64,000 nt of DNA from Evansella cellulosilytica DSM 2522 (GTDB lineage Bacteria; Bacillota; Bacilli; Bacillales; Salisediminibacteriaceae), in the NCBI RefSeq assembly GCF_000177235.2, contig NC_014829.1:682001-746000 (forward strand), in the 5' to 3' direction. Both the position numbers and the translations under genes were made by a program. Below, in pieces: positions 1 through 64,000 of this stretch. The notes below the pieces were generated by a model, which was given only the letters and a program-made list of their open reading frames with translations, searched no databases and was not told the DNA's origin. How positions within the stretch are numbered: position 1 is the first letter of the stretch; each line of letters starts with the position of its first letter.

Positions 1-848
1 TAGAGGGTATAATGAAAGTCTTTCTGCCACAATGGCTAGAACCCGGAGTCTTCCACGCAGACCCTCATTCAGGAAATATGCTCGTATCAAGGGAAGGAAA
101 AATTATATTATTAGATTTCGGTATGGTAGGGGAAATATCAAACAGTGACGCTATTTATTTTCAAAAGTTAATTGAAGGGTTACTTTCAAAGAATTATGTG
201 AAAGCAGTAGATAGTCTCGTCCATTTAGGTTTTTTACTTCCAGAGGCTGACCCGAGAATTATGGAAAAACTTTTGGCTGAGATGATGACAATTCAACCAA
301 ATCAGCTAAAAAATATGGATCTTGTTGCAATGAAGCTAGAAATGAATGACATGATTCAAGCACTGCCCATCCAAGTGCCGACACGTTTTGTATTTCTTGG
401 ACGCTCCTTCGTAACGATAGAAGGTGTATTGAGAGGATTAGCAACAGATGAAGAACTAATGGCTTTATTTAAGCCAATATTTATGAATTGGTTAAAACAA
501 AAAGGAAATAATAAATGGTCCTTTATATCATACTGGTTACAATCACAGCCTGTGTTTAAATTCTTCTACTCTATAGCAGAATTTTTAAAGCTCCCAAAAA
601 CGTTGGAGGAACTAAAAGAAACCGAACAAAGAAGAGAATTTCAATTTACATTATATGAAAATAGCAAACAACGACTTTTCTATTTATCAGCTAGCAGTGC
701 TATTGGTATATTGGTAGGAATATACACAGAGCATGACTTCATCATGCAGCTATGTATTGGGGTTACTGCATTGTCATCTTTTGGATATTTAGTGTTTAGC
801 TATAAGCTGCGGAAATGGATGAAGTTTATGCATGAAAAAAGAAGGTGA
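1..848 (+). CDS. ABC1/UbiB-family protein kinase-like, C-terminal part (cut by window edge)
   Basis: The reading frame is open to the first base of the window, so the N-terminal kinase lobe lies outside. The visible part starts in the ABC1 core: GVFHADPHSGN followed by LLDFGMVG, the catalytic and metal-binding (DFG-like) motifs of the ABC1/ADCK/UbiB family. The C-terminus holds two hydrophobic segments (about residues 225-260 counted from the ATG at 12) and a basic tail, the usual membrane anchor. Family members are atypical kinases/ATPases tied to isoprenoid-lipid metabolism; the role in menaquinone-using bacilli is not settled. A full-length paralogue lies at 21094-22767. The ATG at 12 is not the real start, because homologous sequence continues upstream in frame. 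Confidence 0.9.
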   Translation, partial: EGIMKVFLPQWLEPGVFHADPHSGNMLVSREGKIILLDFGMVGEISNSDAIYFQKLIEGLLSKNYVKAVDSLVHLGFLLPEADPRIMEKLLAEMMTIQPNQLKNMDLVAMKLEMNDMIQALPIQVPTRFVFLGRSFVTIEGVLRGLATDEELMALFKPIFMNWLKQKGNNKWSFISYWLQSQPVFKFFYSIAEFLKLPKTLEELKETEQRREFQFTLYENSKQRLFYLSASSAIGILVGIYTEHDFIMQLCIGVTALSSFGYLVFSYKLRKWMKFMHEKRR

Positions 849-947
849 AAAAAAGTATGGACAGGGAAGTATTGCGCTCTGTCCATTTATATCTGTAATG
901 ATATATCACTTGTAGAGAAAAAGAAGAGAATGTGTTTAGTTTAAAAA

Positions 948-1934
948 TTACAAAAGTTCATTTGCAATTAATTCGTAGGACTTCAGTTTGTCTTCAAGGG
1001 AATGTGTAATCGTGACGATCATGATTTCGTCGGCTTGGTACATTTTTTTGATGTCTCGGAGCTTCTCTGCTACTTCTTTTCGATTCCCAATCACCATGTT
1101 TGCTTGCATTTTCTTTACCGTATCTTTTTCCTCTAAGCTCAACGATATTTTAGTAGCTTTTTCAATAGAAGGAACTCCTTCCTGTCCTTCCCCACGCGCT
1201 TTTTGAATAGACCAAATAAGACTACTAGATGCTTGCTCAAATGCTTTTTCAGTTGTTTCAGCACAAATAGCTGAAATGGTAAGGATGGTGTATGGTTTTT
1301 CGTTATGTTTTTGAATATTAAACGTTTGAATGTATTCGTTAATAATGCCCCTGCCATCATTATCAGTCATAAATTGACCAAATGCATATGGTAATCCTTG
1401 TTTTGCAGCGAGCTGGGCACTTTTTTTGCTCGTTCCTAAAAGCCATACATGAGGGGCTATATCAGGGATAGGAGCGGCAACCGGTTTATTTTCTTCTGAA
1501 AAGACGTTATAAACATAATGTAGGAGAGCCTCTAACGATTTTGGCATATCGTAAACTTGTTGAAGAAAGTTAGTAGAAAGAGCATTCGTGACTTCTGCTG
1601 AACCACCTGGCGCACGGCCAATGCCAATGTCAATTCTTCCAGGGAATAAAGTTGCAAGCATATTGGAAATCTCAGCAACTTTATATGGTTTATAGTGAGG
1701 TAGTAAAATAGCGCCGGAGCCAATTCGAATGCTTTTTGTTTGTGCACCGATATAGCTAAGCATAATTTCAGGAGCAGAGCAGGCAAGTCCCCCTAAATCG
1801 TGGTGTTCGGCTATCCAATAGCGTGTATAGCCATACTTTTCAGCTGATTGTGCTACTGTTAATGATGCTTGTAACGCTTGGTGTACTGTTTGATTTGTAG
1901 AAATAGGTGATTGGTCTAAAATGCTAAGCTTCAT
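948..1934 (-). CDS. LLM-class flavin-dependent oxidoreductase
   Basis: This is a bacterial-luciferase-like monooxygenase of about 328 residues. The N-terminus (MKLSILDQSPIS), the YWIAEHHDLGG segment and the GSGAILLPHYKPYKVAE and FPGRIDIGIGRAPGGS stretches are typical of the MsnO8/YhbW-type LLM subfamily, which uses reduced FMN delivered by a partner reductase. The substrate cannot be told. ATG at 1934 is annotated; a TTG one codon upstream (1937) has slightly better spacing from GGGGAG, so the start is uncertain by one residue. It is a single-gene unit convergent with the partial ABC1 gene. Confidence 0.9.
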   Translation of the reverse strand: MKLSILDQSPISTNQTVHQALQASLTVAQSAEKYGYTRYWIAEHHDLGGLACSAPEIMLSYIGAQTKSIRIGSGAILLPHYKPYKVAEISNMLATLFPGRIDIGIGRAPGGSAEVTNALSTNFLQQVYDMPKSLEALLHYVYNVFSEENKPVAAPIPDIAPHVWLLGTSKKSAQLAAKQGLPYAFGQFMTDNDGRGIINEYIQTFNIQKHNEKPYTILTISAICAETTEKAFEQASSSLIWSIQKARGEGQEGVPSIEKATKISLSLEEKDTVKKMQANMVIGNRKEVAEKLRDIKKMYQADEIMIVTITHSLEDKLKSYELIANELL

Positions 1935-2222
1935 CAATGTGTTAGCTCTCCCCTTATCTGTACATTTTAAAAGTTCGTTAAAAAATATGGTCTAGTATGT
2001 AAAGGTTGTTTTTATAAGAAAATAATACTCATAATCATTTATATAGTGACGATAATAGCACTCGTTAAGTAAATAGAGCAAATACTATAACTTTAGACTA
2101 AATGACCAAAAAGCTAAAAAAGAAAAAGGTATTTTTATATTTTAGGAGAAAGTTAGTTAAGACAATGTTCACTAATGGGAGATTTAATTGATAAATTACC
2201 GAAAAACTAGAAATAATCTTCT

Positions 2223-2345
2223 GAAGGTCGTCATACGAGGCTTATGCTGCTCAATAAATCAGAAATAATCATACGAAGGTCATTATACGAAGTCAATGCT
2301 GCTCGAAAAAGCAGAAATAATCGTACAAAGGTCATAAAAACGAGG
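2223..2345. repeat. Two complete degenerate copies of the 52-bp repeat plus flanking partial copies
   Basis: Units at 2223-2274 and 2275-2326 are exactly 52 bp each. A partial copy ends before 2223 and another starts at 2327. The first ~40 bases align with the unit of the long array at 44895-45986 (GAAG..GTCATACGA.G...ATGC.GC pattern). The remainder of the 1935-2354 gap is AT-rich with nothing else recognised. Confidence 0.75.
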
Positions 2346-2354
2346 TGAACGTTT

Positions 2355-3734
2355 ATGGTAAACAATACCGAATATGAGATACTAGATAGAATATCAGATG
2401 CCTTTTTTGCTGTAGATCAAGATTGGAATGTAACATATTTTAATATAGAAGCAACGAAGTTATTGGGAAGAGATAAAGAAGAAGTACTATATGGAAATCT
2501 GTGGGAGAAATTCCCAGAGGCGAAATACGAAGAAGTATATAGACAGTACTATAAAGCGGTGAAGGAGCAGGTCCCCGTCTTCTTTGAAATGTATTGGCCG
2601 CCACGTGACATGTGGTATAGTGTAAGGGCTTATCCTTCTGAGAATGGCCTTTCTGTATTTTTTCAAGATATTACAGAACAAAAGCAGCAAGCGACATTGC
2701 GGGATGATCAGTATAAATCATTATTTATGAATAATTCGGAAGCAGTATTTTCTTTTGATCTTGAAGGTAACTATATAAGCATTAATCCAGCGATGGAAAA
2801 ACTGTTAGGCTATAGTAAAGATGAGTATTTAAGTATGAATTACTCTCCTTTAGTTATTGAAGAAGAGATAAAAAAAGTGAATTCTTATTTTTCTAAAGCC
2901 GCTTCTGGTGTTACACAACACTATGAAACAAAGTCAAGACATAAAAATGGAAGAATTATTGACGTAAAAGTTACCAATATGCCAATTACCATTGACGGTG
3001 AAATTGTTGGTGTATATGGCATGGCAAGGGATGTAACAGAAGAAAAGAAAACAGAAAAGCTTTTGTTAGAGTCTGAAAAGCTTACTGCTGTTGGCCAGCT
3101 AGCTGCTTCAATTGCACATGAAATAAGAAACCCATTGACTTCAATCAAAGGGTTTATACAGCTGATGAAAACGTCAGATGATATTTCAAAAGCAGAGTAC
3201 TTTGATATTTTAGCAGATGAAGTAACGAGAATCGAATTAATCACAGGTGAATTGTTAATGCTAGCAAAGCCACAAGCACACGATTTTCACTACGCTGACA
3301 TAAGTGTCATTATTGAAGATGTAGTTACGCTACTCAGTTCTCAGGCATTAATGAACCATGTTGACTTCAATATGAAGATTGAATCCTTACCTAAAATAAA
3401 ATGTATCGAAAATCAATTAAAGCAAGCATTTATTAATGTGATAAAAAATGGAATTGAAGCGATGCCTCATGGGGGGATGATATACATTACTGTCAACGAA
3501 GCTGATACGAACATCGTTATCGAAATTAAGGACGAAGGACTAGGAATTCCAAAAACAATATTAAATAAAATAGGCTCTCCTTTTTATACGACAAAGGAAA
3601 AGGGAACAGGTCTCGGTATGATGACAACGATAAAAATCATACAGACGCATAACGGGACATTTACTATATCAAATACTAATAAAGATGGCACAACTATTAG
3701 AATCACCCTGCCAATTAAACAGGAATTTAATTAA
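2355..3734 (+). CDS. PAS-PAS sensor histidine kinase (sporulation-kinase-like)
   Basis: A 459-residue cytosolic kinase with no membrane segment. It has PAS domain 1 (about 5-105), PAS domain 2 with PAC tail (about 117-230), a HisKA dimerisation helix with H-box SIAHEIRNPLTSIKGF (phospho-accepting His255), then an ATPase domain with N-box NVIKNGIEAM (361-370), G1 DEGLGIP (393-399) and G2 GTGLGM (417-422). This architecture matches soluble/PAS kinases such as KinA/KinC/KinE that feed the Spo0 phosphorelay; no response regulator is adjacent, which fits an orphan phosphorelay kinase. The ribosome binding site GAGGTGA (2341-2347) lies in the tail of a 52-bp repeat copy. Confidence 0.93.
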   Translation: MVNNTEYEILDRISDAFFAVDQDWNVTYFNIEATKLLGRDKEEVLYGNLWEKFPEAKYEEVYRQYYKAVKEQVPVFFEMYWPPRDMWYSVRAYPSENGLSVFFQDITEQKQQATLRDDQYKSLFMNNSEAVFSFDLEGNYISINPAMEKLLGYSKDEYLSMNYSPLVIEEEIKKVNSYFSKAASGVTQHYETKSRHKNGRIIDVKVTNMPITIDGEIVGVYGMARDVTEEKKTEKLLLESEKLTAVGQLAASIAHEIRNPLTSIKGFIQLMKTSDDISKAEYFDILADEVTRIELITGELLMLAKPQAHDFHYADISVIIEDVVTLLSSQALMNHVDFNMKIESLPKIKCIENQLKQAFINVIKNGIEAMPHGGMIYITVNEADTNIVIEIKDEGLGIPKTILNKIGSPFYTTKEKGTGLGMMTTIKIIQTHNGTFTISNTNKDGTTIRITLPIKQEFN

Positions 3735-3749
3735 ATACACAAAGGCAAA

Positions 3750-3800
3750 AATAACTCTTTCCTAACACTTCTACAAGTTATCGAAGAGTTATTTTTTTTT
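3750..3800 (+). terminator. Rho-independent terminator of the PAS kinase gene
   Basis: A perfect 10-bp stem AATAACTCTT (3750-3759) / AAGAGTTATT (3784-3793) is followed by a run of nine T. Confidence 0.85.
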
Positions 3801-3878
3801 GCTCTTATTGAGTAATAGAAAGGATTAAAGGCAAAATAAAACTTACAAGAATACTAAAAAATGAGCAGGAGTGTTATC

Positions 3879-5093
3879 ATGAATGTTATTTGGGGTATTT
3901 TAGGTATTATTACAGTTTTACTTATTGCCTTTTTATGCTCTAGTAATCGAAAATCAATAAGCTTTCGTGCGGTATTAGGAGGTCTAGCAATACAAGTAAC
4001 GTTTGCTTTTATCGTTTTAAAATGGGAGTTTGGACAAAGCGTTTTAGCTCGGATAGCACTTGGTGTTGATCATATTATTAGTTATGCATACGAAGGGATA
4101 GCTTTTTTATTTGAAGGAGTGGTTGCTTCTGAAAATATAGGTTTTATATTTGCGTTTGAGGTATTACCAATCGTTATATTTTTTTCTGCATTAATCTCTG
4201 TATTATATTACATTGGTGTCATGCAGCTTGTTATTCAATGGTTAGGTGGCGCACTTTCAAAGTTACTAGGGACGAGTAAAACGGAATCTCTTTCTGCGGC
4301 AGCTAATATTTTTGTCGGACAAACAGAAGCGCCACTTGTCGTAAAACCTTACTTAGATAAAATGACACGTTCTGAAATATTCGCAGTTATGACAGGGGGA
4401 CTAGCGTCAGTAGCTGGTTCTGTTCTTATTGGTTATTCCTTACTAGGTGTCCCACTTGAGTATTTACTTGCTGCAAGCTTTATGGCTGCCCCCGCTGGAT
4501 TAGTAATGGCAAAAATAATCGTTCCTGAAACAGAGTTTACTGAAAGGTCGGATGAATTACAGTTAGAAAAGGACAAAGACTCTGCAAATGTCATTGATGC
4601 TGCTGCAAGGGGGGCAAGTACAGGATTACAGCTAGCATTAAATATAGGTGCGATGCTTCTAGCGTTTATGGCACTCATTGCACTTGTAAATGGATTACTA
4701 AGTTGGGTAGGGACTTGGTTTGGTGTTGAAAATGTAACGCTTGAAGTGATATTAGGTTATATTTTTTCACCATTAGCGTTTGCAATAGGGGTACCGTGGG
4801 CTGAAGCAGTAACTGCAGGTAGCTTTATTGGCCAAAAATTAATACTGAATGAGTTCGTTGCTTACGCAAACTTTTCTCCAATGATCGATGAGTTAACACC
4901 GAAAACAGTTGCAGTGATTAGTTTTGCATTATGTGGATTTGCAAACATATCATCACTAGGTATATTACTCGGTGGGCTTGGTAACTTAGCCCCTAGTCGC
5001 CGTCCTGATATTGCAAGGTTAGGTTTAAGAGCGGTGTTAGCTGGAATGCTGGCATCATTATTAAGCGCATCGATTGCAGGGATGTTGTTTTAG
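3879..5093 (+). CDS. nupC: Concentrative nucleoside transporter (NupC/CNT family)
   Basis: A roughly 404-residue polytopic membrane protein of the CNT family, which imports nucleosides with a cation gradient. Family hallmarks visible are the NIFVGQTEAPLVVKPY segment, GGLASVAGSVLIGY, and the C-terminal LCGFANISSLGILLGGLGNLAPSRR. Length agrees with Bacillus NupC (about 393). The ATG at 3879 is chosen because AGGAG (3867-3871) sits 7 nt upstream; the ATG at 3861 has no such site. Transcribed alone. Whether it favours pyrimidine or purine nucleosides cannot be read from sequence. Confidence 0.92.
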   Translation: MNVIWGILGIITVLLIAFLCSSNRKSISFRAVLGGLAIQVTFAFIVLKWEFGQSVLARIALGVDHIISYAYEGIAFLFEGVVASENIGFIFAFEVLPIVIFFSALISVLYYIGVMQLVIQWLGGALSKLLGTSKTESLSAAANIFVGQTEAPLVVKPYLDKMTRSEIFAVMTGGLASVAGSVLIGYSLLGVPLEYLLAASFMAAPAGLVMAKIIVPETEFTERSDELQLEKDKDSANVIDAAARGASTGLQLALNIGAMLLAFMALIALVNGLLSWVGTWFGVENVTLEVILGYIFSPLAFAIGVPWAEAVTAGSFIGQKLILNEFVAYANFSPMIDELTPKTVAVISFALCGFANISSLGILLGGLGNLAPSRRPDIARLGLRAVLAGMLASLLSASIAGMLF

Positions 5094-5143
5094 TAAATAA
5101 CAACATGATATACGAAAAATATGATATTTAATGTCAAAAAGAA

Positions 5144-5190
5144 AGGATGCTGCAAAAAGGTTAACTTTTTGTAGCATCCTCTTTTTTTCC
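5144..5190. terminator. Bidirectional terminator between nupC and the convergent small gene
   Basis: AGGATGCTGCAAAAA (5144-5158) pairs with TTTTTGTAGCATCCT (5166-5180) with one G-T pair, then CTTTTTTT on the plus strand; the A-rich left flank serves the minus strand. The stop codon of the minus gene (5161-5163) lies in the loop. Confidence 0.8.
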
Positions 5191-5487
5191 TAACAATAGT
5201 GCCAAAGTAATGAAGATGTATGGATACGTTAATAAAATCAGTTCTAGAAATCCAATACCAAGTAACATTCCAGTATATCCGTCTTCATAATAGCCAGCAT
5301 CAGCATAATAGCCAGCACCAATCATATACATGCCAACTAGTAAGTAACTAATGATGGATATACCAACGAGTATGTTGCCAATAACATTAAACTTCGTTTT
5401 GTAGATTGTGTAAAATAAAACTACTAAATAAATGATTCCTATTAAAACTGTAAAGAAAAAAATATATAAAGGGTCATAGACTCCCAT
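5161..5487 (-). CDS. Small membrane protein, unknown
   Basis: A 108-residue protein with hydrophobic stretches at about 7-30, 37-58 and 75-98, predicted as three membrane spans, and a short charged C-terminus (KKEDATKS). AGGTGG lies upstream of the ATG with good spacing. I do not recognise the family. It precedes no other gene on its strand and follows two similarly small membrane-protein genes (5524-5832, 5996-6265), which may form one transcription unit. A GYYADAGYYEDGY loop rich in Tyr/Gly/acidic residues sits between spans two and three. Confidence 0.7.
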   Translation of the reverse strand: MGVYDPLYIFFFTVLIGIIYLVVLFYTIYKTKFNVIGNILVGISIISYLLVGMYMIGAGYYADAGYYEDGYTGMLLGIGFLELILLTYPYIFITLALLLGKKEDATKS

Positions 5488-5523
5488 GTCACACCACCTA
5501 TTTCCAATGTAATACTGTTTTAT

Positions 5524-5832
5524 TTATGCTAGCTTATTTCTATGTTTAATAAGATAAACGATAACATTAATCAATGCTAGTAATGCAACTACCATACATA
5601 AAATAGTCGATGTGGCATCACTACCTGCTCCATATTCATCAGCAATATATCCTGTAGCATAAAGGCATAAGGCGCTTATTACGACAGAAATGACAGTAAT
5701 ACTTACAATTGAAAACATATTTACAATTTCTCTTTTTTGAACGATTGAGAAGATGAGTAAAGCACAGAGGATAATGATAAATACGATAAATACAGGTCTT
5801 AAGAAAATGACATTAGGAATTTCATATTCCAT
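5524..5832 (-). CDS. Small membrane protein, unknown
   Basis: A 102-residue protein with about three hydrophobic segments (11-30, 40-62, 74-94) and a basic C-terminus. AAGGAGGAAG precedes the ATG at ideal spacing, which makes this a real gene. No family recognised. It is 36 bp upstream of the next minus-strand gene (5161-5487), so co-transcription is likely. Confidence 0.7.
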   Translation of the reverse strand: MEYEIPNVIFLRPVFIVFIIILCALLIFSIVQKREIVNMFSIVSITVISVVISALCLYATGYIADEYGAGSDATSTILCMVVALLALINVIVYLIKHRNKLA

Positions 5833-5861
5833 TTCGAACTTCCTCCTTTATCTTTATTTAA

Positions 5862-5982
5862 AGGCTATGTTAAACTTTGTTGTTGATTTTCGCTTCAGGA
5901 CGCTCGCTTGTCTCTTCCTCTTCCAGTTTCGATCCGTCTCCATACCTTTCGTGAAAATCGACATTAGCCTTTAACAGAGCCT
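5862..5982. repeat. MITE-like palindromic element
   Basis: Imperfect terminal inverted repeats of 32 bp (5862-5893 and 5951-5982) enclose about 57 bp, total 121 bp. The outer arms read AGGCT.TGTTAAA and share a GATTTTC end. The left half (TGTTGATTTTCGCTTCAGGACGCTCGCTT-like, not all shown) resembles, from memory, a common Bacillus intergenic repeat with a TGTTGATTTCCG core. It has no coding capacity and lies between two minus-strand genes. Confidence 0.5.
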
Positions 5983-5995
5983 ATTTAAAAAACGA

Positions 5996-6265
5996 CTAAA
6001 GTGAAATCTCGAATAGACGTATCACTAAAACAATAGAAAGCCCAATAGCACCACCGACATGGTAGGATATTGTTTCTCCTTCTCTCCTCTTTTGAAGTGC
6101 GGTTAATGACATTCCGATTATGATCAAAGCAATGGCACTATTTATAACAATATAAGAAAAAGTAGAGCTGAATTTCGTGTCAGAAGCCAGTACGATTATA
6201 GTAGGAATGATGATTAGTAAAAGGGACGTGATATATAAAACTGGATTTAAAGCATTTATTTTCAT
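5996..6265 (-). CDS. Small membrane protein, unknown
   Basis: An 89-residue protein starting MKINALNPVLYITSLLL. The ATG at 6265 is preceded by GAGGTGA with 7-nt spacing; the longer frame from 6319 lacks a site. Three hydrophobic segments (about 8-30, 36-54, 70-88) predict a polytopic membrane protein. Family not recognised. It is first of three small membrane-protein genes on the minus strand, separated from the second by a palindromic repeat element. Confidence 0.65.
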   Translation of the reverse strand: MKINALNPVLYITSLLLIIIPTIIVLASDTKFSSTFSYIVINSAIALIIIGMSLTALQKRREGETISYHVGGAIGLSIVLVIRLFEISL

Positions 6266-6432
6266 ATGAAGGTCACCTCGACTTTTAAGGTTTTGTAATA
6301 ACTTCTTACATAATACCACGAAATATTACTAATTTTAGTAATATTTTCTAACTGTTTTTTCACTGAACTGGGAGGTCTGCGGAAAAAAGTGTTAAAATGA
6401 CCATAAGTTTTGTTATAGCATGGAGGTATCCT

Positions 6433-6894
6433 ATGGAATATGTAAAAGAATTGAGGAAGTTAATTGGTAATAGACCGTTAATTCTCCCTGGTGCAGTAGT
6501 GTTAGTGATTAATGAAAAGAACGAGCTGTTATTGCAACAGCGACCAAGTGGAGCGTGGGGACTACCTGGAGGATTAATGGAACTAGGTGAAAGCTTGGAA
6601 GATACAGCAAAAAGAGAAGTGAAAGAAGAAACAGGGCTAACGATAGAAAACTTAAAGTTTCTAGGTATGTTTTCAGGGGCTGATTACTTTTTTAAACTAT
6701 CTAATGGGGATCAGTATTATTCTGTTACGTCTGTTTATGTAAGCAGAGAATATGATGGAGAAATTAAAATTGATAATGAGGAGTCTATAGATGTAAAGTT
6801 CTTTAGCTTAGACCGTTTACCTAAAGGTTTAACAAAGGATTATCTTAGTTATATAGAACCATATATCAATCAATTCAAGCATAGCGCTAATTGA
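6433..6894 (+). CDS. NUDIX hydrolase
   Basis: A 153-residue NUDIX-fold pyrophosphohydrolase. The Nudix box G-x5-E-x7-REVxEExGL is present as GGLMELGES followed by REVKEETGL, supplying the metal-binding glutamates. Start ATG 6433 follows GGAGG (6422-6426) at 6-nt spacing; the longer frame from 6397 has none. The N-terminus MEYVKELRKLIGNRPLIL is shared with the second NUDIX gene at 7485-7934, so the two are paralogues, about 600 bp apart with two small membrane-protein genes between. Substrate (nucleoside diphosphate derivative) unknown. Confidence 0.9.
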   Translation: MEYVKELRKLIGNRPLILPGAVVLVINEKNELLLQQRPSGAWGLPGGLMELGESLEDTAKREVKEETGLTIENLKFLGMFSGADYFFKLSNGDQYYSVTSVYVSREYDGEIKIDNEESIDVKFFSLDRLPKGLTKDYLSYIEPYINQFKHSAN

Positions 6895-6908
6895 GAAGGG
6901 GAGAGGCA

Positions 6909-7067
6909 ATGTTTTACAAATGGTATGAGCTCGTGCGAAAGCGTGTAAAACCAAACATGAAGTATGGCGAATTTGTTTTTTACTGCGTCATTATTTTTAC
7001 CATAGCGAGCTATTTTGTTGGTTATGCTATTGGAAGTACATACTCACATGTTGTGAACAATCGATAG
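6909..7067 (+). CDS. 52-residue single-span membrane protein, unknown
   Basis: ATG 6909 to TAG 7067 encodes a protein beginning MFYKWYELVRKRVKPNMK, then one hydrophobic span (about 23-43) and a short polar end. The start is preceded by GGGGAGAGG with about 6-nt spacing, and the gene begins 14 bp after the NUDIX stop, so it is probably translated from the same message. No family recognised. Confidence 0.6.
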   Translation: MFYKWYELVRKRVKPNMKYGEFVFYCVIIFTIASYFVGYAIGSTYSHVVNNR

Positions 7068-7138
7068 CTTGAGAATACATCTTACATATTCAAAATATAC
7101 ATGATATATATTTTGGGTTATACATAGGAGTGTTGTCC

Positions 7139-7402
7139 ATGAACAAAGCAATCATTCACATCATCAATTTTTTAGTAGGTTTAGTTGCAGTTGGATCTAG
7201 CCTATTTTTTGCATGGGGAGTGTTAGCGTTCGGACCAAATGGTAACTTGTTGTATGTGGCGCTACCATTAGCAGTTTCTGTAATCTGGGGTGCTATTTAT
7301 TATTTACAACTGAAGTTTCAGTCTATCAGTAGTTTTCTTCTCTTATTAATGACTGAGCTTATTCTTTTTTACCTTCTATCATTTACGATCAATTTAAGCT
7401 AA
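7139..7402 (+). CDS. Small membrane protein, unknown
   Basis: An 87-residue protein starting MNKAIIHIINFLVGLV, with AGGAG (7126-7130) 8 nt upstream of ATG 7139. Three hydrophobic segments (about 6-27, 37-54, 62-84). Not recognised. It lies between two paralogous NUDIX genes on the same strand. Confidence 0.65.
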   Translation: MNKAIIHIINFLVGLVAVGSSLFFAWGVLAFGPNGNLLYVALPLAVSVIWGAIYYLQLKFQSISSFLLLLMTELILFYLLSFTINLS

Positions 7403-7484
7403 TAGTAGATGGAAAGTAAAAGCATAAGGGATGGAACGGAAGAGTTTAGAAAAACGTTAGGTAGAGCAAGAGAGGGCGATTTCC

Positions 7485-7934
7485 ATGGGATATGTAGAAG
7501 AGTTAAGAGCATTAGTTGGTACTAGACCACTCATTTTTGTGGGAGCTGTTGTCATTATTACGGATAGTGAGGGAAGAATTCTTCTACAGGAGCGTCAGTA
7601 CCCACCTCATTCTTGGGGGCTTCCTGGAGGGTTGATGGAATTAGGAGAGTCTACTGAAGAGACTGCTCGTAGAGAAGTGTACGAGGAAATGAATATAGAA
7701 CTTGGTAGATTAGAATTGTTGAAGGTGTATTCTGGCCCAGACCAATTCGTGATGGCTGCGAATGGTGACGAATTTTATGTTGTCATTGTTGCTTATCATA
7801 CAGGTGAAACAACTGGTAAACTTATAGTGGATGAAACAGAATCAAAAAGTGCGGCATATATTCAAGTTGATGAACTCCCTGATGGAGTTGTAAAAAGTCA
7901 TCGGAAAATTATCGAAGACTTTTTAGATAAATAA
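7485..7934 (+). CDS. NUDIX hydrolase (paralogue of 6433-6894)
   Basis: A 149-residue protein with Nudix box GGLMELGESTEETARREV then YEEMNIEL. The helix keeps the REV..EE metal-binding pattern; the canonical Gly after EE is Met-Asn here (EEMNIEL rather than EETGL), a mild deviation. The N-terminal MGYVEELRALVGTRPLI matches the neighbour gene, indicating duplication. Substrate unknown. Confidence 0.88.
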   Translation: MGYVEELRALVGTRPLIFVGAVVIITDSEGRILLQERQYPPHSWGLPGGLMELGESTEETARREVYEEMNIELGRLELLKVYSGPDQFVMAANGDEFYVVIVAYHTGETTGKLIVDETESKSAAYIQVDELPDGVVKSHRKIIEDFLDK

Positions 7935-7935
7935 A

Positions 7936-7978
7936 AAAAGCTAAGCGTTTTCTGTTATAGGGAGCGCTGTTTTTTTAC
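7936..7978 (+). terminator. Possible weak terminator after the second NUDIX gene
   Basis: A-rich left side with GCG pairs with CGC followed by GTTTTTTT. The stem is short and imperfect, so this is tentative. Confidence 0.35.
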
Positions 7979-8076
7979 AAACAAAAGGAATTTAATGGTA
8001 AAATAAAGTTTGTAACCTTAAGTGAAAAAAGTGGATTAAAATAAAAGCACATTCATTCTTCTTAGGAGGTATCTTC

Positions 8077-8640
8077 ATGATTTATGTTGTTAGGCATGGT
8101 CAAACAGATTTAAATAAAGAAGATAGATTGCAAGGAAGGCTCGGTTTACCGTTAAATGAATATGGAATGAACGAGGCGAAAAGCTTAAAGAACAAGTTAG
8201 TTAACATCGAGTTTGATTATGTGTTTTCTTCTCCGCAGGAAAGAGCAATCAAAACCGCAGAAATTATTTCGGGTACGACGCCAATAATAGATAGAAGAAT
8301 TGATGTTTATGAGTTAGGAGAGGCTGATCGCTTAAAAAAGAGTGAAGTAAAAATGTCAGGGATGATACCAGACTCCAGTGTATATAAAGGCATTGAGAAA
8401 AATAGTAGTTTTGTTAAAAGAATCTTTGATTTCATGGAGGAGCTTGAAACTCGCTATAGTAATAAAGATGTGAATATATTACTTATCGGGCACCGATGTA
8501 CGACTAGCTGTATAGGTGCGTTCTTTGAAGGGGTTCCATCAGACGGAAATATATTAAAATATTCATTACGAAACGGTGAATATAAGGTGTATCAGTTTAG
8601 CGACAACAACACAAATATTGGTTCACAGCCAACCATTTGA
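8077..8640 (+). CDS. Histidine phosphatase family protein (phosphoglycerate-mutase-like)
   Basis: A 187-residue protein with the catalytic RHG motif at the N-terminus (VVRHGQTDLN, His7), the second-half arginine region (SSPQERAIKTAEII) and the second catalytic histidine in LLIGHRCTTSC. This is the two-histidine phosphatase superfamily; the substrate could be a small phosphometabolite. TAGGAGG lies 7 nt upstream of the ATG. Monocistronic by appearance. Confidence 0.9.
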   Translation: MIYVVRHGQTDLNKEDRLQGRLGLPLNEYGMNEAKSLKNKLVNIEFDYVFSSPQERAIKTAEIISGTTPIIDRRIDVYELGEADRLKKSEVKMSGMIPDSSVYKGIEKNSSFVKRIFDFMEELETRYSNKDVNILLIGHRCTTSCIGAFFEGVPSDGNILKYSLRNGEYKVYQFSDNNTNIGSQPTI

Positions 8641-8786
8641 AGTTTTATGTAATGGCTACATTCCTAATTATACCATTCAGAGAACCGACTATAGAGACCT
8701 TTAATAAGAGAAGATTTATGAGATGTTGCAGGGGCGGTAGTGTTGTTTGCACAAATAATAGATGAATGAACGATGTAGGAGGCAGC

Positions 8787-10343
8787 ATGGATAAAAAACA
8801 GATATTCAGTTTTGCAGTAATGGTTATGCTCGTTGTTGCTGTTAGTTTTTTCTTTAGAGATACAAATCGTGTTGAGGAGAATGAGGAAACAGAAGTGGAG
8901 TTTAATGAGACGGACTCAGTTTGGTCTGAACGTGGTTATGTTGTGGAAACTAGAATTGATAATGTTGAATATATGTTTACAGAATCTACTGATTTAGAGA
9001 AGGAAGAGATTGTATACAATACAGAAAAAGTATTACAAGAGCTCCAGGAGAACTTTGGTATTAACAAAGACAATATACATGTAAAGCTTCTGTATCAAAC
9101 TAGTGAAAATGAAGCGACAGTAGATAATAGTTCTAATAGAGTTATAATCATGCAGGATGAGGATGCTTCTATTGGGGCTGTTGTTAGTCGTTTTAGTGAC
9201 CAGAAACTACCAGCTTGGTTAAGCACTGGACTTGAACTTTATTGGACTTCAAATGAGAATGAGTATATGGATATTTCAGAAGTAAACGAGTGGGTAATAC
9301 GAGCGCACGAATTAGACGGGCGAGACTATGGAGACGCCTGGTTTGTACCTGGTTTTATCGATGCTGAATATACGGAAGCGGCTCATGACATTGCACATTT
9401 ATTTGTTAAGTATCTTGATGAAGAAGGCTATTTACACGATGTCGTTTCGTTTTTTGTTCATGGACACGGATCAAATGAGACTTTAAAACAACATTGGCGT
9501 TCTTTTACTGGAATAACAGACGCACAACTAGACGTAAGTTATAAATATGTATACAATTATCAACATTTTTTATTTGAATTAACGAGAGGTAAAGTGAATG
9601 CCAGTTTTCGAGGAGATAACTGGGAGGAAGAGACAATTATAGATCATTTAACATACATGAATGAAACAATCGAGTATGTAGAGGATTGGTTTAACTATGA
9701 GTTAGAGGAAGAGCTTGTTGTACATATGTATCGTGAACATGCTTCACAGTATGATCATATACCAACAACATCCCAAATCATTACAGTCTACAATGTGCAC
9801 GATGAATCCAGTTTATGGTTAGTATCTTATCATGTTGCCAACATAATAAAAGAAAGAAGCGGTCTTACGTCTGACTTTTATCCGTTTACTGAAGGGGTCG
9901 TAGAAGCGATTCATGATGAAGTTATATCTGACTTACAGTTTGAAGGAGATAATAGAGTTACTCATAGCATGGAAGAGGTTTATCATAATCAAGATAATGA
10001 GACAAATAGAAAAATATTAGAAAATTATCATGTCATCAATGGAGAACCTTTTGAACCAGGGGAAGGGGTAGATTATCGCAGTTTTATGTTTGCAAATTCC
10101 TTTCTCGCATTTGAATACGACGACCGTTTTTCTAGTCACCAATATAGTCCAGATATGGATAACTATATTGAAGATTTAGATGGCTATATTAAAAGCAGCT
10201 CCTTTATTTTATATTTAATCGAACAGCAAGGAAAAGACGATTTTTTGAAAGTGTTTGAGAGTATCGAAGCTTTCGAAGAAATATATGGAGCGACTTTGGA
10301 AGAGATGGTAGCAGAGTGGAAGACATTTATTCAAGTAGAATAG
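8787..10343 (+). CDS. Membrane-anchored extracellular protein, two degenerate peptidase-MA-like halves
   Basis: A 518-residue protein starting MDKKQIFSFAV, with one N-terminal membrane span (about 5-24) and an acidic extracellular remainder. TAGGAGG precedes ATG 8787. The pattern LPAWLSTGLELYW, then a helix FVKYLDEEGYLHDVVSFF, and the C-terminal SSFILYLIEQQGKDDFLKVF plus LEEMVAEWKTFI recall gluzincin (peptidase MA) proteins, where an HExxH helix precedes a 'P.WL.EGL..Y' strand. No HExxH occurs anywhere, so catalysis is unlikely. The two halves look like a repeat (inference). The N-terminal anchor closely resembles that of the next gene, 10615-11313. Confidence 0.6.
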   Translation: MDKKQIFSFAVMVMLVVAVSFFFRDTNRVEENEETEVEFNETDSVWSERGYVVETRIDNVEYMFTESTDLEKEEIVYNTEKVLQELQENFGINKDNIHVKLLYQTSENEATVDNSSNRVIIMQDEDASIGAVVSRFSDQKLPAWLSTGLELYWTSNENEYMDISEVNEWVIRAHELDGRDYGDAWFVPGFIDAEYTEAAHDIAHLFVKYLDEEGYLHDVVSFFVHGHGSNETLKQHWRSFTGITDAQLDVSYKYVYNYQHFLFELTRGKVNASFRGDNWEEETIIDHLTYMNETIEYVEDWFNYELEEELVVHMYREHASQYDHIPTTSQIITVYNVHDESSLWLVSYHVANIIKERSGLTSDFYPFTEGVVEAIHDEVISDLQFEGDNRVTHSMEEVYHNQDNETNRKILENYHVINGEPFEPGEGVDYRSFMFANSFLAFEYDDRFSSHQYSPDMDNYIEDLDGYIKSSSFILYLIEQQGKDDFLKVFESIEAFEEIYGATLEEMVAEWKTFIQVE

Positions 10344-10470
10344 AGGGACAAGTGCTTACGTGTAGAAATTTTTTTATTAATGAAGCAACAACGTTTCACA
10401 GTGCCTTTAGGTGAAGTTTTTATTAATTATGAAGTAATACTTAGAAAAACCACTAAATATTCTATAGTAT

Positions 10471-10508
10471 ATAGCGTTTCTGTGATTTAGCAGGTGCGCT
10501 ATTTTTTT
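10471..10508 (+). terminator. Terminator after the 518-residue protein gene
   Basis: ATAGCG (10471-10476) pairs with CGCTAT (10497-10502), followed by TTTTTT. The short stem makes this moderate. Confidence 0.55.
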
Positions 10509-10614
10509 ACAAATAATGAGTATGTTGTGCACTTGAAGTGATACAAGTAGTGGGAATTGCAAGCACTACTTTAAAAGGAGTAGGAAAAATATTGTCAGAG
10601 ATTTGGAGGGTTTA

Positions 10615-11313
10615 ATGGATAAAAAACAAATGATAAGCTTTGGAATGATTATCGTTTTTATTGCTGTTGTAATCATTTTTTTTAGGGACTCAGAAACAGA
10701 TATAACTATGGAAGTAGATATAGATGATGAGCGCATAGACTATATAGATGTTATTAACTTAAGAGAAGAAAATGAGCAATTAAAGAAAGAGATAGAAAAC
10801 CTTGATGAGGAGTATGAATCTAGCTATTTTGACTTGATGAGGATTATTGTAGACTCAGATTTAGTTTATGAATTGTTTCCAGGTCAAGAAGCAACCACTA
10901 TCATATACAGAGAGGTTAGTGAAGACCAATATACTTTATTTTACAAAGACAAACATGGATATACATTAAACGTTAACACGAGAAATGCTGAGCCTCAAGT
11001 TTACTTTCATTTTATTGAACAGGCTGAATATAACGAAATGAGCTGGAGTGGTGTTGCGAGTGGGGATAGCTATACAATAGGTGGTTTTATTACGGACGAA
11101 AGAATATCGAAAGTGCAATTATTGCAAAATAACAATTTTACGAGAGAATCCACTGTCGTAGAACTAGATTATCACTTTGATGTTTGGTACATTGTCAATG
11201 ATGGTGAAGTGCCGACAGAGGATTTTAGTACTTTCATGATTCAAGGATTAGACGAAAATAATCGCGTTTTATGGGAAGAAGCATTTGAAGGGGCTATTTG
11301 GGGCATTTGGTAA
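10615..11313 (+). CDS. Membrane-anchored coiled-coil extracellular protein, unknown
   Basis: A 232-residue protein, MDKKQMISFGMIIVFIAVVI, with one N-terminal span (about 6-24), a highly acidic stretch, a coiled coil (about 45-70, NLREENEQLKKEIENL) and a C-terminal beta-rich domain. GGAGGG sits 4 nt upstream of ATG 10615; a TTG at 10603 overlaps that site and is unlikely. The anchor (MDKKQ..SF, FFRD) matches that of 8787-10343, suggesting descent from a common anchored precursor. Domain family not recognised. Confidence 0.65.
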   Translation: MDKKQMISFGMIIVFIAVVIIFFRDSETDITMEVDIDDERIDYIDVINLREENEQLKKEIENLDEEYESSYFDLMRIIVDSDLVYELFPGQEATTIIYREVSEDQYTLFYKDKHGYTLNVNTRNAEPQVYFHFIEQAEYNEMSWSGVASGDSYTIGGFITDERISKVQLLQNNNFTRESTVVELDYHFDVWYIVNDGEVPTEDFSTFMIQGLDENNRVLWEEAFEGAIWGIW

Positions 11314-11367
11314 TTTGTTAAAGTGAGGGATTAAGAGCTGCTTCTTCTACGACAAGGAGTGTTACGT

Positions 11368-11934
11368 ATGCTAATAAGTGAAGATGACATTATTTATATA
11401 ATAAAGAAAGACAAAGAAATGATGCATATTTTAGAAACTGTAGAAACATTAAAGTTACCAGATTGGTGGGTATGTGCTGGTTTTGTTCGTGCCAAAATAT
11501 GGGATACATTACATGGTTATACAACAAGTACGAAAATCCCTGATGTCGATGTCATTTATTTTGATCAGGGTAATATAGAAGAAAAATATGAAAAGAGATT
11601 GGAGAAGGATTTATTTTCTATTCATCCACGTGTTCCGTGGTCAGTTAAAAATGAGGCAAGAATGCACAAAGTAAACAATCTACCTCCATACACGTCATCA
11701 GTTGATGCAATTTCAAAATTTCCAGAAACAGCAACCGCTCTTGGAGTAAAACTTGATAAAAAAGGGAATGTCATTTTAACAGCACCTTGTGGCATTCAGG
11801 ATGTTATTAATTTAGAAGTGAAACCAACAACTTTTTTCACTATGACGGAAGAAAGAGCGGCTATCTACAACGATAGGATAGCTAAAAAAAATTGGAGATC
11901 TTTATGGCCTAAAGTGAAGGTTCATTATATTTAA
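11368..11934 (+). CDS. Nucleotidyltransferase-like family protein (NTP_transf_6/DUF925 type)
   Basis: A 188-residue protein. The pattern WWVCAGFVRAKIWD...PDVDVIYFD, then SVKNEARMH and APCGIQDVINLEVKPT, is that of the nucleotidyltransferase family PF06042 (formerly DUF925), recognised from memory. The D-x-D (DVDVIYFD) would be the metal-binding pair. The real target is unknown for the family. AAGGAG lies 8 nt upstream of ATG 11368; the frame also opens with GTG at 11359, which overlaps that site. Confidence 0.8.
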   Translation: MLISEDDIIYIIKKDKEMMHILETVETLKLPDWWVCAGFVRAKIWDTLHGYTTSTKIPDVDVIYFDQGNIEEKYEKRLEKDLFSIHPRVPWSVKNEARMHKVNNLPPYTSSVDAISKFPETATALGVKLDKKGNVILTAPCGIQDVINLEVKPTTFFTMTEERAAIYNDRIAKKNWRSLWPKVKVHYI

Positions 11935-11984
11935 TGAATTGCTTTTAACTATGTATTCCAAGATTGAAAGTGAGGTGAAACAAT

Positions 11985-12401
11985 ATGATAAAAGGGTTAA
12001 ATCACTTTTTATTTTCAGTTTCAAATCTAGATAAATCTATTGAGTTTTATGAGAAGGTGTTTGATGCAAGGATATTAGTAAAGGGAAAAACAACTGCATA
12101 TTTTGATTTATGTGGTATGTGGCTAGCACTGAACGAAGAAAAATATATACCTAGAAATGAGATAAAGCATTCATATACGCATATCGCATTTACTATTGAT
12201 GAGTCCGATTTTGACGAAATGTTAGCGAAACTAAAGCAATGGAATGTGACGATATTACCTAGCCGCCCTAGAGACACAAAAGATAAAAAATCGATTTACT
12301 TTACTGACCCAGATGGTCATAAATTTGAGTTTCACACTGGTACTTTACAGGATCGATTATCATACTACAAAGCCGATAAAACGCATATGAAATTTTATTA
12401 A
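11985..12401 (+). CDS. fosB: Metallothiol transferase FosB (fosfomycin resistance)
   Basis: A 138-residue glyoxalase/VOC-fold enzyme. FosB adds bacillithiol (or L-cysteine) to fosfomycin, opening its epoxide. The three metal ligands fall at the canonical positions: His7 (GLNH), His66 (YTHIAFTI) and Glu115 ([10 protein letters not shown]). The segments [41 protein letters not shown] and [10 protein letters not shown] are nearly those of Bacillus subtilis FosB. GAGGTGA precedes the ATG. Single-gene unit. It implies, by family knowledge, that the organism makes bacillithiol. Confidence 0.95.
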
Positions 12402-12437
12402 TGGCTAATATCATAATGGGTATTACATAAGCAATAA

Positions 12438-12480
12438 AAGCCACTGAAGTAGTTGCTCTGCACTTTTTCAGTGGCTTCCT
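12438..12480. terminator. Bidirectional terminator between fosB and the DUF1761-like gene
   Basis: AAGCCACTGAA (12438-12448) / TTCAGTGGCTT (12468-12478). The upper arm (CACTGAA..TTCAGTG) belongs to a hairpin module seen repeatedly elsewhere in the window. Confidence 0.7.
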
Positions 12481-12501
12481 TCAAGCTCGTTTTTAGTTTT
12501 T

Positions 12502-12882
12502 TTATATGAAAAACATCATTACAATCCCTATAGTGGTGAGGGCGATAATGTGGTAACCTACAGCAATAACATATATAGTCAATGCACTTTTACTATTTGT
12601 ACCTAGCCCAAAAATAAAATCCTTTGCATACGAAAGTGCTACGATACAACCTATTCCACCACCGATTAATCCTCCATCAAGAAAAGATTCTGCTCCGGTC
12701 ACGCGTAAAACACCGTATAGAAAGATTGTAGTCATTAGCGTTACTAAGGATAGTAATCCATAATTCGGTTGATTTGGTGTAATGTTTAAATTAGTTACCC
12801 ATTTATTACCGAGGATTGTATAGTATATCATGCCGCTTACCATGTAAATAACAACACCTGTTAATATTGCTAAAATCATCAT
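12502..12882 (-). CDS. DUF1761-like membrane protein
   Basis: A 126-residue protein with four hydrophobic segments (about 2-24, 44-62, 70-90, 103-125) and an early YYTILGNKWV turn like the 'LWYSPLLFGKAWM' motif of DUF1761 proteins; assignment is by pattern from memory. GGGAG is 7 nt before the ATG at 12882. Convergent with fosB. Function of the family is unknown. Confidence 0.65.
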   Translation of the reverse strand: MMILAILTGVVIYMVSGMIYYTILGNKWVTNLNITPNQPNYGLLSLVTLMTTIFLYGVLRVTGAESFLDGGLIGGGIGCIVALSYAKDFIFGLGTNSKSALTIYVIAVGYHIIALTTIGIVMMFFI

Positions 12883-12964
12883 TGTTAACTCCCTTCCGTG
12901 AAATATACGTATGAGTATGTTTTGTTGTGGGACAAATTAATATGTGAGATAAAGCATAAATCCT

Positions 12965-13777
12965 ACTTTAAAAACATGTGGCATCATTTCTTTACCGCTT
13001 CTAAGAAAAACGAAAAACTCGTTTTTCGTTTTTCATTTTTCATAAAAGATATGAGAGTATAAAATATGGCGGTGGAAATGAAGCCACGCGTAGTAGTGAG
13101 AAGAGCACTCACTACTACTTTAAAAACATGTGGCATCATTTCTTTACCGCTTCTAAGAAAAACGAAAAACTCGTTTTTCGTTTTTCATTTTTCATAAAAG
13201 ATATGAGAGTATAAAATATGGCGGTGGAAATGAAGCCACGCGTAGTAGTGAGAAGAGCACTCACTACTACTTTAAAGACATGTGGCATCATTTCTTTACC
13301 GCTTCTAAGAAAAACGAAAAACTCGTTTTTCGTTTTTCATAAAAGATATGAGAGTATAAAATATGGCGGTGGAAATGAAGCCACGCGTAGTAGTGAGAAG
13401 AGCACTCACTACTACTTTAAGAACATGTGGCATCATTTCTTTACCGCTTCTAAGAAAAACGAAAAACTCGTTTTTCGTTTTTCATAAAAGATATGAGAGT
13501 ATAAAATATGGCGGTGGAAATGAAGCCACGCGTAGTAGTGAGAAGAGCACTCACTACTACTTTAAAAACATGTGGCATCATTTCTTTACCGCTTCTAAGA
13601 AAAACGAAAAACTCGTTTTTCGTTTTTCATAAAAGATATGAGAGTATAAAATATGGCGGTGGAAATGAAGCCACGCGTAGTAGTGAGAAGAGCACTCACT
13701 ACTACTTTAAAAACATGTGGCATCATTTCTTTACCGCTTCTAAGAAGAACGAAAAACTCGTTTTTCGTTCTTCTTAT
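12965..13777. repeat. Six tandem copies of a structured 145/152-bp repeat
   Basis: Landmark ATGTGGCATCATTTC occurs at 12976, 13128, 13280, 13425, 13570 and 13715, giving periods of 152, 152, 145, 145, 145; the 7-bp difference is an extra ATTTTTC copy. Each unit holds a 13-bp-stem hairpin with a CTCG loop (13005-13017/13022-13034 in unit 1) and an 11-bp-stem hairpin with 7-nt loop (13090-13100/13108-13118). A wider pair GTGGC..CATTTC..ACCGC / GCGGT..GAAATGAAGCCAC embraces the first. The period is not a multiple of three and the open frames in it shift register each unit, so it is not coding. Confidence 0.95.
13742..13775. terminator. Last-unit hairpin, candidate terminator of the dehydrogenase gene
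   Basis: AAGAAGAACGAAAAA (13742-13756) pairs perfectly with TTTTTCGTTCTTCTT (13761-13775) around a CTCG loop, 3 bp beyond the stop codon of the minus-strand gene. Relative to the other units it carries compensated changes on both arms. Confidence 0.6.
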
Positions 13778-14773
13778 CTAATATCCCATTTTTTTATTGA
13801 CGACATTCTTAAGTGGATTGCCTGCAATGTACTGTTCAAGATTGTGTATAAACAACGACATGATCCGATCAAGGTTTTTTGGTGAATAGTATGCTAAGTG
13901 TGGCGAAATAAGAATATTATCGATCGACCAAAATGGATGGCTCTTTGGCAATGGCTCTTCGTCAAATACGTCAAGAGCTGCTCCTGCTAAATGTCCTTCT
14001 CTTATTGCATCAATTAAATCATCGTCGTTAATCGTATTTCCCCGTCCAACATTAATCAAAAAGCTGCCTTCTTTCATGAAACGAAGTCGTTCCTTGTTCA
14101 TTAGATTGATTGTTTCAGCTGTTGAAGGAAGTGCAAGAACGACATAGTCCGACTGTTTCAGCACATCATTAATATTTCTCATGCCAACGATATGGTCAGC
14201 ATACTCGTTTTCTTTAGATTTGTCAGGATTCCTTCTGCAGCCGATGACATGCATACCGAAAGCTTTTGCTCTTTTAGCAATTTCAGATCCTATTTCTCCA
14301 TAACCGATAATGCCGAGTGTTGCGTTATAGAGCTCTTTCACCTTCGATACATGCCATTCATTATTTAACTGTCGCTTCGCCATTCCTGGTATACCTCTAG
14401 CTAGTCCAGACATCATTGCCATTGTATGCTCTGCTATAGGGATGGACGTACAGCCTTTTGAGTTAGTAATTATAAGGTCATGGCTAACGATCTCCTCATG
14501 AAGCATCGCATCAATTCCGACACTAGAAGAGTGCACCCATTTAACGTGTGGTGCTTTTTTTAATATATTTAAATGATCTTGAACGCCAAGTGTAAAAATG
14601 ACATCGCAATCACTAATATCAAATGAAACCTCTGGTTCTGGCTCGCGCCAATTCCAAGGTTCAACAATGACGCGGCTAGATAACTCCTCAATCTTTCGTA
14701 AATACTTTTGTGGTGTTTTTAGTCGAATGTATATCGAAGGAGCTACTCTTTTTTGCCTTGTTACCAATCCCAT
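13778..14773 (-). CDS. D-2-hydroxyacid dehydrogenase, NAD(P)-dependent
   Basis: A 331-residue enzyme of the D-isomer-specific 2-hydroxyacid dehydrogenase family, which interconverts 2-keto and D-2-hydroxy acids. It has the nucleotide-binding motif GIIGYGEIGSEIA, catalytic Arg in INVGRGNTIND, Glu in LDVFDEEPLP and His in ISPHLAYYS. The substrate is not predictable. Start is ambiguous: AGGGGGAG lies directly against ATG 14773, too close, while TTG at codon 3 (14767) has about 7-nt spacing. Its 3' end abuts the 145-bp repeat array. Confidence 0.92.
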   Translation of the reverse strand: MGLVTRQKRVAPSIYIRLKTPQKYLRKIEELSSRVIVEPWNWREPEPEVSFDISDCDVIFTLGVQDHLNILKKAPHVKWVHSSSVGIDAMLHEEIVSHDLIITNSKGCTSIPIAEHTMAMMSGLARGIPGMAKRQLNNEWHVSKVKELYNATLGIIGYGEIGSEIAKRAKAFGMHVIGCRRNPDKSKENEYADHIVGMRNINDVLKQSDYVVLALPSTAETINLMNKERLRFMKEGSFLINVGRGNTINDDDLIDAIREGHLAGAALDVFDEEPLPKSHPFWSIDNILISPHLAYYSPKNLDRIMSLFIHNLEQYIAGNPLKNVVNKKMGY

Positions 14774-15006
14774 CTCCCCCTAACTCAATATAGATAAATG
14801 CTCTACATAACTAGGGTAGCTTACATACATAAACGAGTAAAGAGTGACAGTGGCATTAAATGCAAAATAGATGAACACGTAAGCAAGGAATTATCCATAC
14901 AAGTGTGGAATTAAAGAAGCAGACGAACGAATGTGAATGCTAAGTTACAAGAATACATAATAATAATTAGTCTTTTAAAAAACGAGAAAATGTTGGGAGG
15001 AAACGA

Positions 15007-15957
15007 ATGAAAAAGTGGATGCTATTAATTACGCTGTTATTACTAGCAATTTTCCTCATTTGGTGGTGGATGTCCAAAGCACCTGTATCGAGCGGCATTT
15101 ATCCTGAGAGGCAGGCTGGATTGATTGTTATTGAGATAGATGAAGAAGAGAGAATGGTGGATTTTCATCTTCCGGTTCGTTGGATTAAAACACAGCCTTG
15201 GGAACAACCGCCGATGATAGATGACGCTATCCTTTATAATGAAAAAGGAGAAGTTATCGCACACATCGAAGGGGAATTTATACTTGAAATAGATGAAAGG
15301 CGCAACGCGTGGAATAGAAGAAATGTACCTGCAATCATCCCATTTAGCATTAATGGTGAAAAAGTGATTCATGAGACAGGAGAGATTCTATATCCGTTAA
15401 ATGATGCATTATATGAAAATTATTATGTGGATCGTTTGGAACTTACTTTTAACGATGAAAGACTTACCTTCCATATGGAAAGCACTTATAAACTGCATCC
15501 ATTAATGGAGGAGAATGACGATATTCCTAATGGAGAAGTCGAAAGTACTATGCCATTAAGGGATCAGGATACTGAAACAAATATTGGCTTTTTAGTTCAG
15601 CTAAGTGGGGCTACTATAGAAGACATTATGTATTGGCTACCAGGTATGGATGAGAACTATATAAAAAATGATATGCTAGTTTCAGAGGATGCTGTAATGG
15701 ATGACTATTTACAAGGATCCGCAAGTTTTGAGGGTGAAAATTTTTCACTTCCATTAGAGCTTGAGTCAAATCGAGCACTACTTTTTTTTCCATACACAGA
15801 CAAAATGGTGAAAGAAGTTGAACAATCTATTATCCATACAATTCCGTATTTTAAAATATCAGATACGGATGGTACGTACATCATTGGTGGTGCAGGAACA
15901 ATATATCCGTTTGATCGAGAAAAAGAATGGGAGGAGCTTCTCATTCTGCCAAAATAG
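15007..15957 (+). CDS. Membrane-anchored extracellular protein leading the Bce-like operon
   Basis: A 316-residue protein with one N-terminal span (about 3-22, including a WWW triplet) and a predicted beta-rich extracellular domain rich in acidic residues. GGGAGG sits 6 nt before the ATG. I do not recognise the domain. The stop is 13 bp before the response-regulator start, so it is probably the first gene of the five-gene Bce-type operon; an accessory role in sensing or protection is an inference from position only. Confidence 0.75.
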   Translation: MKKWMLLITLLLLAIFLIWWWMSKAPVSSGIYPERQAGLIVIEIDEEERMVDFHLPVRWIKTQPWEQPPMIDDAILYNEKGEVIAHIEGEFILEIDERRNAWNRRNVPAIIPFSINGEKVIHETGEILYPLNDALYENYYVDRLELTFNDERLTFHMESTYKLHPLMEENDDIPNGEVESTMPLRDQDTETNIGFLVQLSGATIEDIMYWLPGMDENYIKNDMLVSEDAVMDDYLQGSASFEGENFSLPLELESNRALLFFPYTDKMVKEVEQSIIHTIPYFKISDTDGTYIIGGAGTIYPFDREKEWEELLILPK

Positions 15958-15970
15958 AAGGTGAAAAAAC

Positions 15971-16648
15971 ATGTATAAAGTATTAATCATTGAAGACGAT
16001 GAGACGATTTCCAGCATTATGGAAGAAAATCTACGTAAATGGGGGTTCTCATCTTTTAGAATTAATGATTTTCGTGAAGTGTTGACAGAGTACACAGCTA
16101 TTCAACCCCACTTAGTTTTAATGGATATTAATCTACCATTTTACGATGGCTTTTATTGGTGTACGAAAATAAGGGAGCTTTCTACAGTTCCTATCATTTT
16201 TATTTCATCAAGAGACACTGATGCGGACAAAATTCGTGCGATCTCCCAAGGTGGGGATGATTATATCGATAAACCTTTTTCAATCGATTTACTAATTGCT
16301 AAAATACAAGCGACACTCCGAAGAACCTATTCCTACAGTGACCAACAATTAAATGTGCTTCAATACGACAATCTCGTTTTTCATATTGAAAAGCAGGTAG
16401 TATTTTGTGGAGATAGTGAGATATTGTTAACAAAGAACGAATCTAGAATTCTTGCGGTGCTTATTAGAAATCGAGGGAATGTTGTATCACGGACGAGATT
16501 GATGAAAGCTCTTTGGGACGATGAAAGCTTTGTTGATGAGAATACTTTAACTGTAAATGTCAATAGATTGAGGAAAAAGCTAGCCTCACTACCGTCAGAC
16601 GATGACTTTATAAAAACTGTAAAAGGGGAAGGATATCGTTTACTATGA
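15971..16648 (+). CDS. BceR-like response regulator (OmpR/PhoB family)
   Basis: A 225-residue two-domain regulator. The receiver domain (1-120) has acidic pocket EDD (8-10), phospho-acceptor Asp52 (LMDINLPFYDGFYW) and Lys in DKPFS; the winged-helix DNA-binding domain (about 128-225) ends in TVKGEGYRLL. The subfamily matches regulators of Bce-type peptide-resistance modules. The kinase gene overlaps its end by 4 nt (ATGA), showing translational coupling. Confidence 0.92.
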   Translation: MYKVLIIEDDETISSIMEENLRKWGFSSFRINDFREVLTEYTAIQPHLVLMDINLPFYDGFYWCTKIRELSTVPIIFISSRDTDADKIRAISQGGDDYIDKPFSIDLLIAKIQATLRRTYSYSDQQLNVLQYDNLVFHIEKQVVFCGDSEILLTKNESRILAVLIRNRGNVVSRTRLMKALWDDESFVDENTLTVNVNRLRKKLASLPSDDDFIKTVKGEGYRLL

Positions 16649-17676
16649 GCTTTTTACAATACATGAAAGAGCGTTGGATAACGTACTTATTTTTATTTGT
16701 TGCCTTTTCCTTTAGTTTAATTGTATATAAGCTAGATGTTAGTCTTTATTTAAGTCAATCTAGTGGATCTTATATATTGGTGGGATGGGGGATTCTTTTT
16801 ACCATCTTTGTGACTGTGGACTATTTCGTTTTAAACTACCGACTACAAAAACTTGAAGCATTTACAAACCTAAATGCCTCTTCTGAAGAAGTAGATGAAT
16901 TTATCTATCCATTAGATAATAGGATTGCTAAGCAAATGGAAAGCATTATATTAAAATATGAGAAATATAGAAGCGACATAAGGGCGCTTACTTCTGAAGA
17001 AATGACGTTTATAACGAAATGGCTTCATGACGTAAAGGTCCCAATATCAGCCAGTAAATTAATTCTCGAAACAGAAGAACAGGCTATACCGAAAAAACTA
17101 TATGAACGTTTGTATCATGAGTTATTTTCTATTGAGGAGTCTGCTCAGCGTGTCTTTTATGAAATGAAAACGAATCGATTTTATGATGATTATAAAATTG
17201 CACCAACGCAAACAAAAAAATTAATTGCTAGTGCATTAAAGGGGTACTCCAGTTTTTTTAGCTACAAAAAGTTAGCGATGAATATGGAGGGAGAGGACAC
17301 CCCCGTACTTACCGACGAAAAATGGAGTGGGTATATCCTCTCCCAAATTATTTCGAATGCAGTAAAGTACACACCTGAAAATGGAAGAATTAGTATAAAA
17401 ACAATGCGGGAAGACAGTGGAGATATAACGATAAGTATTAGAAATAGTGGTCAAGGCATCCACCCTAGTGATATTGGACAAGTTTTCAAAAAAGGGTATA
17501 CGTCAAGTGAACGAAGAACAGGGTTAAAGGCAACGGGGTATGGTCTATATTTGGCAAAAAAACTATCAGACTTGCTCGGTCATACACTAACGGTAAAGTC
17601 AGTATACAATGAGTATGCTGAATTTCATCTTCAGTTTCATGAAAACAAAACGATTTATGATGTGACAAAATTGTAA
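16645..17676 (+). CDS. BceS-like intramembrane-sensing histidine kinase
   Basis: A 343-residue kinase with two spans (about 13-30 and 43-64) joined by a very short loop, hence no extracellular sensor domain, as in BceS. The H-box is WLHDVKVPISAS with His128; ATPase motifs are ISNAVKYTPENGRI (N-box) and the glycine motifs NSGQGIHPSD and GLKATGYGLYLAKK. Known family members sense flux through their partner BceAB transporter rather than drug directly. Overlaps the regulator gene by 4 nt. Confidence 0.92.
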   Translation: MSFLQYMKERWITYLFLFVAFSFSLIVYKLDVSLYLSQSSGSYILVGWGILFTIFVTVDYFVLNYRLQKLEAFTNLNASSEEVDEFIYPLDNRIAKQMESIILKYEKYRSDIRALTSEEMTFITKWLHDVKVPISASKLILETEEQAIPKKLYERLYHELFSIEESAQRVFYEMKTNRFYDDYKIAPTQTKKLIASALKGYSSFFSYKKLAMNMEGEDTPVLTDEKWSGYILSQIISNAVKYTPENGRISIKTMREDSGDITISIRNSGQGIHPSDIGQVFKKGYTSSERRTGLKATGYGLYLAKKLSDLLGHTLTVKSVYNEYAEFHLQFHENKTIYDVTKL

Positions 17677-17767
17677 GTATGGATGGAGAAACTGTAAGGT
17701 AATTCGATGTAAAGCGTCTGTATTCTCATATATAGTTATCTCATCAATAAAAGTTGGAGGTAGAAGA

Positions 17768-18526
17768 ATGCAGATTTTATCAGTAGAAAATATAAGTAAA
17801 ACGTACGGGTCAAGGAAAATGGTAAATGAATATGTAGCCTTGAAAAATATTAGCTTCCAAGTGACTGAAGGAGAGTTTATCGGTGTCATGGGTGCATCAG
17901 GATCAGGGAAGACGACACTCCTTAACATATTAGGAAGTTTAGACAAGGCTACCTCTGGAACGTTTGAAATGGCTGGGAAGGATATTGCTTCCTTAAGTAA
18001 AAAAGAGCTTGCAGAACATCGAATGAAAAATATTGGCTTTATTTTTCAAGATTATAATTTACTTGAAACGATGACGCTAAAGGAAAATATTATTTTACCA
18101 CTTGCCCTTCAAGGAGAAGATGCTAGTGTAATTGAAGAAAAGCTCGAACCACTTATTACAGATTTGGGAATTTCAGATGTCGTAATGAAATATCCGTATG
18201 AGGTATCTGGAGGCGAACAGCAACGGGCAGCTGCGTGTCGTGCCCTCATTACTAATCCGAGACTAATATTAGCAGATGAGCCTACCGGCAATCTCGATTC
18301 TAAATCTAGTAAAGACTTACTTAACATATTGACGTATATTAACAAGCAGTATCAAGCCACAATTTTAATGGTTACTCATGATGTGTTTGCAGCGAGCTAT
18401 TGTGAAAAGATTATGTTTATCCGCGACGGAGAAATATATAACGAACTTTACGCAGGAGAGGATAAGAAGCAATTTTTTGATTCGATTATTGATGTAATGA
18501 GTGTGCTTGGAGGCGAGAGGAAATGA
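17768..18526 (+). CDS. BceA-like ABC transporter ATP-binding protein
   Basis: A 252-residue ATPase of the MacB/BceA type: Walker [14 protein letters not shown]-loop FQDYNLLE, signature [10 protein letters not shown], Walker [15 protein letters not shown]-loop MVTHD. Pairs with the FtsX-type permease that overlaps by 4 nt. GGAGG precedes the ATG. The 91-bp gap after the kinase gene has no clear terminator. Confidence 0.94.
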
Positions 18527-20484
18527 AGCTTTCGACATTGGCACTCAGGAATATCAAGCTCAATTTCAAAAAATATGTCATATATTTCTTTTCGCTTAGC
18601 TTCAGTGTATTTACTACTTACTCTTTTTTAGCGCTAATTCAAAATGAAGATATAAAGCAACAGTTTATTTATGATGATAGATATCAATCCCTTTTAATAA
18701 GCTTTGGATTTCTCATTATGGTCTTTGTTATATTCTTTTTGATCAGTTCGAATAATAGCTTTATTAAAGCTAGAAAGAAAGAGATTTCCACCTATTCCTT
18801 ATTCGGTATGTCAAACATAAAGATTGGTAAGTTGCTTTTTATTGAGACGATCATTGTTGGCGCCGGTACGCTTATTATTGGTATAGGAGCAGGTATCTTT
18901 TTTTCTAAGCTGATTGCAATGATCCTGTTGGACATTACTTTAGCGTCGTTTACGGGACATATAGCCTTTTCAATCGACCCGATGTCAATCGTTATCACAG
19001 TTAGTATATTTTTCATTATTTTTGTTTTAATGGGATTGTCTGGCCTGCGCGTCATTAGTAAGTTTGAACTTGTTGATTTATTTAAAGCATCTAAAATATC
19101 AGAAGGAAGAACGAAGGGATCTTATTTTGGTCTATTATTTTCGTTTTTACTCATAGGTATTGGTTATCGAATAGCGACACTAGAAAACCAAGAAACCGTC
19201 GCTACCTTTGCATTACTTATTCTCATTCTCGTCATAGGCGGAACATACATGTTTTTCTGGGTGGGGCTACCGAAAATCCTTTATTTATTAAAGAAAAATA
19301 AAAGGATGTATTTGAAGGGTGACAATCTTATAGCTACCTCATCATTATCACATAGAGTGTTAACAATATCCTCGACGATGGCAACAATTGCAATTTTGTC
19401 TGCAGTTGCGACAACAGCTATTGCTACAGGCTACACGCTTTATAGTAATGTTGAAGTGAACACCTATAACACCGTTGGATACGATATGTATTATTATGGG
19501 GGCGATGAAGATGTACTAGAAGCTGTTTATAATACGTTTGTTGAGCACGATACTGAAATGACAGAACAATATTCCGTTATGTTATACAAAACGAGCCCTC
19601 ATATGCAAGATGTTTGGGGAGACGGAGTTCAATATATTCATGCAGACAATGATCATTATTTTCGTATTTATAGTAGTTCCGAATTTAATGAGCTAACAGC
19701 AATTTCAAGGTTGGATATTCCACCATTATCTTTGGCGACAGGAGAAGCGGTTTACGTACGTGGTTTCATTCCTGATGAGATGCAAGAGGCGCTAATGAAT
19801 CACGAATTACTCTTTTCGGTAAAAACATTGGAAATCACATCATCAAAGGAAATTCCTGTTGGAGAATTCGGGGCAATTCATACGATTGTTATTCATGATG
19901 AGGATTATGATGCTTTATATGAAGCAGGTGATATTAAATTAAGTCTACATGAGAATAGTGAAGCACATGTATTTAATTTTGAAAGAGCGTTATCCTCACA
20001 GGAATTAAATAAAGATTTGAATGCGCTGCTTTCTGGTAAAGTAGGGAGCTATCGAACCGCTCTCAATAACTTTAATGAAGGGATGGAAACTTTCGGATTA
20101 GTTTGTTTCATCGGTTTTTTTATGAGCGTTGTGTTTATTTTAATGACAGCAAGCCTTTTATACTTTAAACAAATGATGGCCGCAGAAGAAGAAAAACACC
20201 AATTTAAGATGCTAAGAAAAATAGGGATGGACAGTAAGACGGAAAAAAAAGTGATAAGAAAAAGATTGCTTCCAGTATTTTTGCTTCCGTTATTGGTAGG
20301 AATTCTTCACAGTATTTTTGCAATGAAATCGGCTGACACGATGGTGTTTACTTACGTTATAGCCGTTGAAAATTCGTATTTAACGGTTCTAGCTTTTTCT
20401 ACTGTCATGTATATATTATATGCGCTTGTTTATGGCTTGTTCTTTTTTATAACAAAAAGTCAATTTGCACGTATCGTGAAATAA
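18523..20484 (+). CDS. BceB-like ABC transporter permease (peptide antibiotic resistance)
   Basis: A 653-residue FtsX-type permease of about ten spans with a large extracellular domain between roughly residues 305 and 520, the BceB layout in which that domain determines peptide recognition. The conserved N-terminus (LALRNIKLNFKKYVIYFFSL) and the last FtsX-fold block (from about 520) are typical. Bce transporters free lipid II-cycle intermediates from bacitracin or lantibiotic-like peptides. The specific drug cannot be told. Confidence 0.93.
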   Translation: MKLSTLALRNIKLNFKKYVIYFFSLSFSVFTTYSFLALIQNEDIKQQFIYDDRYQSLLISFGFLIMVFVIFFLISSNNSFIKARKKEISTYSLFGMSNIKIGKLLFIETIIVGAGTLIIGIGAGIFFSKLIAMILLDITLASFTGHIAFSIDPMSIVITVSIFFIIFVLMGLSGLRVISKFELVDLFKASKISEGRTKGSYFGLLFSFLLIGIGYRIATLENQETVATFALLILILVIGGTYMFFWVGLPKILYLLKKNKRMYLKGDNLIATSSLSHRVLTISSTMATIAILSAVATTAIATGYTLYSNVEVNTYNTVGYDMYYYGGDEDVLEAVYNTFVEHDTEMTEQYSVMLYKTSPHMQDVWGDGVQYIHADNDHYFRIYSSSEFNELTAISRLDIPPLSLATGEAVYVRGFIPDEMQEALMNHELLFSVKTLEITSSKEIPVGEFGAIHTIVIHDEDYDALYEAGDIKLSLHENSEAHVFNFERALSSQELNKDLNALLSGKVGSYRTALNNFNEGMETFGLVCFIGFFMSVVFILMTASLLYFKQMMAAEEEKHQFKMLRKIGMDSKTEKKVIRKRLLPVFLLPLLVGILHSIFAMKSADTMVFTYVIAVENSYLTVLAFSTVMYILYALVYGLFFFITKSQFARIVK

Positions 20485-20766
20485 ATATGGAACCTCATAC
20501 GATTTAAAAACGTACGTAATATAAATGGCACTTTAAAAGAATAGTAGTCGCCGAAATACAATCTGTTCCTTGCTATAAATGGTTAACACTACCTTTATTC
20601 GGGAAAAGCTAAAACAATCACTTGCTATTTGAGTTTCTCGTATAAGGAGACCAGGTTAGTAGACAATACGTTTAGATGCGATTTTTTGAAGTTCATCATA
20701 GATTAATGTCACATGCATATTTTCTAACAGAATATCTTAGTAAAAAAATTCTGAGGAGGAAGAAAA

Positions 20767-21081
20767 ATGAGATCAACTGTTGGTAAAGCTATTTCGTTAG
20801 GTTTAGGGCTTGCGATTGCAGGTAAAGAACAGATTGAAAAAACAGTAGATGAGCTAGTGAAAAGAGGAGAGGTAAAAAAGGAAGAATCTAAAGCGTTAAT
20901 TGATGAATTGCTACGTAAGGGTGACGAAACAAAGGAACAAATGGAGGAAATCGTCAAGGAGCGAGTTGATGCGATTTTAGGTGATTCTAAGCTAGTGAGA
21001 AAAAAAGATCTAATCGAGATTGAGCGTAGGTTAGCCAAATTAGAGCAAGAGAAGGAAGAAGAAGAAGGTGCGAATGACTAG
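20767..21081 (+). CDS. Phasin-like coiled-coil protein
   Basis: A 104-residue, highly charged, helical protein: a short apolar N-terminus (SLGLGLAIAGKEQIEK) then heptad-like helix to an acidic end. The pattern matches small phasin-family/polyhydroxyalkanoate-regulator-like proteins that often precede ABC1-kinase genes in Firmicutes (recognised from memory). GAGGAGG lies 7 nt upstream of the ATG, and the ABC1-kinase gene starts 12 bp after its stop. No PHA genes are nearby, so a granule role is not supported here. Confidence 0.7.
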   Translation: MRSTVGKAISLGLGLAIAGKEQIEKTVDELVKRGEVKKEESKALIDELLRKGDETKEQMEEIVKERVDAILGDSKLVRKKDLIEIERRLAKLEQEKEEEEGAND

Positions 21082-21093
21082 GAGGCATTAGTA

Positions 21094-22767
21094 ATGGGCT
21101 CAGGTAGACGTTTTCGACAGCTTCAACGCTATAGAACGATTGCTACAGCCTTAGCAAGAAATGGACTTGGCTACCTTTTCCATGAGACTGGATTAACCGA
21201 AAAGATACTATCCTTTCGAAGTGAAGAAAGAAAAGCGGTAAAAGATAAGAGTACCGGAGAAAGAGTCCGACTTTTATTGGAGGAATTAGGTACCACCTAT
21301 ATTAAGCTAGGTCAAATTGCTAGTACGAGACCAGATTTATTACCACCTGACATTGTTAAAGAGCTAGGACGTTTACAAGATGATGTACCTCCATTTTCAT
21401 ATGAAGAAGCCTCCGTCATTATTGAGCAGGAGCTAGGGGAACCTGTTGAAAGCCTATTTAAGGAGTTTTCAGAGACTCCTTTAGCTGCTGCCTCTATTGG
21501 CCAAGTTCATTATGCTGTTTTAAAAGACGGCACTGAGGTAGTAGTTAAAGTGCAAAGGCCTGGCATTATACCTCAAATGGAAACAGATTTAGAAATCATT
21601 GCTGACTGGGCGAGACTAGCAGAGACTCATTTTGACTGGGCGCGTGATTATGGTTTACGCGATATTATTGACGAGATTGGTAAAGGGATGCTTCTAGAAC
21701 TCGATTATCGAAATGAAGCACGTAACATGGAAAGATTCGCAAATAAGTCGGTGAATCATGAGTACATTCATATTCCAGATGTATATTGGAACTATACAAC
21801 GAAGCGAATTTTAACAATGGATTATGTTGAGGGAATTCGTATTTCAAATTTAGAAGCATTAGATAGCGCAGGTTATGATCGGAGTTTGCTTGCAAAAAGA
21901 CTATCTGAAACTATCTTCCATCAAGTGTTGATTGACGGCGTGTTCCATGCGGATCCTCATCCAGGTAACGTTTTAGCCCTCCCTAATGGAGGTATTGCGT
22001 TACTTGATTTCGGCATGGTTGGCCGTTTATCTCCAGAAAAAAAGAAGTACGCAGTATCCTTAATTATTGCATTGAGAAATCAAAATACAAAGGGTATTTT
22101 ACGTGCAGTTACAAATATGGGAATCGTTCATCCGGATACTAATATGGATCAACTATATTTAGATGTCGATGATCTTCGAGAAAAGTATTATGATGTACCT
22201 TTAGAGCAACTAAGCTTAGGACAAGCAATTGAAGATTTGTTTACTATTGCTTTCAAACACCAAATTCGCATCCCAACGGAATTAACACTGTTAGGCAAAT
22301 CGTTGCTAACAACAGAAGGTGTAGTTGTGGCGCTAGACCCAACGTTTAGTATATTTGATGTTGCAGAACCTATGGGAAAAAAATTAATTCTTGATAGACT
22401 CGATCCATGGAAAAAAATAAAGAGTATATCTATGGACGTGCAAGATTATCTAGATTTATTGAATGAAGTACCAGTAAGCTTAAAGCAGTTTTTATCAATT
22501 CTACGTCATGGGAAGATGAAAATAGAAATAGACTCTCCTCAAACAGACGTGCTAATGAGAAAGATGGATCGGATAAGTAATCGATTATCGTTTAGTATCG
22601 TGCTACTTTCGCTAAGCATTATTATGCTTGGCTTAATCATTGGAGCAGCGTTAAGTGGTACACAAACAATCTTATGGCGGTTACCCATCATTGAAATTAG
22701 CTTTGTCATTTCTATTCTCATGGTCGTTTGGCTGTTTTTTTCGATTTTTCGATCAGGGCGATTTTGA
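21094..22767 (+). CDS. ABC1/UbiB-family atypical kinase, full length
   Basis: A 557-residue member of the ABC1/ADCK/UbiB family. The KxGQ motif (TYIKLGQIASTRPDLLP), the Ala-rich loop PLAAASIGQVH, the VAIK-like lysine strand (TEVVVKVQRP), HADPHPGN and LLDFGMVG are all present, and two C-terminal spans (about 486-506 and 510-545) anchor it. TAGGAGG precedes the ATG. Probably co-transcribed with the phasin-like gene. Paralogue of the partial gene at 1-848. Physiological substrate unknown. Confidence 0.92.
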   Translation: MGSGRRFRQLQRYRTIATALARNGLGYLFHETGLTEKILSFRSEERKAVKDKSTGERVRLLLEELGTTYIKLGQIASTRPDLLPPDIVKELGRLQDDVPPFSYEEASVIIEQELGEPVESLFKEFSETPLAAASIGQVHYAVLKDGTEVVVKVQRPGIIPQMETDLEIIADWARLAETHFDWARDYGLRDIIDEIGKGMLLELDYRNEARNMERFANKSVNHEYIHIPDVYWNYTTKRILTMDYVEGIRISNLEALDSAGYDRSLLAKRLSETIFHQVLIDGVFHADPHPGNVLALPNGGIALLDFGMVGRLSPEKKKYAVSLIIALRNQNTKGILRAVTNMGIVHPDTNMDQLYLDVDDLREKYYDVPLEQLSLGQAIEDLFTIAFKHQIRIPTELTLLGKSLLTTEGVVVALDPTFSIFDVAEPMGKKLILDRLDPWKKIKSISMDVQDYLDLLNEVPVSLKQFLSILRHGKMKIEIDSPQTDVLMRKMDRISNRLSFSIVLLSLSIIMLGLIIGAALSGTQTILWRLPIIEISFVISILMVVWLFFSIFRSGRF

Positions 22768-22809
22768 CGTCTATGAGTTGGGTATGTAAATATGAAGCTA
22801 ATCCACTTG

Positions 22810-22856
22810 AGGTTGACTCGATAGGTTGATTTTTACCTGTTGAGTCAACCTTTTAC
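22810..22856 (+). terminator. Terminator of the phasin-like/ABC1-kinase operon (CTCAAAAGGT hairpin family)
   Basis: AGGTTGACTCGATAGGT (22810-22826) pairs with ACCTGTTGAGTCAACCT (22835-22851) with two imperfect pairs, then TTT. A member of the dispersed hairpin family. Confidence 0.8.
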
Positions 22857-22974
22857 CATTCTTTAAATCGCTTCTTATAGTGGACGCTTGGCGAGTTGCG
22901 ATGCGTCATCTGTCCATGAGGGGATCGGAAAGTGGGTGAGAGTTGAACCATCTGCCCTTGAGCAAAGAAAAAAG

Positions 22975-23017
22975 CGCCTGAAGGTAAGATGGAACTATGC
23001 CATCTTCCCTTCAGGCG
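22975..23017 (-). terminator. Terminator of the chemoreceptor gene
   Basis: CGCCTGAAGG.AAGATGG (from 22975) pairs with CCATCTT.CCTTCAGGCG (to 23017), about 17 bp with one mismatch; on the minus strand it is followed by CTTTTTTCTTT. It ends the gene at 23122-24594. Confidence 0.85.
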
Positions 23018-23121
23018 AAAATAAATAGCTGAAGGGAAAAAGCAACGTTCTCTCCCTCCAAAAATACACTATTATAAATATGCGATCGACTTCGATTACC
23101 GAGTGTAATCTAGAATACTTA

Positions 23122-24594
23122 TTAGTTTTTCACCAAGCTTTGTAATTGATCAGAGAGTAGTTCTAACTCTTTGTACGATTTTACAATATCATTTATTTGT
23201 TGGTGCTGCTCTTCAGCACTAGCTAATATTTCTTCTACAGAAGCACTTGATTGCTGTGCACCACTAGAAAGAGAAGAAATTTCATCAATAATGGCTGAGG
23301 AGTTATTTTCCATCGCCTTTAGTTGTTGTGCCACTAATTCAGACTGTCGCAGTACTTCATTTGCATGCTCTAGCATTTCAACAAAGGTTGATTTTGTTTT
23401 CTCGGTTACTTCTAGGCTAGTTGATACTGCTTGTTCGCCTTCTTGAACTTGATTTGTTACTTCTACCGTTTTAGCTTGAATGCTATTAATGATTCCAGCA
23501 ATTTCTAATGTAGATTTTTGTGAGCTTTCAGCAAGCTTTCTCACCTCGTCGGCAACGACAGCAAAGCCTTTACCAGCTTCGCCAGCACGAGCAGCTTCAA
23601 TTGCGGCATTTAATGCTAATAGATTTGTTTGTTCACTCACTTCGTTAATTGTATTGAGAATACTTCCAATTTTTTCTGTTTCTTGATTTAACTGAACCAT
23701 TAGTGAACTTGCATTATGAACAGATTTGTTCACTTGCATCATTTCATCAGAAAGGGTGTTAATCATTGCTTGCCCACTATGAGCTGCCATTTCAGTCTTT
23801 TTAGAAATACTTGAAAGTGTGTTTGCACTATCGACGACATTAGTAATAATATCTCCTGAGTTAATCATTGATTCGTTCATATCTGTAACACTGCTTGCTT
23901 GAGCTTCAATCACTTTTGACACTTCTGAAAAACCAATTGTAAGCTCGTCTGAAATTTGATTTGTTTTCTCAATGTTAGATTTAAATGATGTATTAAAGGA
24001 AGCAAGAACCCCTACAGTTTCTTTTACCTTAGATAATAGCTTCTCCACATCATTCTTTTTATTTTCAATTTCAATACTATCTTTTTCCATTTTATTTAAT
24101 GTTTTCCCACCTAAGTAAGCTTGGGTTACAAAGATGATGACAGTAGCAATGTTGACAGCTAACAGTGTTACTAATATTTCTGTATCAGCCCCGTAGAACA
24201 TTTCTTCATGAAAATTGAAGAAAAAAAACACGGTCAAGCATCCACCTAAAAAACCTGTCAAAGCTATTGATATAGTATGGTTATAAAGCATTACGATAGC
24301 AAGACTAAAATAGATGAGTGCATAGTTTGATAATTTCGGTGATCCGATTATGGTTACAAGTACTAGTAAAGGAAATCCAACTGCAACATAATAATGTAGT
24401 TTAGTAGTAAATAACTTAAAAAAGGTGAAGATCGTCATTGGAATAACAATGAAAAGTCCAGCGATGCCATATGTAATCAGCCCACTCCATTCTGCTCCAA
24501 TAATGAGGCTGTTAATGAGCCCTAAAATATAGGAAACCCATAGTAATATCGTTACAATTTTATTCCTACCGTGATAAAAAGTGTTTTTATTCAT
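23122..24594 (-). CDS. Methyl-accepting chemotaxis protein with multi-span N-terminus
   Basis: A 490-residue receptor. About six membrane spans occupy residues 14-165 with no large extracellular ligand domain, then a cytoplasmic signalling coiled coil whose hairpin tip is [18 protein letters not shown], with [16 protein letters not shown] following. No clear HAMP domain is seen. It would signal to CheA/CheW, perhaps on membrane or intracellular cues. A single-gene unit with its own terminator at 22975-23017. Confidence 0.92.
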
Positions 24595-24702
24595 ATGACT
24601 TGCCTCCTGATTTTTTCAATATGTTATAGTACAACCACCTTCGACATAAGTATACTAAAATCGACGTATTTTGAATATAGCTAAAATTCTTTCCATAATA
24701 AA

Positions 24703-24746
24703 AAAGGAAGGCTTAAAGAGTTGCTACAATCTCTTAAGCCTTCCTT
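24703..24746 (-). terminator. Terminator of the arabinofuranosidase gene
   Basis: AAGGAAGGCTTAAAGAG pairs with CTCTTAAGCCTTCCTT with a one-base bulge; on the minus strand it is followed by TTTTT (complement of 24701-24705). Confidence 0.85.
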
Positions 24747-24841
24747 GTATTGAGTTTAGACTGTTTCTTTCCCCACGTAATAGCGAGAAGAATACTCACT
24801 TCTATTCAAAAAAACCAACAACTATCTAAGGGGAAATCAGC

Positions 24842-26371
<1,530 letters not shown>

Positions 26372-26396
26372 TTAAATAAAAATGATTAACGTAACT

Positions 26397-26410
26397 TGAA
26401 AGCGCTTTAT
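26397..26410. promoter_or_regulatory. cre-like site (CcpA) upstream of abfA
   Basis: TGAAAGCGCTTTAT matches the palindromic cre TGWAARCGYTWWCA at 12 of 14 bases. It sits just upstream of the abfA ribosome binding site, where CcpA binding would block transcription when preferred sugars are available. Confidence 0.6.
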
Positions 26411-26598
26411 AGCTTTATATCAATTTTAACAATAGATGGTGTGATTTTCTATATTATTCCTAAATATCATCAACTAACAAACATGAATTGTCCAAGTTGT
26501 GAATAGCAATAAGATAGGGAGAATAGATAAAGGAATTTTTCACTTTAATGATACTTTATCTAAATGATTTCGGATTCTTGTATATAGGGGGAAATCTA

Positions 26599-28425
26599 AT
26601 GGTCGAAGCAATTTTGAAGCTGTTTATTAATGATCAGCAAGTAGAATCAATTTTATCAAATTCGTTCATTGAACTTATTTTCATGGTGCTGTTTGTAACC
26701 TTTGTTGTTACAGTTTTCGTTCATTTTATTTTGTATAGTAGGTTAAGAAGAATTCGCCATCACTTATATGCTACGAATTCCTTGAATATTGAACCATTAA
26801 GTTCGTTTAAGAAAGACTTTGATGAAAAGCAGAAGGAGGAGTCTGTAAAGGTAGAGACGTTTGTTGAGCAGAAGTTTTCTAGCTGGCGTGTATTAAATGT
26901 TCCTGTTGTTAGTTTAATAAAGATGGTACAAATGACGATTTCTATTTTTATATTAGTAGGTGTGTTAGGAACGTTTATAGGGCTTGCAATGTCATTAGGA
27001 AGCATAGACGGTACGGGAGACCAACTAGTAGAAAATGTAGCAGCCGTACTTGCAGGACTTGATGTCGCGTTTTATACGAGTATTGTCGGTATGGGATTCT
27101 CTTTAATTATGACAGTGATGACGAGGGTTGCTAATACTGAATACATGTTAACAGACATTATGTTAAAAATGGAGTCGTATTTACAGGAAAACGAAGAGGA
27201 CGCGATGTCTCGCTTAATTGATGTATCAAAAACAATCAATGGCTCTATCGTAGAGCTGCGTGAAACGAACCAAGCTTCATTATCAAACATTGAAAAGGCT
27301 TTTCATGGATTCCAAGAATATACAGTAGGTTTACAGCAATCTGCAAAAGATTTAGCGAAATTTAATGAAGGATTATCCTCCAATCTAAAAGACTTCCATG
27401 TTCTTTTTGCAAATGTAAAGAAGGTAACTGACAAATTAGATGGATCTATAACAAATCTCAATAAAAACTTTGATTCGTTATTCTCGTATTTTAATAAAAT
27501 GGATAAGAGGAACGAGAGGATGACGACGGCATTTCAGGATACGTATAAAAAAATTGAAGATTTAACTTCTTCGCAGATGGAAACTTTAAAGCATTTTGAA
27601 GGGGCAGTTGAGGAGTGGAAGGAATATATTTCATCTATTGCTGATAGACAAGATACGATTCATACATCGTTTGAGAGGGTTGTAGCCCAAAGTGAAACAC
27701 TCACAAATATGATGAAGGAAAACAACAAACAGTTTAAAGGTATATTCGGTAATGATGTGAGTGCGAAGCTTGGTGGAATTAATACTTACTTAAGCGAGCT
27801 CAAGGGTGATTTTAATAAACTTGGGAATTCGGTTGTTCGTCTTCCAGATGCACTAGAAACGATCAATATGGCACAAGCGGAGTTTAGAACATTATTCTCT
27901 GATCGTTTTGAAGAGCTAAAGCAATTTAATAGAGACTTCAATAACCATTTGAAAACACATGCAGCTGAGTCAGAAAGCTTTGAAAGACACTTATCTGATG
28001 CGTCAAAATCTCATGAGCAAATTGCGATGAAAAACAATCAAATGCTTGCAGAAATTAATCGTGTCACACAGCAAATTACTGACTCCTTCCAACAGAGAGA
28101 AAGTCAAATAGAATCAAGCGTAGGTGTATTAAAGGATACTTTATCTAGGTATGTGAACAATCTAGAAGGGACTTTAGGCGATCGGTTAGATAAGGTAGGG
28201 AGAAGTATAGGTGATTTTGTTGTAGATATGAATGATTCTATTAAAAAAGAGTTTAAGCAAATTGGAGATATTTCTGAGGAAAATCAGCAGAGAACAGCTC
28301 GTCAAACACAGCAAGTATTGAGCGACTTGAATCAGGAGTTTCAGAATTTAAATCGCCTTCTTCAATCATATACCCAAGACATGGTAAGACCACAAAATAG
28401 GATGAGGGTTGGCAGCAATGATTAA
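26599..28425 (+). CDS. ZorA-like MotA/TolQ/ExbB proton-channel protein with long coiled-coil tail
   Basis: A 608-residue protein. Three spans (about 22-46, 112-134, 147-176) give the TolQ/ExbB/ZorA topology; the family signature is GVLGTFIGLAMSL (121-133) and LAGLDVAFYTSIVGMGFSL. After residue 180 a predicted helical, coiled-coil cytoplasmic tail runs to the C-terminus (about 430 residues), far longer than MotA, TolQ or ExbB tails but like ZorA. ATG 26599 follows a GGGGGAAA stretch; the longer frame from 26548 has no site. Its stop overlaps the ZorB-like start by 8 nt. No flagellar, Tol or TonB genes are near. Confidence 0.85.
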   Translation: MVEAILKLFINDQQVESILSNSFIELIFMVLFVTFVVTVFVHFILYSRLRRIRHHLYATNSLNIEPLSSFKKDFDEKQKEESVKVETFVEQKFSSWRVLNVPVVSLIKMVQMTISIFILVGVLGTFIGLAMSLGSIDGTGDQLVENVAAVLAGLDVAFYTSIVGMGFSLIMTVMTRVANTEYMLTDIMLKMESYLQENEEDAMSRLIDVSKTINGSIVELRETNQASLSNIEKAFHGFQEYTVGLQQSAKDLAKFNEGLSSNLKDFHVLFANVKKVTDKLDGSITNLNKNFDSLFSYFNKMDKRNERMTTAFQDTYKKIEDLTSSQMETLKHFEGAVEEWKEYISSIADRQDTIHTSFERVVAQSETLTNMMKENNKQFKGIFGNDVSAKLGGINTYLSELKGDFNKLGNSVVRLPDALETINMAQAEFRTLFSDRFEELKQFNRDFNNHLKTHAAESESFERHLSDASKSHEQIAMKNNQMLAEINRVTQQITDSFQQRESQIESSVGVLKDTLSRYVNNLEGTLGDRLDKVGRSIGDFVVDMNDSIKKEFKQIGDISEENQQRTARQTQQVLSDLNQEFQNLNRLLQSYTQDMVRPQNRMRVGSND

Positions 28426-29116
28426 TAATAAGTACAAAAGATTATTTAAAGGCGAACAAGATGAAGGGCATTTTTGGCCATCCTTCACAGATTTACTTAC
28501 GGCGATTCTCCTTTGCTTTGTACTTATTTTTATCGTCATGATGGTCATAAAGTCCTTCCAAATTGAAGAGATGAAGCGAACGATAGATCAAATTATGGGT
28601 GTAAGAGTGAACATTATTGAAGATTTAAATGAAGAGTTTAGTGATTCTAGTTTAGCAGTTGAAATTGATGAAAACACCGGAGCGCTCATATTTAACACCG
28701 ATATTTTATTTGAGTTTGATGAAGCAGAACTGAAGCCTGAGGGATTTGAATTTCTCGATGAGTTTGTCCCAACTTATTTAGAAGTATTGTTGGAAGGAGG
28801 CTATGATGAATACATTTCAGAAATTATTATAGAGGGTCATGCTGATAGAACAGGTGGTTATTTGTATAATTTAGAGCTTTCTCAAGAAAGGGCTTTTAGT
28901 GTCGCAGAGCATATATTAAGTGATCGTTTTTCCGACCCTACTGTTCAAGAACCTTTAAAGGAAAAGTTAACGGTTAATGGAAGGTCCTATACTGATGGTA
29001 GAACGGATGAGGAAGGAAATTATAGTCATGAGGACTCCCGAAGGGTTGAATTTAAATTTCGCTTGAGAGATGAAGAAATATTGGAAAAAACGAGAGAATT
29101 ATTAGAAGGACACTAA
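28418..29116 (+). CDS. ZorB-like OmpA/MotB-domain stator protein
   Basis: A 232-residue protein: short cytoplasmic N-terminus, one span with the ion-carrying Asp25 in FWPSFTDLLTAILL (the MotB/ZorB position), a linker, then an OmpA-like peptidoglycan-binding domain with IIIEGHADRTGG, NLELSQERA and the later RRVEFKF. The DxxR-type ligand residues (Asp143, Arg158, Arg208/209) are kept, so wall anchoring is expected. Paired with the ZorA-like gene by an 8-nt overlap. No ZorC, D, E, F or G-like gene follows; a terminator ends the unit. Confidence 0.85.
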   Translation: MINNKYKRLFKGEQDEGHFWPSFTDLLTAILLCFVLIFIVMMVIKSFQIEEMKRTIDQIMGVRVNIIEDLNEEFSDSSLAVEIDENTGALIFNTDILFEFDEAELKPEGFEFLDEFVPTYLEVLLEGGYDEYISEIIIEGHADRTGGYLYNLELSQERAFSVAEHILSDRFSDPTVQEPLKEKLTVNGRSYTDGRTDEEGNYSHEDSRRVEFKFRLRDEEILEKTRELLEGH

Positions 29117-29120
29117 TACA

Positions 29121-29176
29121 AATAAGAGGGACTGAAAAAGTTGATATGTACTTTTGCAGGCCCTCTTATTTTTTAT
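29121..29176 (+). terminator. Terminator of the ZorAB-like operon
   Basis: AATAAGAGGG (29121-29130) pairs with CCCTCTTATT (29161-29170); inside, CTGAAAAAGT/ACTTTTGCAG extends the stem; T-run follows. The inner arm belongs to the CACTGAAAAAGT hairpin module. Confidence 0.85.
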
Positions 29177-29246
29177 CTTTGAGAACAAATCGCGGGAGAG
29201 TGGAGCTATTGTCAGGACACTCACAGCCCCCTTTTTCAAAATGAAT

Positions 29247-29768
29247 CTAGTGAGAGTCAATTTTATAGCTGTTTTCCTTAGCTAAATTAATCTGGTTCAC
29301 TGTATCAGCAAATGTCTTCATAGCGGCCTCGTCAATTTTAGATGTATCTGTACTGACACCACTAACCTTTTTTACAATTAGTTTTTCAAAAAAGTTCATT
29401 TTAGAAAACAGAAATTCCCCACCAAATAACCCACTAGCAATGGCATTTGATCGAAGCTCCTCAGGAAAAGCAACCTCAAATTGTTTTCTAGCCTCCTCGC
29501 CTTCTCGCATACAGCATATAAATAGACCGACTTTTTTTTCTAATAACAAAAAGAGGTTGTCTCTCATAAAATGCTTCAGCTTTCCTTGAATATTCCCAAT
29601 GTGAATGGACCCTCCGATGATGACAACATCAGCATCATGTAGGACATTGTCGTATTTTTCTTCTCTTAAATCTAAAAGACTAGTTTCGCAGTTTAAGTTC
29701 TTTTGTAATACGCTGACTGCCTTTTTCGTCGTTCCGTGATGAGAGCAATACACAATTAAAGTTTTCAA
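29247..29768 (-). CDS. Flavodoxin-domain protein (HemG-like, flavodoxin_5)
   Basis: A 173-residue flavodoxin fold. The FMN phosphate loop is CSHHGTTKKAV, followed by ADVVIIGGSIHIGNIQGKLKHF, characteristic of the protoporphyrinogen-oxidase HemG-like flavodoxin_5 group. The function in bacilli is unproven. The start is TTG at 29768, 8 nt after GAGGAGG. Convergent with the ZorAB-like operon. Confidence 0.85.
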   Translation of the reverse strand: MKTLIVYCSHHGTTKKAVSVLQKNLNCETSLLDLREEKYDNVLHDADVVIIGGSIHIGNIQGKLKHFMRDNLFLLLEKKVGLFICCMREGEEARKQFEVAFPEELRSNAIASGLFGGEFLFSKMNFFEKLIVKKVSGVSTDTSKIDEAAMKTFADTVNQINLAKENSYKIDSH

Positions 29769-30437
29769 TGCTAAAACCTCCTCATTATGATTTGTCGATC
29801 ACTATAAAAAGTCTGACAAGTATAATTTTATTGTAGCTTGTATTATGTGCAATGATTCACAGTTTAGGTGTATTTTACGTGAACTTTATTTGAGTAGATA
29901 GCTAAAAAAACAATCTGTACTTTAACATCCTTAGTGATAAAGAAAAAAACATTATAAGTGAAAAGTAGGGTTTTTGAAGTCTATTTTATCGGTGAAAGGA
30001 TAAAAGATTTCTTACTAAAGTAGGGACTCGTTTTAAAAATTTCACTATATTGTTACAAAAGTTGGACGTGAGGATTGTCAGAATTTCTGTCATGAAAACC
30101 GGTAGTCAATTGGTAGTATTTACAATATTCTGAATTCTATGTAAGATTTGAAACATCAAGAGGAACGAAAACGATTTAGTAATGGTTTGATTAAAAAGTC
30201 TAGTATAAATGACTACTTGCCATTACTAGTTATTTATCTATCAGTTCCTGTGAAAAGTTGAAACCTCCTTAAGGATAGTGGGTGGATGGTTTTCCAGGAT
30301 TGATATAAAAATGACTAATATGTTGTTCAATGTGGAAAGGGGGAAAAAGTTTTCAGAAAAAGGTAATAGGGAGGATTGGATAGTTCTGTTTTTTAAAACT
30401 AGTAAAAAAGTGGTTTAAGTTCATTGTCATTAAGGGT
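29769..30437. other. Long intergenic region without a gene
   Basis: AT-rich upstream region between the flavodoxin start and the monooxygenase promoter. I checked both strands for short frames with ribosome binding sites and found none convincing. It may hold regulatory sites for the monooxygenase gene. Confidence 0.4.
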
Positions 30438-30465
30438 TTGCAACTAATGGTGTTCTTTCTATATT
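30438..30465 (+). promoter_or_regulatory. Candidate sigma-A promoter of the AA10 monooxygenase gene
   Basis: TTGCAA (30438-30443), 16-bp spacer, TATATT (30460-30465). The start would lie about 95 bp upstream of the gene, placing the cre site in the early transcribed region. Confidence 0.45.
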
Positions 30466-30500
30466 TAAAAAAGGAACTATCAAGCTTATTTTGGTTTTTG

Positions 30501-30514
30501 TGAAAGCGTTTACG
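30501..30514. promoter_or_regulatory. cre-like site (CcpA) of the AA10 monooxygenase gene
   Basis: TGAAAGCGTTTACG matches the cre consensus at 13 of 14 positions of TGWAARCGYTWWCA. Downstream of the candidate promoter, consistent with roadblock repression. Confidence 0.65.
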
Positions 30515-30564
30515 GGGTTAGGCGAGTTGTAAAACGATTCTACTACAATTAGGAGGGAAATCTA

Positions 30565-31809
30565 TTGATAGCTGAAAGTATGCAAGTACGATTACAGTCA
30601 CTTGGGAAGATGATGATTACAGCATTGGTTACTACGCTTCTAGCAATTGCATTTTTTGCATTTACCGCTGAAAGTGCATCAGCTCATGGATATGTGGAAA
30701 ATAGTCGTGCGCATTTATGTGCGGAAGGTGTTAATACAGATTGTGGAAGAGTAATATATGAGCCCTTTAGTGTTGAAGGGCGCGGTGATTTTCCTCATGA
30801 AGGTGTACCTGATGGTCAATTAGCTAGTGCAGGATTATTCCTTGAGCTAGATGAACAATCGTATGACCGTTGGGAAAAGGTAGATATGCAGGGGGGCCCA
30901 TTTACTTTTGAATGGCACATACATGCAAATCACAGCACGAATACGTGGGATTATTATATTACGAGAGAAGGTTGGAATCCGAATGAACCATTAGCACGAG
31001 CAGATTTGGAGCTTTTCTGCACGTATCGTGACTATGGTGCACTTCCGCCTGATCATGTAACAAACGATTGTGTTATACCAAATGATCGTGATGGTTATCA
31101 TGTGATTTTAGCAGTATGGGACATTGATGATACGATGAATGCATTCTATCAGGCGATAGATGTCAACTTAAGCATCAACCCATCTGAGCCTTCAACTCCA
31201 GAACCAGGATTCCCAGGAGACCCTGATCGCTTTGGAGAATATGATTATTGGAATACAATTAAGGCATATACTGAAGGAGATATTGTGATACACAATGGAC
31301 AATTGTGGGAAGCAAGATGGTATTCACGAAATGATGAGCCAGGTACGAATCCGAATGGTCCTTGGCTTCTTCTAGGAGACTACGAACCAAGTGATCCAGG
31401 AGAGCCAAGTGACCCAGGAGAACCGAGTGACCCAGGAGAACCAAGTGACCCAGGAGAACCGAGTGACCCAGGAGAACCAAGTGATCCAGGAGAGCCAAGT
31501 GATCCAGGAGAGCCAAGTGACCCAGGAGAACCGAGTGACCCAGGAGAACCAAGTGACCCAGGAGAACCGAGTGACCCAGGAGAACCAAGTGATCCAGGAG
31601 AGCCAAGTGATCCAGGGGAGCCAAGTGATCCAGGAGAACCAAGTGACCCAGGGGAACCAAGTGATCCTGGAGAGTACCCTGCTTGGGATCCAGATACGAT
31701 ATATACAAATGAAATTGTTTATCATAATGGGCAACTATGGCAAGCGAAGTGGTGGACTCGAAACCAAGAACCTGGTGACCCGTATGGCCCTTGGGAGCCA
31801 TTAAATTAG
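30565..31809 (+). CDS. Secreted AA10 lytic polysaccharide monooxygenase with two chitin-binding modules
   Basis: A 414-residue secreted copper enzyme that oxidatively cleaves chitin. The signal peptide ends ESASA at residue 40, so mature protein begins with His41, first histidine of the copper brace; the second is His123 (ANHSTNTWDYY). RDGYHVILAVWDIDDT and NAFYQAIDVNL match the CBP21 core. Domains: AA10 (41-208), CBM5/12 (about 220-270), linker of 16 EPSDPG hexapeptides, second CBM5/12 (about 370-414), both with the HNGQLW.A.W motif. Start is TTG 30565, 8 nt after AGGAGG, giving an unusually long signal peptide. Confidence 0.93.
   Translation: MIAESMQVRLQSLGKMMITALVTTLLAIAFFAFTAESASAHGYVENSRAHLCAEGVNTDCGRVIYEPFSVEGRGDFPHEGVPDGQLASAGLFLELDEQSYDRWEKVDMQGGPFTFEWHIHANHSTNTWDYYITREGWNPNEPLARADLELFCTYRDYGALPPDHVTNDCVIPNDRDGYHVILAVWDIDDTMNAFYQAIDVNLSINPSEPSTPEPGFPGDPDRFGEYDYWNTIKAYTEGDIVIHNGQLWEARWYSRNDEPGTNPNGPWLLLGDYEPSDPGEPSDPGEPSDPGEPSDPGEPSDPGEPSDPGEPSDPGEPSDPGEPSDPGEPSDPGEPSDPGEPSDPGEPSDPGEPSDPGEPSDPGEPSDPGEYPAWDPDTIYTNEIVYHNGQLWQAKWWTRNQEPGDPYGPWEPLN
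31384..31674 (+). repeat. 16 tandem 18-bp repeats encoding EPSDPG
   Basis: The repeat units fall into three main variants by synonymous bases. Their order is A-B-C-B-C-A repeated exactly twice (31387-31494 and 31495-31602), then four diverged units. This is a 108-bp higher-order duplication within the linker. Confidence 0.9.
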
Positions 31810-31833
31810 TGAGAATATAATAACATAAATGAT

Positions 31834-31870
31834 GAGGAAGGTACCCTTTTATCAGGGTATCTTCCTTTAT
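31834..31870 (+). terminator. Terminator of the AA10 gene
   Basis: AGGAAGGTACCC pairs with GGGTATCTTCCT (one mismatch), then TT. Located 25 bp after the stop codon. Confidence 0.75.
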
Positions 31871-32079
31871 GTGAAAAAGGTTAAAGCTTGTCAGAGTACA
31901 TAGGATATAAGTTAATGAGCGAAAGTCGCAAGATACTCTCATAGCAGCAAAAGTGAAAAAAAGTAAATATCAGTAATTAGATCATGTTTTATATTTCTAT
32001 TAAAGCAAGCTCAACAATCTCTAAAATCGCCTCATCAGTAGCCCTTCTAGACAAGCGAAACGATTCACTAAAATAATCT

Positions 32080-32478
32080 CTATTTTTTCCGAGGTATGAT
32101 AAAGCCATTTTCGATCTTAGAAAAACCAATTTTCGGGTAATATTCCATCGCGGGAGGTGCAGAAAGGAGAATTAATGCTACTTCATCACCAATATGCTCT
32201 TGTACCAGTTGGACAAGTTTTTTTCCTATTCCCTCTTTTTGATAGTCTTTATGAACAGCTAAATCTGATAAGTAGCAGCAATAGCTAAAGTCTGTGATTG
32301 ACCTTGCAATACCAACAAGTTTGTCACCGTCCCATGCCGAGAATACTAAATCAGCGTTTTCTATCATACTTCGCAGACGATCTAGGTCGTCTGCGGGTCT
32401 TTTTATACCAGACATCTTAAATACAGTGGATAATGCATGGGCTGTTATTTCTTTAGTCGTACAATAAGTAATGGGCAT
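32080..32478 (-). CDS. GNAT-family N-acetyltransferase
   Basis: A 132-residue single-domain GNAT. The acetyl-CoA loop motif is KDYQKEGIGKKLV (Q/RxxGxG/A pattern) after YLSDLAVHK; the C-terminal EYYPKIGFSKIENGF is the usual GNAT end. Substrate unknown. ATG 32478 follows AAAGGAG at 7-nt spacing; the longer frame from 32496 has no site. After the TAG the frame stays open for another 30 codons (down to about 31989), which may be a remnant of a longer protein. Confidence 0.85.
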   Translation of the reverse strand: MPITYCTTKEITAHALSTVFKMSGIKRPADDLDRLRSMIENADLVFSAWDGDKLVGIARSITDFSYCCYLSDLAVHKDYQKEGIGKKLVQLVQEHIGDEVALILLSAPPAMEYYPKIGFSKIENGFIIPRKK

Positions 32479-32729
32479 GTAAATGCTCCTTTCCAATATA
32501 TTGAAGTTTATTATAATGAAAAATATACAATAAAAAAGGAAAATAATATATATTTTTAGATTAAGAGTATTTAAATGAAAATACTTAATACTAGTAAATG
32601 GTGTTATAAAGAAAAATTTTAGAAATCATTATAACAGTCTTTTTACCATTAAAAAGGAGTTTAATGTTACGATGGAGGCGTACACAAATTCCCCAAGTGC
32701 TTAGATGAACAAAACTAATAGAAATCGGG

Positions 32730-33650
32730 GTGTTTTCTATATATCCGTACATATTAATGATTCTTGTTGTTATTTTTTATTCAGGAAATATTTTGATAGG
32801 TAAGGCAATCAACGATTTACCACCTTATACAATTGCTTTTTTTCGTGTTGCAATTGCCTTCATTGTGTTGTTACCGATAGGCTTAAGAAGTGCTATGGAA
32901 AATAGAAGTCTTTTTTGGAAATATAAAAAGCCGTTACTGATTATGACCTTATCCGGAGTTACTTTTTTTAATACGTTTATTTACGCATCTTTACAGTTTA
33001 CAACTGCATCAAATGTAGCGGTATTAGAAACAATTATTCCAGTAGTTACCGTCATTTTAAGCGCATATATACTTAAGGAAAAATTACGTAATATCCAAAC
33101 TACAGGAGTAATTTTGTCCGTATTAGGGGCTATTTGGGTTGTTTTGGACGGAAGAATCTTTCAAATGACAACGATGGATTGGAATATTGGAGATGCAATC
33201 ATGATTGGTGCAATATTGACTTGGTCAATTTATTCTATATACGTGAAGCAATACATGCATTTGTTTCCTACGTATGGGGTGCTTTGCGTTATGACAGGTA
33301 TTTCAGTAATCGTACTACTGCCTGTAGTTTTAATAGAGTGGTCAATATTAGGGGTGCCAACTATTCATGTATCAAATCATATGGCAGGTCTTCTTTATCT
33401 TGGCATATTCCCATCTTTTGTAGCGTTAGTGTTTTATAATCGTGCTGTTGCAATGCTTGGCGCATCACAAGCGTCTGTATTTCTGAACTTCCTACCAGTT
33501 TTCACAATAATAGGTGCTTATTTCTGGCTAGGAGAAACGATTACTTGGATGCAAGTAGTTGGTGCATGCATCGTAATACTAGGGGTTTTATTAACGACAC
33601 AAAACACTTCAAAGCAACAAGCCATTGCTAAAAAATCAAAAGCGGTATAG
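32730..33650 (+). CDS. EamA/DMT-family transporter
   Basis: A 306-residue protein with ten predicted spans and two EamA repeats (about 7-140 and 155-290), e.g. AFFRVAIAFIVLLPIG, VAVLETIIPVVTVILSAYILKEKL and FLNFLPVFTIIGAYFWLGE. These are small-metabolite exporters or permeases; substrate unknown. The N-terminus is uncertain: GTG 32730 lacks a good ribosome binding site, while ATG 32705 in another frame reads MNKTNRNRGVFYI, a plausible N-terminus that would need a frameshift near 32735. Confidence 0.88.
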   Translation: MFSIYPYILMILVVIFYSGNILIGKAINDLPPYTIAFFRVAIAFIVLLPIGLRSAMENRSLFWKYKKPLLIMTLSGVTFFNTFIYASLQFTTASNVAVLETIIPVVTVILSAYILKEKLRNIQTTGVILSVLGAIWVVLDGRIFQMTTMDWNIGDAIMIGAILTWSIYSIYVKQYMHLFPTYGVLCVMTGISVIVLLPVVLIEWSILGVPTIHVSNHMAGLLYLGIFPSFVALVFYNRAVAMLGASQASVFLNFLPVFTIIGAYFWLGETITWMQVVGACIVILGVLLTTQNTSKQQAIAKKSKAV

Positions 33651-33792
33651 GGCTATATCACCAATTAATATCAAGAGCGATAAACCTTTTAATGTAGTAA
33701 TAGGGGGAGAAAAAAGTGTTACGGCAGATTTAAGGATTTAAACATTCCACCGAAAAGACATACTCACTATTTTCAAAATGAGGTGAAATTCG

Positions 33793-34140
33793 ATGACAGA
33801 GGCAGATATTGTTTTTATTATTTATATTCTTATTATTATATTAGCATTCTTTGTTAGTATAAAATTTGCGGAAGTGATGATTAAAAAAACGGGATTATTT
33901 TTCGCACAAGCAATCATTGCAGGTAGCTTAAACTTATTGTTAAATGTCCTCATCGGAATTGGGTGGTTTATGTATACATGGGGAATAAACGAGTTCTTAT
34001 TCTTTGGTGGTTTACTCATTGGGGTTGGATTATTAGTCATAAGCGAAATCGTCCTTTTCTTTCTACTACTTGTAAAGAGAGTCAGTTGGATTAAAGATTA
34101 TGAGTCTAAAATGACTAATAGTGATCGATCTGTAAAGTAA
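33793..34140 (+). CDS. Small membrane protein, unknown
   Basis: A 115-residue protein with about three spans (5-25, 32-58, 66-93) and a charged C-terminus. GAGGTGA is 7 nt before the ATG, supporting translation. Family not recognised. Convergent with the following GNAT gene; the two share a terminator. Confidence 0.65.
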   Translation: MTEADIVFIIYILIIILAFFVSIKFAEVMIKKTGLFFAQAIIAGSLNLLLNVLIGIGWFMYTWGINEFLFFGGLLIGVGLLVISEIVLFFLLLVKRVSWIKDYESKMTNSDRSVK

Positions 34141-34171
34141 GACGTAAAGGGCTATAAAACTTTACGTCTTA
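34138..34171. terminator. Bidirectional terminator between convergent genes
   Basis: Perfect 12-bp stem TAAGACGTAAAG (34138-34149) / CTTTACGTCTTA (34160-34171). It overlaps the stop codons of both flanking genes (34138-34140 and 34162-34164). Confidence 0.75.
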
Positions 34172-34569
34172 CCGGCTTGTTGATGATAATTCCTTTTAAT
34201 CATTCCTTCAGATTTAAACATATTAAATCTTGTATAAAAGGTTTGTAAGTTTTCATCACACATGAGATCAACCATATACAAATCATCTAGTTCCTCTAAC
34301 ATACGACGAACTAATTCACTACCAATCCCGTTCTTTTGGTACTCCGGTAGCACCTCTAGGAAAGGGATATAAGCAGACAGTAACCCATCAGAAATGGCAG
34401 TAATAAAGCCGACGACGCGTTGTTTTTCCTCATCGAAAGCAAGAATGAATTTTGTACTATTTTTTAACAAACTATAGTGAGTGTTTACGTTAGGTGGATT
34501 TGGCCAATCAACAAAAAAACCTAGTAGCATATCAGGTGTAACACCCTTAAGATTCATTTGATATTTCAT
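34162..34569 (-). CDS. GNAT-family N-acetyltransferase
   Basis: A 135-residue GNAT: FITAISDGLLSAYIPFLEVLPEYQKNGIGSELVRRML is the beta4 strand and acetyl-CoA loop (Q-K-N-G-I-G; split here in description), and QTFYTRFNMFKSEGM is the C-terminal end. The substrate is unknown. AAGGAG is 8 nt upstream of the ATG. Confidence 0.87.
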   Translation of the reverse strand: MKYQMNLKGVTPDMLLGFFVDWPNPPNVNTHYSLLKNSTKFILAFDEEKQRVVGFITAISDGLLSAYIPFLEVLPEYQKNGIGSELVRRMLEELDDLYMVDLMCDENLQTFYTRFNMFKSEGMIKRNYHQQAGKT

Positions 34570-34620
34570 TTTTGTCTCCTTCTCATATTGATTAACAAGC
34601 TATAAAGAGTCACAAGAGGG

Positions 34621-34781
34621 GAGGCTGTCCCAAAAGCTATTAAATTTTTGGCAATGGCTCCACTCACCGCGCGACCACTATAAAAAAACCACTTATAGTG
34701 GTCTTTAAGGGATTGCGGTGGCTACGCACATTGCTTAGAGGCTGACTCAAAAGGTAAAAATCGACCTTTTGAGTCAGCCTC
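34621..34781. repeat. Mosaic intergenic repeat (copy 1), near-duplicate of 61749-61932
   Basis: Contains the CCACTATAA hairpin (34673-34683/34693-34703) and the perfect 18-bp CTCAAAAGGT-family hairpin (34738-34755/34764-34781), joined by a conserved GATTGCGGTGGCTACGCACA spacer. The same order and nearly the same bases recur at 61749-61932. Confidence 0.9.
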
Positions 34782-35080
34782 GTCATTTCTTTAAAGTGGT
34801 GGAATTTCGCCGTATCTCTTAAAGTACTAGTGAGTTCAATTCTAAGAATACTGAAAAAGTACAGAGTACTTTTTTTCAGTGCCCATAAATGTAAAAGCAA
34901 TGGCTTCGTTCGTTGCGCGACTACTATGAGAAACTTTTAAAAGATTGCAATGGCTACGCTCGTCGCTCGCCTGATAGGAGAAACCCACTCCTATCAGGCT
35001 TTTTAAAGATTGCGACGGCTACGCACATTGCTTAGGGACACTGGAAAAGTGAAAGAACACCACTTTTTCAGTGCCCTCTG
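34782..35080. repeat. Cluster of further hairpin modules
   Basis: Holds an ACTGAAAAAGTAC hairpin (about 34850-34880), a GCCTGATAGGAG hairpin followed by TTTTT (34969-34980/34988-34999) and a CACTG-AAAAGTG hairpin (35035-35051/35061-35076). GATTGCAATGGCTACGCTCG-type spacers lie between them. No gene. Confidence 0.8.
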
Positions 35081-35083
35081 AAA

Positions 35084-35260
35084 TCAACCTTTTGAGTCAA
35101 TCTTTTGCAATAGCTGAATAATTCTTTCGTTTTGTGCCACTTGCTTTTCCGTATTTGATTTAATCGAATAAATCCAAATGATGATCAAAATGAATAAAAC
35201 TAATGGTAAAATTGAAACTAGTAAAAACAACATTATTGGTATAAATGCTAAAAATTCCAT
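35084..35260 (-). CDS. 58-residue single-span membrane protein (DUF4083-like)
   Basis: ATG 35260 to TGA 35084, with AAGGAGG 7 nt upstream. One long hydrophobic segment (about 4-33) is followed by a polar helical tail ending KIDSKG. The layout resembles DUF4083-type small Bacillus proteins, from memory and unconfirmed. The last codons and stop are made of an ACTCAAAAGGT arm of the dispersed hairpin family. Confidence 0.65.
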   Translation of the reverse strand: MEFLAFIPIMLFLLVSILPLVLFILIIIWIYSIKSNTEKQVAQNERIIQLLQKIDSKG

Positions 35261-35417
35261 GAAATAACCTCCTTAAGTATTGGAACAGATTAAACTTTAA
35301 CACGAAAATGACCTTGTTAATAGATTCCCTTTAAATAGTATATTCTAAAAAGTGAATAGGCAACACACATTTGGAGATAGTGTGAAAGATGTATATGAAA
35401 TGAAGGGGAGAAAGAGA

Positions 35418-36011
35418 TTGAACAAGGAGCAACAGTTTAAACCGTTAAGCACTACGATTGTTTTAATATTTTTATTTTATATTCTTCATTCCATCATTAC
35501 TATCATTGAAATGATAGCACTAGCGAATAGTGGTGTAGAAGGTATTGTATACTTTTGTATAGGACTTGGGCTAGTGACTTTTTCCTTTATTTTGACAGTA
35601 GCACTTCATGAAATTGGTCACCTAGTGATCGGCGGTCTTGTCGGATATAAGCTTAAAGAAATGACATTAGGTCCTATTAAATTCACAAGGGGTGATGATG
35701 GCTTTCGGTTGCAATTTCAGGTGAATGAAAATAAGTTTGGTGCGATACAGATGGAATCTGTAAATGATAAGTACATGCAAGTGAAGGATGTTTTTTATAG
35801 CTTAGGGGGAATAATATTAAATTTCGTCTCAGCTATTATTGCACTAGCTCTGTTCCTGCAGGGCGATAATTACTTTGCAAATATTTTTTTCCAATCTTTA
35901 TTTATGATTAATTTATTGTTTTTTCTTGTTAATAGTATTCCTGCTCGTTACGGTGAGCGGTATACTGATGGATTTTGGTTATATCATGCTGTGAAGAGGA
36001 TGACTCAATAG
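35418..36011 (+). CDS. M50 (site-2-protease-like) membrane metalloprotease homologue
   Basis: A 197-residue membrane protein with zinc motif HEIGH (His64, Glu65, His68) inside a span (FSFILTVALHEIGHLVIGGL) and a second motif NSIPARYGERYTDGFW corresponding to the N-x2-P-x-DG region of M50/S2P proteases. Four or so spans. Cleavage of a membrane substrate is expected by family; the target is unknown. TTG 35418 is chosen because AGGGGAG (35404-35410) lies 7 nt upstream; the GTG at 35352 has no site. The stop codon lies inside a hairpin arm. Confidence 0.78.
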   Translation: MNKEQQFKPLSTTIVLIFLFYILHSIITIIEMIALANSGVEGIVYFCIGLGLVTFSFILTVALHEIGHLVIGGLVGYKLKEMTLGPIKFTRGDDGFRLQFQVNENKFGAIQMESVNDKYMQVKDVFYSLGGIILNFVSAIIALALFLQGDNYFANIFFQSLFMINLLFFLVNSIPARYGERYTDGFWLYHAVKRMTQ

Positions 36012-36058
36012 GTCGAATTTTTACCTTTTGAGTGAACCTCTCACATAAAAGAGGTTCA
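36001..36058 (+). terminator. Double hairpin at the end of the M50-like gene
   Basis: ACTCAATAGGT (36003-36013) pairs with ACCTTTTGAGT (36023-36033); directly after, GAACCTCT/AGAGGTTC (36034-36058) forms a second hairpin. The TAG stop (36009-36011) is in the first arm. Confidence 0.6.
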
Positions 36059-36105
36059 GATGTTCCCATTAGCGTGTAATAATATAAAAAAAGGAGGGAA
36101 GGGTT

Positions 36106-36756
36106 ATCGTAAAATACACAACAATCCTTTTCGATTTAGATGGCACAATTTCCGATCCGAAAATAGGTATTACAAAATCGGTTCAATATGCATTAGAAAA
36201 ATTAGGGGTGATTGAATCGGATCTTGATAAACTAGAATGCTTTATTGGTCCCCCACTTAAAGAATCATTTTCTGATTTTTACGGTTTCGATGAAAAAACG
36301 GTGAATAAAGCTATTGCATATTATAGAGAAAGATTCAAAGAGAAGGGAATGTTTGAAAACGAGCTTTACGATGGTATTCCAGAATTGTTAACAAAATTAA
36401 AGGAACAGCAATGTACATTAATCGTTGCTACTTCAAAACCAACTGTATTTGCAAAAGAAATACTCAACTTTTTTCAAATAGAGAAGTATTTTGAACTTGT
36501 TGTCGGTAGTCATTTAGATGGTTCAAGGTCGTCGAAGTCAGAAATAATAACATACATACTAGAGAAATATCCGAAGCGAAGTCATAAACACTTTGTTATG
36601 ATTGGGGACCGGAAGCACGATATCATCGGGGCTAATATTACTCGAATTGATTCTATTGGGGTTGCATATGGATACGGTTCACGTGATGAGCTGGAGCGTG
36701 TAGAGGCGAGTTATATTGTGGACGATGTAAATCAACTTAAAACGCTGTTGCTATAG
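36106..36756 (+). CDS. HAD-superfamily phosphatase (Gph/PpaX-like) with apparent ATC start
   Basis: A 216-residue haloacid-dehalogenase phosphatase. Motif I is FDLDGT (Asp10, Asp12), motif II VATSKP, the motif III lysine region SRSSKSE, motif IV MIGDRKHDIIGA. The nucleophile lies upstream of the first ATG/GTG/TTG in frame (GTG 36208), so the gene must begin earlier. AAGGAGG (36091-36097) is followed 8 nt later by ATC in frame, reading (start)VKYTTILFDLDGT. An ATC start, or an ATG-to-ATC change, is the simplest reading. Substrate could be phosphoglycolate or a nucleotide. Confidence 0.8.
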   Translation: MVKYTTILFDLDGTISDPKIGITKSVQYALEKLGVIESDLDKLECFIGPPLKESFSDFYGFDEKTVNKAIAYYRERFKEKGMFENELYDGIPELLTKLKEQQCTLIVATSKPTVFAKEILNFFQIEKYFELVVGSHLDGSRSSKSEIITYILEKYPKRSHKHFVMIGDRKHDIIGANITRIDSIGVAYGYGSRDELERVEASYIVDDVNQLKTLLL

Positions 36757-36759
36757 GCA

Positions 36760-36937
36760 GAGGGTGACTGAAAAAGGTAATTACGGAGGGCACTGAAAAA
36801 GTATAAAACAACTTTTCCAGTGCCTATTATTTGTTTTGCAGCCTTTGCCTGATAGGAGAACCCCATTCCTATCAGGCTTTTTAACGAATGCAACGGCTAC
36901 GCTCATTTCTAAGAACACCACTTTTTCAGTCGCCCTC
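36760..36937. repeat. Nested hairpin mosaic
   Basis: Outer arms GAGGGTGACTGAAAAAGG (36760-36777) and CCACTTTTTCAGTCGCCCTC (36918-36937) enclose two complete hairpins: GGAGGGCACTGAAAAAGT/ACTTTTCCAGTGCC (36785-36824) and GCCTGATAGGAG/CCTATCAGGC plus TTTTT (36847-36882). A gene is absent from 36757-37068. Confidence 0.8.
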
Positions 36938-37068
36938 TAATCGTCAATCTCCACCTTAAGTCGGAGGGAATTTCCATCTATAGCAAGTGGAAACGGAAAA
37001 TATGAGCAATTATAATTGCATTATAAACGAAGTAATGGCAAACGCCTGGCGGGAGAGGATGAAGAGAA

Positions 37069-38043
37069 ATGGAGAAAATTATTGAAGTTCGAGGGGCGAG
37101 CAAGCGTTATGTGAAGAGGAAGACGAAAGAAGTGATCACTGCAGTGAATGATGTATCTTTTGATGTGCATCGTGGTGAAGTACTTGGCTTGTTAGGCCCA
37201 AATGGAGCTGGAAAGACTTCGACTATTAAGATGATTTGTGGATTATTAAAAGCGGATGAAGGGTCAATCCATATTCATGGGTATGACATAAATAAAAAGC
37301 GTCTAAAAGCATTAAAACATATAAGCGCGGTACTTGAAGGAAATAGAAACTTATATTGGAGACTAACGGTAAGGGAAAACTTAGAATACTTTGCTGGAAA
37401 TCGCGGTTTATCAACAAAGCAGGTTGAAAACCAAGTTGAGAAATTGTTGGCCCAATTTCGTTTGAAGGAAAAGGAAAATGAATTAGTTAACGGGCTGTCT
37501 CGAGGAATGCAGCAAAAGTTGGCAATTGCAGTCGCATTATTAGCAAATACAGAAGTAATTTTACTAGATGAACCAACGTTAGGTTTAGATGTTGAGATTA
37601 GCTATGAGCTAAGAGAAATACTAAAAACAATTGTAACAGAAGAAAAGCGCACCATTATTATTAGTTCACATGACATGCCAGTTGTACAAGAGCTTTGTGA
37701 TCGCACAATTATTATTAATAAAGGTACAGTCGTTGTAGATGAAAATGTAGACAATTTATTGAAGCTATTTGAAACGAGAGCTTATTCTATCAAACTAGGA
37801 GAACCAATAAGTGATGCACAAGCAAGTAGGCTATTAAGTAAATTTCCTTTAAGCAGTTATAAAAACGATAATCACCAGCATGTTGTTGAAGTGAATTTAG
37901 AGCAAAGCGATGAAATATACGATCTTATCGATATTTTTAAAGCAGAAGGAACGGTAATAGAAAGTATTGACCGAACAGCAATTGACTTCGAGCAAGTCTT
38001 TATGCAGATTGTGAAAGGGGAAAAACGTTATGAAATGGCTTAA
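37069..38043 (+). CDS. ABC-2 type transporter ATP-binding protein
   Basis: A 324-residue ATPase: Walker A GPNGAGKTSTI, signature LSRGMQQKLA, Walker B VILLDEPTLGLD, H-loop SSHD, then a roughly 90-residue C-terminal extension typical of drug/antibiotic-export ATPases (DrrA/CcmA-like). The permease gene overlaps by 14 nt. Substrate unknown. Confidence 0.92.
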   Translation: MEKIIEVRGASKRYVKRKTKEVITAVNDVSFDVHRGEVLGLLGPNGAGKTSTIKMICGLLKADEGSIHIHGYDINKKRLKALKHISAVLEGNRNLYWRLTVRENLEYFAGNRGLSTKQVENQVEKLLAQFRLKEKENELVNGLSRGMQQKLAIAVALLANTEVILLDEPTLGLDVEISYELREILKTIVTEEKRTIIISSHDMPVVQELCDRTIIINKGTVVVDENVDNLLKLFETRAYSIKLGEPISDAQASRLLSKFPLSSYKNDNHQHVVEVNLEQSDEIYDLIDIFKAEGTVIESIDRTAIDFEQVFMQIVKGEKRYEMA

Positions 38044-38803
38044 TTTAATGAAGGCAAATTTTAAAAAAGAATTTATAGAATTAAAACGATATTTACCTAA
38101 TACAATTGCGTTGTTAGCAACATTTTACATTATTTTTCTAGCTGCATTTTTTGGCATCATGTTTATCGGTGACCCTGCTAGCTTTGAGGCAAATGTACAG
38201 TATTCGATAGTCAGTGTAGCCTTTTGGAGCTTAACAATGACAACGATGAACTTTATCGGTTATGCGGTCATTACTGAAGCAATGCGAGGAACGCTAGAGC
38301 AATTGTACATGTCACCAATGGGTGTTTGGAAAATTATGCTAACAAGAATGCTAGGGCAGTTCGTATTACAACTCTTATTCATGGTCATTTTACTTTTTGC
38401 TGCGATGGCAACATCGGGACAATGGTTAAGCTTAAATCCAATGACAACACTACCGATTATCATCATCACGATGATTAGTATGATTGGTGTCAGCTATATG
38501 ATTGCAGGTTTAGCAATTATCGTGAAGCAAATTCAAGCGTTTTTACAAATATTTCAATTCGTACTAATGGGTCTCGTATTTGTACCTTTATCAGTAGCAC
38601 CTTTTCTCGCTTTCGCTCCATTTGTTAAAGGTGTAGATATGATAAGACAAGTCATGATCGAGAACCTTACTTTAACACAGCTTCCATTAGCTGATTACGG
38701 CATGCTACTATTAAACTCTTTTGTTTATTTAGCGTTAGGTTTGCTCGTTTACCACTTATGTGAGAAACAAGCAATGAGTAAAGGTTTGTTAGGGCAGTAT
38801 TAA
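38030..38803 (+). CDS. ABC-2 type transporter permease
   Basis: A 257-residue permease of about six spans. The segment EAMRGTLEQLYMSPMGVWKIMLTRM is the cytoplasmic coupling region of ABC-2 permeases. Overlap with the ATPase gene shows it is the partner. Export of a drug, lipid or polysaccharide is possible; not resolvable. Confidence 0.9.
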   Translation: MKWLNLMKANFKKEFIELKRYLPNTIALLATFYIIFLAAFFGIMFIGDPASFEANVQYSIVSVAFWSLTMTTMNFIGYAVITEAMRGTLEQLYMSPMGVWKIMLTRMLGQFVLQLLFMVILLFAAMATSGQWLSLNPMTTLPIIIITMISMIGVSYMIAGLAIIVKQIQAFLQIFQFVLMGLVFVPLSVAPFLAFAPFVKGVDMIRQVMIENLTLTQLPLADYGMLLLNSFVYLALGLLVYHLCEKQAMSKGLLGQY

Positions 38804-38810
38804 TACATTG

Positions 38811-38841
38811 CACTCCCTCGTGTATTGAGGGAGTGTTTTTT
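38811..38841 (+). terminator. Terminator of the ABC-2 operon
   Basis: Perfect CACTCCCTC (38811-38819) / GAGGGAGTG (38827-38835), then TTTTTT. Confidence 0.92.
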
Positions 38842-38904
38842 CTGATAGTTTATAAGGAAAATAATGTTAAGATACAATTATCTATCATGGCTGGAGGGAT
38901 ACAA

Positions 38905-39804
38905 TTGATTAAAATAGACGATCCAAAGGATTTGGAAGAAATCGCAGCTTTCATTGCAGGTCTTAATAATGATAAAAAGCACCATGTTGCATATTGTGGA
39001 ACGAAAAAGGAGGAAGTCCTTCATACGCTTCAAGATGACTTTTCAGACTTACCGCTAGAAAAATCGATTGTTGCTGCATATGAAAATAATCAATTAGTGG
39101 GGGTACTAGGTTTAGATATAGACGCTTCATCAAATGAAGGGGAACTATGGGGACCGTTTGTAGTTCATTCTGATTGGCAGAAGGTTGCTTTACTAATGTG
39201 GCATCACTTGTTAGCGCAATTAGCCCCTTTTTCACTAAAGACAGTATTTGGCTTTCATAATGTACACAATAAGGAGTGCGATACGTTCTTTTTAAGTCTG
39301 GGTGGAGAGCGTGAAAATAGAGAAGACACCATATTGCGTATTACTCGTAACGATATAGATTCGGTAGAAAAAAATAGTACTATCATTGAATATCAGGATG
39401 ATTTTGCCGAAGCCTTTAAGAAGCTCCATCAAGATGCGTTTCCAAATGCTTATTATTCTAGTGATGAAATAGTTAGTAGATTAAGTGAATATAATAAGCT
39501 ATTCCTAGTAGTAGTTCAAGAGAGGTTAGTTGGTTACGCATATTGTGAGATAAACACAGCGTTTTCCGAAGGTGATATTCATTTTATTGCAGTAGAAAAA
39601 AAAGCGAGAAATAAAGGAGTGGGCAAAAGTCTTGTTAAAGAATGCCTAGCTTTTATGTATTCATATGAAGAAATTAATGAAATAACTTTATGTGTCAATT
39701 CTAACAATCATTCTGCAATAAAAATATATCGAAGTGCTGGATTTAAAGAGTTTTACCATGTTGCGTCGTACGAGCTTTCTTTTCCTGGAGATACAAATAT
39801 ATAA
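38905..39804 (+). CDS. Tandem GNAT-domain acetyltransferase
   Basis: A 299-residue protein with two GNAT folds: a diverged N-terminal half (about 1-145) and a C-terminal half with the clear acetyl-CoA loop KKARNKGVGKSLVKECL and C-terminal NNHSAIKIYRSAGFKEF. The start is TTG 38905, 6 nt after GGAGGG; upstream codons to 38833 run through the previous terminator and are not coding. Substrate unknown. Confidence 0.85.
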   Translation: MIKIDDPKDLEEIAAFIAGLNNDKKHHVAYCGTKKEEVLHTLQDDFSDLPLEKSIVAAYENNQLVGVLGLDIDASSNEGELWGPFVVHSDWQKVALLMWHHLLAQLAPFSLKTVFGFHNVHNKECDTFFLSLGGERENREDTILRITRNDIDSVEKNSTIIEYQDDFAEAFKKLHQDAFPNAYYSSDEIVSRLSEYNKLFLVVVQERLVGYAYCEINTAFSEGDIHFIAVEKKARNKGVGKSLVKECLAFMYSYEEINEITLCVNSNNHSAIKIYRSAGFKEFYHVASYELSFPGDTNI

Positions 39805-40047
39805 GAACAGATTCGGTAAATATCAAAGTCTATATTTCTTTATTACTAATCTTATTTATGTTAAATTCGTATGTTATAGTGGGTTTAATTGACCATTTTT
39901 TTCCAAAAGAGTAATATGAAATTAACAAACAATAGAAAGTGAGTGAATGTGATGATTGTGTTCAAAAAAATTGATTGTCTTACTTACAGAGGCGCGGAAG
40001 GATAAAAATAACTATCTCATCCGTGCAAAAAAACGGAGGGATTTACA

Positions 40048-40800
40048 TTGAGAAGAAAAGGCAGCATAGAAACATTAATGTATGACGGAAGTTATTATGA
40101 AGTAGTCGGAGATTTTCTAAAAGAAAAATATTTAGACTATGGATTTACGAAGGGGACGACTAAAGAGGTCGACTTCCTGATAGAGGAGCTAAATTTACAA
40201 AAGCAATCACGAGTTTTAGATGTAGGATGCGGTCCTGGAAGGCACACACTAGAATTGGCACGTCGTGGGTATAGAGCATTTGGAATTGACATCTCCTCAG
40301 AGTTTATTAAACTTGCAGAAGAAAAGGCAGCAGGAGAAAAGTTACCAGCTGATTTTATGAAAATGGATGCACGTAATTTGACCTTTAAAAACGAGTTTGA
40401 TGCGGCAATTTGTCTTTGTGAAGGAGCTTTTGGATTAGCAGGAAACGAACATAACCATCGGCAAGTGCTAAAGAGTGTTTACCATGCATTACGTCCTGGT
40501 TCCTTATTTGTTTTAACTGCAATCAATGCTCTTGGACTAGTGAAAAGAATAACAAATGAAACGCAATTTGATCCATATTCATGTACCGTAGTTGATAAAG
40601 AAATCATTACAAATTCAAATGGTGATACTAAACAAGTTTCCTTATATACAACCGCTTTTACTTATCGCGAACTAAAGCTATTTCTGGAAGGAGAAGGCTT
40701 TTTAGTCAAGGCGGCATATGGCTGTACAGCAGGAGAATTTAGTACAGAACCAATACAAGTAGACAGTATGGAAATCATGATGATAGCGGAACGTAAGTAA
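40048..40800 (+). CDS. Class I SAM-dependent methyltransferase
   Basis: A 250-residue Rossmann-type methyltransferase. Motif I is VLDVGCGPGRHTLELA, followed by the acidic residue of motif II (GIDISSEF), motif III DFMKMDARNLTF and motif IV FDAAICLCEGAFGL. Substrate unknown. TTG start, 8 nt after GGAGGG. The 39805-40047 gap upstream has a 17-codon frame only. Confidence 0.9.
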   Translation: MRRKGSIETLMYDGSYYEVVGDFLKEKYLDYGFTKGTTKEVDFLIEELNLQKQSRVLDVGCGPGRHTLELARRGYRAFGIDISSEFIKLAEEKAAGEKLPADFMKMDARNLTFKNEFDAAICLCEGAFGLAGNEHNHRQVLKSVYHALRPGSLFVLTAINALGLVKRITNETQFDPYSCTVVDKEIITNSNGDTKQVSLYTTAFTYRELKLFLEGEGFLVKAAYGCTAGEFSTEPIQVDSMEIMMIAERK

Positions 40801-40817
40801 TAAAAGGGACTAATAGG

Positions 40818-40846
40818 CGCTTAGGAGAGGGTTCTCCTAAGCGTTT
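40818..40846 (+). terminator. Terminator of the methyltransferase gene
   Basis: CGCTTAGGAG (40818-40827) pairs perfectly with CTCCTAAGCG (40834-40843), then TTT. Confidence 0.75.
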
Positions 40847-40891
40847 AAACAATGCATGAAGTAAACGCTTTATAGAAAAGGGGCTTTTAAA

Positions 40892-41404
40892 ATGATTATT
40901 ATGTTTGACCGCCCTATGGCGGTGGGGAAGAAGCCTTTAATGATAGAAAAGGAAGGACAGTCAGTTGGGGAGATGAATAGATGGTTTCGTCCTTCGAAGG
41001 AATCTCCTTCAACTAATCCTGCGTATGATGTAAATATTAATATTGAAACGATGACAGATTCCTATGAAATTATTCAAGTAGACTATACGCTTCATCACGG
41101 ACATCAATGGATGTTGACTAAAAATAAGAAAGAAATAGGCAAGCTAAAAGGAGCAAAAGGATTATTTGCAATGCACGGTGTAGAGCTACATAGTGAACTT
41201 TTTCCTGCACTCATTATAGTCGCAAAGTTCTTGGGCGGGGGTGAAATAACAGCTGACGGGATGCCCATTGGCGAAACAAAAACGAGAGGTTTTCTCAGGA
41301 ATTCAAAATATATTATTGATATTGAAGATATTACTCATAAAATAGAAGCACCTTTAATTGCTGGTGTTGTTTTTGCATTTTGGTGTTCTCATAAAATGGG
41401 GTAA
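40892..41404 (+). CDS. Tubby/LURP-like beta-barrel protein, unknown
   Basis: A 170-residue protein without signal peptide or clear spans except a hydrophobic final helix (PLIAGVVFAFWC). Alternating strands with patterns such as QWMLTKNKKEIGKLKGAK resemble tubby C-terminal/LURP-one-like folds; this is a weak pattern judgement. Monocistronic. Confidence 0.6.
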   Translation: MIIMFDRPMAVGKKPLMIEKEGQSVGEMNRWFRPSKESPSTNPAYDVNINIETMTDSYEIIQVDYTLHHGHQWMLTKNKKEIGKLKGAKGLFAMHGVELHSELFPALIIVAKFLGGGEITADGMPIGETKTRGFLRNSKYIIDIEDITHKIEAPLIAGVVFAFWCSHKMG

Positions 41405-41591
41405 TACAAAACAGTTCTCTTTACAAAATATGTATGTTTTCATTTACTATAGGGCACAAATTTACGCAAAATAATGAAGAAAATGGAACATGCGAAAATA
41501 GGAGTGAAAATGTTCTGTTAACTTACTTATCACACCCTAATTATCTAGAAGTTAAGTAGTTATAATCATTTTCATCCTATTTTTTACAAAT

Positions 41592-41608
41592 TAGTATTAG
41601 TTACTAGT
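41592..41608. promoter_or_regulatory. Possible FapR-like operator upstream of fabH
   Basis: TTAGTATTAGTTACTAG agrees with the FapR box TTAGTACCTGATACTAA at 12 of 17 bases, including both half-site cores. In Bacillus FapR controls fabH genes. It lies about 47 bp before the ATG. Confidence 0.4.
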
Positions 41609-41654
41609 ATTAGGTGTTAAAATGGAAGCAATAAAATAATGTGAGGTGACATTT

Positions 41655-42638
41655 ATGCAATCAAAAGCTAAAATAACAGCGATTGGGTCCTATGTTCCCG
41701 AGTGTAAATTGACAAACGCCGATTTAGAAAAGCTTGTCGATACAAATGATGAATGGATTGTGAAAAGAACTGGAATGAAGGAAAGACGAATTGCTCATGA
41801 ATACGAATTTACGAGTAATATAGGCTACAACGCTGTTAGAAATTTAATAGAACGATTCGATCAATCTATTGAAGATGTTGATATGGTTATTGTGTGCACG
41901 ATGTCTCCTGATTTTCAAACTCCAAGTGTTGCCTCTTTAATCCAAGCAAAGCTAGGTATTAAAAATACAGGAGCAATAGATCTAAATGCAGCATGCGCTG
42001 GTTTTACTTATGGGTTGCATGTTGCAAACGGACTAATAACATCTGGCTTAAACAAAAAGGTATTAGTTATTGGTGCAGAAGCATTATCAAAAATTACAGA
42101 TTATGAAGATAGATCGACGTGTGTCCTGTTTGGTGATGGTGGTGGCGCAGTACTCGTTGAATATGACGAAGAGAATCCGAGTTTTATTGCTGGACACCTA
42201 GGGTCGGAAGGAGAACATGGCAAAAACCTCTATTGCACGAACGTAGCTAACCAAATTAACGGAGAAACATTAATTTCAACTGGAAATATTATTCAAAACG
42301 GGAGGGAAGTTTATAAATGGGCGGTAAATACTGTACCGAGGGGGATGGCTTCACTACTAAGTAAAACTACAATGTCGTTAAGTGATGTAGATTGGTTTGT
42401 TCCTCATAGTGCTAACCTTCGAATCATTGAATCTATTTGTAGGAAAAGTAGTTTTCCGATAGAGAAAACTTTGCAAAGTTTGGTTTATTATGGGAACACA
42501 TCAGCAGCAAGCATTCCATTAGCATTAGATAAGGCGGTGTGTGAAGGGAAACTTGAAATTGATAATAAATTGCTCCTGTATGGATTTGGTGGTGGTCTAG
42601 CTCACGCAGGGGTATTGATTAATTGGACAGTTGCCTAA
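41655..42638 (+). CDS. Beta-ketoacyl-ACP synthase III (FabH-type)
   Basis: A 327-residue KAS III that condenses acyl-CoA with malonyl-ACP to start fatty acid synthesis. The catalytic triad is Cys114 (NAACAGFTYG), His251 (FVPHSANLRI) and Asn281 (YYGNTSAASIP). Length matches Bacillus FabHB (about 325), and it stands alone rather than beside fabF, as FabHB does; assignment to that paralogue is an inference. GAGGTGA is 7 nt before ATG 41655. Confidence 0.93.
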   Translation: MQSKAKITAIGSYVPECKLTNADLEKLVDTNDEWIVKRTGMKERRIAHEYEFTSNIGYNAVRNLIERFDQSIEDVDMVIVCTMSPDFQTPSVASLIQAKLGIKNTGAIDLNAACAGFTYGLHVANGLITSGLNKKVLVIGAEALSKITDYEDRSTCVLFGDGGGAVLVEYDEENPSFIAGHLGSEGEHGKNLYCTNVANQINGETLISTGNIIQNGREVYKWAVNTVPRGMASLLSKTTMSLSDVDWFVPHSANLRIIESICRKSSFPIEKTLQSLVYYGNTSAASIPLALDKAVCEGKLEIDNKLLLYGFGGGLAHAGVLINWTVA

Positions 42639-42656
42639 AAAGGGGACGATTATAAT

Positions 42657-42902
42657 ATGAAATTTTTTCCTCATTGTTTTGCTGTTGCTAGTTTTATTTT
42701 CACAATTATAGTCTGCTATAATCTCGGAAGCTGGCTAAATATAGCGTGGTTGAAATATTGGTATGAAATTGAGAGGCCAGCAAAAGGTGTTTTATTTGAG
42801 GCTGGGGGTTCTATCATTCCAGTTATACTTGCAATCATTGCATATTATTTTACCTTAATATGGAGCAAGAAAAGATTGCTAATGACGAAGAGATGGACAT
42901 AA
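42657..42902 (+). CDS. Small membrane protein, unknown
   Basis: An 81-residue protein with two spans (about 6-27 and 48-69) and a basic C-terminus. It begins 18 bp after the fabH stop and may be co-transcribed. The upstream AAAAGGGGAC gives a weak ribosome binding site. Family not recognised. Confidence 0.6.
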   Translation: MKFFPHCFAVASFIFTIIVCYNLGSWLNIAWLKYWYEIERPAKGVLFEAGGSIIPVILAIIAYYFTLIWSKKRLLMTKRWT

Positions 42903-42938
42903 TCAACTTGTAATGAACTATGGCGAGCATATAAATAA

Positions 42939-42979
42939 AGGTTAATTCAAAAGTAATCAACCTTTTGAGTTAACCTTTT
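42939..42979 (+). terminator. Terminator, CTCAAAAGGT hairpin family
   Basis: AGGTTAATTCAAAAG (42939-42953) pairs with CTTTTGAGTTAACCT (42962-42976), one G-T pair, then TTT. Confidence 0.8.
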
Positions 42980-43013
42980 CTATACAATTAAATATTAATA
43001 GGAGAAGATAAAT

Positions 43014-43571
43014 ATGAAGTTTGTATTGTTGTTTGGTCCACAGGCGGTAGGAAAGATGACGGTAGGACAAGAACTGGAGAAAATAACAGGTTTAAAGCTT
43101 TTTCACAACCATATGACGATCGAATTACTACAACCCTTTTTTGGATTCGAATCTGAAATGTGGCGCCTCTCTACGCACTTCCGAGAAGAAATATTTAAGT
43201 CAGCTGCAAAAAGCAATATGGATGGCATGATCTTTACATTTGTATGGGCATTTAATCTTCAGGAAGATTGGGATTTTGTAGAAAATACGTGTAAGATTTT
43301 CCGTGAAAAAGGTGCTGATATTTACTTTGCCGAGCTTGAAGCAGAGGTTGAAGAAAGAGTATTGAGAAATAATACCCCTAATAGACTGAAACATAAGCCA
43401 ACAAAAAGAAATGTGAATCATTCTGAACAGGAATTACTACGCTCATTGGAAACGTATCGATTAAATTCTTTACCAGATGAAGTTGATATAGAAAATTACA
43501 TACGAATCAATAATACACACATGACAGCAGAAGAGGTTGCGCGAAAAATTAAGGAAGAGTTTTTGTTATAA
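43014..43571 (+). CDS. P-loop kinase-like protein
   Basis: A 185-residue protein with Walker A GPQAVGKMTVG at the N-terminus, followed by HNHMTIELLQPFF and a LID-like basic segment NRLKHKPTKRNV. It belongs to the shikimate/AAA-type small kinase group; the substrate is unknown. The start ATG has AGGAGAAG upstream. Confidence 0.82.
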   Translation: MKFVLLFGPQAVGKMTVGQELEKITGLKLFHNHMTIELLQPFFGFESEMWRLSTHFREEIFKSAAKSNMDGMIFTFVWAFNLQEDWDFVENTCKIFREKGADIYFAELEAEVEERVLRNNTPNRLKHKPTKRNVNHSEQELLRSLETYRLNSLPDEVDIENYIRINNTHMTAEEVARKIKEEFLL

Positions 43572-43609
43572 CTTAATCTCGAATCACTCACTTTTTAAAT
43601 GACTACTAT

Positions 43610-43874
43610 ACTTAATTTAAGTAACTGAAGTGTAGTTAACTTTCTAAAATATATTTCAGTAATTGAAATACATGAATATAGCTTTTATACTTCCAAGTAA
43701 GCAGTATTTTATTATTATTATTATTGGAAAAACATAATGAGGGTCCAAACAATGGTCAAATGAAAGCCCCTACATTTTTATCTTAAAAGTACTGTTCGAT
43801 ATCAATAGAAAGAGGACTAGTGTACATATCAAAGGGGTATTAAAAAATAGGTAATACAACTATATCTAGTAGAG
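43610..43874. other. Intergenic region, no gene seen
   Basis: AT-rich; contains a short (TTA)n run near 43710-43725. No frame with a ribosome binding site and no clear hairpin was found between 43572 and 43883. Confidence 0.4.
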
Positions 43875-43883
43875 GTGATGAAT

Positions 43884-44804
43884 TTGAAGTACAGACGTTT
43901 AGGAAAAACAGAGTTGGATGTATCAGTAGTAGGTGTTGGTACGTGGCAGTTTGGCGGAGATTGGGGAAAAGACTTCAATCAAAGTGAGGTTGATGCGATA
44001 TTATCAAAAGCAAAGGATCTTGGTATCAATTTAATCGATACTGCGGAATGTTACGGTCCACATCACATGTCAGAGAAATTCATCGGTGATTTCCTATCAC
44101 GAGACCGCCGCGAGGATTGGGTAGTTGCTTCAAAATTTGGACATAAGTGGCACGAAAATTGGGGGAATGCTTGGAGTGTCGACGATGTTCGGATTCAATT
44201 AGAAGAATCTCTAGCTGCTCTTCAAACAGACTACATCGACTTATATCAGTTCCATTCCGGTTCTGATGAGGTTTTCAACAACGATGAGCTTTGGACGATG
44301 TTAGATAAGCAATTACAGGTTGGTAAAATAAAAAATTTAGGAATATCAATCGGCGCAAACGATAATATATATCAAACTGCAAAAGCAACAGAGGTTGGTG
44401 CAAAAGCAATTCAAGTTGTTTATAACCGAATTGACCAAATTCCTGAAAAGGAAGTTTTCCCATCTTGTATCGAACAGGATTTAGGTGTTCTTGCTCGAGT
44501 ACCACTAGCTAGTGGTTTTCTAAGCGGAAAGTATAAGCCTGGTGCAGTATTCAGTGATAATGTCAGAAAAGGACATGAAAGAGAGGAAATTGATAATAAG
44601 CTGCGTTTAGTGGAAGAAATTCAAAAGAATGAAGTCCCAGAAGGCGTAAATATGGCAGAGTGGGCACTTGCTTGGTGCTTACAGCATCCTGCAGTTACAT
44701 GTGTAATTCCGGGCTGTAAGAGCGTAGAGCAAGTCGAAGCAAATGCAAGAGCAGCTCAGCTAGACTTAGTAAAAGATGATCATCCTGGTGCAGTGAAAAA
44801 ATAA
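43884..44804 (+). CDS. Aldo/keto reductase
   Basis: A 306-residue (alpha/beta)8 reductase: MKYRRLGKTELDVSVVGVGT at the N-terminus, catalytic tetrad region LIDTAECYGP..SE (Asp, Tyr), SKFGHKW (Lys) and YQFHSG (His), and the C-terminal NADPH site VIPGCKSVEQVEANA. TTG 43884 is chosen: AGAGGTGA lies 5 nt upstream and MKYRRLGKT is the usual N-terminus; GTG 43875 and ATG 43878 overlap that site. Substrate unknown. Confidence 0.9.
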   Translation: MKYRRLGKTELDVSVVGVGTWQFGGDWGKDFNQSEVDAILSKAKDLGINLIDTAECYGPHHMSEKFIGDFLSRDRREDWVVASKFGHKWHENWGNAWSVDDVRIQLEESLAALQTDYIDLYQFHSGSDEVFNNDELWTMLDKQLQVGKIKNLGISIGANDNIYQTAKATEVGAKAIQVVYNRIDQIPEKEVFPSCIEQDLGVLARVPLASGFLSGKYKPGAVFSDNVRKGHEREEIDNKLRLVEEIQKNEVPEGVNMAEWALAWCLQHPAVTCVIPGCKSVEQVEANARAAQLDLVKDDHPGAVKK

Positions 44805-44815
44805 ATAGTGATTGA

Positions 44816-44848
44816 AAAAGGAAGTTGCGCTGGCAGCTTCCTTTTTCT
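44816..44848 (+). terminator. Terminator of the aldo/keto reductase gene
   Basis: AAAAAGGAAGTTGC pairs with GCAGCTTCCTTTTT (one mismatch) around a GCTG loop, followed by C and T bases. Confidence 0.88.
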
Positions 44849-44894
44849 AATGAACAATGACACTGGAAATATTGCTTGAAGATTTGAGTCAGCT

Positions 44895-45986
44895 GAAGTG
44901 TGTCGTACGAAGCGAATGACGCATGAAAAATCGGGAGGCAGTAAATGAAGCGCGTCATACGAAGGCAATGCCGCATGAAAAATCAGAATCGAGTAAATGA
45001 AGCGTGTCATACGAAGGCAATGCCACATGAAAAATCGGGAGGCAGGAAATGAAGCGTGTCATACGAAGGCGATGCCGCACGAAAAATCGGGACGCAGGAA
45101 ATAAAGCGTGTCATACGAAGGCAATGCCGCATGAAAAATTGGGACGCAGGAAATAAAGCGTGTCATACGAAGGCAATGCCGCATGAAAAATCGGGAGACA
45201 GGAAATGAAGCGTGTCATACGAAGGCAATGCCGCATGAAAAATCGGGACGCAGGAAATAAAGCGTGTCATACGAAGGCAATGCCGCACGAAAAATCGGGA
45301 CGCAGGAAATAAAGCGTGTCATACGAAGACAATGCCGCATGAAAAATCGGGAGACAGGAAATGAAGCGTGTCATACGAAGGCAATGCCGCATGAAAAATC
45401 GGGAGACAGGAAATGAAGCGTGTCATACGAAGGCAATGCCGCATGAAAAATCGGGAGACAGGAAATGAAGCGTGTCATACGAAGGCAATGCCGCATGAAA
45501 AATCGGGACGCAGGAAATAAAGCGTGTCATACAAAGGCAATGCCGCATGAAAAATCGGGACGCAGGAAATAAAGCGTGTCATACGAAGGCAATGCCACAT
45601 GAAAAATCAGAATCGAGTAAATGAAGCGTGTCATACGAAGGCAATGCCGCATGAAAAATCGGGAGACAGGAAATGAAGCGTGTCATACGAAGGCAATGCC
45701 GCATGAAAAATCGGGACGCAGGAAATAAAGCGTGTCATACGAAGGCAATGATGCATGAAAAATCAGAATCGAGGAAATAAAGCGTGTCATACAAAGGCAA
45801 TGCCGCATGAAAAATCGGGACGCAGGAAATAAAGCGTGTCATACGAAGGCAATGCCGCATGAAAAATCGGGACGCAGGAAATAAAGCGTGTCATACGAAG
45901 GCAATGACGCATGAAAAATCGGGACACAGGAAATAAAGCGTGTCATACGAAGGCAATGCCACATGAAAAATCAGAATCAAGCAAAT
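44895..45986. repeat. Array of 21 head-to-tail 52-bp repeats
   Basis: Units start every 52 bp from 44895 to 45935 without a single length change; a decayed 22nd begins at 45987. The first ~38 bases (GAAGCGTGTCATACGAAGGC then AATGCCGCATGAAAAATC) are nearly invariant; the last ~14 come in about three versions (GGGACGCAGG, GGGAGACAGG, CAGAATCGAG). There are no unique spacers, so it is not CRISPR. Frames through it are not genes. Related units occur at 2223-2345. Confidence 0.97.
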
Positions 45987-46174
45987 CTCATGTGTCATAA
46001 GATTCCATCTACATCAAGAATCAAGCATGCATCACCAAAAATGACATTTTCGCCAATAATAATAAAAGAAATATAAAGGGAAATTATGGTATGATTATAT
46101 TTGAGTCCCAGAACCGTAAATAGTTGTCCGTTGCTAATAGTTTAGTTGATATTTAACAAAGGAGACAATGAAAT

Positions 46175-47188
46175 ATGGATAAAATAAATAAATCAGCTCT
46201 TGAAGGTGTTATAAATAAAATTAATTTTTCAGGTGTTATTTTAGCAAAAAATGAACAAGAAACGTTAATAGAAGCTGCATATGGATATGCTAATAGATCA
46301 GATGAAATAGAAAACAAACAAGATACACGCTTTGGTATTGCGTCGGGATGTAAGCTATTCACTGCAATTGCAATATGTCAGCTTGTAGAGAGTGGCAAAT
46401 TGACAATGAACACGAAACTCAAAGATTGCTTGCCAATAGAGTTTCCTCATTTCGACGATAGCATAACGATTCATCACTTATTAACTCATAGCTCAGGCGT
46501 ACCTGATTATTTTGATGAATCAGTGATGGAGGATTTTGAGGATCTTTGGAAGGATATACCGATGTATCAAATAAAGCAATTAAAGGATTTTCTTCCGTTG
46601 TTTCAGAACAATAAGATGATGTTTAAGCCTGGGGAGAAGTTCCATTATAATAACTCTGGCTATATATTATTAGGGTTAATTATTGAACAGGCTACGGGAA
46701 AAAGCTTTCAGGACTATATTATAGAAAACATTTTTCTCCAGTCCAGTATGGAAAAATCAGGGTATTTCACCTTTGATAATTTACCGAAAAATACAGCTCA
46801 AGGATATATTGATGAAGAAAATGGTACTTGGAGAAGTAATATTTACTCGCTACCAGTTCGAGGTGGATCAGATGGAGGCGCGTTTGTCACTGCACAGGAC
46901 ATGATAAATTTGTGGGATTCTCTATTAAACTATCACTTATTATCTGAGCAGATGACCGATATGTTGTTAACTCCTCATATTCATATTGAAAATGAAGAGT
47001 ATTACGGTTACGGCGTTTGGATCACGAAAAAGCATCAAAACATATATAAATATCATGTAATGGGTTATGACCCAGGAGTTAGCTTTGCATCGGCTTATTA
47101 TCCAGGGAAAAAATTAATAGTAGCCATTCCATCAAATCAATCATATGGACCACACGATATTACTGAAGTATTGGAGACTAACATATAA
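46175..47188 (+). CDS. Serine hydrolase of the class C beta-lactamase/PBP4*-like family
   Basis: A 337-residue penicillin-binding-fold enzyme. The active-site serine motif is SGCK (Ser57, Lys60), the second motif YNN (Tyr158, Asn160), and the third HVMGYDPG. HHLLTHSSGVPDY and MFKPGEKFHYNNSGY are typical of PF00144. No signal peptide is visible, so it is probably cytosolic and an esterase or peptidase rather than a secreted beta-lactamase. GGAG precedes the ATG. Confidence 0.9.
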   Translation: MDKINKSALEGVINKINFSGVILAKNEQETLIEAAYGYANRSDEIENKQDTRFGIASGCKLFTAIAICQLVESGKLTMNTKLKDCLPIEFPHFDDSITIHHLLTHSSGVPDYFDESVMEDFEDLWKDIPMYQIKQLKDFLPLFQNNKMMFKPGEKFHYNNSGYILLGLIIEQATGKSFQDYIIENIFLQSSMEKSGYFTFDNLPKNTAQGYIDEENGTWRSNIYSLPVRGGSDGGAFVTAQDMINLWDSLLNYHLLSEQMTDMLLTPHIHIENEEYYGYGVWITKKHQNIYKYHVMGYDPGVSFASAYYPGKKLIVAIPSNQSYGPHDITEVLETNI

Positions 47189-47280
47189 CGCTTATTAAAT
47201 ATATATTGCATAGTGAAGTTACTCGTAACCAGAAGTTTTCTTAAAAACTATAAAAAGTCTAGCTACACTCGCCATATGAG

Positions 47281-47324
47281 GGAGACTCAAAAGGTTGATT
47301 TTAACTTTTTGAGTCTCCTTTTAT
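47281..47324 (+). terminator. Terminator, CTCAAAAGGT hairpin family
   Basis: GGAGACTCAAAAGGTT (47281-47296) pairs with AACTTTTTGAGTCTCC (47303-47318), then TTTTATT. The rest of the 47189-47589 gap holds a GGGCGACGGTGGCTCC...ATTGCTTAAAGG stretch resembling the mosaic spacer, and no gene. Confidence 0.85.
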
Positions 47325-47589
47325 TAAAGGCACTGTAAAGGATAGTGTTGATTCTCAAGATAGGTGATAAATGCGTGAGGAGTAGTAGCATTAACTGAAG
47401 ATCCCCACACCCACAGAGTGGGAATAGGGCGACGGTGGCTCCAAGTATTGCTTAAAGGTTTAAACTGGATTTGGTGAAGCTAGTTATAAGTATTTCTTAA
47501 GTTTTATTTCGCAAGCAACAGTGACTGATAAAATGAATGTAATCATTCAAATATTCTTTCGATCTTTAACTAATAAGGGGTGCATAACA

Positions 47590-47874
47590 ATGGATTACAT
47601 ATGGTTGGCTGTAGGGATAGCAATTGCAGGATACTTTATAGGCGATGGTTTGAAAAACTTTAAAAATCCAGATGCTAAAAATATAGTAGATTCTATCAAT
47701 GAAGATGATGACCATGAACTAATTAAAGAAAATTACGTACATCATCATATAGGATTATCTAAGGAGGACGCAAAACAACTTAGAAATACTTATCCAGACA
47801 TACCTCATATTAAAATAAACGATACAATCTATTATCCTAAAGGAAAGCTACGCGAATGGTTAAAGTCTCTTTAA
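47590..47874 (+). CDS. Membrane-anchored protein with excisionase-like DNA-binding end
   Basis: A 94-residue protein: one N-terminal span (MDYIWLAVGIAIAGYFIGDG), an acidic linker, then a small C-terminal domain with LSKEDAKQL and IPHIKINDTIYYPKGKLREW. The latter pattern is that of MerR/excisionase-type winged helices ('IP.IKI....YP...L..WL'). ATG 47590 has only a weak GGGG site; the longer frame from 47521 would put residues before the span and is less likely. A DNA-binding role is an inference. Confidence 0.7.
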   Translation: MDYIWLAVGIAIAGYFIGDGLKNFKNPDAKNIVDSINEDDDHELIKENYVHHHIGLSKEDAKQLRNTYPDIPHIKINDTIYYPKGKLREWLKSL

Positions 47875-48144
47875 GACAAAAAACTCTTACTTAATCATTG
47901 TCTTCCAATATGAGGGAAGTGTTGTTCGCTTACTAGATGACTTCATTTTTTCAATAATCGGAACAATTAATCTCAATCATTTAAATAATTCTTGCTATTA
48001 TCAATAATATCTGTTAATCTTAGTAAGAATTATTTTTGTTCGGTCTGTAAGGAAAGAATAGTATTTAAACTTTTCGCCTTTGATTTCTAATTGAGCAATA
48101 ATAGTATTAAATTGTGGAAATGATCCACATAGGAGGAAATATAC

Positions 48145-48345
48145 ATGCAACAAGGTACAGTAAAATGGTTTAACGCAGAAAAAGGTTTCGGATTTATCGA
48201 AGTTGAAGGTGGAGACGATGTATTCGTACATTTCTCAGCTATCCAAGGCGAAGGATTTAAATCTTTAGACGAAGGTCAAGCAGTAACTTTTGACGTAGAG
48301 CAAGGTCAACGCGGACCACAAGCTACTAACGTTAACAAAGCATAA
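48145..48345 (+). CDS. Cold-shock protein (CspA/B family)
   Basis: A 66-residue single-stranded nucleic-acid-binding protein with RNP1 KGFGFIEV and RNP2 [14 protein letters not shown] is 8 nt upstream of the ATG. The 270-bp gap before it (47875-48144) holds no gene, which is consistent with the long structured leader usual in csp messages. Confidence 0.97.
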
Positions 48346-48353
48346 TAATTGAT

Positions 48354-48384
48354 AAAAGGACTCTAATTAGAGTCCTTTTTTTTA
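48354..48384 (+). terminator. Terminator of the cold-shock gene
   Basis: AAAAGGACTCTAATTAGAGTCCTTTTT is a near-perfect palindrome ending in a T-run. Confidence 0.92.
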
Positions 48385-48405
48385 TGATAAGAAAGTATAT
48401 TCTGC

Positions 48406-48440
48406 GCCCACTATAAGGACTCCCTTATAGTGGGCTTTTA
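48406..48440 (+). terminator. Second hairpin after the cold-shock gene (CCACTATAA module)
   Basis: GCCCACTATAAG (48406-48417) pairs with CTTATAGTGGGC (48424-48435), then TTTT. It shares the CCACTATAA/TTATAGTGG core with hairpins at 34673 and 61802. Confidence 0.75.
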
Positions 48441-48583
48441 AGTAAAATGGCTATGGAGGAAGATAGAATGGGTAAAAAGCAACCATTTGAGTTTCTCACT
48501 ATTTTCTATAATCACTCGGTTCTTTAGATTTTACATCACAAATAGTAGCGAAAAAGCTGCACAACTATTAAGGTAATAAGAAA

Positions 48584-48646
48584 AGGCTGACTAAATATTC
48601 AAAAATCCAAATGAATGGGTTTTATAAATATTTTACCAGTCAGCCT
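48584..48646. repeat. Long hairpin with GGCTGACT arms
   Basis: AGGCTGACT (48584-48592) pairs with AGTCAGCCT (48638-48646), with further AAATATT/AATATTT pairing inside. Arms match the lower stem of the hairpin at 34738-34781. No gene is seen in 48441-48903. Confidence 0.5.
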
Positions 48647-48903
48647 CGAAGACAACATGTTACAGGTATTAAAATGGTTGCGTAAAGCATACCACACTAT
48701 TTCAAGAAAACCTAATATATTTCAAAAAATTATTAATTTGTCGAATTATATGTAGAAAATATCGAAAAAGTAGATATGTATTCAATAACACCTGTCCGAT
48801 GATATAATTATTTGGAGTGACATAAAATTCCATGTTGACTCCAAAAATGTATTCGCTTCACCATACTATAAAGTGCTACATTAACGGATTGGAGGAATTT
48901 ATT

Positions 48904-49986
48904 ATGACAAGGCTAAAAGTAGGTATCATTGGTTGTGGTGGAATAGCATTCGGTAAGCATTTACCGAGTTTATCTAAGCTCGATCAAGTAGAGATCGTTG
49001 CGTTTTGTGATATTGTTATCGAAAAAGCACAAGAAGCAGCAGAAAAATATGGTAAGGAACAACCATTAGTTACGACAGATTACCATGAGGTATTAAATGA
49101 CAGTACCATTGATGTTGTACATGTATGTACCCCCAATATTTCTCATTGTGAAATTTCTGTAGCAGCGCTTGAGTCAGGGAAGCATGTCATGTGTGAAAAG
49201 CCAATGGCGATCAATGCAGAGGAAGGACGTCTCATGGTGGAGGCTGCCAAGAGGACAGGGAAGAAATTATCGATTGGCTATAATAATCGTTTCCGTCCTG
49301 ATAGTCAGTTTTTACATAAAGTTTGCTCTGAGGGGGATCTGGGAGAAGTATATTATGCCAAAGCCCATGCAATTCGACGAAGAGCTGTTCCAACTTGGGG
49401 TGTGTTTTTAGATGGCGAAAAACAAGGTGGAGGACCATTAATAGATATTGGTACTCATGCACTTGATTTAACTTTATGGATGATGAATAACTACAAGCCT
49501 AAAATGGTTGTAGGTTCAACATTTCATAAATTAGGAAAAAAGGAAAATGCCGCAAATGCTTGGGGACCTTGGGATCCTGAGAAATTTACAGTCGAAGATT
49601 CTGCATTTGGTTTTATAAAAATGGAAGACGGAGCTACAATTGTTCTTGAATCGAGCTGGGCACTTAACTCTTTAGACCAAGACGAGGCGAAGTGCACACT
49701 TTGTGGAACAGAAGGTGGTGCAGATATGAAGGATGGTTTAAGAATTAATGGAGAAAAGCATAGTAAGCTTTATACGGAAAAAATTGAGCTTGATACTGGC
49801 GGAGTAGCTTTCTATGATGGAAATGAAGAGCAAGATATCGACTTAGAAGCACGTCTTTGGATTGAAGCAATTCAAAATAATACAGAACCGGTCGTTAAAC
49901 CTGAGGAAGCACTCGTTGTTACAGAAATTTTAGAGGCAATTTATCAATCTTCAAAATCTGGGGAACCTGTTTTCTTTAATAAATAG
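48904..49986 (+). CDS. Gfo/Idh/MocA-family oxidoreductase
   Basis: A 360-residue NAD(P)-dependent oxidoreductase: Rossmann motif VGIIGCGGIAFGKHL, the EKP motif CEKPMAINAEEG (catalytic lysine), and the C-terminal alpha/beta domain with GGGPLIDIGTHALDL. Family members oxidise or reduce sugars and inositols; substrate unknown. ATG 48904 follows GGAGG; the frame from 48832 lacks a site. Followed after 47 bp by a Dabb-domain gene, probably one operon. Confidence 0.92.
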   Translation: MTRLKVGIIGCGGIAFGKHLPSLSKLDQVEIVAFCDIVIEKAQEAAEKYGKEQPLVTTDYHEVLNDSTIDVVHVCTPNISHCEISVAALESGKHVMCEKPMAINAEEGRLMVEAAKRTGKKLSIGYNNRFRPDSQFLHKVCSEGDLGEVYYAKAHAIRRRAVPTWGVFLDGEKQGGGPLIDIGTHALDLTLWMMNNYKPKMVVGSTFHKLGKKENAANAWGPWDPEKFTVEDSAFGFIKMEDGATIVLESSWALNSLDQDEAKCTLCGTEGGADMKDGLRINGEKHSKLYTEKIELDTGGVAFYDGNEEQDIDLEARLWIEAIQNNTEPVVKPEEALVVTEILEAIYQSSKSGEPVFFNK

Positions 49987-50033
49987 ATGGAAGAGATAAT
50001 ATATCAAATCCTAATAAATAAAGGAGAGGAATA

Positions 50034-50345
50034 ATGATGAAACAAGGAACAATTAAGCATATGGCATTCTTTACATTAAAGCATCCACTAGATGCAAAGG
50101 AAACAGAAGTTTTTTTAAAGGACGGAAGAGATATTCTAAGTAATATTGATGTCGTAGAAAACTTTGAAGTCCTTCGACAAATAAGTCCAAAAACAAATTT
50201 TGATTTTGGATTTTCTATGGAATTTAAAAATCAAGATGATTACGATACATACAATAACCATCCTAATCATGTTGCATTTGTAAATGATCGTTGGTTAGTT
50301 GAAGTAGAAAGATTTCAAGAGATCGATTACGTGCTCTATAAATAA
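50034..50345 (+). CDS. Dabb-family (stress-responsive alpha/beta barrel) protein
   Basis: A 103-residue ferredoxin-like barrel protein. The GTIKHMAFFTLKHP strand and the HPNHVAFVND segment are Dabb hallmarks. Functions vary or are unknown; coupling with the oxidoreductase suggests a role in the same catabolic step (inference). GGAGAGG precedes the ATG. Confidence 0.85.
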   Translation: MMKQGTIKHMAFFTLKHPLDAKETEVFLKDGRDILSNIDVVENFEVLRQISPKTNFDFGFSMEFKNQDDYDTYNNHPNHVAFVNDRWLVEVERFQEIDYVLYK

Positions 50346-50349
50346 AAAT

Positions 50350-50392
50350 CGAGTGAATCGTTTTACATTAGTGAAGCGGTTCACTCGTTTTC
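50350..50392 (+). terminator. Terminator of the oxidoreductase/Dabb operon
   Basis: CGAGTGAATCG (50350-50360) pairs with CGGTTCACTCG (50377-50387), with one mismatch, then TTTT. Confidence 0.88.
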
Positions 50393-50458
50393 CCAATGTG
50401 CTATTAGGAGTAATAAGTAATAAGTAATGTATAACATTGAAGAGAGTTGTGGAGACAA

Positions 50459-50875
50459 ATGAAAACTAAAATGTACTTTATCATCACTTTTTTCATCGTG
50501 TTACTTTTTGGTTGCACACCTGGAGAGACGATGGACTTATTAGATGAAGAAATCATAGAGGTGAAGGTATCAATGTCACAATGGCTTGGGAACATGAATC
50601 AAGAAGCATATCTTTCAATAAAGGATGAGGAAATGATTGCGGTCTTTTCATCAGCAATATTATCTGCTCGTGAACAAAAGAAAGATAATACTCTTTCTAG
50701 CCCGGACTTTGATGTTATTGTTGCTTATAAGGAAGGCTATCCTTCTCACGCCATGCATCTTTGGCTAGGTGACGAGAACGAAGAAAGTACTTTTAGCTAC
50801 TTTATGGGAGATGCAACGTATATAACGCCTTCCGTAGTTACTAATCAATTGAGAGAGATCATTTCTTCACAATAA
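50459..50875 (+). CDS. Lipoprotein, unknown
   Basis: A 138-residue protein with a lipoprotein signal: FFIVLLFGC, Cys19 as lipidation site, followed by an acidic helical domain. GGAG is 4 nt before ATG 50459; TTG 50447 is an alternative. The family is not recognised. Confidence 0.75.
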   Translation: MKTKMYFIITFFIVLLFGCTPGETMDLLDEEIIEVKVSMSQWLGNMNQEAYLSIKDEEMIAVFSSAILSAREQKKDNTLSSPDFDVIVAYKEGYPSHAMHLWLGDENEESTFSYFMGDATYITPSVVTNQLREIISSQ

Positions 50876-50949
50876 TTTTGACAATCTAATCTCTGATAGT
50901 CATGCTATACTAATGAGTGCTAAGGAGCATAGTTATTTTTGGAGGAGAC

Positions 50950-51501
50950 ATGAAGATGCAAGCCAATAATAATAAAAAACATTTTACATTGATAGATATA
51001 TTAGCGGTCATTACAGTTCTTTTTAGTATAGGATATGTGGTTGCTTATTATGGATCTTTACCAGAGGAAATTCCGACTCACTTTCATGCAACTGGTGAGC
51101 CCAATAGTTGGGGGGGAAAACAGTTACTTATTGGTTTATTAATTTTACATATTTTTGTATTTAAGATGATGTTTTTCATGAACTTGTTTATAAGAAAAAG
51201 TGATCAAGCTTTAAAATTTTTAAATATACCTACTGTTAACCCGAAAAAATTAAGCGATGATCAAAAAGTGGTAGTACAAAGATTATCTAGCCAGATGATG
51301 AGTATAATTAATTTGATAGTTGCTATTCTCTTTTTTACAATCATATATGGAATGATTCATGTAGGCTTAGGAAAGCAAGATGGGCTTGGTGCCACTACAC
51401 TTATTTGTACGATTATACTGATTATTATTCCTATTATATACATGTTCAAAATAATTAAAGCAGCAAAAGTGGAACAGCAGTCTGATAAGCATATGAGTTA
51501 G
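50950..51501 (+). CDS. DUF1648-domain membrane protein
   Basis: A 183-residue protein with four spans. The first extracellular loop carries the DUF1648 signature GSLPEEIPTHFHATGEP followed by WGGK. Related proteins (e.g. SdpI family) protect against toxins, but many have no known role. GGAGG precedes ATG 50950; the ATG at 50956 is a close alternative. Confidence 0.85.
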   Translation: MKMQANNNKKHFTLIDILAVITVLFSIGYVVAYYGSLPEEIPTHFHATGEPNSWGGKQLLIGLLILHIFVFKMMFFMNLFIRKSDQALKFLNIPTVNPKKLSDDQKVVVQRLSSQMMSIINLIVAILFFTIIYGMIHVGLGKQDGLGATTLICTIILIIIPIIYMFKIIKAAKVEQQSDKHMS

Positions 51502-51737
51502 TAATACGTGGGCTGTTGGGAAAAAAGTGAACTTACGCTCTCCTATGCAAATGATGATATAGGGCAAGTGAATTTTTGTAAGCGTTAACATTAAAGGGTC
51601 GTAAATGATTGATAAAGCTTTCGTAAATTTTTAGTAACAATGAAGTGCAAGGGGGGGAGGAAATGGTAGTTTAGTATAGAGACACATAGAATGTAAGGAG
51701 ATAGATGCTAAGACGAAATTAAAAGAGGTGATTTCAC

Positions 51738-52487
51738 TTGAACACAAACACACTTATTTTCGCTCACAGAGGTGCGGCTGGGACACACCCTGAAAACACA
51801 ATGGAAGCTTTTAAGGCAGCCAAGCTTGCTGGAGCAGACGGGATAGAATTTGATGTACAAATGACGAAGGATAGGGTGCTCGTTGTTATTCATGATGAAA
51901 CGGTAGATCGAACAACAAATGGAACTGGTTGGGTGAAGGATTTTACATATGATCAATTGAAACAGCTTGATGCAGGAAGTTGGTTTGACGAATCCTTTCA
52001 AAAGGCGAATATCCCTACGTTAGAAGAGGTGTTTAAATGGGCAGCAAATACTTCTTTATTATTAAATGTAGAGTTGAAAAATGGTGTTGTGCAATATGAA
52101 GGAATAGAGGAAGCGGTAATTGATTTGATAAAACAATACAAGCTTGAGGATCGTACTGTTATTTCCTCATTCAATCATTATAGTTTAGTAGAAGTTAATC
52201 GATTAGATTCTAAGTTGGAAACAGCCATTCTCTTTATGGAAGGGTTGTATGAACCATGGAACTATGCAAAAAATGTTGGAGCAACAGGATTACATTGCTT
52301 TTTGCCAGTTGCTGTTCCAGAACTGCTTGTTGGGGCGAGGGCTAATCATGTTCAAGTGAGGCCATTTACAGTAAATGAGGAAAAGCATATGTACGGTTTA
52401 ATAAGAGGGCAATGTGATGCCATTATTACAGATTGGCCAGAAAAGGCTGTTCAAGTTCGAGAGGCTGTAAAAAAGGAAGTTAACTAA
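51738..52487 (+). CDS. Glycerophosphodiester phosphodiesterase
   Basis: A 249-residue TIM-barrel GDPD that splits glycerophosphodiesters to glycerol-3-phosphate and alcohol. Motifs: FAHRGAAGTHPENT (His10, Arg11, Glu), GIEFDVQMTKD (metal-binding Glu, Asp) and VVIHDETVDRTTNG (second catalytic His). No signal peptide, so cytosolic. TTG start after AGAGGTG. The transporter gene follows 21 bp later, suggesting one operon. Confidence 0.93.
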   Translation: MNTNTLIFAHRGAAGTHPENTMEAFKAAKLAGADGIEFDVQMTKDRVLVVIHDETVDRTTNGTGWVKDFTYDQLKQLDAGSWFDESFQKANIPTLEEVFKWAANTSLLLNVELKNGVVQYEGIEEAVIDLIKQYKLEDRTVISSFNHYSLVEVNRLDSKLETAILFMEGLYEPWNYAKNVGATGLHCFLPVAVPELLVGARANHVQVRPFTVNEEKHMYGLIRGQCDAIITDWPEKAVQVREAVKKEVN

Positions 52488-52508
52488 GCGGACATTGGGG
52501 GAGTTCGA

Positions 52509-53792
52509 GTGAAACAACATATGCCATTTTCGTATGGAAAAATCTTTGCGATTGGTAGTGGGTTCTTTGCGTTAATGCTTATTTGGACATTTTACAATGC
52601 GTATATGCCATTAATACTAGGTGACTACATCGAAAGTCGAGCGATTCGTGGGGCAATTATGGGTCTCGACAACTTGTTAGCGGTTCTCCTTATCCCGATC
52701 ATAGGGGCATGGTCAGATAAGGTAGATACTAAACTAGGGAATAGGCTCCCGTTTCTAGTGGTGGGAATGCCTATTGCAGCGTTATTTTTTATCCTTATTC
52801 CTTACGGGGCAGCAGTAACATTATGGGTTCTACTCGTAGTAGATATTATATTTTTGTTAGCAATGACGATATATCGAGCACCTGTCATCGCACTGATGCC
52901 AGATCATACTCCTCCTGACAAACGTTCAACCGCGAATGGGATTATCAATTTTATGGGGGGAATAGGAGCTTTAGTAGCACTTTTTGGTCTATCTACTTTA
53001 TATGGGATTGACCGCTCGTATCCTTTTATTATCGCAGGATTGTTATTATTTTTAGCATTTATGTTACTTTATTTTGTCGTTGATAGAAGACCACCTTATG
53101 TCGATAGCTCTAAAGAGGACTTAGAAGAGGTTAAAGCTACCCAATCTTTCTTTCATGGCCTTGGAAAATTAAAAAAGCCTGAATTTAGAGGACACCTATT
53201 TATCCTTATTGCTATTTTCATTTATTTTATCGGCTATGCTGGTTTAGAAGCACAGTTCACCGTTTATGCAGTGGAGTACTTAAATATGGAAGAGAGCACT
53301 GCAGGTTTCACACTTGGATTCTTCAGCTTAGCATTTGTTATTTTTGCCATCCCAGCAGGACTCCTTGGCTCAAAACTGGGTAAAGCACCGACAATGTTAA
53401 TCGGCTTAGTTTTGTTACCTATAATTTTTGTGTCAATTCCGTTTCTTCCATCAATAAGCACTGTAGCTCCGAGTATTAATCAAGTGCTTTTATTACAAAT
53501 AGTTCTCTTTATCGGAGGTATTGCATGGTCGTTTATAAATGTGCAAGCATACCCACTCGTTTCCGATTTAGGTGGGAAAAATAAAATTGGATATTTTACA
53601 GGATTATATTATTTATTTTCTATGGCTTCTTCCATTGTTGCGCCAGGGATGTTAGGTTTACTAATGGATATTTTCTCTCATCCTTCGTTATTTTACGGTG
53701 CATCAGTAACGTTTTTAATAGCGTTTTACTTTTTAAGAAAGGGAAGCTTGATAGTCCGCCAACAACATAATAATAATTCTTTTAGTGCTTAA
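52509..53792 (+). CDS. MFS transporter (SLC45-like)
   Basis: A 427-residue, twelve-span transporter. The loop 2-3 motif GAWSDKVDTKLGNRLPF and the layout resemble the GPH/SLC45 sugar-transporter branch. Start is GTG 52509, 8 nt after GGGGGAG. Position after the GDPD gene suggests uptake of a related polyol or glycerophosphodiester (inference). Confidence 0.88.
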   Translation: MKQHMPFSYGKIFAIGSGFFALMLIWTFYNAYMPLILGDYIESRAIRGAIMGLDNLLAVLLIPIIGAWSDKVDTKLGNRLPFLVVGMPIAALFFILIPYGAAVTLWVLLVVDIIFLLAMTIYRAPVIALMPDHTPPDKRSTANGIINFMGGIGALVALFGLSTLYGIDRSYPFIIAGLLLFLAFMLLYFVVDRRPPYVDSSKEDLEEVKATQSFFHGLGKLKKPEFRGHLFILIAIFIYFIGYAGLEAQFTVYAVEYLNMEESTAGFTLGFFSLAFVIFAIPAGLLGSKLGKAPTMLIGLVLLPIIFVSIPFLPSISTVAPSINQVLLLQIVLFIGGIAWSFINVQAYPLVSDLGGKNKIGYFTGLYYLFSMASSIVAPGMLGLLMDIFSHPSLFYGASVTFLIAFYFLRKGSLIVRQQHNNNSFSA

Positions 53793-53906
53793 ATTATTTG
53801 ATGTGATAATTTTTGTTGTAGATTTGAAATGATGTCAACAATTTTAGAAAAGGACCTCCACTGAAATTAGCATCAAGAAAAATGATTTAAACGGGTTAAA
53901 CAAACA

Positions 53907-53985
53907 AGCTCCAGAAATATACATCGCTTTTCGTGGAAGGTAACTACCTTTACTCTCCCTAAAATCTATGTTTATTTCCGGAGCT
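53907..53985 (-). terminator. Possible terminator of the sortase operon
   Basis: AGCTCCAGAAATATACAT (53907-53924) pairs imperfectly with ATGTTTATTTCCGGAGCT (53968-53985). The loop is long (about 43 nt), and the minus-strand end is TTGTTTGTTT. Confidence 0.45.
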
Positions 53986-54025
53986 ATCGTTTTAGATTAT
54001 TGGCTTTTACTAAGTTCCAAATTAC

Positions 54026-54670
54026 TTATTTAGTCGATGCCTTAGCAAGGTTATTGTCGTTCTTTTCACTTTGTATAAGTGTTGCTTCAAGGATATAGCG
54101 CTCTGGTGCATTTCCAATATATTGAAAAGGATAGCACGTACTAACCGTTAATGTTGCTCTTGGACGTGGAACAATAACAGTTCTATCATCACTATCGACG
54201 ATACGGACTCGTTGCACTTTATAAGTGAATTGACCAGCAGCTGTAGTAACAATAAGCAAGTCGTCTACACCTACCTCACCTAGTTTACGAAATACAGTAT
54301 CCCTATGTCCCGCTAATACGGAATTATCCTGTTCTCCAGGCAAAACACTCCCTGCATAGTGACCTACCCCACGCTCCAGTTCATCTTCATCAGTTCCGTG
54401 AAAAATTGGAAGGCTAGCGTTTATTTTTGGAATAGATAACAAACCAATTTCATCACCAATTTCAGGACGAGAGGGATAGAGTGGAACGACTATATTCCTG
54501 TCACCGGATTCCCTCATACTAGCATCTACTACAGGAGATGTTATCACTTTGTTATCTCCAGTTTTATAAAGGAAATATCCTTTTAAAAACGTATATCCAT
54601 TAGTACTAGAAAACCAAATTCCGCCGACAATACAGCATATAGCAAGTGTGAAATAAATCTTTTTTCTCAT
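54026..54670 (-). CDS. Class D sortase
   Basis: A 214-residue transpeptidase with N-terminal span (about 5-22). The active site is His122 (LAGHRDTVF), Cys179 (TLTVSTCYPF) and Arg191 (APERYILEA), the full sortase triad. Short length and sequence place it in class D, like Bacillus YhcS. The gene for its likely substrate (54678-55646) ends 7 bp upstream. Confidence 0.93.
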   Translation of the reverse strand: MRKKIYFTLAICCIVGGIWFSSTNGYTFLKGYFLYKTGDNKVITSPVVDASMRESGDRNIVVPLYPSRPEIGDEIGLLSIPKINASLPIFHGTDEDELERGVGHYAGSVLPGEQDNSVLAGHRDTVFRKLGEVGVDDLLIVTTAAGQFTYKVQRVRIVDSDDRTVIVPRPRATLTVSTCYPFQYIGNAPERYILEATLIQSEKNDNNLAKASTK

Positions 54671-54677
54671 TTTGCCA

Positions 54678-55646
54678 CTAAAGGACCTTCACTTTTCGGA
54701 AAAAGTATAATCCTGCTCCGGAAGCGAAGAAACCTAATAAGATGTTCAACAAAGAGTGTGTCGCAGTATTAGGGAGCTTGCCACCCTTCTCAGTTTTTAC
54801 CACATCATTCTCGGAAACTTCTTTAGAAGCTTCGACAATTGTTTTCCCTGTGTCTTTAATGAGTTCTGAACCGAATAGGTCCGCAGTTAGTAATATGTCA
54901 GCAAGGAATTCATCATCATAATTATAGAGCTCAATTAAAAGGTCATATCCATTAGTAGACGTTAGTGCAAATAAGCTTGAAAGTGAGATTGACTGCTTCT
55001 CATCTTTCTTTACTAGGAAAAATTCTGTATTAATTTCTAATATTCTAGCTAGCTCCTCACCGATGTATAAAAGCTCAGCCACATCTTCTGCTGAAAGCTC
55101 CGATGCACTTTCAAAATCCCCAAGTGCAAGTATTCTTACAAGAAGTGCTTCTAGTTCATTTTCAAGATTAGGGTTATGGTGATATACATATTCTAAGTGC
55201 TCTAACAAACGAAAAAATTCGTCTTCGTCAATTCCGATTGATTGAAAGAATTCGAAAACATAATCGCTTAACCAATCATCACCATAAAAATAGTCTTCTA
55301 AGTAAAACTCAAGATCAAATGTAAACTTTAACTCATCTAGACTTACACCATACTCAGCAAGAATAGCTTCTAATTCTGTTAGAGTAATGTCATAGTCTAC
55401 CAACATTTTGTTTACAAACTCATCTGTTATGACGGGTCCTAAAAAGTCCTTTAATTCCTCAATATCATCAAAGTCGCTAAGTTCAAGCCAAAAGGAAGCC
55501 AAATATTCCTCGAGCTCTCCTTTTTCCCAATTTAATTCTACTAAATAGGAATCAAGTTCTTCATTACTTACTGCTGCACTTGTGACTTGAGGGACGAGGG
55601 TGAATGCAAGAATAGCTAGCATTACAAAGGTAACCAACTTTTTCAT
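54678..55646 (-). CDS. Processed acidic surface protein with LPNTA sorting signal
   Basis: A 322-residue secreted protein: signal peptide (MKKLVTFVMLAILAF, cleaved near TSAA), a strongly acidic helical body with several LxxxLxxxG-type repeats, then the sorting signal LPNTAT, a hydrophobic helix and a basic RKVKVL tail. The pairing with a class D sortase matches the 'acidic_w_LPXTA' family known from bacilli (named from memory). GGAGG is 8 nt before ATG 55646. Wall attachment by the neighbouring sortase is expected. Confidence 0.9.
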   Translation of the reverse strand: MKKLVTFVMLAILAFTLVPQVTSAAVSNEELDSYLVELNWEKGELEEYLASFWLELSDFDDIEELKDFLGPVITDEFVNKMLVDYDITLTELEAILAEYGVSLDELKFTFDLEFYLEDYFYGDDWLSDYVFEFFQSIGIDEDEFFRLLEHLEYVYHHNPNLENELEALLVRILALGDFESASELSAEDVAELLYIGEELARILEINTEFFLVKKDEKQSISLSSLFALTSTNGYDLLIELYNYDDEFLADILLTADLFGSELIKDTGKTIVEASKEVSENDVVKTEKGGKLPNTATHSLLNILLGFFASGAGLYFFRKVKVL

Positions 55647-55919
55647 CGTAACTTCCTCCATTATTTTTATTAGACTTCCAGATGATTATAATCTGAATTT
55701 AGTGAAAAAACTACATATTTTTTGAAATAATACGATTATTTTAAAATAACTTATTAATTCGTTTAAATACTGCCGTATTCTTAATTTTACTATTTATCCC
55801 TCATTCACCTATGTAAGTTATTGAGAAAACTCAAAAAAAATGGAAGCATCGAATCTATTTTATTTTCATCATTTCATGGTAGAATAGAAAAGTATATTTT
55901 GATCATGGAGGCGAAAAAA

Positions 55920-56822
55920 ATGGGTAAACGAGTAATGTTTTATCTTTTAACGAATATTCTGGTTTTAACAACCATTGTCATTGTCTGGTCACTTCTCACA
56001 ACCTTTACTGAGCTTGGTTCTTTCCAAGGTGCTGGTGGGATTAATTATGGGACACTAATGATATTTAGTATTATTGTTGGTTTTACAGGGTCATTTATAT
56101 CTTTAGCAATGTCACGTTGGATGGCAAAAAAGATGATGAAAGTAAGAGTGCTAGATCCAAACGGGCCACTGTCAGCACACGAACGTGATATTGTAGAAAA
56201 GGTACACCGTTTATCACGTGCTGCAGGCCTTATGCACATGCCTGAAGTTGGTATTTACAACTCAAAAGAAGTAAATGCTTTTGCGACTGGACCTTCAAAA
56301 AAGCGTTCACTAGTAGCTGTATCCTCTGGGTTAATCACTGTCATGGATGACGATGCTGTTGAAGGCGTTATTGCCCACGAGGTAGCACACGTTGCTAATG
56401 GCGACATGGTAACAATGACATTACTACAAGGTGTCATCAATACATTTGTAGTATTCTTGTCAAGAATTGCGGCAATTGTTGTTTCTCGTTTCGTACGAGA
56501 TGAACTACGTTGGATCGTTCAATTTGCTGCGATTATTATTTTCCAAATTCTTTTTTCCATACTTGGAAGCATTGTCGTAAGTGCTTATTCACGATATCGA
56601 GAATTCCATGCTGATCAAGGTGGAGCTGATTTAGCAGGACGAGACAAAATGGCACACGCGCTACGTTCTCTAAAAGCACACGTAAACCGTGCAACAGTAA
56701 ACGACCGAACGGATGATTCAGCAATCCAAACAATGAAAATAAGTGGAAAAGGCGGAGTGATGAGATTATTTGCTTCCCATCCAGAATTGGATGAAAGAAT
56801 TGCTCGATTAGAGCAGCGCTAA
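55920..56822 (+). CDS. htpX: Membrane zinc metalloprotease HtpX
   Basis: A 300-residue M48B protease for membrane-protein quality control. Two N-terminal spans (7-29, 43-64), zinc motif HEVAH (His153, Glu154, His157), two further spans, and third ligand Glu in [19 protein letters not shown] is 8 nt before ATG 55920; the frame upstream is not coding. Divergent from the sortase operon. Confidence 0.95.
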
Positions 56823-56837
56823 TGTCAATAAGAGATG

Positions 56838-56884
56838 AGGGGGGACTCAAAAGGTGGATTGTTACCTAATGAGTCCCCCTTTTT
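56838..56884 (+). terminator. Terminator of htpX, CTCAAAAGGT hairpin family
   Basis: AGGGGGGACTCA..AGGT pairs with ACCT..TGAGTCCCCCT (to 56880), then TTTTT. The following 56885-57225 stretch has no gene or clear structure. Confidence 0.85.
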
Positions 56885-57225
56885 AATATAAGGTGATATG
56901 TGCACAGAGTATAATACCCTTTTGTAGTGAGAGGGAGTAGAATAAAATGAACCAAACTTTTGAGAAAAGTGTATCAAGTCCTTCCTTACTTGAGTAGCAT
57001 AATAACTACTATACAGAACTCTTTGATCGTCGTTTCGATGTTGAAGGATCCTAGCTTATCTTATACTACATAATATTTTACTATTTAAATTCCGATTAAA
57101 ATAATGATAGAATAAGATGAAGTGTGTAAGATTATGATGTAAAATGTATTTTATTGATTAAGCGACTTTAAACTTCTTGTTTAAGAGAAGATAGTTTTAT
57201 ATTTTTGTAGTGAGGAGGCTTTGTG

Positions 57226-57492
57226 ATGCACGAAATTATCGTCGAAAAAGAAAGTAACGGAATGGCAGTGACAGCCCTTGTTTTAGGAATTGTAGGATTG
57301 GTCATTGGTCTTATCCCATTTATTGGTTGGTTTATGCTCCCATTATGGTTTCTTGCTATTATATTTGGATTAATTGGTAGAACTAAGCATTATCAACGAG
57401 GGATGGCAAACGCAGGAATTATTCTAGGATTGATTGCAGTAATCTATAAGTTTGGCTTTTGGGTGCTTATTTTTTATTTAGGTTCTTTATAA
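57226..57492 (+). CDS. DUF4190-type small membrane protein
   Basis: An 88-residue protein: NGMAVTALVLGIVGLVIGLIP is the DUF4190 opening, followed by a second span and NAGIILGLIAVI. Two to three spans. Function unknown. GAGGAGG is 7 nt before ATG 57226. Confidence 0.8.
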   Translation: MHEIIVEKESNGMAVTALVLGIVGLVIGLIPFIGWFMLPLWFLAIIFGLIGRTKHYQRGMANAGIILGLIAVIYKFGFWVLIFYLGSL

Positions 57493-57517
57493 TTTTAGAA
57501 TTTATCTGTTATTATCC

Positions 57518-57554
57518 ATAAAAAACAGAGCTTAATTGCTCTGTTTTTTTATTT
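57518..57554 (+). terminator. Terminator of the DUF4190 gene
   Basis: AAAAAACAGAGC pairs with GCTCTGTTTTTTT around TTAATT. Confidence 0.92.
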
Positions 57555-57733
57555 GAACATGTAAGAATATACATACCGTTTTAAGTTGGAAGTTGTCCTG
57601 CTCAAACTTTCTTCCCTGTCTATTATATATCAACACTAAATTCAAGGTGTTTCTGCAGGAATTTCTAACCTTTCGTGAGAATTAATTAACGTTAGTTTTT
57701 TACAAAAGTTGTAATTAAAAGGAGGTAAAATAA

Positions 57734-58177
57734 ATGAAGAGAATCATCGATTTTGAACTAGCACATATATCAAGTCTAGTGGAAATGGCACTTGATTTAT
57801 GGAAGGGAAGTACATACGATGACCTAAAAAGTATGTATGAAAAAATATATTTTAGTCACAAAGAACATGTTTTATTATATGAATGTGAGGCAGATTTTCT
57901 AGCATTTATTCAAGTTTCCATTAGAAATGATTACGTGGAAGGATCGCATTCTAGTCCAGTTGGTTATGTAGAAGGCATTTATGTAAAGCAAAGCCATAGG
58001 GGAAATAAAATAGCGAAGGAACTTGTAGCAGCCGGAGAGCGCTGGGCTGCTACAAAGGGTTGTAATCAAATGGGGTCTGATATTGAGTTACATAACGATA
58101 TTAGTTATGAATTTCATAAAAAAATTGGCTTTCAAGAAGCAAACCGAATCATTTGTTTTATTAAAGATATAAAATAA
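57734..58177 (+). CDS. Aminoglycoside 6'-N-acetyltransferase-like GNAT
   Basis: A 147-residue GNAT resembling AAC(6')-I enzymes: AFIQVSIRNDYVEGSHSSPV (strand and substrate region), GIYVKQSHRGNKIAKELV (acetyl-CoA loop) and FHKKIGFQEANRIICF. The similarity to AAC(6')-I is strong by pattern; whether it confers resistance is untested. AGGAGG precedes the ATG. Confidence 0.85.
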   Translation: MKRIIDFELAHISSLVEMALDLWKGSTYDDLKSMYEKIYFSHKEHVLLYECEADFLAFIQVSIRNDYVEGSHSSPVGYVEGIYVKQSHRGNKIAKELVAAGERWAATKGCNQMGSDIELHNDISYEFHKKIGFQEANRIICFIKDIK

Positions 58178-58285
58178 AGAGATATATCATTAGTATCTCG
58201 TTACCTTACTATTACATGTTGCCTAATTTTCCCCCCATAATCGAATGTTTAAAGACACTCCAATGGGCGGCAATTCTTCATTGCA

Positions 58286-58325
58286 GGTTGACTCAAAAAG
58301 TAAAAATCAATCATTTGAGTCAACC
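58286..58325. terminator. Hairpin, CTCAAAAGGT family, overlapping the Cdd1-like stop codon
   Basis: GGTTGACTCAAAAAGT (58286-58301) pairs with ATTTGAGTCAACC (58313-58325). It lies between convergent genes and covers the minus-strand TGA (58320-58322). Confidence 0.65.
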
Positions 58326-58802
58326 ATCTCTTTTATCATGCCAAGCCTTTCTAGGACGAGAAATCGGATAACCATATTCTTTCCTAAATGCTTTTCTTTC
58401 GTCGGTGAAATCATGCCATTGTTTATCGCTATTAGGGTGATTTGCATGATGTATAACACAACGGAGTTGATCCTCAACACAAGGATCTGTCCAGTAACCT
58501 AGTTTTTCTTCAAGTTGATTAAGGAGTGTGGCTCCATCCATTTTTTTCATATCATTTAAATGATAAAGTTCAAGTTTATAGACTAAATCCTCTGATAGTC
58601 TTACCCCGATAGAAGGTATCATTTGAAACTGCGCTAGGCCCCTAAGCGTTAATGCCCGTTCGTAACTTGCATTTATTATAATCGCTAAATCCTCTGCATC
58701 TACTCGAGAAATGTCACTAATTTTCAATTTTACTTTTCTTAAGAGAGCTTTTTCCTCTGTTGTTAATGGTAGTTTTGGACGTTTCATACTCTTCGTTTTC
58801 AT
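58320..58802 (-). CDS. Cdd1-like helix-hairpin-helix protein
   Basis: A 160-residue protein. The segment LAQFQMIPSIGVRLSEDLVY is a helix-hairpin-helix, followed by GYWTDPCVEDQLRCVIHHAN and the KQWHDFTDERKAFR stretch typical of the 'pathogenicity locus' Cdd1 family (PF11731, from memory). The N-terminus is very basic. DNA binding is possible; function unknown. GGAGG is 8 nt before ATG 58802. Confidence 0.78.
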   Translation of the reverse strand: MKTKSMKRPKLPLTTEEKALLRKVKLKISDISRVDAEDLAIIINASYERALTLRGLAQFQMIPSIGVRLSEDLVYKLELYHLNDMKKMDGATLLNQLEEKLGYWTDPCVEDQLRCVIHHANHPNSDKQWHDFTDERKAFRKEYGYPISRPRKAWHDKRDG

Positions 58803-59122
58803 TAGTTCTGCCTCCATTAATAAAAATTTGATGTTGGCCGACTTACTTTAGTTCTTTCACATTAACCTGTTAGAATGGCATTGCTATCTATTTTTTCTTC
58901 CTATTCAAATATATTATATACGATATAAGAGTTTATAACAAGAACATACGTTCGTATTTTCTGGTAGACTTAGTATACACATAAAAGGTGTATGTTACAC
59001 TGTAAAAGAGTATTAAAGGCGAATGTGTTTGTTATATAGACGATATTGTAGCGCCACTACATTTAGATAAAATATCTCTTAACCTAGTAATGATTTTTCA
59101 AAACGATGAAGGAAGTGGGATT
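58803..59122. other. Divergent intergenic region
   Basis: AT-rich region between two divergent genes; promoters for both are expected here, but I could not fix one. No short gene was seen. Confidence 0.4.
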
Positions 59123-60319
59123 ATGAATGAGAAATTCACTAAAATATATGAAAACAAAGAATTATATTGGCCGAAATTTAATCTCGTCGCCTTTGCTGTG
59201 TACAATAATAAGTTTGTTTCCATATACAACCATCCTACAGTTTCCTCTAGTGATAATCCATATGAAACAGCTAATTGGAAAGATGTATTTTTTGGTGCTG
59301 AATCAATTATTACATTTGAGGGACATCCAACTGCGATAGTTAATGAAGACTTGCATGAAAATGAGGCTTCTGTTTATTCCTTAATAGCGCATGAATTGTT
59401 CCATGGACATCAATACATAAATAATGAAAACAGGTATCCAAATGAACTGCTAAGTATTTCTTATCCATTATCAGAAGATAATGTTGAGTTACGTAATCAA
59501 GAAAGACGAGCGCTTTATAATGCTGTACGCTGTTCAACGGCGGAGGAAAGGGCCGATAACCTATCCACATTTTTTCAACTAAGGGAGAAGAGAAGAGGGG
59601 AGCTCGGTGATTACCTAAAGTATGAGGAGTTGGTTGAAACGATTGAGGGACCAGCGTGGTATGTTGAAGCTAAGGCGTATTCACACATAACTGGCACCCC
59701 TTTTAAGATCATCATTGAAAACAATGGTGAAAGTCTATTAGATCAAATAGAATCTTCAACATATATAAGAAAAAGCTGCTACAGTTCAGGGATGTTTATA
59801 TGTCTTCTTTTAGATGAGGTGCGACCTGACTGGAAAGAGCATTTCTTTGATTGTCAATTTTCCATTTATGAGCTTTTATATCAAGTAATAAACGCCCCGA
59901 TTCATCGAGAAGTGAAGGAACTCGTAATCAGTAAAGCTACGAGAGAGATTATCTCTTATGTAAAAGCAATGAAAGAAAAACTATTCATTGAATGTGAAAA
60001 AAAAGAAGGACATCATGTATTGATAGAAGGGGACATAGCTTTAACTGGGTTTGATCCAATGAATATGGTGGCTAGTGGAAAAAGGCTATTACATCAACAG
60101 TTCCTTTTCGTATCCATTCATGAAAAGAAACTGCATTTCAATCAACCAGTCATTACCTTTTATAGAGAGGAAATGTTAAAACCTCATAAAATCCATGTTG
60201 TTTTACCGACTCCACCAAAACAACATCAAGTCAATAGAACAGTTATATTAGATGGGATCGGAAAAATAAAAGGCTTATTAGCAAAAAAAGGTGATACATA
60301 CTTAATTAAATGTAAATAG
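59123..60319 (+). CDS. Zincin metallopeptidase-like protein, uncharacterised
   Basis: A 398-residue protein without signal peptide. The zinc motif HELFH (His90, Glu91, His94) lies in YSLIAHELFHGHQY; a candidate third ligand is Glu174 or Glu181 in ETIEGPAWYVEAKAY. The C-terminal roughly 120 residues look like a separate beta-rich domain (ILDGIGKIKGLLAKKGD). I cannot place it in a named peptidase family. Start ATG 59123 has GGAAGTGGG upstream. Followed by a small membrane-protein gene 27 bp on. Confidence 0.7.
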   Translation: MNEKFTKIYENKELYWPKFNLVAFAVYNNKFVSIYNHPTVSSSDNPYETANWKDVFFGAESIITFEGHPTAIVNEDLHENEASVYSLIAHELFHGHQYINNENRYPNELLSISYPLSEDNVELRNQERRALYNAVRCSTAEERADNLSTFFQLREKRRGELGDYLKYEELVETIEGPAWYVEAKAYSHITGTPFKIIIENNGESLLDQIESSTYIRKSCYSSGMFICLLLDEVRPDWKEHFFDCQFSIYELLYQVINAPIHREVKELVISKATREIISYVKAMKEKLFIECEKKEGHHVLIEGDIALTGFDPMNMVASGKRLLHQQFLFVSIHEKKLHFNQPVITFYREEMLKPHKIHVVLPTPPKQHQVNRTVILDGIGKIKGLLAKKGDTYLIKCK

Positions 60320-60346
60320 AGTCATACATAAAGGAGCGTCATCAAA

Positions 60347-60637
60347 TTGGACTTTATATTATTAATGAGCATGTTTATAGTTTTTTTAGTAGTTCGGTGG
60401 AAACAAAGCGACATACAATGGCTGCACTTGATCAAAGATATCGCTATTTTTGGATGTGCTATCTTTGTATTATATCTTGTAGGTAGCTATATTTCTAAAA
60501 CATTTTCTATGTCGTTATCTCCATTTGATTACTTACCTGAACCTGTACAAATATGGGTTGGAGCTACATTCTTTTTTACTGTCACATGTTATATTTCATT
60601 TAGGGCATGGAAAACAACAGGGAAAAATAAAGCGTAA
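60347..60637 (+). CDS. Small membrane protein, unknown
   Basis: A 96-residue protein with about three spans (2-16, 28-49, 66-86). TTG start with AAGGAG about 10 nt upstream. Likely co-transcribed with the zincin gene. Not recognised. Confidence 0.6.
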   Translation: MDFILLMSMFIVFLVVRWKQSDIQWLHLIKDIAIFGCAIFVLYLVGSYISKTFSMSLSPFDYLPEPVQIWVGATFFFTVTCYISFRAWKTTGKNKA

Positions 60638-60656
60638 GATTCATCCGTAATTTTGT

Positions 60657-61148
60657 TTATATGAGTGATAATTGATCACCATTACCTTTTCTAATAACTG
60701 CAATAATCAAACGGCATAATAAAAACTTAAACATTAAACTAATAAACGAGTGTTTCCAATCCCACCCTTTTTTCCAAGTAATAAGATCGGTCTTTCTGGC
60801 AGCAACCGTTTCAATAAATACTTGTGGAATAATGAAAGGAAATAGTTTAAAAAACAAGCCGCTTGGCTTACTATGTAATGTCCATTGGTTGTAATAAAGC
60901 AAAAGTAGTGGGTAATGAACCAAATCAAAAGGGAAATGGATAAGAAATTTATTTTTAAATGGGCGAATGTTATATTTTAAATACCCTTTTGATACAAGAA
61001 ATTTATCAGCATACGTGTTTCCAATACAGCTTACTAAAAAAACGATAATCCAATCCTTTAGTGGTCGCTTTATTATTGCGAATGGCAATAAAACTAAGCC
61101 AGCAATTGTGATAATAAGTAAAAAAGATATTTGGTTTTTTTTGCTCAT
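60657..61148 (-). CDS. CBO0543-like membrane protein
   Basis: A 163-residue protein with about four spans. The loop AARKTDLITWKKGWDWKHSF and overall layout resemble CBO0543-type hypothetical membrane proteins of Firmicutes (from memory). AAGGAGG is 8 nt before the ATG. Function unknown. Confidence 0.65.
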   Translation of the reverse strand: MSKKNQISFLLIITIAGLVLLPFAIIKRPLKDWIIVFLVSCIGNTYADKFLVSKGYLKYNIRPFKNKFLIHFPFDLVHYPLLLLYYNQWTLHSKPSGLFFKLFPFIIPQVFIETVAARKTDLITWKKGWDWKHSFISLMFKFLLCRLIIAVIRKGNGDQLSLI

Positions 61149-61269
61149 ATGTGATCCCTCCTTGTCTTTAAGGTATCCTTAATAAAATGATAGAATACAA
61201 CTAGGATGGCACCATTTTTTTACATATATATTTGTATCAAATCAATTCTTATTAGAGTAGGAGCGCATT

Positions 61270-61692
61270 ATGTTTTATCAAAAATTTATTACTAGTATTT
61301 ATACAGCGGTAGTATGTACTGTTGTAATGACTATCTTTTTCCCTGTATATGGACATCTGTTTGGGTATATTATGTATGCCCCATTTGTGTTAGGAGGGGT
61401 ATGGTTTGTAGGTATTCCAACAGCGCTTGTTAGTGAATGGACCATTAGTTATATAAAAAATAGAGGGAAGCTTCTCTTAAAGTTTTTTATTTTCATGCTT
61501 CCTATATTGTATATGTTCATCATATATGACGAGTTAGCTATTGCATTTATAACGATGTTTGTAGCTATCACATTCTTTCTCGTTGACTTCGTCATAATAA
61601 AATATTTTAATATTAAAATGGTAAGGTCTGTTGGATTATGGTTATTAGGCTTGAGCTTTTTTGTATGGTGGTTACTAGCGGGGTTACCTTAA
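61270..61692 (+). CDS. Membrane protein, unknown
   Basis: A 140-residue, four-span protein (about 8-30, 38-58, 68-90, 92-135). TAGGAG precedes the ATG at 8-nt spacing. The family is not recognised. Followed by the second mosaic repeat. Confidence 0.65.
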   Translation: MFYQKFITSIYTAVVCTVVMTIFFPVYGHLFGYIMYAPFVLGGVWFVGIPTALVSEWTISYIKNRGKLLLKFFIFMLPILYMFIIYDELAIAFITMFVAITFFLVDFVIIKYFNIKMVRSVGLWLLGLSFFVWWLLAGLP

Positions 61693-61748
61693 GAGTGACT
61701 TAAGGTAGATTTTTTCAACCAAGCGCGAATCCCTTAGGCAATTTAAAA

Positions 61749-61932
61749 GAAGGTGTCCCAAAAGCTATTAAAAGTTTTGGCAATGGCTCCACTCACCGCG
61801 CGACCACTATAATTTATACTTTTCTTTCTTTAAAAAAACCACTTATAGTGGTCTTTAAGGGATTGCGGTGTCTACGCACATTGCTTAGAGGTTTACTCAA
61901 AAGGTAAAAAATCGACCTTTTGAGTAAACCTC
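61749..61932. repeat. Mosaic intergenic repeat (copy 2), near-duplicate of 34621-34781
   Basis: Same order as copy 1: GTGTCCCAAAAGCTATTA lead, CCACTATAA hairpin (61802-61812/61843-61853, with about 20 extra loop bases), GATTGCGGTGTCTACGCACA spacer, then a perfect 18-bp hairpin (61888-61905/61915-61932). In that hairpin the bases after GAGG are TTT/AAA instead of CTG/CAG in copy 1, changed on both arms. Confidence 0.9.
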
Positions 61933-61984
61933 TCGTGTGACAAGCGCTCTTTGCCATGACTAGTTTTTTATGGGGATCTCTTCC

Positions 61985-63679
61985 TTATAATTTAAATTTT
62001 TTTACTGATTCCTGTAATTCTTCTGCCATATTCGCCAATGTATGAGACGTTGCAGATATTTCCTCCATAGATGCATTTTGCTCCTCAGCAGCAGCTGCGA
62101 CATTTTGTGTAAGCCCAGCAGTAGTTTGTGAAACTTCAGTGGTTTCCTCGATAGCATTAACCATCATGCCGGTACTTGCAGAGATTTGTTGAATTGCAGC
62201 TGAAACCTCCTGTACTTGAGAAGAAACAGATAAGATATTATTAGAAATGTCTTTAAATACAATCCCAGCATCATCCACTTTTGTTTTTCCAATACTGACA
62301 GCACCTTGTCCGTCTGCTATAGAGTTAACTGATTTGTGGATGTCACTCTGAATTTCTTCAATCATTTGACTAATTTGCTGTGCAGATCTACTAGATTGTT
62401 CAGCAAGTTTACGGACTTCGTCAGCAACGACTGCAAAGCCTCTGCCATGCTCACCGGCCCTTGCAGCTTCAATGGCAGCGTTTAGTGCAAGCAAGTTGGT
62501 TTGTTCAGCAACCTCGGTGATAAGTGTTACTATCTCACCAATCTTGCTGGATTTATTACCTAATTGTTGTATAAGATACGAAGTTGCCTCTGTTTTTTCA
62601 TGAATATGATTCATTTGGATGATTGTTTGCTCTATTACTTTTCCGCCATGAATTGTTTTATTTGTGGATTCTTGTGTTGAATCGTTTACAGTTTGAATAT
62701 TACTAGATATTTGCTCCATACTTGCTTGGATATCTTTTACAATGTCACTTACTGCGCTTGTTGTGGCTACTTGTTTATCAGCCCCTGCAGCAACTGATTG
62801 AATAGATTCAGTGATCTGTTCTGTTGCATTACTCGTTTCTTCTGAACTTGCGCTTAATTGCTCTGAGGAAGCTGCTACTTGTTCGGAAGTTTCAGCAACA
62901 TTTTGAATTAATTCAGTAAGATTCATTTTCATATCGTTAAAGCTAGTAGTTAAATTTCCTATTTCATCTCCGGAACTGTCAATTAACGTAGTGGAAAAGT
63001 CGCCTTCCCCAGCTTTCTTTAGCGCTTCTGAAACTAAAGTCAATCTTCTTTTTAAACGATTTGAAAAGAGTAATACGATACTTACAGCTAAAACTAAAAT
63101 AATTCCTAAAGCGACTAAAAATAATGTCACCGTCTGGGCGATAGTTTCGTCAATGAATTCTTGGGATGCACCAACATACCACATTCCGATCACTTCATCA
63201 TTTGCATTATAAATAGGTTTATAAGCAGTTTGAAAAGTGTTTCCTGAAACGTCAGCTTCACCAACAAAAGTTTGTTCATTGTATAAAACGGTATCAACAA
63301 TGTGAGGAGATGCTTGTGTTCCGATATTTCTTTCACCATCGATTACTACATTTGTAGTTACTCTAGTGTCTTCTAAAAAAGCAGTGACTGTACCACTCGT
63401 CATTTCTCCAATGGTGTCCATAAGTTCAAAGTTGTCATTAATAACAGTGTCGCCCTTGTATAATAAACCATTCTCAACACTCCAACTACCAGGATACCTT
63501 TCATCCACATAACTGTATGTAAGAGTCAGATCGGATTCTGCCTTAGCAATTGCAGCTTTTTTAATGCCATCCGTTATTTGATGATGCACTAAAAAACCAA
63601 TGACTAAAGCAAAAATAAGAAGAATAGAAATAACGAGCAAATTAATTTTTGTACCAAATTTCATCCGTTGCAGTATCAA
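61985..63679 (-). CDS. Methyl-accepting chemotaxis protein with extracellular Cache domain
   Basis: A 564-residue receptor: span 1 (about 12-35), extracellular Cache domain of the single-Cache (Cache_3-Cache_2) type with [22 protein letters not shown], span 2 (about 185-207), HAMP (about 208-262), and a signalling coiled coil with tip [18 protein letters not shown]. It senses a small extracellular ligand, perhaps a carboxylate, by family resemblance. The start is uncertain: TTG 63679 lies 9 nt after AAAGG, TTG 63688 overlaps the site, and ATG 63664 is also in frame. Confidence 0.92.
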
Positions 63680-63926
63680 GTTGATCAACCTTTCTCTGAT
63701 TTGTTGGGAAATAAAATATAAAATATATATATCTATTAAATAAAATTATATATTAAATATACTTTACCGGTAACAAAAACCGACAAAATCCGACTTCTAG
63801 GTAAAAAAGACCTAGCAAGATAATCTAGAGTAGAAAGCTCCTCTGATTTACTTTGCTAGGACTAAAGTTTGAATGTGAGATTTTGACCCGGGTTCACTTT
63901 ACTCGGCTTCTGCACAGATTTGATTA

Positions 63927-64000
63927 TTATCTTATCATGTAGCTTAAATTCCAATCATCTTTAATTTTATCCATTAACTTCATGATTTCTAATGATTCAT
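63927..64000 (-). CDS. C-terminal end of a gene cut by the window edge
   Basis: On the minus strand an open frame enters from beyond 64000 and ends at TAA 63927-63929, reading ...IMKLMDKIKDDWNLSYMIR. It is too short to assign. A GCTAGG/CCTAGC inverted pair (about 63811-63860) just beyond may be its terminator. Confidence 0.4.
   Translation of the reverse strand, partial: ESLEIMKLMDKIKDDWNLSYMIR

What the first reader, a model, noticed from the sequence alone, without database searches (positions are those of the whole stretch)
26599..29176. Stand-alone ZorA/ZorB-like rotary motor operon without Zorya effectors
Seen: an 8-nt-overlapping pair with its own promoter space and terminator. The first product has TolQ/ExbB/ZorA three-span topology plus a roughly 430-residue helical tail; the second has a single span with Asp25 in FTDLLT and an intact OmpA-like peptidoglycan site. 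Known: Zorya anti-phage systems pair ZorAB with ZorCD, ZorE or ZorFG, and the ZorA tail is thought to carry the signal inward. Here the neighbours are a GH51 gene and a flavodoxin, with no nuclease, helicase or other effector. Inference: either an orphan defence sensor working with a distant effector, or a wall-anchored ion-driven motor with another job such as envelope-stress sensing.
Basis: partly seen in the sequence, partly recalled or inferred. Interest (0 to 1): 0.78.

Follow-up and report, generated by a model that had tools for sequence, protein, structure and literature searches.

The report
Stand-alone ZorAB-type motor without effectors
Salt- and alkali-loving bacilli carry a conserved two-gene, cell-wall-anchored ion-driven motor of the kind that powers Zorya phage defence, but it has no defence effector beside it and its own private control sequence, so it probably does a different, still unknown job.

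Summary
In detail: zorA-like (26599-28425, 608 aa) and zorB-like (28418-29116, 232 aa), 8-nt overlap, own leader, terminator hairpin, GH51 and flavodoxin neighbours. At least 46 other loci, mainly from alkaliphilic/halophilic Bacillaceae, carry an ortholog (ZorB 68-84% identical). No third gene is conserved beside the pair. The own genome has no ZorC or ZorE match and only generic SNF2 helicases. In trees the pair lies inside the ZorB radiation but outside every sampled effector-bearing Zorya, with flagellar MotB separate. Full zorABCD operons occur in relatives and are another lineage; one genome has both.

New here: (1) a signature, WP[ST]F[TA]D, around the ion-carrying Asp in effector-less ZorB, unlike intact Zorya; (2) a Thr / Thr-Ser / Phe ion site that suggests Na+ coupling; (3) a private ~40-bp upstream element, CATGATTTGTCC-N7-GAATAGC, in all 45 scorable leaders, once per genome and only at zorA; (4) strong purifying selection on core, rod and ZorB (dN/dS about 0.01-0.10).

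Best reading: a dedicated wall-anchored, probably Na+-driven 5:2 motor with a cytoplasmic rod, working without Zorya effectors. Its output is unknown; an orphan defence sensor is not excluded.

The parts
26482..26507 (+). Private conserved upstream element CATGAATTGTCC-N7-GAATAGC (promoter or operator)
   Evidence: Core of a ~40-bp element found upstream of all 45 scorable orthologous zorA genes; GAATA invariant, fixed 7-nt spacer; one site per genome, only at zorA; absent from the other ZorA leaders tested
26599..28425 (+). zorA-like gene, 608 aa
   Evidence: PADLOC ZorA1 3.5e-16, Pfam MotA_ExbB 5.6e-7 above cut-off; start agrees in 45 aligned orthologs; intact in nearly all
26899..27129 (+). 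ZorA membrane core, second and third membrane helices (about aa 101-177), with T125, T160 and S161 of the ion site
   Evidence: T125, T160 and S161 invariant in 45/45 orthologs and in the other stand-alone classes
27139..28422 (+). ZorA cytoplasmic helical rod, aa 181-608; conserved patch at aa 241-262 (YTxGLQ..A.DL..FN.GL..N)
   Evidence: AlphaFold2 helices 203-279, 305-383, 415-594, low confidence; 35 of 45 orthologs are 607-609 aa and conservation peaks at aa 241-260; tail dN/dS 0.02-0.07
28418..29116 (+). zorB-like gene, 232 aa
   Evidence: PADLOC ZorB1 1.2e-74; five best fold matches are ZorB chains; 68-84% identical orthologs in 46 loci
28475..28492 (+). WPSFTD signature with ion-carrying Asp25
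   Evidence: W, P, F and D invariant in 45/45 orthologs (S22 43/45, T24 44/45); W-P-S-F-[TA]-D in the other Bacilli stand-alone pairs, not in the Zorya references
28685..29065 (+). OmpA-like peptidoglycan-binding domain of ZorB
   Evidence: PF00691 2.3e-10; H141, D143, L154, R158, R209, R215 conserved
29120..29178 (+). Rho-independent terminator
   Evidence: Fold -23.3 kcal/mol followed by a T run

Best explanation
A dedicated, stand-alone 5:2 ion motor of ZorAB type that is no longer (or never was) coupled to Zorya effectors. Inferred from homology to solved ZorAB: two ZorB chains sit in a ring of five ZorA chains, and the ZorB OmpA-like domain grips peptidoglycan. Ions, probably Na+, pass Asp25 of ZorB against Thr125, Thr160 and Ser161 of ZorA and turn the ZorA ring together with its ~430-residue cytoplasmic coiled-coil rod relative to the wall. 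The rod carries wall state or torque inward to a partner encoded elsewhere, most likely as a wall-load or wall-damage transducer for cells that live on a Na+ gradient at high salt or pH. Shown: the operon, the lineage, the absence of local Zorya effectors, the ion and wall-binding residues, the purifying selection and the private upstream element. Inferred: the 5:2 assembly, rotation, Na+ use and the output.
For: Bicistron in 47/47 loci with no third conserved gene. No ZorC or ZorE match in the own genome; ZorC occurs only in the three relatives with a full operon, plus one marginal hit. Clade of own + class-2 pairs 97/97, inside Zorya ZorB and apart from MotB 100/99 (concatenated 98). Signature WPSFTD and T/TS ion site fixed in all Bacilli stand-alone pairs with rare exceptions; the same T / polar-T / F pattern is in the genome's MotP/PomA-like stator (GTLIGL, LLTTLYG, FSD) while H+-type MotA-like stators have A/A/Y. 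Private element in 45/45 scorable leaders, unique per genome. dN/dS about 0.01-0.10. Few defence genes nearby. No match above 60% on plasmids (best 33%) or phages (one, 35%), none confirmed in viral contigs. PG binding, ion site and tail are all needed in tested Zorya (PMC11890865).
Against: No phenotype or partner is known. Distribution is patchy between genera (present in 8 of 9 sampled Evansella genomes, in six of nine of genus g3, absent from others). Some supported conflicts with GyrB imply horizontal transfer. Variable genomic position also fits a mobile defence gene. Na+ use rests on residue analogy only. A ZorAB motor needing no Zorya effector has no precedent in the papers read.
Confidence: 0.5

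Rival explanations
1. Orphan defence sensor: the pair senses envelope damage by phage and recruits an effector encoded in trans, as ZorAB recruits ZorCD or ZorE.
For: Closest relatives are Zorya ZorAB; residues needed for PG binding and ion flux in Zorya are kept (PMC11890865); patchy distribution, varied loci and some horizontal transfer.
Against: No ZorC or ZorE match in the own genome; ZorD-like hits match the SNF2 helicase region only. Few defence genes among 128 neighbours. Not on the plasmids or phages searched. Texcoconibacillus keeps this pair alongside a complete Zorya I, so the two are not simply interchangeable.
Confidence: 0.27
2. Flagellar or motility stator variant.
For: 5:2 motor family; the ion site resembles the Na+ MotP/PomA type.
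Against: ZorB lies outside MotB with 100/99 support. ZorA has three membrane helices and a 430-aa rod. No motility gene recurs beside the pair. The genome has its own MotA/MotB-type stator pair.
Confidence: 0.04
3. Decaying remnant of a Zorya operon that lost zorCD.
For: Full zorABCD operons occur in related genomes.
Against: dN/dS about 0.01-0.10 in core, tail and ZorB; nearly all copies intact with constant length; conserved private element; separate clade and signature from intact Zorya I.
Confidence: 0.03
4. Motor for a Gram-positive wall process, for example driving a wall enzyme or wall remodelling at high salt or pH, with the rod acting on a cytoskeletal or divisome partner rather than signalling.
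For: Wall anchor and motor fixed; rod length nearly constant; record titles are mainly alkaliphilic or halophilic genera.
Against: No wall-enzyme neighbour recurs (two VanY-type carboxypeptidases among 128).
Confidence: 0.16

Closest known systems
Zorya ZorAB core (types I, II, III; PDB 8QYD, 8VVN, 8VVI)
   Same: ZorA with MotA/ExbB core and long helical tail, ZorB with one span, ion-carrying Asp and OmpA-like PG domain; ZorB best fold matches 8VVN/8QYD/8VVI; the pair lies inside the Zorya ZorB tree
   Different: No zorC/D/E beside it; WPSFTD instead of the Zorya motifs such as W[MIV]S[YF][SAT]D; scores far below NCBIfam ZorA/ZorB cut-offs (35.6 of 190, 81.3 of 400 bits); private upstream element; chromosomal
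Bacilli Zorya type I operons (loci L079, L080, L081, L121-L123)
   Same: ZorB 39-44% identical, ZorA of similar size
   Different: Followed by zorC and zorD; ZorB motif W.SY[ST]D; separate lineage
Flagellar stators MotAB / MotPS / PomAB
   Same: Ion-site pattern: Thr in the first pore helix, Thr-Ser/Thr in the second, Phe two before the Asp as in the Na+ type
   Different: Four-span MotA without rod; separate MotB clade 100/99
TolQR / ExbBD
   Same: Three-span A subunit, 5:2 motors; weak ZorA fold matches
   Different: ZorB carries an OmpA-like domain and none of the top 50 ZorB fold hits is TolR or ExbD; Gram-positive host without outer membrane

Membership tests
ZorAB motor core | ZorA: MotA/ExbB core plus long helical cytoplasmic tail | tested here: met
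   PADLOC ZorA1 3.5e-16, MotA_ExbB above cut-off, tail ~430 aa predicted helical
ZorAB motor core | ZorB: single span with Asp and OmpA-like PG-binding domain | tested here: met
   Asp25 and PG-site residues conserved; ZorB1 1.2e-74; five best fold hits are ZorB chains
ZorAB motor core | 5:2 assembly and ion-driven rotation | not testable with these tools
   Inferred from homology only
Zorya type I | zorC (EH signature) and zorD (SNF2/Mrr) in the operon or genome | tested here: not met
   Absent at all 47 loci apart from one distant generic SNF2 helicase; no ZorC match in the own genome; ZorD query finds SNF2 helicase regions only
Zorya type II | zorE nickase | tested here: not met
   None next to the pairs; no match in the own genome with one E. 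coli ZorE as query, which lacked a positive control
Zorya type III | zorF (DUF3348) and zorG (DUF2894) | tested here: inconclusive
   Not searched as families in the genome; no recurring third gene beside the pair
Zorya (any type) | Curated NCBIfam ZorA/ZorB score cut-offs | tested here: not met
   35.6 of 190 and 81.3 of 400 bits
Zorya (any type) | Anti-phage activity | not testable with these tools
   Needs plating assays
Flagellar MotAB stator | B subunit inside the MotB clade | tested here: not met
   MotB separate with 100/99 support
TolQR/ExbBD | Linkage to Tol/Ton genes and TolR/ExbD-type periplasmic domain | tested here: not met
   No recurring neighbour; OmpA-like domain. TolR/ExbD sequences were not in the trees

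The most novel reading that the evidence does not exclude
A new class of bacterial 5:2 rotary motor: a stand-alone, probably Na+-driven, wall-anchored ZorAB-type motor with a cytoplasmic rod and a non-defence envelope role in Gram-positive bacteria, from which, or beside which, Zorya defence arose by adding effectors.
Probability: 0.42. Interest if true: 0.82.

Novelty: new variant of a known kind. Interest (0 to 1): 0.62.

Why it matters
Zorya is read as a flagellar-type motor turned into a defence module. A conserved lineage of the same motor without effectors is the missing comparison: it lets one ask what ZorAB does alone, whether the motor or the defence came first, and what the ZorA rod transmits. 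PADLOC models score the pair strongly, and PADLOC also has relaxed classes that need only two co-localised genes (PMC8565338), so such genomes may be listed as carrying partial Zorya; the WP[ST]F[TA]D motif and the upstream element offer a way to tell the two apart. The private promoter-like element gives a direct handle on when the motor is made.

Tried and rejected
Micro-ORF in the conserved element (ATG AAT TGT CCA AGT TGT GAA TAG = MNCPSCE*): rejected, since orthologs carry in-frame stops (L055, L066, L073) or lose the stop (L068) and no Shine-Dalgarno sequence was seen. Sigma-A: GAATA is invariant but no TATAAT-like hexamer is; sigma-H (GAAT core, from memory): -35 and spacing do not fit; Spo0A box (from memory): the conserved C does not fit. 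RNA family: no credible Rfam match. Conserved third gene: none. Effectors in trans: no ZorC or ZorE match, ZorD query gives helicase-domain hits only. Mobile origin: no close relative on plasmids, phages or viral contigs. Purely vertical inheritance: only partly, Spearman 0.33 against GyrB with supported conflicts. One origin for all effector-less pairs: AU test does not reject it (p 0.24) but the free tree puts class 3 outside Zorya. ZorA AlphaFold2 model too weak (pLDDT 58) to use alone. Prior literature on effector-less ZorAB: none found in the library searched; the Nature paper on E. coli ZorAB did not appear in the results.

Full report
Observation. The window holds an intact two-gene operon on the + strand. 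ORF 26599-28425 (608 aa) and ORF 28418-29116 (232 aa) overlap by 8 nt. The leader is about 240 nt, and a terminator hairpin (-23.3 kcal/mol, followed by a T run) closes the operon at 29120-29178. Neighbours are a divergent GH51-type arabinofuranosidase (PF06964) and a convergent flavodoxin (PF12724), neither with a PADLOC match. The genome is one 4,681,672-base contig, which fits Evansella (Bacillus) cellulosilytica; that name is from memory.

Identity. ZorB scores PADLOC ZorB1 1.2e-74 and ZorA scores ZorA1 3.5e-16, but both fall far below NCBIfam's Zorya cut-offs. The ZorB model (pLDDT 78.6) has five ZorB chains (8VVN, 8QYD, 8VVI) as its best solved matches, ahead of PA0833, OmpA and MotS. 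The ZorA model is weak (pLDDT 57.9) but its best hit is ZorA of 8VVN, E = 0.005.

Conservation without effectors. A scan of one genome per species found 46 loci with ZorB 68-84% identical, mainly in genera known as alkaliphilic or halophilic (Evansella, Salipaludibacillus, Halalkalibacter, Anaerobacillus, Alkalihalobacterium, Lentibacillus, Ornithinibacillus, Oceanobacillus, Aquibacillus and others). In all 47 including the window the pair stands as a bicistron with no third conserved gene; apart from close relatives the neighbours differ. None of 974 ORFs within 10 kb resembles ZorC or ZorE, and one generic SNF2 helicase several kb away resembles the ZorD helicase region. Of 128 nearest neighbours, PADLOC matches at E <= 1e-10 are isolated single proteins, among them JetA/JetB of Wadjet, and no Pfam family recurs in more than three. 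ZorC occurs in three of 60 relatives, exactly those with a full zorABCD operon, plus one marginal hit in a longer ORF, and not in the own genome. ZorE gave no match in the own genome, and ZorD hits there cover the SNF2 helicase region only. Texcoconibacillus (G011) carries both this pair and a complete Zorya I (the genome handle and the named record agree in contig length and position).

Other lineages. Bacilli hold four kinds of ZorAB-like locus: complete Zorya I operons (L079, L080, L081, L121-L124, and L126 without zorD); this class; a second stand-alone class (L082, L083, L125); and a third, more distant one (L084-L086, L127-L132), which in L084-L086 sits between sigK and the yrhC-mccB-mccA-mtnN region (gene names by my reading). 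One stand-alone-looking pair with FWPTFTD was found outside the class Bacilli (L224); its downstream neighbour resembles a TrpB-like enzyme by my reading. ZorB trees rooted on MotB place own + second class as one clade (97/97) within the Zorya ZorB radiation (96/90), with the third class outside and MotB separate (100/99). A concatenated tree agrees (98), and the AU test does not reject a single origin of all effector-less pairs (p 0.24).

Signature residues. All Bacilli stand-alone ZorB tested have W-P-S-F-[TA]-D at the ion Asp, with rare exceptions at S22 and T24 (L224 has W-P-T-F-T-D); the intact Zorya references have a different residue in place of Pro, and mostly Tyr, Met or Val in place of Phe (one type I, L136, keeps Phe). 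ZorA T125, T160 and S161 are invariant in all stand-alone classes. Among the stators collected as outgroup, three MotA-type rows have Ala at the positions of both T125 and T160, while the genome's own MotP/PomA-like stator has Thr/Thr and Phe two before the Asp. The stand-alone motors follow the second pattern, so Na+ coupling is inferred. Mariano et al. (PMC11890865) saw Na+ on Ser/Thr in a type I ZorAB and showed that PG binding, the Asp and the tail are all needed for defence. Residue 155 differs by class: Asp here (45/45), His in class 2, Ser in class 3, Lys in type II/III Zorya and mixed in type I.

Rod. In 35 of 45 orthologs ZorA is 607-609 aa long. A patch at aa 241-260 (consensus YTxGLQQSAKDLAKFNEGL) is as conserved as the membrane core. 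dN/dS for close pairs is 0.03-0.10 in the core, 0.02-0.07 in the tail and 0.01-0.03 in ZorB.

Private upstream element. Every one of 45 scorable leaders holds A-NN-CATGATTTGTCC-N7-GAATAGCWATAAANAAAG 57-261 bp before zorA, with GAATA invariant and the spacer fixed; shuffled leaders reach at best 13 of 19 matches, the level of the weakest real site, and 41 of 45 real sites score 15 or more. In the seven Evansella genomes where a site was found at zorA it matches with at most one mismatch, and no other site in those genomes matches so well. In 397 genomes of the order, 29 sites match with at most one mismatch: 27 sit directly upstream of zorA and two are chance one-mismatch hits, while the reversed control gives one. 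The element is absent from the other ZorA leaders tested. I could not assign it to a sigma factor or regulator.

Evolution. Within Evansella 8 of 9 genomes including the own one have the pair. The ZorAB tree follows genera roughly (Spearman 0.33 with GyrB) but has supported conflicts, for instance G003/G004 grouping with Salipaludibacillus, so some horizontal transfer has occurred. There is no match above 60% identity on plasmids or phages (best 33-35%) and none confirmed in viral contigs.

Interpretation. The parts for a wall-anchored ion motor with a cytoplasmic rod are present and under strong selection; the Zorya effectors are not. I think it most likely (about 0.5) that this is a dedicated envelope motor or transducer with its own control, and less likely (about 0.27) an orphan defence sensor with an effector elsewhere. 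Assembly, rotation, ion type and output are inferred. It works like ZorAB; it is not a Zorya system by effector content or curated score.

Noticed in passing
26397-26409: TGAAAGCGCTTTA, a near-perfect catabolite-control (cre) site by memory, in the leader of the divergent GH51 gene.
   Followed up: no
30565-31809: LPMO (AA10) with CBM5/12 modules joined by a long, nearly perfect GEPSDP tandem repeat linker; the repeat also opens long spurious reading frames in other frames.
   Followed up: partly
L084:7499-9726, L085:7061-9285, L086:7452-9727: A third stand-alone ZorAB-like class (ZorA ~510-540 aa) at a conserved locus between sigK and yrhC/mccB/mccA/mtnN, suggesting a long-settled chromosomal gene.
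   Followed up: partly
L140:356-9374: Prevotella plasmid ZorAB-like pair followed by a 273-aa protein and an FtsK-like translocase, with another FtsK-like gene two genes upstream; possibly an undescribed ZorAB-associated effector set.
   Followed up: no
L126:6921-10605: zorABC without zorD in which ZorB has lost the ion-carrying Asp (VSHSVHW), perhaps a decaying Zorya or a motor-dead variant.
   Followed up: no
zorA codon 155 (27061-27063) across classes: Class-specific residue in the third membrane helix: Asp here, His in class 2, Ser in class 3, Lys in type II/III Zorya.
   Followed up: partly
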